Source of the DNA: an uncultured Verrucomicrobia subdivision 3 bacterium
Lineage (GTDB): Bacteria; Verrucomicrobiota; Verrucomicrobiia; Limisphaerales; UBA11358
DNA: 37,041 bases
NCBI GenBank assembly: GCA_903850425.1
Contig: CAINLR010000045.1
Location: forward strand, 1 to 37,041
Direction of reading: 5' to 3'
Shown here piece by piece: positions 1-37,041 of this stretch; positions within the stretch are counted from its first letter, which is position 1; each line of letters opens with the position of its first letter. Both the position numbers and the translations under genes were made by a program. The notes under the pieces were generated by a model. That model saw nothing but the letters and a program-made list of their open reading frames with translations, did not search any database and was not told the DNA's origin.

Positions 1-25
1 ACACCCTTCCAATCCAGCCCCAAAA

Positions 26-126
26 CTGTCCGACAGCCGCCCGGAACCCTGTCCGACAGAAATCGGAATGCTGTCCGGCAGAAATCGGAACCCTGTCCGA
101 CAGAGATTAGAATCACTGTCCGACAG
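26..126. repeat. Tandem dyad array, five CTGTCCGACAG cores
   Basis: Five copies of an 11-bp core CTGTC-C-GACAG start at 26, 49, 71, 93 and 116, so the spacing is 22-23 bp; the copy at 71 reads CTGTCCGGCAG. Each exact core is a perfect 5-bp inverted repeat around one central base. The cores are joined by 11-12 bp linkers rich in AATCGGAA. Nothing suggests a protein-coding role. Regularly spaced dyads about two helical turns apart look like a protein-binding array or a structural repeat, but the binding partner is unknown. The spacers are far too short for CRISPR. Confidence 0.8.
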
Positions 127-153
127 AGCCCGGAATACGCAGTTTTTCGGGCC

Positions 154-342
154 GCGACGCCCTGCCGACCAGTTGCGACGCCCTGCCGGCGGGTTGCGAC
201 GGGGTGCGGCTGACCTGCGACGGCCTTCCGCCGGGTTGCGACGCCCGGTTTTCGAGCGGCGACGCCCTTCCGACCGGTTGCGACGCCTTTCCGTCGCTCC
301 CCAACCCCTATCCGCCGAGTTGCGACGGCCTAAAGCCCATTT
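154..342. repeat. 21-bp tandem array, nine units
   Basis: The motif GCGACGSC recurs with an exact 21-bp period at 154, 175, 196, 217, 238, 259, 280, (301, degenerate) and 322. The consensus is roughly TTGCGACGCCCTTCCGACCGG. Because 21 bp is seven codons, every frame gives a heptad peptide repeat, for example LRRPxxx in the plus frame starting at 68. Twenty-one bp is also two helical turns. No initiation signal or non-repetitive coding context is present, so I read it as a DNA repeat rather than a gene. Confidence 0.8.
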
Positions 343-385
343 GCGCAATCACTTATCAGGACGTCACCCGTCATCCTTGCCGCGC

Positions 386-411
386 GAACTGCGCCGTTGA
401 ACTGCGCCGTT
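386..411. repeat. 13-bp direct tandem duplication
   Basis: GAACTGCGCCGTT occurs twice back to back (386-398 and 399-411), immediately left of the REP-like element at 415. It may be a slippage product or a scar of the element's insertion; the sequence alone does not decide. Confidence 0.6.
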
Positions 412-414
412 GGG

Positions 415-557
415 GAGCACGCCCGCCCCGGGCGTTGCTGGCCGCGCCCTCGCGGCCAGCCACTGGTGCAGGCCGTGGTAGCGAAGGTTGAAAATATTCG
501 GGTGCGCGCGGGTTTTCCGCGAGGGCGCGGAAAACGGCGCCCGAGGCGGGCGCGCTC
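415..557. repeat. Inverted pair of REP-like double hairpins
   Basis: Two about 46-nt units face each other (415-460 and 512-557), separated by 51 bp. Each unit has the outer sequence GAGCRCGCCCGCCYCGGGCG, itself a 6-bp hairpin (420-425/429-434 and 538-543/547-552). Each also has a perfect 10-bp hairpin with a 4-nt loop (437-446/451-460, loop CCCT; 512-521/526-535, loop AGGG). The two loops are complementary to each other. The arrangement resembles BIMEs, which are paired REP palindromes. It lies 25 bp beyond the stop codon of the minus-strand ABC permease, so it could terminate or protect that transcript. Confidence 0.8.
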
Positions 558-581
558 CTGTTCAATTTCGGGAATCCGGAT

Positions 582-3197
582 TTAATCTGCCGGGCCGACG
601 ACATTCTCCAGCCGTTGCGGCTGTTTGGGCAGTTCCAGCAAAGGCTCCGGGTAATATTGATCGCGATCTGGCCATAGCCACAGGCTGCCATCCGCCGCCA
701 GGGCGATGGTGTTCTTCCAGGTGGCGGTAATTGCGACCCAATCCTGGTGAATGCCCAGGCGCGTGGGCGGCATTTGACCCGCTTCCGTGAAATCCCAATT
801 GTGATGGTAACCACGCCATTGCCACAGCGAGCCATCCGCTTTGAGCGCCACGCGGTCATTCCAGTTCAAGGCCACGGCCGTCCAGTTGGTTTCCATTCCG
901 GCGCGCACCCAACCGGTGTCTTTGTTGGTGCCGTTGCTCTGCGATTCCCAGCGCAGCCACAGGGTGCCGTCCCGACCGACCCCGGCGGATTCGCCATTGC
1001 CCGTCGAAGTCAGCGTCGGCAGCGACATTTGATCCAGATTGGTCTGCCGGCTCAAGACCGCCTGGCTCTGGTCGTTCACGCTGAGTCGCCAGACACTGCC
1101 GTCGGTTTTGCGCGCCAGGCTGTCCCAGCCGGGGCTTAATTCCTGCCAGTCCGAAGCGGTGCCGAATTGCCGGAGCGGGCTGGTGCGCAAACTCGGCCAG
1201 GCTTGCCGCCAATGGCTCCACTCCAGCCGGTTCGTTCCCCAGCGCCACAGCGTGCCGTCGGTTTTTAACAGGAACACGCCGGCGGAGGAACGGACGATTT
1301 GTTGGCAATGGGTGACGTCACCAAAACGGTCCATATGGCCGCCCGGCCAGTTCCCCTGGTTTGGTTGGGAAATCCAGAGGGTGCCGTCAGCTTGAATGCC
1401 GAGCGTATCCAAATAACCCACGACATGATCTTCCGCTGGCGCGTCTCTGCCCGTGCCCACAAAATCCACATGCCGGGCCGACGCGGACACCCAATTGGAG
1501 CCCGCCATGAATTGGTGCGGCCCGCTGCTGACGGGAAAGGGATGCACGAGCGCCAACCAGATCATTTTATATCCCGGCTGTTCGGGAGTTCCCACGCGGT
1601 CGAACCAGATGCGGCCATCGGGCAACCGCACCATCAGCGTGTCGTCCGCCAGCTTGGTGAGCCTGGCTGGATTGGCCCGGGCGAATTGCGCCGGTCCGTG
1701 CGCGGGCTCCGCCGGCTGAAAATTTTCCCAGACGCGATGGTAAAGCGCCAAGCTGGCGACCAGGACAAAGCCAAACGCCCCGACGCCACCCAGCAGGTTG
1801 CGGCGCCACAACGGCCAGCCGGGGCGGAAGTCTTTGTAATTCAGATAGGCCAGCCCAAGCAGGGTGAGGATAATGGTCGGCACCGCAATCACGCCCGGCA
1901 GGGCCGAATGCACCGACCTGAATCCGTGGAAAATAAACCGGTCGTCGGTCAGCAGCAGCATGAAGGTGATGAAGAAAATGGTGACCCCCAGGCCGACGGC
2001 TTGCAGAAAACTGCGGGCGAGGGTGGAGGCAAAGAAGCTGATGAGCGTGAGCGCTGCGGCAAAGAAGACGACGCCACCTTGAAATAATAAAAGTCCCAAC
2101 CCCCCAGTGTGCGCTTCGATTCCAAACATTGGATTATGGGCGCCCAAGAGAATTCCAATGGCCTCCAGCAACATCGGCAGCACGCCGCCGAGGAGGATGC
2201 CCAGCAGCAACGTCACGGACGCCTTGATGGCGAATTGAAGGCGGCGTGTCACCGGCAGGCACAGTTGCCCCTCCAGCACGCCGAGCCGCCGTTCCTCCGC
2301 CACCGCCATGCTGCCGAGGATCGGCGGCAGCACCAGCCACAGGATCCAGAACGCCGACGTCAGCGCTTCGCCGGCGGAATCCTTGGCATAGAGGTGATAT
2401 TTCCGCAGCGCGATGACGCCCAGGTGCAGCACCAGCAGTCCCGCCGCGCCCAGCAGGCTGACTTGATGCAATTGAAATTCCTTCCTCACCAGCGCCAAAA
2501 GCGGCTGCCGGGTCCGGCGAGAAATCCCGTTCTGCGCGCGCGCGAATAGCTGCCACTCGGGCAGCGCAATGACGCCGCCCGACCAGCCCACATCCTGCGC
2601 CTTGAAAAACAACCAGCGCGCAAACAAAAATCCGCCCACCGAATAAACCCCGATGACGACACACAAAACCGCAATGACGAGATTGTCGGATTCGGTCCCG
2701 GCGAGAAAACCACCGGCGAACCCAGACAACACCGCCGGCACCAGCAGCGTGAGCCAGAACGCGCCGGCGATTTGGCGGAGCAGCAGCGTCGTCCACAGCC
2801 CGCCGGTGAACGTGGCCGAGGCAATCAGACAGATGGTGAAAAACAGATTGTAGGAATTCTTCCATTGCGTTGTGTCGTCCCCCCGGCCAGTGACGAAGGC
2901 GATGCCAAACGCCACCACCCACACGATGAAAACGGATAAGAATCCGACGGCGAGCACCACCAGTTTGGTTTGCCAGATTCGAATGCGTTCGGCCGGCTGG
3001 GCGAGCAGCGACGAAAAAGTGTTGAGACTCGCCTCGCGGCCAATCGTCGTCAGCGCCATGAGCGTCAAACCAAAAAACAGCAGCGAGGCAACGTAGAAAT
3101 CATACGGCCGCGTGATGGCCTGCACCATCGCCAGCAACATGGCCGCGCTCCAACTGGGCAGCAGCAGGCGGATTTCTTTTTTAAGGAGCGCATTCAT
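582..3197 (-). CDS. ABC-2 type permease fused to a seven-repeat RCC1-like domain
   Basis: An 871-aa membrane protein. Residues 1-500 hold about a dozen hydrophobic segments, among them about 34-53, 79-104, 118-168, 172-197, 245-266, 282-301, 329-354, 367-419, 436-461 and 472-493. This fits two fused ABC-2-type permease halves. Residues about 510-870 are soluble and carry seven DGxx(I/L/V)W motifs at 527, 604, 647, 699, 743, 788 and 836, spaced mostly 43-52 residues apart. That spacing and the ADGSLWxW signature match RCC1-like beta-propeller repeats; the first interval is longer (77). The ATG at 3197 overlaps the stop of the upstream ABC ATPase (ATGA), so the two are translationally coupled and form one transporter. 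The substrate is unknown. The permease-RCC1 fusion is unusual; the propeller may be a sensing or docking domain. Confidence 0.85.
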   Translation of the reverse strand: MNALLKKEIRLLLPSWSAAMLLAMVQAITRPYDFYVASLLFFGLTLMALTTIGREASLNTFSSLLAQPAERIRIWQTKLVVLAVGFLSVFIVWVVAFGIAFVTGRGDDTTQWKNSYNLFFTICLIASATFTGGLWTTLLLRQIAGAFWLTLLVPAVLSGFAGGFLAGTESDNLVIAVLCVVIGVYSVGGFLFARWLFFKAQDVGWSGGVIALPEWQLFARAQNGISRRTRQPLLALVRKEFQLHQVSLLGAAGLLVLHLGVIALRKYHLYAKDSAGEALTSAFWILWLVLPPILGSMAVAEERRLGVLEGQLCLPVTRRLQFAIKASVTLLLGILLGGVLPMLLEAIGILLGAHNPMFGIEAHTGGLGLLLFQGGVVFFAAALTLISFFASTLARSFLQAVGLGVTIFFITFMLLLTDDRFIFHGFRSVHSALPGVIAVPTIILTLLGLAYLNYKDFRPGWPLWRRNLLGGVGAFGFVLVASLALYHRVWENFQPAEPAHGPAQFARANPARLTKLADDTLMVRLPDGRIWFDRVGTPEQPGYKMIWLALVHPFPVSSGPHQFMAGSNWVSASARHVDFVGTGRDAPAEDHVVGYLDTLGIQADGTLWISQPNQGNWPGGHMDRFGDVTHCQQIVRSSAGVFLLKTDGTLWRWGTNRLEWSHWRQAWPSLRTSPLRQFGTASDWQELSPGWDSLARKTDGSVWRLSVNDQSQAVLSRQTNLDQMSLPTLTSTGNGESAGVGRDGTLWLRWESQSNGTNKDTGWVRAGMETNWTAVALNWNDRVALKADGSLWQWRGYHHNWDFTEAGQMPPTRLGIHQDWVAITATWKNTIALAADGSLWLWPDRDQYYPEPLLELPKQPQRLENVVGPAD

Positions 3198-4102
3198 GCT
3201 TTCGCCTTCTTCAAAACGTCCGAGGCCACGAAAATTTCCTCCAGCGACAACGACTCGCTGTTGAGTTCCTCCGGCGAGCGCGCTTTCAATTCCGCCAGCA
3301 GTTGCTCGCTGTTGCCGTTGGCGAGAATTTCCACTTCGCGGCCGTTTTGTTTCACGCTCAACGCGCCAGCCAGGTTGAGTTGTGCCGGCGGTTGGGCGAA
3401 GCGGGCGCGGATTTTGCGGAAGCGATCCCGCGCGGCGTCAGCTTCCATCGTCAGCAGCGCGCGGCCCTGTTCGATGATGGTGAATTCGTCAATCAAGCCC
3501 TCGAATTCCGAAATCAGATGCGTGGAAACAAACACGGTGCGCCGGCCGGGATCACCGGATTGATACGCGCCGATGACGGTCTCGATGAATTCGCGCCGCA
3601 CGATCGGGTCCAGGCCGCTGGTCGGCTCGTCGAGCACGAGCAGCTCCGGTTCGGGACAGATTGCGCTGATGAGCGCAAGCTGGGTGCGCTGGCCTTTGGA
3701 AAGGCTCGTCGTCTTTTTGGCTGGGTCGAGTTGAAAGCGGTTGAGCAAATCGTTTTCGATGTCGCGGTTCCAGTGTTGGCGGAAGGACGCAAAGTATTCC
3801 AGCGTCTCGCGCACGGTCATCCACGGATAAAACGCGACCTGGTCCGGCACATACGCCAGCCGCGATTTGACGGCGACTTCCTCTTTGCGCGGGTCGAGGC
3901 CGAACACCCGCGCCGTGCCGGCATCGGGCCGCAGCAGATTGAGCAGGCACTTGATGGTCGTGGTTTTCCCCGCGCCGTTGCGGCCGAAAAAGCCGTAACA
4001 CTTTCCGGGACGCACGCTCAACGAGAGGCCGTCCACGGCATCCAGCTTGCCGTAGCGCCGCGTGAGGTTTTGGATTTCAATGATGGGCGAGTCTGTGTTC
4101 AT
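3194..4102 (-). CDS. ABC transporter ATP-binding protein
   Basis: A 302-aa ATPase that would energise the RCC1-fused permease encoded next to it. Visible motifs are Walker A GRNGAGKTT (40-48), signature LSKGQ (134-138), Walker B LLVLDEP (154-160) with D-loop SGLD, and an H-loop STHLISE. The C-terminal about 90 residues are the variable tail typical of CcmA/YtrB-type export ATPases. I chose the ATG at 4102 (MNTDSPII...) because the open frame further upstream runs through the heptamer hairpin at 4162-4251 and gives non-conserved sequence. It is cotranscribed with the upstream GntR-type regulator. No clear Shine-Dalgarno precedes the start. Confidence 0.9.
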   Translation of the reverse strand: MNTDSPIIEIQNLTRRYGKLDAVDGLSLSVRPGKCYGFFGRNGAGKTTTIKCLLNLLRPDAGTARVFGLDPRKEEVAVKSRLAYVPDQVAFYPWMTVRETLEYFASFRQHWNRDIENDLLNRFQLDPAKKTTSLSKGQRTQLALISAICPEPELLVLDEPTSGLDPIVRREFIETVIGAYQSGDPGRRTVFVSTHLISEFEGLIDEFTIIEQGRALLTMEADAARDRFRKIRARFAQPPAQLNLAGALSVKQNGREVEILANGNSEQLLAELKARSPEELNSESLSLEEIFVASDVLKKAKA

Positions 4103-4161
4103 ACGATTATCAGATGGGGCGCGTGGCTTCCGTCGGTTGAAAATGGGAAGCATGCAACATG

Positions 4162-4251
4162 GAACCTTCAACCCCCAACGCCCAAGGAAGCCGGCCGGCG
4201 GGCGCGTGAAACCTTGGAGGTTCGAGGTTCGAGGTTGAAGGTTGAAGGTTC
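4162..4251. repeat. Heptamer-arm hairpin A
   Basis: The right arm 4217-4251 is exactly five 7-bp units: GAGGTTC twice, GAGGTTG, AAGGTTG, AAGGTTC. The left arm (about 4162-4187) reads GAACCTT-CAACCCC-CAACGCC-CAAGG and pairs with it. The centre is GC-rich (CCGGCCGGCGGG). It lies between the stop of the GntR-type gene (4260) and the start of the ABC ATPase (4102). Confidence 0.8.
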
Positions 4252-4259
4252 ATTTTTTA

Positions 4260-4664
4260 TCAGTTGATTTTCTTGGCACCTGATTGCTGTTCAAAGTAGT
4301 CCAGTCGTTCTTGGACGAGCGCCAAAAATTTCTCGCGGTCCACCTGGAGGTGATGCGCCATGACGACGGCTTCATCAATTTCCGCGAGCAGGAGTTTCTG
4401 GCGAATGGGCTTGGTGAAGGGCGAATTGTTCTCCTTCAGGAAACAGCCTTTGCCCGGCCGGGTTTCAAGGACGCCCTGATTCTCCAATTCAGTGTAAGCC
4501 TTGGCAATGGTGTTGCGGTTGACGCGCAGTTCCTCGGCGAGCGGACGGATGGACGGCAGCGGTTCGCCGGCTTGCAACACGCCGGAAGCCGCCGCGTAAC
4601 GGACCTGATCCACGAGCTGGAGATAAACCGGCTTGCCTGACTTAAAATCTATTTTGAAGATCAT
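4260..4664 (-). CDS. GntR-family regulator, YtrA-like
   Basis: A 134-aa transcriptional regulator. Residues about 10-75 form a GntR winged helix-turn-helix: the GKPVYLQLVDQV start, then PLPSIRPLAEELRVNRNTIAKAY, then a wing ending in GVLETRPGKGCFL. The C-terminal part is only about 55 residues, mostly helical, and lacks a large effector domain. This short layout is characteristic of the YtrA subfamily, which usually sits first in ABC-transporter operons and represses them. The downstream genes here are exactly an ABC ATPase and permease. A perfect dyad overlapping its own promoter (4678-4697) is the likely operator. The ATG at 4664 has no obvious Shine-Dalgarno. The inducer cannot be inferred. 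Confidence 0.92.
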   Translation of the reverse strand: MIFKIDFKSGKPVYLQLVDQVRYAAASGVLQAGEPLPSIRPLAEELRVNRNTIAKAYTELENQGVLETRPGKGCFLKENNSPFTKPIRQKLLLAEIDEAVVMAHHLQVDREKFLALVQERLDYFEQQSGAKKIN

Positions 4665-4677
4665 GGCGTTTATTTAG

Positions 4678-4697
4678 TGTCATAGGACTGTATGACA
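4678..4697. promoter_or_regulatory. Putative operator for the GntR-type regulator
   Basis: TGTCATA-N6-TATGACA is a perfect 7-bp inverted repeat (4678-4684/4691-4697), extendable to 8 of 9 paired bases (AGTGTCATA/TATGACAGT). It covers the -10 region of the minus-strand promoter and lies 13 bp upstream of the regulator's start codon. GntR-family dimers bind such dyads. Autoregulation is inferred from position. Confidence 0.7.
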
Positions 4698-4715
4698 GTG
4701 GCCCCGATGTGTCAA
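4687..4715 (-). promoter_or_regulatory. Sigma70-type promoter of the gntR-ABC operon
   Basis: On the minus strand TTGACA (4715-4710) is followed after 17 bp by TACAGT (4692-4687), a perfect -35 and a 4/6 -10 at optimal spacing. Transcription would start near 4680, about 15-20 nt before the regulator's ATG at 4664. The -10 lies inside the dyad 4678-4697, so occupation of the dyad should block the promoter. Confidence 0.7.
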
Positions 4716-4906
4716 GCCCGTTTTTCCTGGGCCGGCCATCCCCGCTGGGCAGTGTTGGAGCGGCCGCCCGAACATGCGGAGAATTGTTTTCTGCAACTTT
4801 GTTCGTGACGACGGTGTTTGAAAATTGTCTATTGCAGCGGTTATGCGTCAACCAATCCACATTGGCGGCGGAAACGAGTCAACCCTTCGGGGGACTTGAA
4901 GCATTC

Positions 4907-6304
4907 ATGACGACTACCCATCCCCAGGCCCTGAATGTGTTCGCGCGGAAGTTGGCGTGGATTCTCATGCTGCGGCGGGCCGTGCGCTGGATGAGCGTCT
5001 GGTTTTTTGTCTGGGGCGCGCTGGTGCTGGCGGCGCGCATTGCGTCCGCCCCCTTCGCCGAATGGCTGGCGCTCGGCGTTTTAGGTTGTGTGCCGCTGGC
5101 GATTTTTGCCGCAATTTGGGAACGCCGTCGCCTGCCGGGCTTCTCCCAAATCCGCGCGAGCTACGATCAGTTGGCCGAGTGCGGTGGCCTGATGATGAGC
5201 GAAGAGGCGGCCGAGATGTCCGCGTGGCACGCCCAATTGCCCACCGCTGCCGTGCCCGGAATGCGCTGGCAGGGTGGTCGCGCGCTGCTGGTGCTGGCGG
5301 TGTCCGCTTTGTTTGTAGCGGTGACGCTGCTGTTGCCGGAACGCTTCACGCAACTGGCCCATCGCCCGTTGGAAATCGGCCAGATCGTGGACCAATTGCA
5401 GGCGGAGGTGAAAACCCTCGCACAGGAAAAAATCGTGGATGACAAGAAGGCGGAGGAGTTGCAGAAGCAGTTGTCGCAATTGCAAAAGGATTCCACCGGT
5501 TTTGATCCGAATAAAACCTGGGAAGCGCTGGACCACATCAAGCAAGCCAATTCTGATCTCGCGAAACAGGCGGCGGAAGAGGCGCTGAAAAAAACCGAGT
5601 CATTAACGCAGGCCGAGACCCTCGCCAAAGCCATGCAACAAGCGGCGGACGCGGGCATGGACAAGGCCACCGCCTCGGTGGCCGCGCAGGATCTGGCCTC
5701 GCTGTTGAACGCGGCGAAACTGGAGGAAGGCATTTTGAATGGCAAAATTCCGCCGGAACTGCTGGCCAATCTCGATGGCTTGAACAAAGAGCAGATGGAA
5801 AAACTGGTGAAGGCGCTGGAGCTGAACAAGGGTTCCTTGAGCAAGACCATGGCGGATCTGGCAAAGCTCAAGCTGATTGATCCAGCCGCGCTCGAAAAAA
5901 TGAAAGGCGCCTGCAAGGACGGCAACTATGCGGCGCTGTCGGATTACCTGAGCCATTGCCAGGGCGGCAAATGTGATTCGGAACTGCTGTTCTCGTGGTT
6001 GCGCAAGAGCTGCAAGGGCGGACCCGGTGGCGGCGGACCGGAAGCCGAAATGACGTGGGACAACGACACGTCGGAAAAGGATCAGAAGTTTCAGGAACAC
6101 ACGTTGCCGCCAGCGTCCAAGCTGGATGACGCGCAACTCGTCAACGTGAGCAAGGCCGCGCCGGAACTGAGCGCCAACAACCTGGTCGTCGGCCACGGCG
6201 CACTCGACAACGCGGTGGCCGGCGGCGGCTCGGCGCATTCGCAAACGATTTTGCCCGAACACCGGCAGGCGGTGCAGAAATTTTTCAAGAGGGAAGAAAA
6301 ATGA
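4907..6304 (+). CDS. Membrane-anchored coiled-coil protein, first gene of the MoxR/VWA operon
   Basis: A 465-aa protein of no family I can name. Three hydrophobic segments (about 29-46, 52-71, 126-143) are followed by a charged alpha-helical region with coiled-coil character (about 160-195, KKAEELQKQLSQLQKD). A long Ala/Leu/Lys-rich helical region (about 200-400) and a Gly-rich stretch with several cysteines (CQGGKC, KSCKGGPGGGG) come next. Proteins with this layout are seen beside moxR in similar operons and are thought to be structural or scaffold membrane proteins. I chose ATG 4907 (MTTTHPQ...) rather than the longer frame from 4709, because the extension would run through the divergent promoter region. 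The gene is 103 bp from moxR, with hairpin B between them. Confidence 0.75.
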   Translation: MTTTHPQALNVFARKLAWILMLRRAVRWMSVWFFVWGALVLAARIASAPFAEWLALGVLGCVPLAIFAAIWERRRLPGFSQIRASYDQLAECGGLMMSEEAAEMSAWHAQLPTAAVPGMRWQGGRALLVLAVSALFVAVTLLLPERFTQLAHRPLEIGQIVDQLQAEVKTLAQEKIVDDKKAEELQKQLSQLQKDSTGFDPNKTWEALDHIKQANSDLAKQAAEEALKKTESLTQAETLAKAMQQAADAGMDKATASVAAQDLASLLNAAKLEEGILNGKIPPELLANLDGLNKEQMEKLVKALELNKGSLSKTMADLAKLKLIDPAALEKMKGACKDGNYAALSDYLSHCQGGKCDSELLFSWLRKSCKGGPGGGGPEAEMTWDNDTSEKDQKFQEHTLPPASKLDDAQLVNVSKAAPELSANNLVVGHGALDNAVAGGGSAHSQTILPEHRQAVQKFFKREEK

Positions 6305-6307
6305 GGG

Positions 6308-6395
6308 AACAACCAACACCGAACAGCCAACAACCAACATCCAGTGAAACAGGCGCGCGCGGAGTCCCACCATTAGTTGTTTGAGGTTGGTTGTT
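6308..6395. repeat. Heptamer-arm hairpin B
   Basis: The left arm 6308-6342 is five heptamers: AACAACC, AACACCG, AACAGCC, AACAACC, AACATCC. The right arm 6375-6395 (AGTTGTT, TGAGGTT, GGTTGTT) is complementary; GGAACAACCAAC (6306-6317) pairs perfectly with GTTGGTTGTTCC (6386-6397). The centre is GC-rich (GGCGCGCGCGG). It begins 3 nt after the stop of the coiled-coil gene and ends 17 nt before the moxR ATG. Confidence 0.85.
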
Positions 6396-6412
6396 CCTAT
6401 TCCAAATAATTT

Positions 6413-7447
<1,035 letters not shown>

Positions 7448-7452
7448 AGGCG

Positions 7453-7544
7453 AATTAAAAATGAAAAATGAAAAATTAAAAATCAGGGAAAGACTTTCGC
7501 GCGTTGCGTGGTGTTTTTTAATTTTTAATTTTGCATTTTTAATT
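7453..7544. repeat. Heptamer-arm hairpin C, coding for a signal-like N-terminus
   Basis: The left arm 7453-7487 reads AATTAAA, AATGAAA, AATGAAA, AATTAAA, AATCAGG. The right arm about 7510-7544 ends TTTAATT, TTTAATT, TTGCATT, TTTAATT. GAATTAAAAATG (7452-7463) pairs perfectly with CATTTTTAATTC (7534-7545). The GC-rich centre contains CGCGCGTTGCG. It starts 5 nt after the moxR stop and includes the start codon and first 28 codons of the next gene. Confidence 0.85.
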
Positions 7545-9725
7545 CCTCTTCCGGCCGCCGACCAGTTCGGTGACATTTCGGTTTCGGCGTCCGCTTTGTT
7601 CACCGGCAACACGTTTCACGGTTACGCCGAGACGCGCGTGATTTTGGAAAATCATTCGTCCAGCAAAACCCACGTCATTTCGCTGGCTTTTCCCAACAAC
7701 GCTTACGGCAATGGCAACTCCATCCGCCGCCTCGCGCGTTCCGTGACGCTCGCGCCGGGCGTGCGCGAGGTTGTTTCGCTGCTGCAACCGCCGCTGCCAG
7801 CGCAAGGCGATGGGCAAATCGCCGTGGCGGTGGACAGTCGTCACGAAGGCGAAATTCGCGTGCCGAACAACAATCACTGCAACAGTTATTCCGCTTCCGG
7901 CCGCGATGGCCACGCGACGATGCTGATCAGCCGCAGCCTGGATTTTGATGCGGTGGCCCGTTTGTTCAACGCGAGTCGCGGGGCTTTCACGGCGGCGATG
8001 GCCGTGGGCGCGCCCGATTCCTCGACCAGCCGCGGCAGTTACCAGCCCACGACCTGGATGCCCGACACGCGGCGGAGCGGCCAGACGAACTGGCTGGAAT
8101 TGGATTACGCCACGCCGCAGACCGTGGAAAAAATCATCATTCACAACACCCAGGCCATGCCGGCTTCGGGCTTTGTCGAACTGGTGGGAGCTTCCGGGAC
8201 CAACCTCGCCAAAATTCCCATGTCAGCGGTCGCCAGAAGCGCGCCAAGCTCGCGTTGGGTTTTTGAATTTTCCCTGCCCGTCACCAGCGCGCCGGTGAAA
8301 ACGGTCCGGCTCAATTTCGAAAAAACGCCGCCGTGGAGTATCGCCATTGACGCGGTGGAAATTTCCGGCCCCACCGGCAGCCAGTGGGCGAGCGAAGCCC
8401 GCGCCAGCAGCGATAACAGCGCGTCCGCCTCCTCCTACGCGCCCGGCACGGTGAATGTGGACTCCGTCGAGAGCCTGCGCGCCGAATCGCCGGTTTCGGA
8501 GTGGAGCGAAAACTGGCTCGCTTACACGCCCTTCGACGCCATCGTGCTCAACGCGGCGGATTTGGGCGTCATGCCGCCCGCCATCTTCAACGCGCTCGCC
8601 GGCTATCTCGCCGCCGGCGGAAATATTTTTCTCGCCGGCAAAAGGGAACTGCCCGCCGCCTGGCACGCCACCCAGAAAAAATCGTTTCGCGACGGCACGG
8701 AATTCAATGTGGGCTTTGGCCGTTGCATCGCGTTTCCACCGGAAAAAGCCCTGGGCGCGCTGGACCCCAAGAGCATTCAGACCTTGCGCGAAGCCCTGCG
8801 CAACACCGCGCAATACTGGCGGGCCCTGCCCCACGACAGCGAGAGCGCGAACACGGTTTTGCCCGTCGTCAAAAATCTGAAAATTCCCACGCGCGGCATT
8901 GTCGTGATGATGCTCGCGTTCATCCTCCTCATCGGGCCGGTCAACATGATTCTCCTGAACCGCCGCAACCGCCGGACTTGGATGTTGTGGACGATTCCGG
9001 CGATTTCCTTCGCCACCACGCTGCTGGTTTTTGCCTACAGCCTGCTGCGCGAAGGCATCACGCCCGACACGCGCATCACCGGGCTGACGGTGATTGACCA
9101 GGCGGCGCACCGCGCCACCACCGTTGGCGGCACGGCGTTTTATTGTCCGCTGACGCCGAGCAGCGGACTGCATTTCAATTTTGAAACCGAGGCCACGCCG
9201 CTGGTTCAAACCGGCTATGGCTCCGGCAGCTCGCGGGAAGTGGACTGGACGCAATCGCAGCATTTTTCGCGCGGCTGGCTTTCCGCGCGCGTGCCGGCGC
9301 ATTTTCATCTGCGCAAATCCGAAACCCGCCGCGAGCGGCTCGAAATTGAAAATCAAAACAGCCAGTTAAGAATCGTCAACGGCTTGGGCGCGCTCATCAA
9401 ATCACTGCGGCTCGCGGATGCGACCGGAAAAATTTATCAGGCCGACAACATCGCCGCCGGGCAAAAGAGCGCGCTGGTGCCGTCGAGTCTGCCGCCCGTG
9501 ACGCAAGGGCTCGGCGCGCAAAGCCTGCTTCGCGACCTTGGTTTTGCTGCCAATTCCGAGGTCTTGCCCGGCGATCCGGAAAAATATCTGTCGCCGAACA
9601 CCTACATCGCCGTGCTGGAAGGAAATCCGTTCATTGAAAACGCGCTCGGGTCCGCTGCCAGTCCCAAGCGCACCACCAGTGGCGCGGTGGTTTTTGGCAC
9701 GCTCGATTCCCCTGAACCCAAATGA
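7461..9725 (+). CDS. Secreted/membrane protein with discoidin-like and GATase-like regions
   Basis: A 754-aa protein. The N-terminus (residues 1-33: basic MKNEKLKIRERLSR, hydrophobic 16-30, then PLPAAD) resembles a signal peptide and is encoded almost wholly by hairpin C. Residues about 190-330 look like an F5/8-type C (discoidin) fold (NWLELDYATPQTVEKIIIHN and a later TVRLNF strand). Residues about 350-400 (FDAIVLNAADLGVMPPAIFNAL...GGNIFLAG) resemble the GATase-1-like region found in VWA-operon membrane proteins. Two transmembrane segments (about 478-498 and 508-529) are followed by about 220 further residues. The stop overlaps the next ATG (ATGA), coupling it to the ABC ATPase, so it is probably a periplasmic accessory subunit of that transporter. 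No enzymatic residues are recognised. Confidence 0.75.
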   Translation: MKNEKLKIRERLSRVAWCFLIFNFAFLIPLPAADQFGDISVSASALFTGNTFHGYAETRVILENHSSSKTHVISLAFPNNAYGNGNSIRRLARSVTLAPGVREVVSLLQPPLPAQGDGQIAVAVDSRHEGEIRVPNNNHCNSYSASGRDGHATMLISRSLDFDAVARLFNASRGAFTAAMAVGAPDSSTSRGSYQPTTWMPDTRRSGQTNWLELDYATPQTVEKIIIHNTQAMPASGFVELVGASGTNLAKIPMSAVARSAPSSRWVFEFSLPVTSAPVKTVRLNFEKTPPWSIAIDAVEISGPTGSQWASEARASSDNSASASSYAPGTVNVDSVESLRAESPVSEWSENWLAYTPFDAIVLNAADLGVMPPAIFNALAGYLAAGGNIFLAGKRELPAAWHATQKKSFRDGTEFNVGFGRCIAFPPEKALGALDPKSIQTLREALRNTAQYWRALPHDSESANTVLPVVKNLKIPTRGIVVMMLAFILLIGPVNMILLNRRNRRTWMLWTIPAISFATTLLVFAYSLLREGITPDTRITGLTVIDQAAHRATTVGGTAFYCPLTPSSGLHFNFETEATPLVQTGYGSGSSREVDWTQSQHFSRGWLSARVPAHFHLRKSETRRERLEIENQNSQLRIVNGLGALIKSLRLADATGKIYQADNIAAGQKSALVPSSLPPVTQGLGAQSLLRDLGFAANSEVLPGDPEKYLSPNTYIAVLEGNPFIENALGSAASPKRTTSGAVVFGTLDSPEPK

Positions 9726-10663
9726 AAGTCCAAGTCAAAAATCTGCGGAAGGAATTCGGCAAGACCGTGGCCGTGGACAACATTTCGTTCTCGTTCGATT
9801 CCGGCCATGTCTTTGGCTTCGTCGGCCCGAACGGTGCCGGCAAGACCACCACCATGCGGATCATTTCCACGATCGAGGAACCGACGTCCGGCGACATTTT
9901 GCTGAACGGCATTTCCATCTGTGAGGAACCGGAGCTGGCCCGGCGCGTCGTCGGCTATGTGCCGGACACGTTGCCCGCGCATCCCGACATCACGGTGCAT
10001 GAGTATCTGGATTTTTATGCGCGGGCCTATGGTTTGCGCGGGAAGAAACGCACGCAGGCGGTCGAGGCGATTGAAGAATTCACCAATGTTGCCGGCATCC
10101 GCGAGAAAAGCCTGAAGGCGCTTTCCAAAGGCATGAAGCAGCGCGTCAGTCTGGGCCGCGCGCTGGTGTATGATCCTGACGTGCTGGTTCTCGACGAACC
10201 GGCCGCCGGCCTGGACCCGCGCGCCCGTGTGGAATTGCGCGAGTTGCTCATGCTTTTGGCCGAGCGCAAAAAGGCGATTCTCATCAGCTCGCACATTCTC
10301 ACCGAGCTGACGGAAATCTGCAACGGCGTGGTCATCATCGAACGCGGAAAAATTCTGGAAACCGGCACGATCGAAGACGTGCTGAAGAAAAGCGCGCCGC
10401 GTCGCACCGTGGCCATCCGCCTGGTCGAAGGGAACAACCACCAAAATCCCCAACTGCTCAAAGAGCTATTGCAAACGCCGTTCGTCGAGAATGCGCGCGA
10501 GGTCGCCAGCGAAATTCATTTTGAACTCACCGGCGACGAGTCGGCCGCGTGCGACATTCTCGGCCAGTTGATCGCGAAAAAATTCAAGATCATCGAATTC
10601 CGCCAGACCAAGGCGAATCTGGAAGACATTTTCATGAACGTCACGAAAGGCGGGGTGCAATGA
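9722..10663 (+). CDS. ABC transporter ATP-binding protein
   Basis: A 313-aa ATPase with Walker A GPNGAGKTT (35-43), signature LSKGM (134-138), Walker B VLVLDEP (about 154-160) with AGLD D-loop, and H-loop SSHILTE (about 189-195). It belongs to the export-type (CcmA-like) ATPases that pair with ABC-2 permeases, and the next gene encodes one. It overlaps the preceding accessory gene by 4 nt. Its TGA stop at 10661-10663 falls in the first heptamer of hairpin D, so the element abuts the coding sequence with no spacer. Confidence 0.93.
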   Translation: MKVQVKNLRKEFGKTVAVDNISFSFDSGHVFGFVGPNGAGKTTTMRIISTIEEPTSGDILLNGISICEEPELARRVVGYVPDTLPAHPDITVHEYLDFYARAYGLRGKKRTQAVEAIEEFTNVAGIREKSLKALSKGMKQRVSLGRALVYDPDVLVLDEPAAGLDPRARVELRELLMLLAERKKAILISSHILTELTEICNGVVIIERGKILETGTIEDVLKKSAPRRTVAIRLVEGNNHQNPQLLKELLQTPFVENAREVASEIHFELTGDESAACDILGQLIAKKFKIIEFRQTKANLEDIFMNVTKGGVQ

Positions 10664-10750
10664 AGGATGAAGGCAGAAAGATGAAGGATGAAGCTCCGCG
10701 ATGCCAAACCGCAATCTTCGTTTCATCTTTCATCCTTCGTCCTTCATCCT
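10660..10750. repeat. Heptamer-arm hairpin D
   Basis: The left arm 10660-10694 is five heptamers (ATGAAGG, ATGAAGG, CAGAAAG, ATGAAGG, ATGAAGC). The right arm 10716-10750 is five complementary heptamers (CTTCGTT, TCATCTT, TCATCCT, TCGTCCT, TCATCCT). The 21-nt centre is CTCCGCGATGCCAAACCGCAA-like. It lies between the ABC ATPase stop and the permease ATG at 10761, 10 nt after the right arm. Confidence 0.9.
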
Positions 10751-10760
10751 TTTTCAAGTT

Positions 10761-12308
10761 ATGACCGCAACTTTCGCAAAATTTAAAGCCCACTTCCTCA
10801 ATTGGCGCGAGTGGGAACTGAACCCCATTGTCATCAAGGAACTGCGGCAGGCGGTGCGGAGCTGGGCGGTCACCGGCATGCTGCTGCTGTTCCTGACGGT
10901 GCTGTTCATTGTCTCCATCGTCTTTCTGGTCTCGCAAAGTTTCGACGTGCATACCAACATGCAGCTCGGCGCCTCGCTGTTTTCGACGTTTGTCGTGATT
11001 CTGGCCGGCGCGAGCATTATTTTCATCCCGCTTTATATCGGCATCCGGGTGGCAATGGAGCGGCGCGACAACAATCCGGATTTGCTTTATGTCTCCACGC
11101 TGTCGCCGGCGCGGATCGTTTTTGGCAAATTCCTCTGCGGCGCGTATATGGCACTGTTGTTTTTCAGCGCGTGCATGCCGTTCATGGCGTTCACCAATCT
11201 CCTGCGCGGCGTGGATTTGCCGACGGTTTTTTACATTTTGTTTTTTCTGTTTCTGGCGGTGTGCGCCGCCAATCAAATCGCCATTTTTCTGGCCTGCCTA
11301 CCCATGAGCCTGCCGTTCAAGGTGCTGTTGGCGCTCGTGGGCGTCTTCGCCTCCTTCATGATCATTGGTTCCCTCATCGCGGCCTCTTTCGCGATGATGA
11401 TTTCGGGCACGGGCGCGATGATGATGCACGGAAATTTTTGGGTGGGCGTCTTCACCTATGTGGGCATCGGCCTGGCGCTCACGGGCCTGCTGTTTGTCTT
11501 GTCGGTGGCGTTGATTTCGCCGCCGTCGGCCAATCGCGCCCTGCCGGTGCGGCTGTATGTCACGGTCATCTGGCTGCTCGGCGGGCTGCTGAACTTCGCT
11601 TGGATTTGGCAGATGAAGGAGCCGCAGTTGATTCTGGTCTGGGCGGTCGCCACCTCCGTGCTGATGTTTTTCTCGCTGCTGGTCGTCATCAGCAATGCCG
11701 ACCAGATCGGTCCGCGTGTGCGTCGCACCATTCCGTGGCCGCGTTGGAAGCGCGCCGCCGCCTTTCTCTTTTTCAACGGTGCCGCCGGCGGGCTGCTCTG
11801 GATCGTCCTCATTTGCGCGATCACGTATTTTGCCGCCAGCGGAATCATTTCGCTTGGCGTGGTTTGGTTTCCGAAAACCGCCTACGGGATGAGCACGGAG
11901 CAAAGCGACAGTTTCTTCACGAACAGTTTCACCGCTGCCGCCTACGCCCTGGCTTACGCGCTGACGGCATTGTTTATCCAGCGGAAATTTTTCCCGCACC
12001 GGCCGCCGAAGCTCGCCGGGCTGCTCGCCGTCTTGTTGGCCGCTGCGGTGGCCATCGTGCCGAGCATCGTGCTGTTTTTTCTGAACCGGCTTTCGTGGAA
12101 TTCAGTTGAGGGAGTGCAGCTTGGCAATGTGTTCAACATCTTTGCACTCCGGACCAACGACCAGCTTTGGCCCCACCAAATCTTTGCGGTGTGCTGGCTG
12201 ATCCTGATCACCCTCGTCAACGCCAAGTGGTTTTTACGGCAGATGAAAAATTTTCATCCGCCGGTGAGCGCGCCGCCGGTCATCGCAGAAATTTCACCAC
12301 TGCCTTGA
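10761..12308 (+). CDS. ABC-2 type permease
   Basis: A 515-aa integral membrane protein. A cytoplasmic N-terminus (FLNWREWELNPIVIKELRQAVRS) is of the kind seen in ABC-2 permeases. About twelve hydrophobic segments follow, including WAVTGMLLLFLTVLFIVSI, FVVILAGASIIFIPLYIG, FYILFFLFLAVCAANQIAIF and LLAVLLAAAVAIVPSIVLFF. It should form the membrane channel for the ATPase just upstream. ATG 10761 is preferred over 10701, because the longer frame would translate the right arm of hairpin D (FIFHPSSFILFQV). Upstream TTTTCAAGTT has no Shine-Dalgarno. The substrate is unknown. Confidence 0.88.
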   Translation: MTATFAKFKAHFLNWREWELNPIVIKELRQAVRSWAVTGMLLLFLTVLFIVSIVFLVSQSFDVHTNMQLGASLFSTFVVILAGASIIFIPLYIGIRVAMERRDNNPDLLYVSTLSPARIVFGKFLCGAYMALLFFSACMPFMAFTNLLRGVDLPTVFYILFFLFLAVCAANQIAIFLACLPMSLPFKVLLALVGVFASFMIIGSLIAASFAMMISGTGAMMMHGNFWVGVFTYVGIGLALTGLLFVLSVALISPPSANRALPVRLYVTVIWLLGGLLNFAWIWQMKEPQLILVWAVATSVLMFFSLLVVISNADQIGPRVRRTIPWPRWKRAAAFLFFNGAAGGLLWIVLICAITYFAASGIISLGVVWFPKTAYGMSTEQSDSFFTNSFTAAAYALAYALTALFIQRKFFPHRPPKLAGLLAVLLAAAVAIVPSIVLFFLNRLSWNSVEGVQLGNVFNIFALRTNDQLWPHQIFAVCWLILITLVNAKWFLRQMKNFHPPVSAPPVIAEISPLP

Positions 12309-12317
12309 ATGAAGAAA

Positions 12318-12416
12318 CATCCAACATCCAACACCCAACAGCCAACACCCAAAGGGTGGCCGGCGCGGGCGGATGCTGCACTGGTTGTTCGGTGTTGGTT
12401 GTTGGATGTTGGTTGT
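12318..12416. repeat. Heptamer-arm hairpin E
   Basis: The clearest member. The left arm is five heptamers at 12318-12352: CATCCAA, CATCCAA, CACCCAA, CAGCCAA, CACCCAA. The right arm is five heptamers at 12382-12416: TGGTTGT, TCGGTGT, TGGTTGT, TGGATGT, TGGTTGT. The 29-nt centre is GC-rich. It begins 9 nt after the permease stop and ends 15 nt before the DUF58 ATG at 12432. Confidence 0.92.
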
Positions 12417-12431
12417 TAGCATTTTTACCCC

Positions 12432-13298
12432 ATGGAACCCGCCCTTCGACAATCCCTGCGCCACGGCGAACAGCTCGGCCTCCGCTACGCGCTGCAGATT
12501 CCGCAAGTCGCCGCCAGCGGCTGGACGGGCACGCGTTCGGGCCGGCGCGCGGGCAGCTCGATTGATTTTCAGGACTACCGCGAATACCAGCCTGGCGATG
12601 ATCTGCGCTTCATTGACTGGGGCATTTACGCCCGCAGCGACCGGCTCGCTGTAAAACTGTTTCGCGAGGAAGTCACGCCGCATCTCGATTTGATCCTGGA
12701 CGGTTCGCGCTCGATGAATCTGGAGAACACCGCCAAAGCAAGTGCTGTTGCCCAACTCGCCGCATTGCTCGCGACCGCCGCCGCCAACGCGCAATGCACG
12801 CAGGCCGTCTGGTTGAGTGGCGAAGGATTTCAACGCCTGCCCAACGACTCGCTCACGCCCTCCGCGTGGGACAAACTGGAGTTGGACAGCAAGCGTTCGC
12901 CCGACCAATCGCTCGAAATTCTACCGCCAAAATTCCGTCGTCTCGGCGTGCGCGTGTTTGTCAGCGATCTGCTTTGGCCGGGCGATCCGCTGCCGATTCT
13001 CCGTCGCCTGCGCGACGGCGCGGCGGCGCTCTTTGTCATCCAACTGCTCGGACGCGACGACGCGATTCCGCCTGAGCACGGCAATCTGCGCGTCGCCGAC
13101 TGCGAGACCGGTGAGGAAACGGAAATCTACATTGATGCCACCGTGGCCAAGCAATACGCCGACAATCTCGCGCAATTACAACAGTCCTGGGACAACGCCT
13201 GCCGCCAATGCGGCGCGCACATGACGACGATTGTCGCGGAAGATCTGGAAGCCAGCTTGAGCGAACTTGAAGCCATTCAGTTGCTCGCACCGGCATGA
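12432..13298 (+). CDS. DUF58 domain protein
   Basis: A 288-aa protein of the DUF58 family. The characteristic segment GRRAGSSIDFQDYREYQPGDDLRFIDW (about 38-64) is followed by ARSDRLAVKLFREE and a degenerate VWA-like fold beginning LDLILDGSRSMN, with the MIDAS-like DGSRS. DUF58 proteins are encoded next to moxR and VWA genes and are regarded as MoxR partners. No signal peptide or transmembrane segment is obvious, so it is cytoplasmic or peripheral. Its TGA overlaps the ATG of the next gene (ATGA at 13295), implying translational coupling. Confidence 0.93.
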   Translation: MEPALRQSLRHGEQLGLRYALQIPQVAASGWTGTRSGRRAGSSIDFQDYREYQPGDDLRFIDWGIYARSDRLAVKLFREEVTPHLDLILDGSRSMNLENTAKASAVAQLAALLATAAANAQCTQAVWLSGEGFQRLPNDSLTPSAWDKLELDSKRSPDQSLEILPPKFRRLGVRVFVSDLLWPGDPLPILRRLRDGAAALFVIQLLGRDDAIPPEHGNLRVADCETGEETEIYIDATVAKQYADNLAQLQQSWDNACRQCGAHMTTIVAEDLEASLSELEAIQLLAPA

Positions 13299-15046
13299 TT
13301 CCGTTCCTAACATATCCGCTCGCCATGCTGGCGCTGGCCACATTGCCCGCGCTGGCGGCGATTTATATTTTGCGGAACCGGTTTCGCCGTCGGCAGGTTT
13401 CGAGTCTGTTGCTGTGGCGCTTTCACGTCCAATCCAAACAAGGCGGCGCGAAAGTCCATCGCCTTCAATTGCCGCTGCTCTTCTTTTTGGAACTGCTCAC
13501 GCTCGCACTGCTGGTCACCGCCGCCGCCGGCCCTCACTGGAAACTGCCGCAATCCACGCGCCCGCTCATTGTCGTGCTCGACGATTCCTTTTCCATGCGC
13601 GCGCTGCGTGACGGCGTTTCTGCGCAAGCTCGCGCGCATGATTTTCTGCAAAAATTTTTCCGCCGCCAGCCGCCGCCGTCCACGCGCCTGATTCTCGCGG
13701 CCAATAATTCGCGCTCGCTCGGTTCCTCCGTCAAAAGCTGGGCGCAGGTCGCCGAACTTTTGAAGCAATGGAATTGTCATTCGCCCGCTGCGGCCATTAG
13801 CTCGGCCATCACGCTCGCCACCGAACTGGGCCGGCAACAAGCGAACATTCTGGTGCTCACCGACCATAAGCCCGACGACGAAAAGATGTCCAATCCACGA
13901 CTCGAATGGCACGCATTCGGCGCGCCGCTGGATAATTTTGCCATCGTCAACGCCGCCCGCACCGCGCTGGGCGAGGAAGATCGCTGCCTGCTGGAGATCG
14001 CCAATTTTTCCGGCGGCGACCGCACCACGAAACTCCTGGTGCAGGCGGGTTCCAACGCGGTGCAGAGTTCGCTCCTCACCATTGGCGCGCACGAAAATCA
14101 GCGGCTCGTTTTCAATATTCCTTCCGCCGCGCCGGCCTTGCGCGCGACGCTGGCGGATGATGCGCTGGCGGATGACAACGAAATCCAATTGCTCCCGCCG
14201 ATCCGCAAACGCGTCCGCGTGCAGGTGGCGCTGACCGATGAAAATTCATCCGCGCTCGCCAATCGGACGCTCGATTCGACCGGGCTGCGCGCGGCAATTT
14301 CAGAAAAGCCTGAGCTGGTGATTCGCGAAACCGATTCGCCCGCCAGCAGCAATGTTTGGAACCTGCGCTGGATCGCGGCGGGCGCGACGAATGCCTTCAC
14401 CGGGCCGTTCGTCGTGGACACGTCGCATCCGCTCGCCAACGGCCTCGCCGTTGAAGGCGCGATTTGGGCGGGCGTGGCGACCACCAATGCGCCGGGCGAC
14501 GTGCCCGCGATTCTGGCCGGCAATGTGCCGTTGCTTTCCGCACGCGAAGACGTGCTCGGCAGCCGGCACCTGACTTTGAATTTCAATCCGGAACTGTCCA
14601 CGCTGCACAGCACGCCCGACTGGCCAATTTTATTCTGGAATATTTTATCGTGGCGCATCGCCGAAATGCCCGGCCTGAAAGAAAGCAACGCGCGACTCGG
14701 CGCGGAAGTAATTCTAAAAACCTCCGGTGAAACCGTGGTCGTAACGCAGCCCGACGGCGTGAAGCAAGCGTTTCCAAAAACCGGCGGCGAACTCGCGCTG
14801 GAAACGCCGGTGACGGGAATCTATTCCGTGGCAATGGGTGCCGTGACGAATCAGTTTTCCGTGAATGCGCTCGCAGCGGATGAATCTGATTTGTCCGCCG
14901 GAGCCTCTGGAAAATGGGGCGCGTGGAGTGAAGCCACCGAACTCCGGCTCGAAGAAGCGTCCGCCGTTTGGATTTTTGGGCTGGCTGCGCTGGCGCTGCT
15001 CGCGGCGCATTTGTATCTCGTGACCAGCGCGAAAGGAACGAAGTGA
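13295..15046 (+). CDS. BatA-like VWA membrane protein
   Basis: A 583-aa protein with the N-terminal two-helix module of BatA-type proteins: hydrophobic 4-26 (FLTYPLAMLALATLPALAAI), a basic RNRFRRRQ loop, the (V/L)SSLLLWRF motif, and a second helix about 58-78. A VWA domain follows, with an intact first MIDAS motif D96-x-S98-x-S100. The middle part (about 210-530) is beta-rich and periplasmic by inference. A final transmembrane helix lies at about 552-575. It is coupled to the DUF58 gene by a 4-nt overlap. BatA/BatB proteins bind metal through the VWA domain and work with MoxR; the label aerotolerance comes from the Bacteroides operon and need not be the function here. Confidence 0.88.
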   Translation: MIPFLTYPLAMLALATLPALAAIYILRNRFRRRQVSSLLLWRFHVQSKQGGAKVHRLQLPLLFFLELLTLALLVTAAAGPHWKLPQSTRPLIVVLDDSFSMRALRDGVSAQARAHDFLQKFFRRQPPPSTRLILAANNSRSLGSSVKSWAQVAELLKQWNCHSPAAAISSAITLATELGRQQANILVLTDHKPDDEKMSNPRLEWHAFGAPLDNFAIVNAARTALGEEDRCLLEIANFSGGDRTTKLLVQAGSNAVQSSLLTIGAHENQRLVFNIPSAAPALRATLADDALADDNEIQLLPPIRKRVRVQVALTDENSSALANRTLDSTGLRAAISEKPELVIRETDSPASSNVWNLRWIAAGATNAFTGPFVVDTSHPLANGLAVEGAIWAGVATTNAPGDVPAILAGNVPLLSAREDVLGSRHLTLNFNPELSTLHSTPDWPILFWNILSWRIAEMPGLKESNARLGAEVILKTSGETVVVTQPDGVKQAFPKTGGELALETPVTGIYSVAMGAVTNQFSVNALAADESDLSAGASGKWGAWSEATELRLEEASAVWIFGLAALALLAAHLYLVTSAKGTK

Positions 15047-15055
15047 AAGTGGAAA

Positions 15056-15145
15056 ACATCCAACCGAACTCTAAACATCCAATGATTGTCATTGCGACGC
15101 TCGCGGGCAATTGGATGTTCGATGTTGGAGGTTGGGTGTCGGATG
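15056..15145. repeat. Heptamer-arm hairpin F
   Basis: The right arm 15111-15145 is five heptamers (TTGGATG, TTCGATG, TTGGAGG, TTGGGTG, TCGGATG). The left arm about 15053-15084 is less regular (AACATCC, AACCGAA, then AAACATCC, AATGATTG) but pairs at both ends. The centre holds GCGACGCTCGCGGGC. It lies 9 nt after the BatA-like stop and 13 nt before the ATG at 15159. Confidence 0.82.
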
Positions 15146-15158
15146 TTTCTTAATACAA

Positions 15159-18011
15159 ATGCTCACGTTCTTCCAACCCATTTGGCTCCTACTGCTAATT
15201 CCCTTGGCAGCGGCGTGGTTTGCCTGGCCGCTGCCGAATCGCGCGTTGAAAATTTTTCGCGCCCTGATTTTTGCGCTCACGGTTCTGGCGCTGGCACAGT
15301 TCGCCATCCGCCTGCCGGATCGCGCGGGCAAAGTGATCGTCGTGGCCGATCGCAGTGAATCCATGCCGCAAAATTCGGCGGCGGCGGAAAATGAAATCAT
15401 CGGGTTGCTCCACAAATCCATGGGGCCGCGCGATGAACTCGGCGTGGTTTCCTTCGGACGCGAGGCTGTGGTTGAGCAATCACCGCAACGCGGAGAATTC
15501 GGCGGCTTCAAGGCGCAGGTCGGCGCCGATCACACCAGCTTGAACGACGCGATCGAGTCTGCGCTCACGCTGATTCCGCCCGACGGCGGCGGCCGCATTT
15601 TGGTTTTGTCCGACGGCAAATGGACGGGCAAAGATCCCGCGGCGGCGGCGGCGCGTGCGGCGGGTCGAGGTGTCGCCGTGGATTATCGTCTGATTACGAG
15701 ACCGCAAGTCAGCGACGTGGCCATCCAGAATTTTCTCACGCCGCAATCCGTTTTGCCCGGCCAGGCATTTGTGTTGAGTGCGTGGGTGCAGTCGCCGACC
15801 GATCAGGAAATCAAGTATGAGCTCCGGCGCGGCGACACGATCATCTCGTCCGGCAGCAAAACCGTTGCGGCCGGACTTTCACGGCTGATGTTCCGCGATC
15901 GCGCCACGACGGCGGGTGTAAACGAATACACGCTCACGATCGAAGGTCCCAAGGACGATCCCATTCTCGAAAACAATTCCGCCCGCGCGCTGGTGGGCGT
16001 GGAAGGTTCCCGGCCGGTGCTGATCGTCTCGGCCGCGGGAGAAAATTCGGGACTGGTAAAGTTGTTGCGCAGCGGCGGCGTTGAAGTGGTCGGCAAGAAT
16101 CCCGCGCAATGCCAATGGTCGCTCGAACAACTTTCCCAATTCTCCGCCGTGCTGCTCGAAAATGTTCCGGCGGGCGAAATCGGCATGAGCGGCATGGAGA
16201 CGTTGGCGTCGTGGGTTGAGGATACCGGCAGCGGATTGGCGCTGACGGGCGGACAAAAATCCTACGGCCCCGGCGGTTATTACAAATCGCCGCTGGAACG
16301 CGTGCTGCCCATCTCGATGGAAATGCGCCGGGAACATCGCAAGCTGAGCGTCGCGGTCGTGGTGGCGCTGGATCGTTCCGGCAGCATGTCCATGCCGGCG
16401 GGCGGCGGGCGCATCAAGATGGATCTGGCGGATCTCGGCACCGTGTCCGTATTGGATCTGCTGTCGCCCATGGACGAGATCGGCGTGTTTGCCGTGGACA
16501 CGACGCCGCATGAAATCGTGCCGCTGGACACGGTGGAAAAAAATCGATCCTATCGCGGCGATATTCTGGCGATCGGTTCCCAGGGCGGCGGTATTTATAT
16601 TTACGAAGCGCTCGTCGCGTCGGCGCGGATGATTTCCGCCGCGAAGGCACAGACGAAACACATCATTCTTTTTGCCGACGCCTCGGATTCCGAGCAGTCC
16701 ATGCATTACGAGGAGATTGTGGACAAATTGAGCGAGGCGAACGTGACCGTCAGCGTCGTCGGTCTGGGCACGGATCACGATTGCGACGCGAATCTGCTCA
16801 AGGACATCGCGCGGCGCGGGGGCGGCGAATGTTATTTCAGCAACGACCCGGATGAAATCCCGCGCATCTTCGCGCAAGATACGTTCACCATTGCGCGCAG
16901 CACTTTCATTGATACCCCGACGCCGTTTCAGATCACCGCCGGATATTCATTGCTTGGCGCGCAACCAGTGACCGTGCCGGCCACGCTCGGCGGATACAAT
17001 CTGGCTTACCTTCGTCCGCAGGCAAATCTGGCTGCGGTCACGGACGATGAATATAAAGCGCCGGTGGTCGCCTCGTGGAACGCAGGCAATGGCCGGGTGC
17101 TGTGTTTCATGGGTGAGGCCGATGGAAAATACAGCGGCGATTTTGCCAAGGGGAATCAAACCGGCGAATTCTACGCGACCCTTGCGCGCTGGGTGGCGGG
17201 CAAGCGCGAGCCATTGCCGGAGGACATGCTGCTGACCGAACAGGTGCGCGACGGCGTATGTTTTATCCAACTGCACCTAGATCCCGCGCGCAAAGGTGAT
17301 CCGTTTTCAACCCTGCCGCGCGTGCGGATTTTGCACGGACTCCCGGGTGCGGCTCCCGCGAAGGAAACCGTGACGCTGCAATGGAAGAATGCGGATTTGT
17401 TGGAGGTCGCTGTGCCGATCGCCGGGCGCGAAACGGTCCTGAATACAGTGGAGGTTTCCGGCCAGAAACCCGTCACGCTCCCGCCGGCGTGCCTGCCGTA
17501 TTCCCCTGAATTTGTTCCCGAGCAATCTGGTCGCGGCGCGGCGGCGCTGGCACAAATTGCCGCGACCACCGGCGGCAGTGAGCGCGGCGAGATTCCCAAA
17601 ACATGGAAAGACCTGCCGGTTAAGTCGCGCTATGTTGAGCTCGCGCCGTGGCTGCTGGTGGCTGCGACGGTTTTGTTCTTGCTGGAAATTTTTGAGCGGC
17701 GCACCGGCTGGTTCGCCACGCGTCTGGGGCATAAAAAAACCGCCGAGAAAACCGGTGACGAAGAATTGGCTGCTGCGCCGGTAGCCCCAGCCAGCAAACC
17801 GGTTTTTCCCTGGCTCGTGCGTAAACCAGCGCGGACAAACGCTACGGCTGTCGCGCCCAAACAAAAACCCACGCCCGCCGTGGCGGGGGGGGTGGAATCT
17901 AGGCAAAGTGCGCCTGCGCCGACCAAGCCCGCCAGCACAGACTCCAATTTGGACGCGCTGCGCAAAGCCCGCGAACGCGCCAGCCGGCGCTCGGACAAGA
18001 ACCGGGAGTAG
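15159..18011 (+). CDS. Double-VWA, GATase-like membrane protein
   Basis: A 950-aa membrane protein, last gene of the operon. Two N-terminal helices (about 5-23 and 33-50) are followed by a first VWA-like domain with MIDAS D64-R-S66-E-S68. A GATase-1-like segment follows (about 287-385, VLIVSAAGENSG...ENVPAGEIG...GGQKSYGPGGYY). A second, better preserved VWA domain starts at about 400 (D405-R-S407-G-S409), with a later Thr/Asp-type FADASDSE. A single helix (about 828-845, LAPWLLVAATVLFLLEIF) leads to a basic Pro/Ala-rich cytoplasmic tail. ATG 15159 is chosen because the frame from 15111 would translate hairpin F. The tail contains a G8 tract at 17885-17892. The role is probably as a MoxR-dependent VWA partner in the envelope; substrate unknown. 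Confidence 0.87.
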   Translation: MLTFFQPIWLLLLIPLAAAWFAWPLPNRALKIFRALIFALTVLALAQFAIRLPDRAGKVIVVADRSESMPQNSAAAENEIIGLLHKSMGPRDELGVVSFGREAVVEQSPQRGEFGGFKAQVGADHTSLNDAIESALTLIPPDGGGRILVLSDGKWTGKDPAAAAARAAGRGVAVDYRLITRPQVSDVAIQNFLTPQSVLPGQAFVLSAWVQSPTDQEIKYELRRGDTIISSGSKTVAAGLSRLMFRDRATTAGVNEYTLTIEGPKDDPILENNSARALVGVEGSRPVLIVSAAGENSGLVKLLRSGGVEVVGKNPAQCQWSLEQLSQFSAVLLENVPAGEIGMSGMETLASWVEDTGSGLALTGGQKSYGPGGYYKSPLERVLPISMEMRREHRKLSVAVVVALDRSGSMSMPAGGGRIKMDLADLGTVSVLDLLSPMDEIGVFAVDTTPHEIVPLDTVEKNRSYRGDILAIGSQGGGIYIYEALVASARMISAAKAQTKHIILFADASDSEQSMHYEEIVDKLSEANVTVSVVGLGTDHDCDANLLKDIARRGGGECYFSNDPDEIPRIFAQDTFTIARSTFIDTPTPFQITAGYSLLGAQPVTVPATLGGYNLAYLRPQANLAAVTDDEYKAPVVASWNAGNGRVLCFMGEADGKYSGDFAKGNQTGEFYATLARWVAGKREPLPEDMLLTEQVRDGVCFIQLHLDPARKGDPFSTLPRVRILHGLPGAAPAKETVTLQWKNADLLEVAVPIAGRETVLNTVEVSGQKPVTLPPACLPYSPEFVPEQSGRGAAALAQIAATTGGSERGEIPKTWKDLPVKSRYVELAPWLLVAATVLFLLEIFERRTGWFATRLGHKKTAEKTGDEELAAAPVAPASKPVFPWLVRKPARTNATAVAPKQKPTPAVAGGVESRQSAPAPTKPASTDSNLDALRKARERASRRSDKNRE

Positions 18012-18036
18012 GATTTGGCGCGGTGGTGATAGCGCG

Positions 18037-19440
18037 TTAACTCAACCGCCACGGCGGACGATAGGCGCGGGTCAGTAGCTTGGTCGCCTCGGCATCATGC
18101 AGAATCGTTTCATGCTCCACGTTCCAATTAATTTTGCGGCCAACGAGCATGGAGATTAATCCCAGATGACCGGGCATGGCGGAGTGATGCGCGGTCTCGA
18201 CCGGCGTGATGGTGGGCTGGCGCGACTTGACGCAGTCGAGAAAATTCCGCCAATGGCCGCGCGATTCGTATAGCTTCACTTTGCGCAGTTCTTCCGGCAG
18301 AGATTTGCCTTTCTTCCATTCAGGATTGGAGGCATCAAAGCCGCCGCGATCCACCCACACCCAGCCCTCGGTCCCGATCCACTTCGTGCCGCTGCGGATG
18401 TCGCCATGTCCACCGGCGATGACCATGGTGATGTTGCGGGGATACTTGAGTTCAATGCGGTATTTCGTGCAGGTGTTCCACAGGGCGTCCGCAGCGGGAA
18501 ATTCGCCATGCCCTTCTATCTCTGACGGGCCGGATCGGTCACAATCCATTCCCCAGTGGGCAATATCACAATGATGGCCGATCCAGTCGAGCAACTGGCC
18601 GCCGCCGGTGTTGTAATTCCAACGCCAGTTCATGTGAACGCGCTGCTTAATGTAGGGTTCCAGCTTGGAAGCTCCGATCCAGGTGAGGTAATCAAATTCC
18701 GCCGGAGGTTCGCTGACGGCGAGATTCCACGCGGCTGAGCCCGGAGTTACTTTGGAAAGATCGGTGATCTTGTCTGGCAAAGAGGCGAGCTTTTGCAGCA
18801 ATTCCGGAGCGGTGCCGGCGAAATCATGATGACCAGATGGCAAGCCAACCTCAACCCGGGTCACTTCACCAATCAAACCATTGCGAACAATTTCCGCCGC
18901 TTTATGAAACGGCGATTGCGAGCGTTGCCACGATCCGGTCTGCCAGATGATTTTGTTTTTTTGAACCGCCCTGACAATGGCCTGCTGTTCGGCGATGGTT
19001 TTGGCCAGGGGTTTTTCGCCGTAAATATCCAATTTCCGCCGCGCCGCTTCAGTGGATACGAGCGCATGCCAATGGTCGGGCACCGCCAGCATTACCGCAT
19101 CCAAGTCAGTGCGCGCCATCATTTCGCGATAGTCGTGATACGGGGTGCAGTCTTTATTTTGGTAATGATCATTGATGGTATCAAGCGCACTTTGTAGGTG
19201 GCCCTTATCCAGGTCGCATGCAGCAACAACCTGGCAATCGGTCTCAGCCAAGAACGATTGCGTATTGCCCGGACCTTGCATGCCCCAGCCGACGACGCCC
19301 AGATTGATGCGATTGGAAGGGCGCGGGCGGCCACCGCGTCCGACGGCACAGCCTGGAAGGATCATCGGCAAAACCATGGCGGCACCAGCGCTCGCGAGAA
19401 AATGGCGGCGGCTGATTTTATTGCGGGAATCTTTTTTCAT
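18037..19440 (-). CDS. Tat-exported Gfo/Idh/MocA-family oxidoreductase
   Basis: A 467-aa NAD(P)-dependent oxidoreductase-like protein. The N-terminus is a Tat signal (SRRHFLA, 10-16, then a hydrophobic stretch to about 30) ending in LPGC (Cys31), so it may be a lipoprotein. A Rossmann motif GVVGWGMQG lies at about 48-56 and the family EKPLA motif at 142-146. The C-terminal part has GHWRNFLDCVKSRQPTITPVE, as in many Planctomycetota/Verrucomicrobiota paralogues. Such exported members probably act on carbohydrates, but the substrate is not evident. It is convergent with the VWA operon: only 25 bp separate the two stop codons, and I see no clear terminator in them. Confidence 0.92.
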   Translation of the reverse strand: MKKDSRNKISRRHFLASAGAAMVLPMILPGCAVGRGGRPRPSNRINLGVVGWGMQGPGNTQSFLAETDCQVVAACDLDKGHLQSALDTINDHYQNKDCTPYHDYREMMARTDLDAVMLAVPDHWHALVSTEAARRKLDIYGEKPLAKTIAEQQAIVRAVQKNKIIWQTGSWQRSQSPFHKAAEIVRNGLIGEVTRVEVGLPSGHHDFAGTAPELLQKLASLPDKITDLSKVTPGSAAWNLAVSEPPAEFDYLTWIGASKLEPYIKQRVHMNWRWNYNTGGGQLLDWIGHHCDIAHWGMDCDRSGPSEIEGHGEFPAADALWNTCTKYRIELKYPRNITMVIAGGHGDIRSGTKWIGTEGWVWVDRGGFDASNPEWKKGKSLPEELRKVKLYESRGHWRNFLDCVKSRQPTITPVETAHHSAMPGHLGLISMLVGRKINWNVEHETILHDAEATKLLTRAYRPPWRLS

Positions 19441-19569
19441 GAATAATTGGTGGTAAAGGTCTTGGTATAAGTATTAACAGAGCGAGAATCCACCAAAAAG
19501 ATTACAAATATTCTCGGGTTCGTTTTCTTTAGCGATGGCAGCGATCGGACAGCCTACCGGCGGTGACCT

Positions 19570-20268
19570 TTGGCATCGAAACCGATGAACGAGAATGCCC
19601 GCCTCAGCCAACTCGTCAAGATTGCCGGCAAGCCAGTGCAGTTCCAACTTGGCTTCAAGTATTGCGCCCACGTTCCTGCAGGCGCGCCGGACTGGGGCAC
19701 CGCAGTGGTGAATCAGACGAACCGGATTGTGCGCGAATCGGATTCCAAGTGCGTGTTGGAAGTGGGTGAAAAATTCTGGACCTTCCCGATTCCCATCGTG
19801 AAGCAGGGTAGCCAATGGTTTTTCGACACCGCCGCCGGCAAGGACGAAATCCTGAACCGCCGCATTGGCGAAAACGAACTGGCCATTCTCGCAGTGCTGC
19901 GCGGCTATGCTGAGGCCCGGCGGGAATACGCCACGAAGGACCGCGATGGCGACCAAATGCTGGAGTTCGCGCAGAAACTCATCTGCTCATCCAACACGAA
20001 AGCCGGTCTTCACTGGCTGCCGGAACTCGATGGTGAAATCAGTCCGCTCGGCCCATTCGCAGCCGAGGCCGCAGCCGAGGGCTACAACAAAACTCCCGAC
20101 GGTTAACCGCAGCCGTTTCACGGAAATAAATCCAAGATCCTCGGGCGTCAGGGCAAACACGCGCCCGGCGGCAAATACAATTATGTCATCAACGGAAAAA
20201 TGATCGGCAGCTTTGCGCTCGTGGCGTGGCCCGCCGCATCGCCCGTGAAAAACTTCGAGCGTATCTAA
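19570..20268 (+). pseudogene. DUF2950-family gene, decayed
   Basis: The frame opens at 19570 (TTG; first ATG 19585) and reads KQGSQWFFDTAAGKDEILNR, RRIGENELAILAVLRGY and SPLGPFAAEAAAEGY, which are DUF2950 landmarks. At 20104 a TAA interrupts ...TPDG*PQPFHG. The same frame then continues with KHAPGGKYNYVINGKMIGSF and ALVAWPA until TAA 20266. DUF2950 proteins normally read DGK in place of the stop, so a single AAA-to-TAA change explains it. The usual N-terminus with signal peptide is missing, the stretch GKPVQFQLGFKYCAHVP looks non-homologous, and the C-terminus is lost after ALVAWPA. Intact members are secreted proteins of unknown function. Confidence 0.82.
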
Positions 20269-20683
20269 TAGCATCACTGCGGAGCTACCAGCGGAAGATG
20301 GGTGGTGGCGACCAGGAATTCCGGGTGAAGGAACTACATGACATTGCGCGCATTTTGCAAGCGCGTCCCGCCGGAGATGCGGGGTTCTAGGCCGAGGCCG
20401 GCCAAGAGTTCCTGCTGGCCGGTGAATCGCGCCTGGTGGCTTGCCGGAGCCTAGGCCGACAGCGCCCCGCGCAAAATGACCGGAAATAAACGGCAGGGGA
20501 ATGTTCCCGATTCCTCTGCCGCTTATTCCCCGGCCTTCTCCGTCTTGCCTTCCGGCGCTCGCATGGGAGATCGCTTTGGCTTTGGTTGCGGCTCTGCGGT
20601 TTGCTTTGTGTTCGGGTCCACCGGTATTCATCCGCACTTAAAAATTGCGTGTGTTTTGGGTCTTTCGTGGTTAGAAATCTAGC
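20269..20683. other. Intergenic region with possible gene remnant and hairpin
   Basis: No intact gene is visible. A plus frame overlapping the end of the DUF2950 remnant reads helical, protein-like sequence (RRIAREKLRAYLIASLRSYQ, then KELHDIARILQARPAGDAG). It hits TAG near 20388 and continues as AEAGQEFLLAGESRLVA to TAA at 20488. It may be the scar of a second gene. A strong hairpin lies at 20485-20527. The remaining 150 bp before mtnP shows no confident promoter or riboswitch. Confidence 0.5.
20485..20527. other. Long hairpin upstream of mtnP
   Basis: AATAAACGGCAGGGGAAT (20485-20502) and ATTCCTCTGCCGCTTATT (20510-20527) pair over 18 bp with two mismatches around the loop GTTCCCG. There is no T-run after it, so it is not a canonical intrinsic terminator. 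It sits 157 bp upstream of mtnP. Confidence 0.7.
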
Positions 20684-21547
20684 ATGTCAAATCATCGCAT
20701 CGGCATCATCGGCGGCAGCGGCCTCTATCACATCGAAGGCTTCACGAATCAGAAATGGGTGAAAGTCAAAACACCGTTCGGCCCGCCGTCCGACGAATTT
20801 CTCAGCGGCATCCTCGGCGGACGCGACGTGGTTTTTCTGCCGCGCCACGGACGTGGTCATCGCATTCTGCCCAGCGAACTCAACCACCGCGCCAACCTCT
20901 GGGCGATGAAGAAGCTCGGCGTCGCATGGATCATCAGCGTCAGCGCCGTCGGCTCGCTGCAAAAGCAATACAAGCCGTGCGACATCGTGTTGCCCGATCA
21001 GTTCCTCGACCGCACCAAGCGCGATTGCGAGCACACGTTTTTCGGACGCGGCATCGTCGGGCACATCGCGTTTGCCGATCCAATTGCGGAGGAGTTGCGG
21101 CAGTTGCTGTTGAAGACTGCGCGGTCGCTCAAGGCGCGCGTCCACGACGGCGGCACTTATGTGAACATGGAAGGCCCGGCGTTCAGCACGCGCGCCGAAT
21201 CCACCACCAATCACAAGCTCGGCTACGACGTCATCGGCATGACGAATCTCGGCGAGGCCAAGTGTGCCCGCGAAGCCGAGATCGCCTACGCCACGATGGC
21301 GATGATCACCGATTACGATTGCTGGAAAGTAGACGAGGCGCACGTCACGGTGGAAATGGTCATCGCCAACCTGATGAAAAATGCCGCGACCGCCAAAGCC
21401 ATCGTCGCCAAAGTCATCCCGCAAATCCCGACCAAGCCGAACTGGCCGTGCCATGCCGCGCTGGCCAACGCCATCATGACCGACAAGAAATGCTGGCCGA
21501 AGAAAACCATCGCCGAGCTGAAGCCGATTTTGGCGAAGTATCTGTGA
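20684..21547 (+). CDS. mtnP: S-methyl-5'-thioadenosine phosphorylase
   Basis: A 287-aa cytoplasmic enzyme that phosphorolyses 5'-methylthioadenosine to adenine and 5-methylthioribose-1-phosphate in methionine salvage and polyamine by-product recycling. Family landmarks are the N-terminal GIIGGSGLY (phosphate-binding GGSG at 10-13), PRHGRGH (53-59), NHRAN (68-72), the substrate segment GPAFSTRAES, MTNLGEAKCAREAEIAYA, and the base-binding MITDYDCW. Length and motif order match the human-type MTAP rather than the MtnN nucleosidase. It lies alone, with the decayed DUF2950 locus upstream. The GH95 gene follows 103 bp downstream in the same direction but has no metabolic link. Confidence 0.95.
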   Translation: MSNHRIGIIGGSGLYHIEGFTNQKWVKVKTPFGPPSDEFLSGILGGRDVVFLPRHGRGHRILPSELNHRANLWAMKKLGVAWIISVSAVGSLQKQYKPCDIVLPDQFLDRTKRDCEHTFFGRGIVGHIAFADPIAEELRQLLLKTARSLKARVHDGGTYVNMEGPAFSTRAESTTNHKLGYDVIGMTNLGEAKCAREAEIAYATMAMITDYDCWKVDEAHVTVEMVIANLMKNAATAKAIVAKVIPQIPTKPNWPCHAALANAIMTDKKCWPKKTIAELKPILAKYL

Positions 21548-21650
21548 GCGCCGACGCACGGGCATCGGCATTATTCCCATATCAAATGGCGATAATCCGC
21601 CCACAAAAGACTTGGCCTCATGGCGTCGCTGGGGTGATCCTTTTCCCATC

Positions 21651-24014
21651 ATGCCACGCGTCCTTTTTTTGTTTGTCGCATTGTTGCTTTGCGCGGTGAG
21701 CCCGTCAATCGCCGCCGAGAAATCGGCGACCTGTCTTTGGTATTCCCAGCCCGCGCAGAAATGGACGGACGCGCTGCCCATCGGCAATGGCCGGATGGGC
21801 GCGATGATCTTCGGTGGTATTTTCGACGAGCGCATCCAGTTCAACGAAGACACGCTCTGGCGCGGCCAGCCGCATGATTACGTCCGCGCCGGTGCCGGCG
21901 AGGAGCTTGCCGAAATTCGACAGTTGCTGGCCGATGGCAAGACCACGAATGCGATTGCGCTGGCCAAGGCCAAGTTCTTGAGCGATCCCGTCCGGCAAAA
22001 GGCCTATCAGCCGTTCGGCGATTTGCGTCTGCATTTTGCCGGAGCCGGCGAGGTGACGGATTATCGTCGCGAATTGGATCTGGATACCGCCATGGCCAGC
22101 GTCAGCTATAAAGTCGGCGACGTGACATTCGTGCGCTCAGCCTATGCCAGCTATCCCGACCGTGCCATCGTCCTGAAGATCATGGCGACCAAGCCGGGAC
22201 AAATCAGCTTCACGTTGCAGATGGATAGTCCGCACACGAATTCGCAAACGCGTGCCCTCGCCGCCGACACCCTTGCGCCTGGCGTCGTCGCGGAGACGCT
22301 GGCGCTGACGGGGCGCGTTCAAGACGACGGCTTGGGCTTTGAATCGCGCGTCAAGGTTATCGCTTTCGGCGGGAAAATTTCCACGAACCGAAGCAGCATC
22401 ACCGTCGAGAAAGCGGATTCAGTCACGCTGGTTTTAGTCGCAGCGACGAGCTTCAAAAACTATCAGGACATTACGGCTGACCCTGGAAAAATTTGCGCGG
22501 AAGATTTGGCGAACGTCAGCAAACGAAAGTTCGCGGACATATTGGCTGATCATCTCGCCGATCACCAAAAACTTTTTCGACGCGTAAGCCTCAATCTTGG
22601 CCACACGGCAGCAGCGGCTTTGCCGACGGACGAACGCTTGAAGCGCGTTCGCACCGCTGGCCTGGAGACTGATCCGGCGCTGGCCGCGCTATATTTTCAA
22701 TATGGCCGCTACCTGCTCATCGCCAGCAGCCGGTCGGGCAGTCAGCCCGCGAATCTGCAAGGCGTCTGGAACGAGGAGTTGAATCCGCCGTGGGAAAGCA
22801 AGTGGACCATCAACATCAACACCGAGATGAACTACTGGCCAGCGGAGCTGTGCAACTTGAGCGAGTGCGCCGGGCCGTTGTTTGACCTGATTGATGACCT
22901 CGCCATCAGCGGCGCACGCACCGCCCGGGAACAATACAACTGCAACGGCTGGGTGGCGCATCACAACACCGATCTCTGGCGCGGCACCGCGCCCATCAAC
23001 AACATTGACGGTATCTGGCCGACGGGCGGCGCGTGGCTGTGCTATCACCTCTGGGAACATTATCTGTTCACCGGCGATAAAACATTCCTCGCCCACGCCT
23101 ATCCGGTGCTGAAGCAGGCGTCGGTCTTTTTCATGGAATCAATGGTCAAAGATGCCAAGACGGGTTGGCTGGTCACCTCGCCGTCCTTCTCGCCCGAACA
23201 AGGCACGCTCTGCATCGGGCCGACGATGGATCAGCAAATCATCCGCGCGCTGATGGATGCCACCCTGGAAAGCGCGGCGATTTTGAAAACTGACGAGGCG
23301 TTCGCCGCCAAACTCGCCGCCATGCGCCAGCAGGTGGCACCAGATCAAATTGGCAAATCCGGCCAGCTTCAGGAATGGCTCGAAGACAAAGATGTCCCGA
23401 ATAACAATCATCGCCACATGTCACCGCTCTTTGCGCTGTATCCCGGCGCGGAAATTACGCCGGCGAAAACCAATCTGTTTGCCGCGGCCAAAGTGCTGTT
23501 GAAATGGCGCGGCGATGGCAGCACGGGCTGGAGTTACGCGTGGCGCATCCCGCTCTGGGCGCGCGTCGGCGACGGCGAGTTCGCCTTCCGCCAGTTGAAC
23601 GGACTGCTGCAAAAGCGCACGCTGCCGAATCTCTTCGACTTGTGCGGCCCGTTTCAGATTGACGGCAATTTTGGCGGCTGCGCCGGCATCGCGGAGATGC
23701 TGTTGCAAAGCCAGCAAACCGTGGCGGCGGGCGTCCCGCCGGCCGCGACCCGCTGCGAAATCCGCATCCTCGATCTGTTGCCAGCCTTGCCGAAAGCCTG
23801 GCCGACCGGTTCCGTGAAAGGGCTGTGTGCGCGCGGCGGATTTGAAGTTGATCTGGACTGGGCGGACGGCGCGTTGACGAAGGCGGTGGTCCGCTCGAAT
23901 CAGGGCAATCCGTGTGTCATCCGCTGCGGCGCACATGAAATTCAGTTGCAAACCAAACCGGGAGGCCGCGTTGCGTTTGACGGAACATTGCAGCCGGTCA
24001 TCAGCGCGGATTGA
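21651..24014 (+). CDS. GH95 family alpha-L-fucosidase
   Basis: A 787-aa secreted glycoside hydrolase. A signal peptide (MPRVLFLFVALLLCAVSPSIAA) is followed by the GH95 N-terminal domain (ALPIGNGRMGAMIFGG, FNEDTLWRG). The (alpha/alpha)6 catalytic region contains GVWNEELNPPWESKWT, NINTEMNYWPAE (about 388-399), GWVAHHNTDLWRGTAP, STGWSYAWRIPLWARV, and DLCGPFQIDGNFGG near 663-676. Together these are diagnostic of GH95, which hydrolyses alpha-L-fucosyl (some members alpha-galactosyl) linkages by inversion. ATG 21651 begins a proper signal peptide, so the frame from 21612 is rejected. The C-terminal beta domain is intact. Substrate could be fucosylated plant or algal glycans; the sequence does not decide. 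Confidence 0.93.
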   Translation: MPRVLFLFVALLLCAVSPSIAAEKSATCLWYSQPAQKWTDALPIGNGRMGAMIFGGIFDERIQFNEDTLWRGQPHDYVRAGAGEELAEIRQLLADGKTTNAIALAKAKFLSDPVRQKAYQPFGDLRLHFAGAGEVTDYRRELDLDTAMASVSYKVGDVTFVRSAYASYPDRAIVLKIMATKPGQISFTLQMDSPHTNSQTRALAADTLAPGVVAETLALTGRVQDDGLGFESRVKVIAFGGKISTNRSSITVEKADSVTLVLVAATSFKNYQDITADPGKICAEDLANVSKRKFADILADHLADHQKLFRRVSLNLGHTAAAALPTDERLKRVRTAGLETDPALAALYFQYGRYLLIASSRSGSQPANLQGVWNEELNPPWESKWTININTEMNYWPAELCNLSECAGPLFDLIDDLAISGARTAREQYNCNGWVAHHNTDLWRGTAPINNIDGIWPTGGAWLCYHLWEHYLFTGDKTFLAHAYPVLKQASVFFMESMVKDAKTGWLVTSPSFSPEQGTLCIGPTMDQQIIRALMDATLESAAILKTDEAFAAKLAAMRQQVAPDQIGKSGQLQEWLEDKDVPNNNHRHMSPLFALYPGAEITPAKTNLFAAAKVLLKWRGDGSTGWSYAWRIPLWARVGDGEFAFRQLNGLLQKRTLPNLFDLCGPFQIDGNFGGCAGIAEMLLQSQQTVAAGVPPAATRCEIRILDLLPALPKAWPTGSVKGLCARGGFEVDLDWADGALTKAVVRSNQGNPCVIRCGAHEIQLQTKPGGRVAFDGTLQPVISAD

Positions 24015-24023
24015 ATTTATTCT

Positions 24024-25349
24024 ATGGCCGCTCCAATTCATGATCCTGAAAAAAGCGGTAGAGGGCGACCGCAGTTCAAGACGCTGCGCGCGGCACGAAG
24101 ACTCTGGAAATACGCGGAGCGTCTTGGAGTGCTCCAGCCCTCTGGAGCTTTTGCGCGGCGAATTTGGTGTGCCTGTCTGGCGCTACTTGCAACCGTGTCG
24201 CTGGCAAGTTCGGCAACGGAATCGTGGCAAAGCATCGTCACCAGCAACGTGATTGAATTGAAGATTCTTGAACCGGCGATTGCCCAAACCAACGCTGCGT
24301 TGCCCGTGGTTATTTACCTGCAACATCTCGCGGCACCGCGCCTCGGCATGGAGAGCGACGAGGCCATCATCAAGGATTTCCGCGCTGATAACTACTTGGT
24401 CGTCACACTCGATTACGCCAACCATCCGAAGGCCCGCGTGCCGTTCATCAATCGCGATCTCGGCAAGCTGCGCGATGATTTCCGCGCCAAGAAGCTTCTC
24501 CCGCAATACAAGCTTGATGACGCCCACATCTACATTGTGCCGGAAGGTTGCCGCCTGAAACGCGATGTGATTTTTGACCGCGACGCCAAGCGCCCGCTGG
24601 CGATGGATCTCATTTATCCGTCGCAACCGAAGCAACCCGTGGGCGCGATCATCGAATTCTCCTGCGACAACCAAAACCGTTTCGGCAACACCTCGCTTTC
24701 CATTTGCAGCGATACGATTCTCGATGCCGAGGCCACGGAAGGATTTGCCGTGGCGATGGCGGATCATCCCGTCGCGCCACCCTACAAAGGGCTGGACGCA
24801 ATGCCCGATTGCGCGCGGCGCATCAAAGCCGCCGTGCGCACTTTGCGCGCCGCAGGTGCAAAGCTTGGACTGAATGGCAAGATCGCGCCGGTCGGATTTT
24901 CGCGCGGCAGTGGCATGGCGTTGATGCTCGTTACGACCGAAGGCATGATGGAATTTGAGAACTACGGCGAAAATCGCGGCACCAGCAGCACGGTGCAGGG
25001 CGCGGTCGTCATGTCCGGGCGCTTCACCTATCTGGATTTGCTGCCGGACGACCACATGATCCCGCGCTACGAAAAAGTCTGGGGCGCGCGCACCAACCAG
25101 CTTGAAATCTGGCGGCAGCACGGCGCGCTGGATTATTTGACCAACGCCACCACCCAGTTGTTCCTGACGATCAACTGTTCCGAAGCGCCGGACGCGTTGC
25201 ATCAGATGACCGTGCTGCGCAAACGCCTCGCCGAGTTGGGCAGCGATGAAACCTTTTTCATGGACCGCGAGCCGCGTGGCCACAAGGTCATCCTGGACCC
25301 GGAAATTTTGGGCGCGATGAGTAGCTATTTAAAGCAGCGGCTGCGTTGA
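24024..25349 (+). CDS. Secreted alpha/beta-hydrolase-like esterase, N-terminus invaded by a repeat
   Basis: From ATG 24024 the product is 441 aa. Residues about 15-44 (PQFKTLRAARRLWKYAERLG...) are the translation of a dispersed palindromic repeat (24068-24156). After them comes a signal peptide (RRIWCACLALLATVSLASSA). The rest resembles alpha/beta-hydrolase esterases: VVIYLQHL, RDAKRPLAMDLIYPSQP, a nucleophile elbow GFSRGS (Ser293 from 24024), and a likely catalytic His in EPRGHKVIL near the C-terminus. GTG 24129 is an alternative start giving 406 aa with a clean export signal. It follows the GH95 stop by 9 bp and may be cotranscribed with it, consistent with deacylating the same glycan. Family assignment is moderate. 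Confidence 0.72.
   Translation: MAAPIHDPEKSGRGRPQFKTLRAARRLWKYAERLGVLQPSGAFARRIWCACLALLATVSLASSATESWQSIVTSNVIELKILEPAIAQTNAALPVVIYLQHLAAPRLGMESDEAIIKDFRADNYLVVTLDYANHPKARVPFINRDLGKLRDDFRAKKLLPQYKLDDAHIYIVPEGCRLKRDVIFDRDAKRPLAMDLIYPSQPKQPVGAIIEFSCDNQNRFGNTSLSICSDTILDAEATEGFAVAMADHPVAPPYKGLDAMPDCARRIKAAVRTLRAAGAKLGLNGKIAPVGFSRGSGMALMLVTTEGMMEFENYGENRGTSSTVQGAVVMSGRFTYLDLLPDDHMIPRYEKVWGARTNQLEIWRQHGALDYLTNATTQLFLTINCSEAPDALHQMTVLRKRLAELGSDETFFMDREPRGHKVILDPEILGAMSSYLKQRLR
24068..24156. repeat. Dispersed palindromic repeat, copy 1 (inside a CDS)
   Basis: CAAGACGCTGCGCG (24077-24090) pairs with CGCGGAGCGTCTTG (24113-24126) with one mismatch. The flanks ACCGCAGTT... and ...GGAGTGCTCCAGCCCTCTGG then CTTTTGCG match both halves of the copy at 27621-27723. 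It lies across the 5' end of the esterase gene, between its first ATG and its signal peptide. Confidence 0.75.
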
Positions 25350-25410
25350 GTGCTGGACGGTGGAAAAGCACGCCACTGGATTTTGCTGTCTCGTTGAAAT
25401 GGAGCGTTCG

Positions 25411-25560
25411 CCCTCACCCCGGCCCTCTCCCGCTGGGAGAGGGAGCAACGCTCCCAGTTTTCGTCCTAACCACGATGGCCAACCGCTCCCCGATTCACAC
25501 CATGAAGAAATCCACCAACGGCTGTTCCCTCTCCCAGCGGGAGAGGGTCAGGGTGAGGGG
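25411..25560. repeat. Inverted pair of CCCTCACCCC/GGGAGAGGG palindromes
   Basis: Two 33-nt units face each other (25411-25443 and 25527-25559), differing at two positions, and are separated by 83 bp. Each unit contains CCCTCTCCCGCTGGGAGAGGG, an 8-bp hairpin. The element lies between the convergent esterase (stop 25349) and ABC exporter (stop 25584) and would make strong hairpins on both transcripts, so a bidirectional terminator role is plausible. Similar CCCTCTCCC-GGGAGAGGG repeats are dispersed in many GC-rich genomes. Confidence 0.85.
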
Positions 25561-25583
25561 AAACGCACCACCACATCGGAGCG

Positions 25584-27410
25584 CTACAGTTTATCAAAAC
25601 CACTTTTTTCGCCACTGCCAAGCGATTGCAGATTTGCCAGCCGCGCAAAATGTCCGTTCCTGGCCATCAACTCCGCCTGCGTGCCGACTTCCACAATTTT
25701 TCCGCCCGCCAACACCACGATGCGATGGGCGTGGCGGATGGTGGAGAACCGGTGCGCCACGATCAGCGTGGTGCGGCCTTGCGTCAATCGCACCAAGGCT
25801 TCTTGCACGAGGCGCTCGGATTCGGTGTCGAGCGCGGACGTCGCTTCGTCGAGCAGGATGACGCGCGGGTTGCGCACCAAGGCGCGGGCGATGGCGAGGC
25901 GTTGACGCTGGCCGCCGGAAAGCCGCGTGCCGCTTTCGCCCAACGGCGTGTCAAGCTGCTGCGGCAGACTGCGAACAAAGTCCGCGAGATTTGCTTCCGC
26001 GAGCACTTGCCACAGCGTGGCATCGCTCACATTTTCCAAACCGTAGGTGATGTTCTCGCGCAGACTGCCGTTGAATAAAATTGTCGTCTGCGGCACCACG
26101 CCAATCTGCCGGCGGTAGGTTCGCAAATCCAAATCCCGCAAGTCGTGTCCGTCGAGCAGCACTCGACCGGTGCTCGGCGGACGAAAGCCGATGGCCAGAT
26201 TGACCAGCGTGGATTTGCCCGCGCCGGATTCGCCGACAAAGGCGACCGTTTGGCCCGGCGCGATGCGGAGCGAGACGTCGCGCAACGCCACTTCGCGGCC
26301 ACTGGGATATTGGAAGCTGACATTTTCGAACGTGATTTCGCCCTGCAACGGCACGGGCGCGGACGGCTTGCCGTCGTAATTCTCCACCTGCGTCGCTTCC
26401 AAAATTTCGCCGATGGAGCGGATGGCGTCGCGGCCTTGCGCCAGCGCCGGAAACACGCCGAGGGTTTGCTGCACAGCCCCGATGAGCATGCCGAAGTAAG
26501 TATTAAACATGACCGCTTCGCCCACCGTGATTTTGTGGTGCGTCACGAGCCACGCGGAAAAAACCAGACACGCGAGCTGAAATACGATGAACGTGAACCA
26601 CGAGCTCGATGCGAACAATTCCGTCAGTGTGTCCACTTGCAAGCCGCGTTCGCGCAGGCGCTGGAACACCGAACGCACGCTGCGCGTCTCTTGTTCTTCG
26701 AGGCCGTGCGCGCGGGTGACCGGCAGCATCAGCAGCATTTCCGTGACGCGCGCATTCATCTGCTCGGTCTCGACGCGCAAGGCTTGGTATTGTTCGCGAA
26801 AACGACGGTCGAATAGTTTCAGCAAGGCGATGCCGGCGGGCACGGTCAGCAAAAAGTAAAGTGCCAACAAAGGTTGCGTTACCAGCGCGATGACCGTGAC
26901 ATAAACGATCACGAGCAATCCGTTCATTCCGTTTAACATCAGGTAGCGGCAGAGCGAATCGATGGCATCCACGTCGCGAAGAATTTTAGTCTGCAACGCG
27001 CTGGACTGGTTGGCCTCGTGAAACGTGAGGGCGAGCTGCTGCAACCGTTCCACCAGCGCGCTGCGGAGGTTGAATTGCATCCGGCGCAGCAGGCCGCTCA
27101 TCATTCGGGCAAACACCGTGTGCAACAGCGGATTTTGCGCGAGCAACAGCAGGTAGCCGCCCGCGATCCACAGAATCCGGCGAAAGGAATCGTCGCGCAC
27201 CGGCGTGAGCGCGTCCACGATCAAGCCGACGGCGAGCGGCATCAGGGACGCCGGCGATTGCTTGATGACAAACAAGGCGACGGCGCCAAAGACCTTGCCG
27301 CGCTGGTCGGCGAACAAACGCCACAGCGTGCGACCCGGCTGCGCGGAATTAAACCGGCCATCGAGCAGGGCGTCCCATGGATTACGCTTTATCTTCAAGG
27401 GGAAAATCAT
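25584..27410 (-). CDS. MsbA-like ABC exporter (fused permease-ATPase)
   Basis: A 608-aa half-transporter that should dimerise in the inner membrane. The exporter transmembrane region (about 35-315) has hydrophobic segments near 42-65, 80-92, 160-200 and 270-315. The ATPase follows: Walker A GESGAGKST (393-401), Q-loop QTTILFNGSLRENITYG, signature LSGGQ (497-501), Walker B VILLDEA (517-523), D-loop SALD, H-loop VAHRFSTIRH. This is the lipid/drug/peptide exporter class; the substrate is not evident. ATG 27410 (MIFPLKIKRNPW) is preferred. The longer frame from 27500 begins in an inverted repeat and adds 30 residues of non-typical sequence. It is convergent with the esterase gene. Confidence 0.92.
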   Translation of the reverse strand: MIFPLKIKRNPWDALLDGRFNSAQPGRTLWRLFADQRGKVFGAVALFVIKQSPASLMPLAVGLIVDALTPVRDDSFRRILWIAGGYLLLLAQNPLLHTVFARMMSGLLRRMQFNLRSALVERLQQLALTFHEANQSSALQTKILRDVDAIDSLCRYLMLNGMNGLLVIVYVTVIALVTQPLLALYFLLTVPAGIALLKLFDRRFREQYQALRVETEQMNARVTEMLLMLPVTRAHGLEEQETRSVRSVFQRLRERGLQVDTLTELFASSSWFTFIVFQLACLVFSAWLVTHHKITVGEAVMFNTYFGMLIGAVQQTLGVFPALAQGRDAIRSIGEILEATQVENYDGKPSAPVPLQGEITFENVSFQYPSGREVALRDVSLRIAPGQTVAFVGESGAGKSTLVNLAIGFRPPSTGRVLLDGHDLRDLDLRTYRRQIGVVPQTTILFNGSLRENITYGLENVSDATLWQVLAEANLADFVRSLPQQLDTPLGESGTRLSGGQRQRLAIARALVRNPRVILLDEATSALDTESERLVQEALVRLTQGRTTLIVAHRFSTIRHAHRIVVLAGGKIVEVGTQAELMARNGHFARLANLQSLGSGEKSGFDKL

Positions 27411-27490
27411 GCCGCGAGCGATGCCGCGAATACAGCGCGAAGTGGCTTCGGCGTGAACCAGCCCAGCCCGCCGCGACTGGGGAGTGATTG

Positions 27491-27553
27491 AAATAACCAC
27501 GGCACAAGGAAACCAAGTCGGCCTGGCTGGCTTGCTTTGTTCCTTGGTTGTTT
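27491..27553. repeat. Weak heptamer-hairpin-like inverted repeat
   Basis: AATAACCACGGCACAAGG (from 27492) is imperfectly complementary to CTTTGTTCCTTGGTTGTT (to 27552) around a GGCCTGGCTGGC centre. It lies upstream of the ABC exporter and resembles elements A-F in position and AACAACC/GGTTGTT flavour, but the 7-bp period is only partly visible. Confidence 0.45.
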
Positions 27554-27620
27554 AAAAATTTTGGCGTTTTTGGACCGGGCAGGACGCGGGGGAAAACTAA
27601 AAATGGTATAGGTTCGGCGG

Positions 27621-27723
27621 AAAAGCGGCGGCGGGCCGCCGCACTCCAAGACGCTGGCGCGTTGACTGATGGCTCCCGAACCGCGCGCAGCGTCCGGGAG
27701 TGCGCCGTTGCTCTGGCGCTTTT
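27621..27723. repeat. Dispersed palindromic repeat, copy 2 (inverted pair)
   Basis: The left half 27621-27661 (AAAAGCGG...CCGCACTCCAAGACGCTGGCGCG) and right half 27682-27723 (CGCGCGCAGCGTCCGGGAGTGCGC...GGCGCTTTT) are imperfect inverted copies around 20 bp. Both halves match the repeat embedded in the esterase CDS. It fills most of the gap between the ABC exporter start and the lipoprotein stop (27411-27758), in which I see no gene. Confidence 0.75.
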
Positions 27724-27758
27724 GGGGGTGGCGGGCGGGAGCGCGGGACAAGGCGAAA

Positions 27759-28427
27759 CTACTTCACCTTTTTGACCACAGGCGGCGGGCTATGGCCTGA
27801 GTTGAGTTCAAGTTTTTCCAGCAACTGCAATTCCTGCCGGATGTTTGCCGAGTAATCCCGCAGGATCAGTAGATTGTGGTCCTGAATGGCGATCATGCTG
27901 TTGGGCAGCTTGGACAAAGGCGCCAGCAGCGGTATGGCATACACGGCCTGCAAATTTTTCAACTGCACGGTGCGCATCATGCAGGAACTGGATACCGGCA
28001 ACCGCTCCCACGGCAGCGCGATTTCCGGCGGACTTTCACTGACCGCCTGATTGGCCGGCACGGCTTTAACGGCGTTGTCACCGCACAGCACCATCGCAAT
28101 GCCGTTTTGCGCGAGCACGGTGTCGAACAACTGCAACGCCTGAACGCGGCTTAACGGGGACTGCGTGCGCAGCGTGATTTTCGCATCGGGCAATGACGCC
28201 CGAATCACCGTCCGCCCGGAAAGTTGCTGATATATTATCAAAACAGTGTCCAACGAAACACCCTGGAAATTCATCGTGCCACCGGCCATCAAGGTTTCCG
28301 GCGGATGATCCGACGGCAGATCAAAGCTGGAATAAGTCTGCTTGTAGGCCTGGGCCGGATGGGTGGCGCAACCACCGGCCAACCATAACGAGCTGGCTAC
28401 GACCACGAGAGCGATGGTTTTTTTCAT
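27759..28427 (-). CDS. Lipoprotein with secretin N-domains only
   Basis: A 222-aa lipoprotein. ATG 28427 starts a lipoprotein signal MKKTIALVVVASSLWLAGGC with Cys20 as lipidation site. Residues about 45-120 (MNFQGVSLDTVLIIYQQLSG, then VIRASLPDAKITL...LQLFDTVLAQNGIAMV) match the N0/TonB-short-N domain of GspD-type secretins. Residues about 150-210 (MMRTVQLKNLQAVYAIPLLA...SMIAIQDHNLLILRDY) match an N1/N2-type secretin domain. The pore-forming secretin domain is absent. Such truncated forms may be accessory subunits of the type II-like system that also uses the pseudopilin encoded at 30195. The frame upstream to 28628 is rejected because it lacks a signal peptide. Confidence 0.82.
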   Translation of the reverse strand: MKKTIALVVVASSLWLAGGCATHPAQAYKQTYSSFDLPSDHPPETLMAGGTMNFQGVSLDTVLIIYQQLSGRTVIRASLPDAKITLRTQSPLSRVQALQLFDTVLAQNGIAMVLCGDNAVKAVPANQAVSESPPEIALPWERLPVSSSCMMRTVQLKNLQAVYAIPLLAPLSKLPNSMIAIQDHNLLILRDYSANIRQELQLLEKLELNSGHSPPPVVKKVK

Positions 28428-28699
28428 GCCTGAAGATTGGGTGCTGGGTTTATCAAACCGGATTGCCGGGGCGTCATCAAGGATTATCAACGATTTCGTT
28501 CTCAGGATGCCGCTGTGGCGGCGGAAACGTTGCAGCGTGACACGGTGCGCACGCCGCCTGGATCGGTTCAACCCTTTTGCCTTCTTCCTTGGCGCCCTTG
28601 GCGTGAGGCGCATCCGGTTGAACGCCATGGACTCGGTGTCGCCGAACTGGCGCGGGCGGCGAACTTGCCATCCGGACGGTCGCTGCTAAAGTTTTGCGC
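28428..28699. other. Divergent promoter region
   Basis: 272 bp between the divergent lipoprotein and sulfatase genes. It contains a short direct repeat CTTGGCGCCCTTGGCG (about 28590-28605). I find no confident promoter hexamers, operator or RNA element. Confidence 0.4.
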
Positions 28700-30211
28700 A
28701 TGAAGCCCCCGCACGAACAGCTCTGGTCGCGCCGCGAGTTTTTGGGAACCGTGGCTGGTGCCGCCGCCATCACAACGCTGCCGGGCGCGCTGCACGCGGA
28801 TATTTCCAAGCCGACGCGCAGGCCAAACGTGCTGTTCATCATGTCCGATGACATGCGCGTGGAGCTGGGTTGTTACGGCAGTCACTTCGGCGCGCAGACA
28901 CCGCATCTGGACGCGCTCGCCCAAGCGGGCGTGCGTTTTGAGCGCAATTACTGCCAGTTCGCACTGTGCAATCCGTCGCGCGCTTCGATGCTCACCGGCC
29001 GCCGGCCCACGCGGACGAGCGTGCTGGGAAATCGCACCGACTTCCGCACCGCGCATCCCGACTGGACGACGTTGCCGCAGTTATTCCAGGAGAATGGCTA
29101 CGTCTGCGTCCGGGCCGGGAAGATTTACCATGGCGGTTTGGACGATGCGAAATCGTGGAGCGTAACGGCTGACAGCGGAGGGCCAACCGATGATGGGAGT
29201 GGGCCGGCGGTTGGGAAAACCAAAGCGGTTCCGCGCGAAACTATCGCCCGTAAACCGGGTGAGGGGCTGGCGCCACTGCCGGCCGACACAAGTCGCGCGG
29301 CGTATTCGGATCGCATAGTGGTGCTCGAAGGCGATGGCGAGGCGCATGGCGATTATCACACCGCCGACCGCACGATCGAGCATTTGCGCAAATACAAAGA
29401 CCAGCCGTTCTTCATCGCGTGCGGCTTTGTGAAGCCGCACAGTCCGCCGACCGCGCCGCAAAGGTTTTTTGATTTATACGACGTTGATAAAATCAAGCTG
29501 CCGCCAGATTTCGCTGCGTGGCCGACGGTGCCGCCGGGGTTTCCGAGCGCGGCCATCCGCAAGCGCAACGCGGATTTATTCATCGGTCGCGGCGCGAGCG
29601 AAGCCGAGGCGAAGGAAGTCATCCGCGCCTACCTTGCTTCGATTTCGTGGACGGATTGGAACCTCGGCCGCGTGGTCGCCGAACTCGACCGGCTCGGTTT
29701 GCGCGAGAACACCATCATCGTTTTTGTGGCCGATCACGGTTATCACCTGGGCGAAAAAGGCAAGTGGTCCAAGGCGGGTTCCCTGTTTGAAATGGGCACG
29801 CGTGTGCCGCTGATCATGGCCGCGCCGGGCATGAAAGGCAACGGCGCGAGCTGTCCGCGCATCGTCGAGTCGCTGGATATTTATCCGACGCTGATGGAAC
29901 TGTGCGGGCTGCCGCAACAAAATGAAATTGAAGGCACCAGCCTTGCCCCGCTGTTGAAGCAGCCGGCGGCGAAATGGGACAAACCCGGATTCACGGTCTG
30001 GAGCGAGGATGGAAAAACCCTGCACGGCGTCGCGGTGCGCACGGAAAAATGGCGCTATGCCGAGTTTGGACCCGATGGGATCAATGGGGCGATGTTGTTT
30101 GATCCGCGTGCCGATCCGCTCGAAATGCACAACCTGGCCAACGATCCGAAGCACGCGGCGGTGTGCGCGGAGCTATCGGCGCTGACCCGGCATTATGCGC
30201 ATCCTGCATAA
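28700..30211 (+). CDS. Tat-exported sulfatase, iduronate-2-sulfatase-like
   Basis: A 503-aa exported sulfatase. Tat motif SRREFLG lies at 10-16 with a hydrophobic stretch to about 34. Metal-site aspartates sit in FIMSDDM (Asp50, Asp51). The formylglycine motif is C90-N-P-S-R94 followed by ASMLTGRRP, i.e. the CxPSR type matured by the formylglycine-generating enzyme or the radical-SAM anSME. The C-terminal landmarks VADHGYHLGEKGKWSKAG and TRVPLIMAAPG match the iduronate-2-sulfatase-like subgroup common in Planctomycetota and Verrucomicrobiota. ATG 28700 is preferred over the in-frame TTG at 28694. No maturase is encoded in the window. The likely role is desulfating polysaccharides; substrate unknown. 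Confidence 0.93.
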   Translation: MKPPHEQLWSRREFLGTVAGAAAITTLPGALHADISKPTRRPNVLFIMSDDMRVELGCYGSHFGAQTPHLDALAQAGVRFERNYCQFALCNPSRASMLTGRRPTRTSVLGNRTDFRTAHPDWTTLPQLFQENGYVCVRAGKIYHGGLDDAKSWSVTADSGGPTDDGSGPAVGKTKAVPRETIARKPGEGLAPLPADTSRAAYSDRIVVLEGDGEAHGDYHTADRTIEHLRKYKDQPFFIACGFVKPHSPPTAPQRFFDLYDVDKIKLPPDFAAWPTVPPGFPSAAIRKRNADLFIGRGASEAEAKEVIRAYLASISWTDWNLGRVVAELDRLGLRENTIIVFVADHGYHLGEKGKWSKAGSLFEMGTRVPLIMAAPGMKGNGASCPRIVESLDIYPTLMELCGLPQQNEIEGTSLAPLLKQPAAKWDKPGFTVWSEDGKTLHGVAVRTEKWRYAEFGPDGINGAMLFDPRADPLEMHNLANDPKHAAVCAELSALTRHYAHPA

Positions 30212-31001
30212 ATTTCCATTCCCAAAACCGAACGTGTCTGTTAGGAAAGTTCGCGCGTTCACCTTGCTGGAGTTGTTGGTCGTCATCGCCATTATTGCCA
30301 TTCTCGCGGCGTTATTGTTGCCGGCGCTTTCCCGGGCCAAAGCGAAGGCCCATCAGATTAGCTGTGTCGCCAATTTGCACCAACAGGGCATTGGCCTGCA
30401 AATCTTCGTGGCCAACAACCATGCTTATCCATCGTTCGTTGCGCCTACCAACAGCGACAATCCCGACTGGTGGTTTAACCAGATATCCAGCGTAGGTTTC
30501 GGCATCGCCAAGTCCGCTACCAACCTTATGAATAAGGACGTGTGGCGCTGCCCATCCGCCCCGATCCATGCGGCGTCCAAATACGATGGAGTATTCTGTA
30601 GCTATGGTTATAATGTTTGGGGCGTTGATACCCAACGAAGGCCTTCAAGCGAATACAACCCTACTAATGCCCTTGGTCTCTACGGCCACCCGGTTTCAGG
30701 AGCCACATTTTCGCCGGGGTTCCCTGGTTTTGCGCCGGTCAATGAATCCGAAGTGGCCGTTCCCGCCGATATGATGGCGATTGGTGACAGCCTTTTTGGC
30801 GGAATCCGTTTCGATCATTGGGACATGTTGACACCAACACGAATCGGACGCTCCATGGCCCGGCATCAGGGCAGAATCAACGTGCTTTTTTGCGATGGCC
30901 ATGTCGAATCCCCAACGGTGAAATATGTTTTTCAAGATACCAGCGATGCGGCCTTAGTTCGCTGGAATCGCGACCACCAGCCGCATCGAGACAGCCTGTG
31001 A
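30195..31001 (+). CDS. Type II-like pseudopilin, DUF1559-like
   Basis: A 268-aa pseudopilin. A basic leader (about 21 residues) ends in RA before FTLLELLVVIAIIAI. Phe22 is the likely methylated first residue and Glu26 the conserved +5 glutamate, followed by the hydrophobic helix to about 43 (LLLPALSRAKAKA). The C-terminus has the ARHQGRINVLFCDGHVES signature seen in the large pseudopilin families of Planctomycetota and Verrucomicrobiota. It would be processed by a prepilin peptidase and incorporated into a pseudopilus or displayed at the membrane. The ATG overlaps the sulfatase 3' end by 17 bp; a GTG at 30234 would remove the overlap and shorten the leader to 8 residues. Confidence 0.9.
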   Translation: MRILHKFPFPKPNVSVRKVRAFTLLELLVVIAIIAILAALLLPALSRAKAKAHQISCVANLHQQGIGLQIFVANNHAYPSFVAPTNSDNPDWWFNQISSVGFGIAKSATNLMNKDVWRCPSAPIHAASKYDGVFCSYGYNVWGVDTQRRPSSEYNPTNALGLYGHPVSGATFSPGFPGFAPVNESEVAVPADMMAIGDSLFGGIRFDHWDMLTPTRIGRSMARHQGRINVLFCDGHVESPTVKYVFQDTSDAALVRWNRDHQPHRDSL

Positions 31002-31035
31002 CACCTCAAGGGATTGGAAAGGCCGGGGCGCGGCC

Positions 31036-31056
31036 TTGGATGTTGAATGTTGGATG
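31036..31056. repeat. Half heptamer element (one arm only)
   Basis: Three heptamers, TTGGATG, TTGAATG, TTGGATG, match the right arm of hairpin F, but no complementary left arm is present upstream. A small unrelated hairpin AAGGCCG-GGGCG-CGGCCTT (31018-31036) adjoins it. It lies between the pseudopilin stop and the beta-strand-repeat protein. Confidence 0.65.
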
Positions 31057-31144
31057 TTTCCTCCGATGCTGGGAGCGGAGCCTACCCGAAAGGGTAGTGG
31101 ACGGAGGCGAGCAAATCGGAGATTGTCTGTCCCGACCCGAGAAA

Positions 31145-34100
31145 ATGAAACCAAGCATCATGCTTCCCTGTCTTATGACCACCAATCCCCTTAAACTAAA
31201 ATCAAACACCATCGGCCGTTTTGGGCTGACCCTGACCGCGATTTCCCTGCTGGCCACCGGCGGTTCCGCCCTGGCCCAAGCGACGTGGACCGGGCTGGGC
31301 GCGAATCCCAATTGGTCCACGCCCGGCAACTGGACGCCGGGCGCGCCGAATCCCGGGGACGCCCTCATTTTTGCCGGCACCACCCAGACTTCGCCCAACA
31401 ACAACGACACCGCCGCCTTCACCGGTTACGGCGGGATGCTCTTTGATGCCTCGGCTGGCGCATTTATTTTGGGCGGCAACGACATTAATTTTGCCGGCCT
31501 GTTGCAAAACAACAGCGCCAGTCTTCAGGAAATTGATCTGGCGATGGTGCTGACCAATGCGACCACCATCAATACGGCAGCGGGCGACATCCTCACCCTC
31601 GGCGCGGTCAGCGGCACCAACGCGTTGACCAAGATGGGCGCGGGCACGTTGACCATGGGCACGGGGACTTACCCCGGCGTCACCACGGTTAGCAACGGGT
31701 TGTTGGTGGTGAGCAATAGCATTGGCACCATTACGCTGTCCGGCGGCTCTTTGATGTTGAACTTCCGCTCCTATAGTTCGGGCTTGGCCGGGATCACTTT
31801 CACCGCAGACGCGGCGGTTGGCGTTGACCTGCTGGATAACGCCGAGCCAAGGGGGGTGGATACTTACAGTTCCTTCGGCGCAGATGGTTTCAAAATGACG
31901 AAGATTGGCGTGGGCATTCTGCGCATGGGGGCCGGCAACATCATTGCCAGTTCGATTGACGTGACCGCCGGCACCCTGGCCAGCTTGGGCGGTTCTTCCA
32001 TGCCCGCAACCCACTGGGGCACCACCAATGTCATCACCGTCGAAAACGGGGCCACGCTCCGGGCGGATGACGGCGGGGTTTGTCCCAACCCGATCGTGCT
32101 GATGGGTGGCGATGGCACTTCCGATGGCAGTTATACGCATCAAGGCGTGCTCGTGAGCGGCAGCCGGAACAACACAGCCAACCCGACCAATAATATCTTT
32201 GTCAATACCATCACGCTGGCGGGCGATAGCACGATTGGTTCCCAATACGGCAACCTGATCCTCTCCGGCAACATTACTGGTCCCGGCGCGCTCACCAAGC
32301 TGGGTGCCAACCCCTTGATTCTCGGCGGAACCAACACCTACGGCGGCGATACCACCATTGCCGTCGGTTCCATTCAATTGGCATCCGCTTTCGCCCTCCC
32401 CGGTGGTGCCACCAACGGGAATGTCAACCTCACGACCAACCGGCTGGATATGAATGGCTACGATGCGAAAGTCAACGGCTTGTCGGATGATGGCAGCGCC
32501 ATTGCGATCATTGACAACTCGTCCGCCACTCCCAGCAGCCTGACCTTCGGAGGCAACGACCAAACCGTCATGCTCTCCGGCCCGGTCAAGAATACGGGCG
32601 GCGGCGCGTTGAGTCTGGTCAAGATCGGTTCCGGTTCCGCCACGCTCAGTGGGCCATGCACTTTCAATGGCGGCGTTTCCGTGCAGGGGGGCCAGCTCGT
32701 GATGAACGTCCCCACCAGCGCGGGCACCAACGGCCCGGTCATCGTAGCCGACAACGCCCAATTGAGCCTCACCAAGACCGTGAGCGGCTCCGCTTTGCGC
32801 CCCTCCGGTGTGACGCTCGGCACCGCCGGTTCCACGACCCTGAACATTAACCTGGGCGGCTTCGGCAACCCCGCCGTGGCGGTGTTGAACGCCACCAACG
32901 GCACCGGCATCCTGTCCGTCGGCGGCACGGTGACTCTGGTGGTCACCGGCAATGGCAACCTGATGTCGGTCGGGCAATTCCCGCTGATCAAATACAAGAC
33001 GCGGACCGGGACCGGCTCGTTCAATGCGGATCTCTCCGGTTTGCTTCCGTCGGTGGCCGTTCTGGTGACGAACGTTCCCAACAACTCAATTGACATCAAG
33101 ATCACCAGCGCGCCCATCACGACCTGGGTTGGCAACCTCGGGCCGGCTTGGGATGTGAGCACCACCCTGAACTGGACGAAGCTCGGCGTGCCAAGCTACT
33201 ACACGGATGGCATCGGCACGTTCTTCACTGATCCGGCGGCCACCAATTACGTGAGTTTGACCACCAGTCTCTCGCCGGCCAGCGTGCTGGTGAACTCGAC
33301 CAACCAATACTTCTTCGACGGCCCCGGCAATATCGGTTCCGGCGATCTTTCCAAGAGCGGTTCCGGCACTCTGATCCTCAACACCGATACCGCATTCAAC
33401 TCCGCCACGCTTTCTGGCGGCACGTTGCAACTCGGCACCAACGGCACCACCGGTTCGCTCAGCACCGGCACCGGCACTATCCAGAACGATGCGACGCTGG
33501 CCTTTAACCGTGGCGACGCAATCACTTTCAGCCCCATCATCCTGGGTTCCGGCAAAGTGGTCCAACAAGGCACCAACCAACTCGTGCTGAGCGGGGTCAA
33601 CACTTACTCGGGCGGCACGTTGGTGAATCAAGGGACCGTGAGACTGGGAGCCGTCACGGCGCTCGGCACACCCTTGGCTGGTGTGTCCCTGGCCACCGTG
33701 GCCAACGGCGCAGCCCTGGACTTCAACGGCTATGGCCCGACTCCGACCAATCCGGTCATCATCAGTGGCCCGGGTGTGGCTGCCAATCAGGGGGCGATTT
33801 ACAACGGTGGCGGTGGCTCCTATCACTATGGTCCGCAAATCGGCATTACCACCATCCAGTTGGCGAACGATGCTACCATCGGCAATGACGGCGGCTTGTG
33901 GTTTGTCGGCTGGAACAGCGTGGGCGGCCTGATCGGCAATGGCAAAGTGCTGACCAAAGTGGGCACTGGGACCGTTGAAATGCGGGCCAATGTGCTGACT
34001 TCTCCCTCGCAAGTAGTGATCGCCGGCGGCACGGTTACGCTCTGGAAAAATAATCCCTTCGGAACGGCTACCGTGGTTCTAACCAACAACGCGCAATGGA

Positions 34101-36658
34101 ATACTTGGGATCAGCCGAACTGGATCGGCCTCACCATCGGGAATAATTTTGTCATCGCCAACAACGGCGGCCAACTCAATGACAATAACAACACCGATTA
34201 CCGGCAGGGTGACCGTGATATTTACAATGGCTCGATTCTTCTGAATGGTCCGCTTTCTTCCATGGTCAGTGGTCAGAACGGCGGGGTGGGTGGTTCGATG
34301 ACCATGAACGGGCCGATTAGCGGGGTTGGCAGCCTGACCAAAGATGGTCCCTATCCCATGATCTTGAACGGCACGAATACTTATACCGGCCCGACGACAA
34401 TTAATGCCGGCGTGCTGTCCATCAGCCCCGTGAGTCAGGGCGGCGGCACTTACACCAGCCTGGACGGAGCCACGTTGGATGTGCCCAGCCAGACAGGTTA
34501 CGCCACCGTTCCCATGTCCACCCTGACTTTGGGTTCGGCAACTGGGTCGGCGCTGGACCTCACCCGGCTGACAGCGTTGACGACGAACGCACCGATTACA
34601 GCCACCAATCTGATTTTGATTGGTGCCAATGCAGCCAACGTCCCGCCGTTCGCCTATTCTACTCCCGGCCAGTATCCGTTGGTCAAATACAGCACCCTCA
34701 CCGGTGGCGGCAGTCTGGTTTTGGGCGGCGCGGTGCGCGGTGTGCCGGGCTACATTTCGAACAATGTCGCCAACAGTTCATTTGACTTGGTGGTGCCGGG
34801 CGGCACGCCGGTGGTGTGGAGCGGCAGTTCGAGCGCGATCTGGGATATCGCGACTACTCTCAACTGGAAGACGAACGGCGTGGCGACCGACTATGAGCAA
34901 CCGGGCACCGTGGGCGATGCCGTGACGTTTAATGATAACAGCACGGTGACGAACGTGTTTGTCTCCGTGCCGGTTTCGCCGGTGGTGGTGCTCGTGAACA
35001 CGACCAATACCTACTCCTTCATCGGCACCAACATCACCGGCACCTCGGGCTTGGTGAAGAGCGGACCGGGGATTCTGGTTCTGACCAACCGGAATAATAA
35101 CTTCACCGGCGGCACTCTTATAAGCGCCGGCACTTTGAAGATGGCTACTTCAATCAATCCCTTGGTGGCCTTGAATAATTTGACCGGCACGGTGACGGTG
35201 AGTCCGGGCGCGACCCTGGACCTGGGCAGCAATAATCCGACGGCGATGGTGATCAACGCCGCCGGTGCGGGCGTGGGTGGTGCCGGGGCCATTCAGGCCA
35301 ACTACACGGGTGCTGGAGTTGCTTGGGGACCGAGCATTATCAACATGAACGGCAACCTGACCATCGGTGGCAATAACCGCTGGGATTTGCGCAACGGTTC
35401 GAAGCTATGGAACGTCAGCTCCAATGGGGCCACGCTCACCAAGATCGGCGCGGGCTACACCGGCTTGAACGGTGTTACCGTCAGCACCAACCTGGGTGAC
35501 ATCACCATTCTAGGCGGCACCTTGAGTTATCAGGCCGCGACCACCGGCTTGGGCAATACTAACAACACCATCTATGTTGGAAATGGTGCGTCGTTGAGCT
35601 TTAATGCGGCCACCGTTCCCTTGAACAAGAGCATCATTTGCAGCAACAGTGCCGCCCTCGCTTCCGACGGCGGTGGCAGTGCCGCCAATTTGAATATTGT
35701 TTCCGCTCCGGTCAAACTGGACAGTGGTAGCATCAACTTCAACTTCAATTTTTACAACGGCATCATCTTCAGCAATGTGATCAGCGGCGCGGGTGGCATC
35801 AACATGCAGTTCCAGTCCATCATCACGATGGCGGCCTCCAACACCTACACTGGCAACACCACGGTTCCCCGGTGCAACTCCGGAAGCGGTGGCTTGGGGA
35901 CCCGCCTCCTGCTGATTGGCAACGGCTCCATTGACCATTCGGCGCGGATCACGTTGCAAGGACTGCAGAGCGGTCAGGCCTACGCGGGTTACCTGGATGT
36001 CCTTGGTCGTGCGGACAAGACGTTAACCTTGGGGGCCAATCAAACGCTGCAAGGTGACAACGGCTCCTTTGTTCGCGGCAGCGTGGTCGCCGTGGCGGGA
36101 TCCACCATCACCCCCGGCGGGGCCAGCACCAACTTCCAATACATGAGCATCAGCAACTCGCTCACCTTCCTGGCGGGCAGCACCAACCAGATGGACATCT
36201 ACAAGGTGACGGGCTTGCTCACCAACGACATCATTAATGTCAGCAACGTGGTGACCTATGGCGGCACCTTGCAGTTGCGCACCAACGGCACCGCCTCGCT
36301 CGTCGTCGGCGACGCCTTCAAACTGTTCTATGCCGGCAGTTCCATCGGCAACTTCGCCAACATCGCGGATGCGAGCGGCACGAGCTGGGTGTTTAATCCG
36401 CTCACGGGGGTGGCCACGGTCACCGCGCTCCCGCCCACGGTGAACACCAATGCCACGAGCATTAACGCGAGTGTTGGCGGCGGTAACTTGACGATGAGTT
36501 GGCCGACCGATCACATCGGCTGGTTCCTGCAATCGAACTCGGTCAGCCTGGCGAGTCCGGCTTCCTGGTTCAATGTGCCCGGATCGGATACGACGAACAA
36601 AATCATCATCCCGATGAATACGACCACGACGAACGTATTCTATCGGATGAAGTATTGA
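31145..36658 (+). CDS. Giant autotransporter-associated beta-strand-repeat protein
   Basis: A 1837-aa secreted protein from ATG 31145 (ATG 31175 gives 1827 aa). A signal peptide follows a basic segment (GRFGLTLTAISLLATGGSALAQA). The rest is Gly/Asn/Thr-rich beta-helix with at least eight repeats of the type LTKxGxGTLxLxGxNTYxGxTxIxxGxL, e.g. LTKMGAGTLTMGTGTY and LTKLGANPLILGGTNTYGG. Three larger modules each open with (T/V)WxGxxxxxWdxxxNW, at the mature N-terminus and near nt 33120 and 34810; the last two are each preceded by a QxPLxKYxTxTGxGS stretch. The C-terminus (MSWPTDHIGWFLQSNS...VFYRMKY) is a compact domain common at the end of such proteins. No outer-membrane barrel or PEP-CTERM motif is visible. 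Role: adhesin or surface layer, by inference. Confidence 0.88.
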   Translation: MKPSIMLPCLMTTNPLKLKSNTIGRFGLTLTAISLLATGGSALAQATWTGLGANPNWSTPGNWTPGAPNPGDALIFAGTTQTSPNNNDTAAFTGYGGMLFDASAGAFILGGNDINFAGLLQNNSASLQEIDLAMVLTNATTINTAAGDILTLGAVSGTNALTKMGAGTLTMGTGTYPGVTTVSNGLLVVSNSIGTITLSGGSLMLNFRSYSSGLAGITFTADAAVGVDLLDNAEPRGVDTYSSFGADGFKMTKIGVGILRMGAGNIIASSIDVTAGTLASLGGSSMPATHWGTTNVITVENGATLRADDGGVCPNPIVLMGGDGTSDGSYTHQGVLVSGSRNNTANPTNNIFVNTITLAGDSTIGSQYGNLILSGNITGPGALTKLGANPLILGGTNTYGGDTTIAVGSIQLASAFALPGGATNGNVNLTTNRLDMNGYDAKVNGLSDDGSAIAIIDNSSATPSSLTFGGNDQTVMLSGPVKNTGGGALSLVKIGSGSATLSGPCTFNGGVSVQGGQLVMNVPTSAGTNGPVIVADNAQLSLTKTVSGSALRPSGVTLGTAGSTTLNINLGGFGNPAVAVLNATNGTGILSVGGTVTLVVTGNGNLMSVGQFPLIKYKTRTGTGSFNADLSGLLPSVAVLVTNVPNNSIDIKITSAPITTWVGNLGPAWDVSTTLNWTKLGVPSYYTDGIGTFFTDPAATNYVSLTTSLSPASVLVNSTNQYFFDGPGNIGSGDLSKSGSGTLILNTDTAFNSATLSGGTLQLGTNGTTGSLSTGTGTIQNDATLAFNRGDAITFSPIILGSGKVVQQGTNQLVLSGVNTYSGGTLVNQGTVRLGAVTALGTPLAGVSLATVANGAALDFNGYGPTPTNPVIISGPGVAANQGAIYNGGGGSYHYGPQIGITTIQLANDATIGNDGGLWFVGWNSVGGLIGNGKVLTKVGTGTVEMRANVLTSPSQVVIAGGTVTLWKNNPFGTATVVLTNNAQWNTWDQPNWIGLTIGNNFVIANNGGQLNDNNNTDYRQGDRDIYNGSILLNGPLSSMVSGQNGGVGGSMTMNGPISGVGSLTKDGPYPMILNGTNTYTGPTTINAGVLSISPVSQGGGTYTSLDGATLDVPSQTGYATVPMSTLTLGSATGSALDLTRLTALTTNAPITATNLILIGANAANVPPFAYSTPGQYPLVKYSTLTGGGSLVLGGAVRGVPGYISNNVANSSFDLVVPGGTPVVWSGSSSAIWDIATTLNWKTNGVATDYEQPGTVGDAVTFNDNSTVTNVFVSVPVSPVVVLVNTTNTYSFIGTNITGTSGLVKSGPGILVLTNRNNNFTGGTLISAGTLKMATSINPLVALNNLTGTVTVSPGATLDLGSNNPTAMVINAAGAGVGGAGAIQANYTGAGVAWGPSIINMNGNLTIGGNNRWDLRNGSKLWNVSSNGATLTKIGAGYTGLNGVTVSTNLGDITILGGTLSYQAATTGLGNTNNTIYVGNGASLSFNAATVPLNKSIICSNSAALASDGGGSAANLNIVSAPVKLDSGSINFNFNFYNGIIFSNVISGAGGINMQFQSIITMAASNTYTGNTTVPRCNSGSGGLGTRLLLIGNGSIDHSARITLQGLQSGQAYAGYLDVLGRADKTLTLGANQTLQGDNGSFVRGSVVAVAGSTITPGGASTNFQYMSISNSLTFLAGSTNQMDIYKVTGLLTNDIINVSNVVTYGGTLQLRTNGTASLVVGDAFKLFYAGSSIGNFANIADASGTSWVFNPLTGVATVTALPPTVNTNATSINASVGGGNLTMSWPTDHIGWFLQSNSVSLASPASWFNVPGSDTTNKIIIPMNTTTTNVFYRMKY

Positions 36659-36665
36659 GTCCCTT

Positions 36666-36694
36666 GGCGGCCACTGTCCCGGCCAGTGGTCGCC
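36666..36694 (+). other. Hairpin just after the beta-strand-repeat gene
   Basis: GGCGGCCACTG (36666-36676) pairs with CAGTGGTCGCC (36684-36694), 11 bp with one G-U, loop TCCCGGC. It starts 7 nt after the stop codon and precedes the T-tract terminator, so it may protect the 3' end of the long mRNA. Confidence 0.65.
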
Positions 36695-36719
36695 CAGTTT
36701 CAAGTCGGGGTTTGGGGTT

Positions 36720-36760
36720 GCGGGGATGGCTATTGGGTTGGCCATCCCCGCAATTTTTTT
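36720..36760 (+). terminator. Rho-independent terminator
   Basis: GCGGGGATGGC (36720-36730) pairs perfectly over 11 bp with GCCATCCCCGC (36741-36751), loop TATTGGGTTG, followed by AATTTTTTT. It lies 62 nt after the stop of the beta-strand-repeat gene. Confidence 0.92.
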
Positions 36761-36784
36761 GCGGGCGACCGAAGGTTGGCCATA

Positions 36785-36925
36785 ATGATTACAATGCAAC
36801 TCTGTAAACGACTCCTTCAATTAGTCCTCTTGCTGCCCATCTTTATTCAGCTTGAATCCAAGCTGCTGGCGAGCGATGACCTGTTGATCTTCACCGATTA
36901 CACTCTTAAGAAACTAGGCGTATAA
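36785..36925 (+). pseudogene. Secreted-protein 5' remnant
   Basis: A 46-aa frame opens with a signal-like N-terminus (MQLCKRLLQLVLLLPIFIQL, then ESKLLASDD) and stops 15 residues later (LLIFTDYTLKKLGV). The mature part is too short for a normal secreted protein. The stop lies 2 nt from the end of a convergent partial gene that resembles a transposase C-terminus, so it is probably a gene cut by an insertion. A genuine small secreted peptide cannot be excluded. Confidence 0.5.
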
Positions 36926-36927
36926 GT

Positions 36928-37041
36928 TTATGAGGCTGAGACCAATGTGAGGCCGAGTGCGGCGGCATTTTGTTGCAGCCGTTTGAGTTTTTTCTGGTTG
37001 GAGTGAGCGATGGCTTGGTCCCAAACGGAGGGGTCGTAAGG
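36928..37041 (-). CDS. Partial gene, possible transposase C-terminus
   Basis: Reading leftward from the window edge, the frame gives 37 residues, PYDPSVWDQAIAHSNQKK then LKRLQQNAAALGLTLV and SAS, ending at TAA (36930-36928). The basic helical tail ending in (A)LGLxLV is of a kind I associate with C-termini of insertion-sequence transposases, but too little is present to assign a family. The gene continues beyond 37041. Confidence 0.5.
   Translation of the reverse strand, partial: PYDPSVWDQAIAHSNQKKLKRLQQNAAALGLTLVSAS

Follow-up and report, generated by a model that had tools for sequence, protein, structure and literature searches.

Genome context of the 7461–9725 gene

The window (the whole stretch of DNA analysed, 37,041 nt in length) is contig C45 of a Verrucomicrobia source genome of 6.9 Mb in 197 contigs. 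On its plus strand, a moxR-type AAA ATPase gene (6413–7447; AAA_3, E 7.8e-60) is followed by the gene for an ABC-operon accessory protein of 754 aa (7461–9725), with a signal-like N-terminus and a conserved domain from about residue 33. A profile search of this protein against Pfam and NCBIfam gave no domain over cut-off, and relatives of the gene were found in two Limisphaerales assemblies, their best segments being 68% and 61% identical. Two transmembrane segments (residues 480–498 and 511–529) are separated by an NRRNRR loop, which under the positive-inside rule places the N-terminal domain outside, and an export signal is therefore called for. Judged on composition and hydropathy only, the N-terminus follows the plan of a Sec signal peptide, with a basic n-region, then a hydrophobic core, and then small residues ahead of the mature domain. 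Export of the protein is an inference from hydropathy and topology, with neither a signal-peptide predictor nor protein data behind it.

Hairpins with arms of heptamer repeats were also detected on the plus strand at other junctions of this operon. These were AACAACC/GGTTGTT before moxR (6306–6397, core arms of 12 nt), GGATGAA/TTCATCC between the ABC ATPase and permease genes (10663–10751), AACATCC/GGATGTT between the permease and DUF58 genes (12316–12417) and a weaker core of AACATCC/GGATGTT with arms of 10 nt between the BatA-like and VWA genes (15074–15119). It should also be noted that at the DUF58-BatA junction (13295) an ATGA stop/start overlap was present in six genus members, with this overlap split by inserts of 108–173 nt bearing heptamer hairpins in G010, G035, G031 and G038. 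By eye, the filled sites resemble a duplicated ATGA/TGA, a resemblance that is confounded by the need for stop and start codons. No clear target-site duplication was found when filled and empty junctions were compared by eye, with the same confounding by stop and start codons.

A heptamer hairpin holds the only in-frame start codon before the conserved domain

The hairpin at the start of the 7461–9725 gene has arms at 7452–7482 and 7515–7545 (31 nt each, 94% complementary) around a loop of 32 nt (7483–7514), with 4 nt between the moxR stop codon and the left arm. Extended arms of 45 nt at 7441–7485 and 7512–7556 are 84% complementary. The predicted RNA fold (−39.7 kcal/mol, z −4.27) was equalled by one of 200 shuffles, and the hairpin reported here in the initial annotation is thus confirmed by its arms and its fold. 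Not mentioned there were two features, namely that the arms consist of heptamers repeated in degenerate form (lag-7 score of 0.83) and that the element is one of several hairpins at operon junctions. The left arm is made up of TAAAAAT, GAAAAAT, GAAAAAT and TAAAAA and holds the start codon (ATG, 7461). The loop, read directly from the sequence, encodes the middle of the N-terminus (about residues 8–18), while the right arm (TTTTTAA, TTTTTAA, TTTTGCA and TTTTTAA) encodes FLIFNFAFLI, the stretch forming the hydrophobic core of what resembles a signal peptide. As had been claimed, translation from ATG 7461 reads MKNEKLKIR on the left side and WCFLIFNFAFLI (residues 17–28) on the right. In the stretch from the moxR stop (7447) to the conserved domain there is no other in-frame ATG, GTG or TTG, which bears out the claim that the start codon is supplied by the element.

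With TTTTGCA as its third heptamer, the right arm escapes the TAA that would arise in an array of TTTTTAA alone. The identical right arm recurs in another hairpin of the source genome (L102 448–528), so that the GCA variant is not confined to the present hairpin and, as it is also found in a copy outside such a gene start, need not have been selected here.

It could be argued that an AT-rich gene start of low complexity merely happens to pair and to code for a hydrophobic peptide. Single arms are indeed of low complexity and common: a bare 20-mer search with the arm across the whole genome matched 45 places, against 29 for the reversed pattern, and many of these matches can be explained by low complexity alone. 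The evidence for the hairpin rests on paired arms rather than on single-arm matches. In 795,584 bases of the source genome, 40 inverted repeats with paired arms of at least 18 nt were found, compared with one in a first-order Markov copy of the same bases. Eleven of the 40 had heptamer-like arms (lag-7 score ≥0.6), with the others being of other kinds. The presence of hairpins built from other heptamers at the same junction in relatives (see below) contradicts such a coincidence, which is considered scarcely credible. No Rfam match was found in the window at the gathering score, and the hairpin sits in a protein operon and not in a 23S rRNA gene.

Orthologous junctions carry hairpins of different arm classes

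Some match to the protein at E 0.001 or better was found in 34 of 97 genomes, with 15 orthologues (its own included) being full-length; within the genus, the gene was found in 10 of 49 genomes. The order of eight genes around the orthologues was unchanged as far as the stretches reach, with the exception of G074, where the 5 kb preceding its copy yielded neither moxR nor the first gene. The junction between moxR and the gene was readable in 13 of the 15 orthologues, the others being G074, which lacks moxR there, and G010, whose contig starts within a TTGGATG array.

Six of the 13 readable junctions had a heptamer-repeat hairpin, and the arms were of three types: an AAAAATT type in G000 and G038, a GAAGAAT type in G035 and an AACATTC-like type in G015, G005 and G031. 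A different hairpin was found in G085. No inverted repeat above a score of 8 was detected at the junction in five of the 13 (G001, G047, G090, G078 and G055), and in these an ordinary signal-peptide-like N-terminus begins close to the moxR stop (MKSVLNLFRSGISIATFALFPALVVAEDFGD; MERARMFFPGRRAVFTALLAVTTLLRAAEEFGD). In the hairpin-bearing relatives, the start and the signal-peptide-like segment are made by hairpins of other heptamers (MKKEECRNKKRVRRVLKFFFILHSTFFLSVGHAAEEFGD; METKRGHLKHSTTNIQ...MLNIECFFLLFLLLLGFSAHAAEEFGD). The comparison of sequences before ADQFGDIS, which had been proposed in the initial annotation, showed that conservation is seen in the domain and does not extend to the N-terminus preceding it. 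The orthologues thus support the suggestion that the element may have created or replaced the export signal, with export being inferred as set out above. A hairpin-free orthologue with a homologous N-terminus had been named as the case that would refute this. The nearest to it is G007, where the right arm is identical to that of the window and still encodes the homologous FLIFNFAFLI while the left arm no longer pairs; it is read as a decayed hairpin, the direction of change being unproven.

In a midpoint-rooted tree of six concatenated proteins, the arm type did not follow the branching, with at least five changes over ten genus members by hand count. G010 was scored from its partial array, and the count was the same without it. 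That different hairpins serve the same spot suggests that repeat DNA has been reused repeatedly as new export signals. An unlikely, if credible, alternative to repeated insertion is that one ancestral hairpin stayed at the junction and that only its arm sequences turn over between heptamer classes. Among the nine genus members whose junction could be read, seven possess a hairpin at this place (with the decayed one counted), and the Nostoc P6b stem is reported to have shifted class repeatedly while staying at a fixed position (PMC4476775). The left arms of G038, G035 and G000 begin at −5, 0 and +5 nt relative to the moxR stop, that is three of six lie within 5 nt of one point, but the remaining three begin at +16 (G031), +31 (G015) and +40 (G005). 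Also against such turnover are the lack of a hairpin in G047, inside the clade, and in G001, at its base, and the other operon junctions, where a genome with a clearly filled site can have relatives whose site is empty. The junction before moxR is only 10 nt in G005, G015 and G031. Repeated insertion is favoured, though not proven, by the differing start distances and by the members that have no hairpin. The assemblies are drafts, and the pattern recurs in independent genomes.

Reading frame and coding properties of the hairpins

For all seven inverted repeats at the moxR-gene junction, a start located in the left arm or ahead of it opens a frame that continues into the gene, compared with three of the 22 at six other operon junctions (Fisher p 7.7e-5). 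This test took inverted repeats with a score of at least 10, including non-heptameric ones; it omits G007, whose score does not reach 10, and G010, where the end of the contig cuts the junction. Its rows are not independent in terms of phylogeny, with G005 and G015 being sisters. The difference bears on the possibility that the hairpin is mainly an element of RNA control or processing, either an RNase III site or a start-sequestering stem tied to moxR translation, with its coding capacity a by-product. The start codon does lie within the paired left arm, and the accessible portion of one article describes RNase III cleavage of the intervening-sequence stems that border S23p ORFs in 23S rRNA (PMC4990558). 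Against this possibility, the frame is kept open at this junction far more often than elsewhere. Furthermore, five of the 13 orthologues show no inverted repeat above a score of 8 at the junction, and G007 keeps the right-arm peptide without pairing. A primary role as an RNA element is therefore viewed as distinctly doubtful.

The initial annotation had also pointed out that a Lys-rich arm followed by a hydrophobic arm gives the n- and h-region order of a signal peptide, and this was found to generalise. Across 20 heptamer hairpins of the source genome, which gave 120 readings, the right arm exceeded the left in hydrophobicity in 100, against 3020 of 6000 control readings, although the two strands within the 120 readings are not independent. 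Since 7 and 3 are coprime, all three frames of a heptamer array give one and the same seven-residue cycle, and since the two arms are complementary, both strands of a hairpin read alike. It follows that insertion in almost any register gives a hydrophilic and then a hydrophobic segment, provided that no stop intervenes. Openness as a property of the hairpins was rejected, as only 40 of the 120 readings of whole hairpins stayed open, a smaller share than for random 90-mers of the source genome (3270 of 6000).

Other genes with hairpin-encoded N-termini

A second gene, encoding a family 53 glycosyl hydrolase (GH53; PF07745, E 1.8e-89), has a signal-like N-terminus that runs through a hairpin in three of the 14 orthologues examined (G000, G042 and G038). 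In the other 11, no inverted repeat above a score of 9 was found before the domain; seven of these have an ATG 63–96 nt before the domain and an ordinary signal-like start, and the start position is unclear in the remaining four. The N-termini of two minus-strand genes of the source genome (L077 12367–13416 and 15751–16440) were also seen to run through heptamer hairpins. Their matches to TPR and DUF4381 are weak, below or near the model cut-offs, and no orthologue comparison was made.

Heptamer arms around IVP genes

The 23S rRNA intervening-sequence protein (IVP, or S23p; PF05635/TIGR02436) is a four-helix-bundle protein. Its function is given as unknown in the part of PMC4990558 that could be consulted, and PF05635 is likened to the Avd protein of diversity-generating retroelements in an article available in part (PMC10053308). 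Matches to PF05635 were found at nine places in the source genome, eight of them over cut-off. One of these genes (C106:35468–35779; TIGR02436, E 3.6e-26) is flanked by AAAAATT arms, the left of which contains its ATG, and at the next junction of the same operon, one gene away, there is an AAAAATT hairpin without an ORF.

The flanks of IVP loci were searched for an inverted repeat with a score of at least 12 between two stretches of 170 nt. In a first set, consisting of all nine loci of the source genome and the best locus of each of 29 relatives, 23 of the 38 loci were bracketed in this way, compared with 4 of 228 swapped flanks and 1 of 400 random positions. In a second set of 40 more loci, picked by the analyst from the listed matches, 36 were bracketed, with 15 of 160 and 7 of 160 for swapped flanks. 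Together this amounts to 59 of 78 loci, the other 19 having no inverted repeat at the score 12 threshold. Phylum-wide, 20 of 29 loci were bracketed, against 5 of 232 swapped flanks. Only four of the nine matches of the source genome reach a score of 12; at a score of 10 seven of the nine pass, but so do 41 of 400 random positions. The arms mostly peak at lag 7, with the heptamer varying widely among loci. AAAGCGG is common to the IVP loci L159, L161 and L162, and some bracketing arms are best at 4 or 8 bases (L150, L151, L156, L269 and L273). An association of IVP subfamily with arm polarity (A-rich left arm) was not supported (14/22 vs 22/37), and an IVP ATG inside the left arm as a general rule was rejected (only 17 of 59). 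Several IVP genes contain in-frame stops, as if decaying (G012:C24:27448–27747 and genes on C66, C105, C13 and C12 of G052).

The presence of IVP elements is variable. At a liv-operon junction, an IVP gene was found in three of the 26 orthologues examined (G000 and G026 by motif and G005 by gene positions) and a hairpin of another type in G042 and G035, with no inverted repeat of score ≥12 ending within 15 nt of the gene in the other 21. It could not be shown that the window hairpin descends from the liv-operon IVP element through an internal deletion, with the loops being unlike by eye.

The window hairpin has terminal inverted repeats of heptamers like those flanking many IVP genes, a criterion introduced by the present analysis, and it shares its AAAAATT arm class with the IVP-bearing copy C106:35468–35779. 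Given the heptamer bracketing of IVP genes and the variable presence of IVP elements, the window hairpin is best read as an ORF-less relative. Nothing closer is claimed, as the 32-nt loop holds no IVP gene.

An assignment to ordinary REP or MITE elements, moved by a standard transposase and unrelated to IVP genes, was also considered. The present elements are, like REP/RAYT palindromes and MITEs, short dispersed palindromes at the junctions between genes, and the source genome has three Y1 transposase (Y1_Tnp) hits, whose surroundings were not examined. They differ in that their arms are heptamer arrays of varying sequence with mainly the heptamer plan in common, and in that no transposase partner was identified; REPs carry a GTAG/CGTC tag according to the portion of the article to hand (PMC3733652). 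As the same heptamer plan brackets IVP genes far above control, this assignment appears very unlikely.

Proposed origin of the N-terminus

The explanation regarded as probable is that an ORF-less relative of the IVP elements was exapted at the operon junction as a start and signal peptide. The window feature would be a dispersed palindromic insertion element with degenerate heptamer-repeat arms, related to those that carry an IVP gene between like arms. On insertion at a tight stop/start junction it may have taken the place of, or split, the original 5′ end of the gene that follows, with the ATG of the left arm now presumed to start translation. The A-rich left arm would then give the basic n-region and the T-rich right arm the putative hydrophobic core. 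The hairpin, its heptamers, the start codon in the arm, the variation among orthologues and the association of heptamer arms with IVP genes are observed. The insertion event, movement, translation, export, exaptation and kinship with IVP elements are inferred, with no excised form and no mover having been demonstrated. The Y1 transposases and a reverse transcriptase (one hit) were considered as movers, and both are too few to make a case. More speculatively, and with considerable doubt, an RNA-linked selfish system around the Avd-like IVP proteins could be spreading heptamer hairpins through junctions. As the arms read alike in all frames and on both strands, a hairpin would then be a start and signal-core cassette tolerant of frame and orientation, and through this tolerance the export signals of the hosts would be continually renewed.

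If exaptation of an ORF-less relative is correct, dispersed repeat DNA has repeatedly supplied a whole functional protein segment at one site, with orthologues as controls, and it can be seen why hairpins of 7-base repeats suit the supply of such a segment. The IVP proteins also gain a clear genomic context outside rRNA, with most of the loci examined lying between inverted, mostly heptameric arms, while hairpins built on this plan but lacking an ORF occur dispersed over operon junctions. Through these two, the mobility of intervening sequences, an old question, becomes directly testable.

Comparison with known systems

In the available part of PMC4990558, the intervening sequences of 23S rRNA, some of which have an S23p ORF, are described as sporadic, with a terminal-inverted-repeat stem that is cut by RNase III and with mobility suspected. 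The present elements resemble them in their inverted-repeat stem, found in some cases around a PF05635-type ORF, in their location in a transcribed region and in their sporadic presence. They differ in lying at protein-gene junctions and in having arms of heptamer repeats of many classes; in addition, the window copy is without its own ORF and codes for part of a host protein. The Rickettsia palindromic elements are in-frame coding palindromes in host genes, as far as the accessible sections of two articles go (PMC10969869, PMC6649704). The window hairpin is comparable in being a palindromic repeat within a host gene, with an open frame and the only start inside the element, its translation being presumed. 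The same sections place the Rickettsia elements in metabolic genes and have them encode a conserved peptide, whereas the window element supplies a start codon and signal-like segment and its class differs between orthologues.

Heptamer repeats are described in two other settings, for each of which the source was seen in part. The P6b stems of the Nostoc trnL intron are 7-nt repeats of two classes with repeated shifts between them (PMC4476775), and in Beggiatoaceae TAACTGA repeats are found just before start codons (PMC4679880). The former share stems of shifting class with the present elements but occupy a single site in an intron, and the latter share the position before starts but are almost all direct and do not form hairpins. 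For neither is a tie to IVP genes or signal peptides described in the portions consulted. A search of the open-licence literature found no paper joining IVP genes to heptamer arms outside rRNA and none joining hairpin elements to signal peptides.

Other dispersed hairpins

Two further inverted repeats were noted in the window. A GC-rich one of 42 nt at 414–558 (GGAGCACGCCCGCCCCGGGCG...) is without heptamers and has near copies at L068 6161–6307, L093 10345–10491 and L101 1526–1673, and therefore represents a second dispersed hairpin family. The other, of 45 nt at 25400–25570 (CCCTCACCCCGGCCCTCTCCC...), has near copies at L063 3787–3957 and L092 12864–13022, and an ORF at 25360 reads SPRPSPAGRG across it. 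Elsewhere, dispersed hairpins at L087 3919–4002, L080 12413–12484, L092 17953–18027 and L091 18527–18673 have arms that are best at 9 or 10 bases (AACCACGAAATACACGAAA, AACCACGGATGGACACG), and copies of this kind are those present at the liv-operon junction in G042 and G035.
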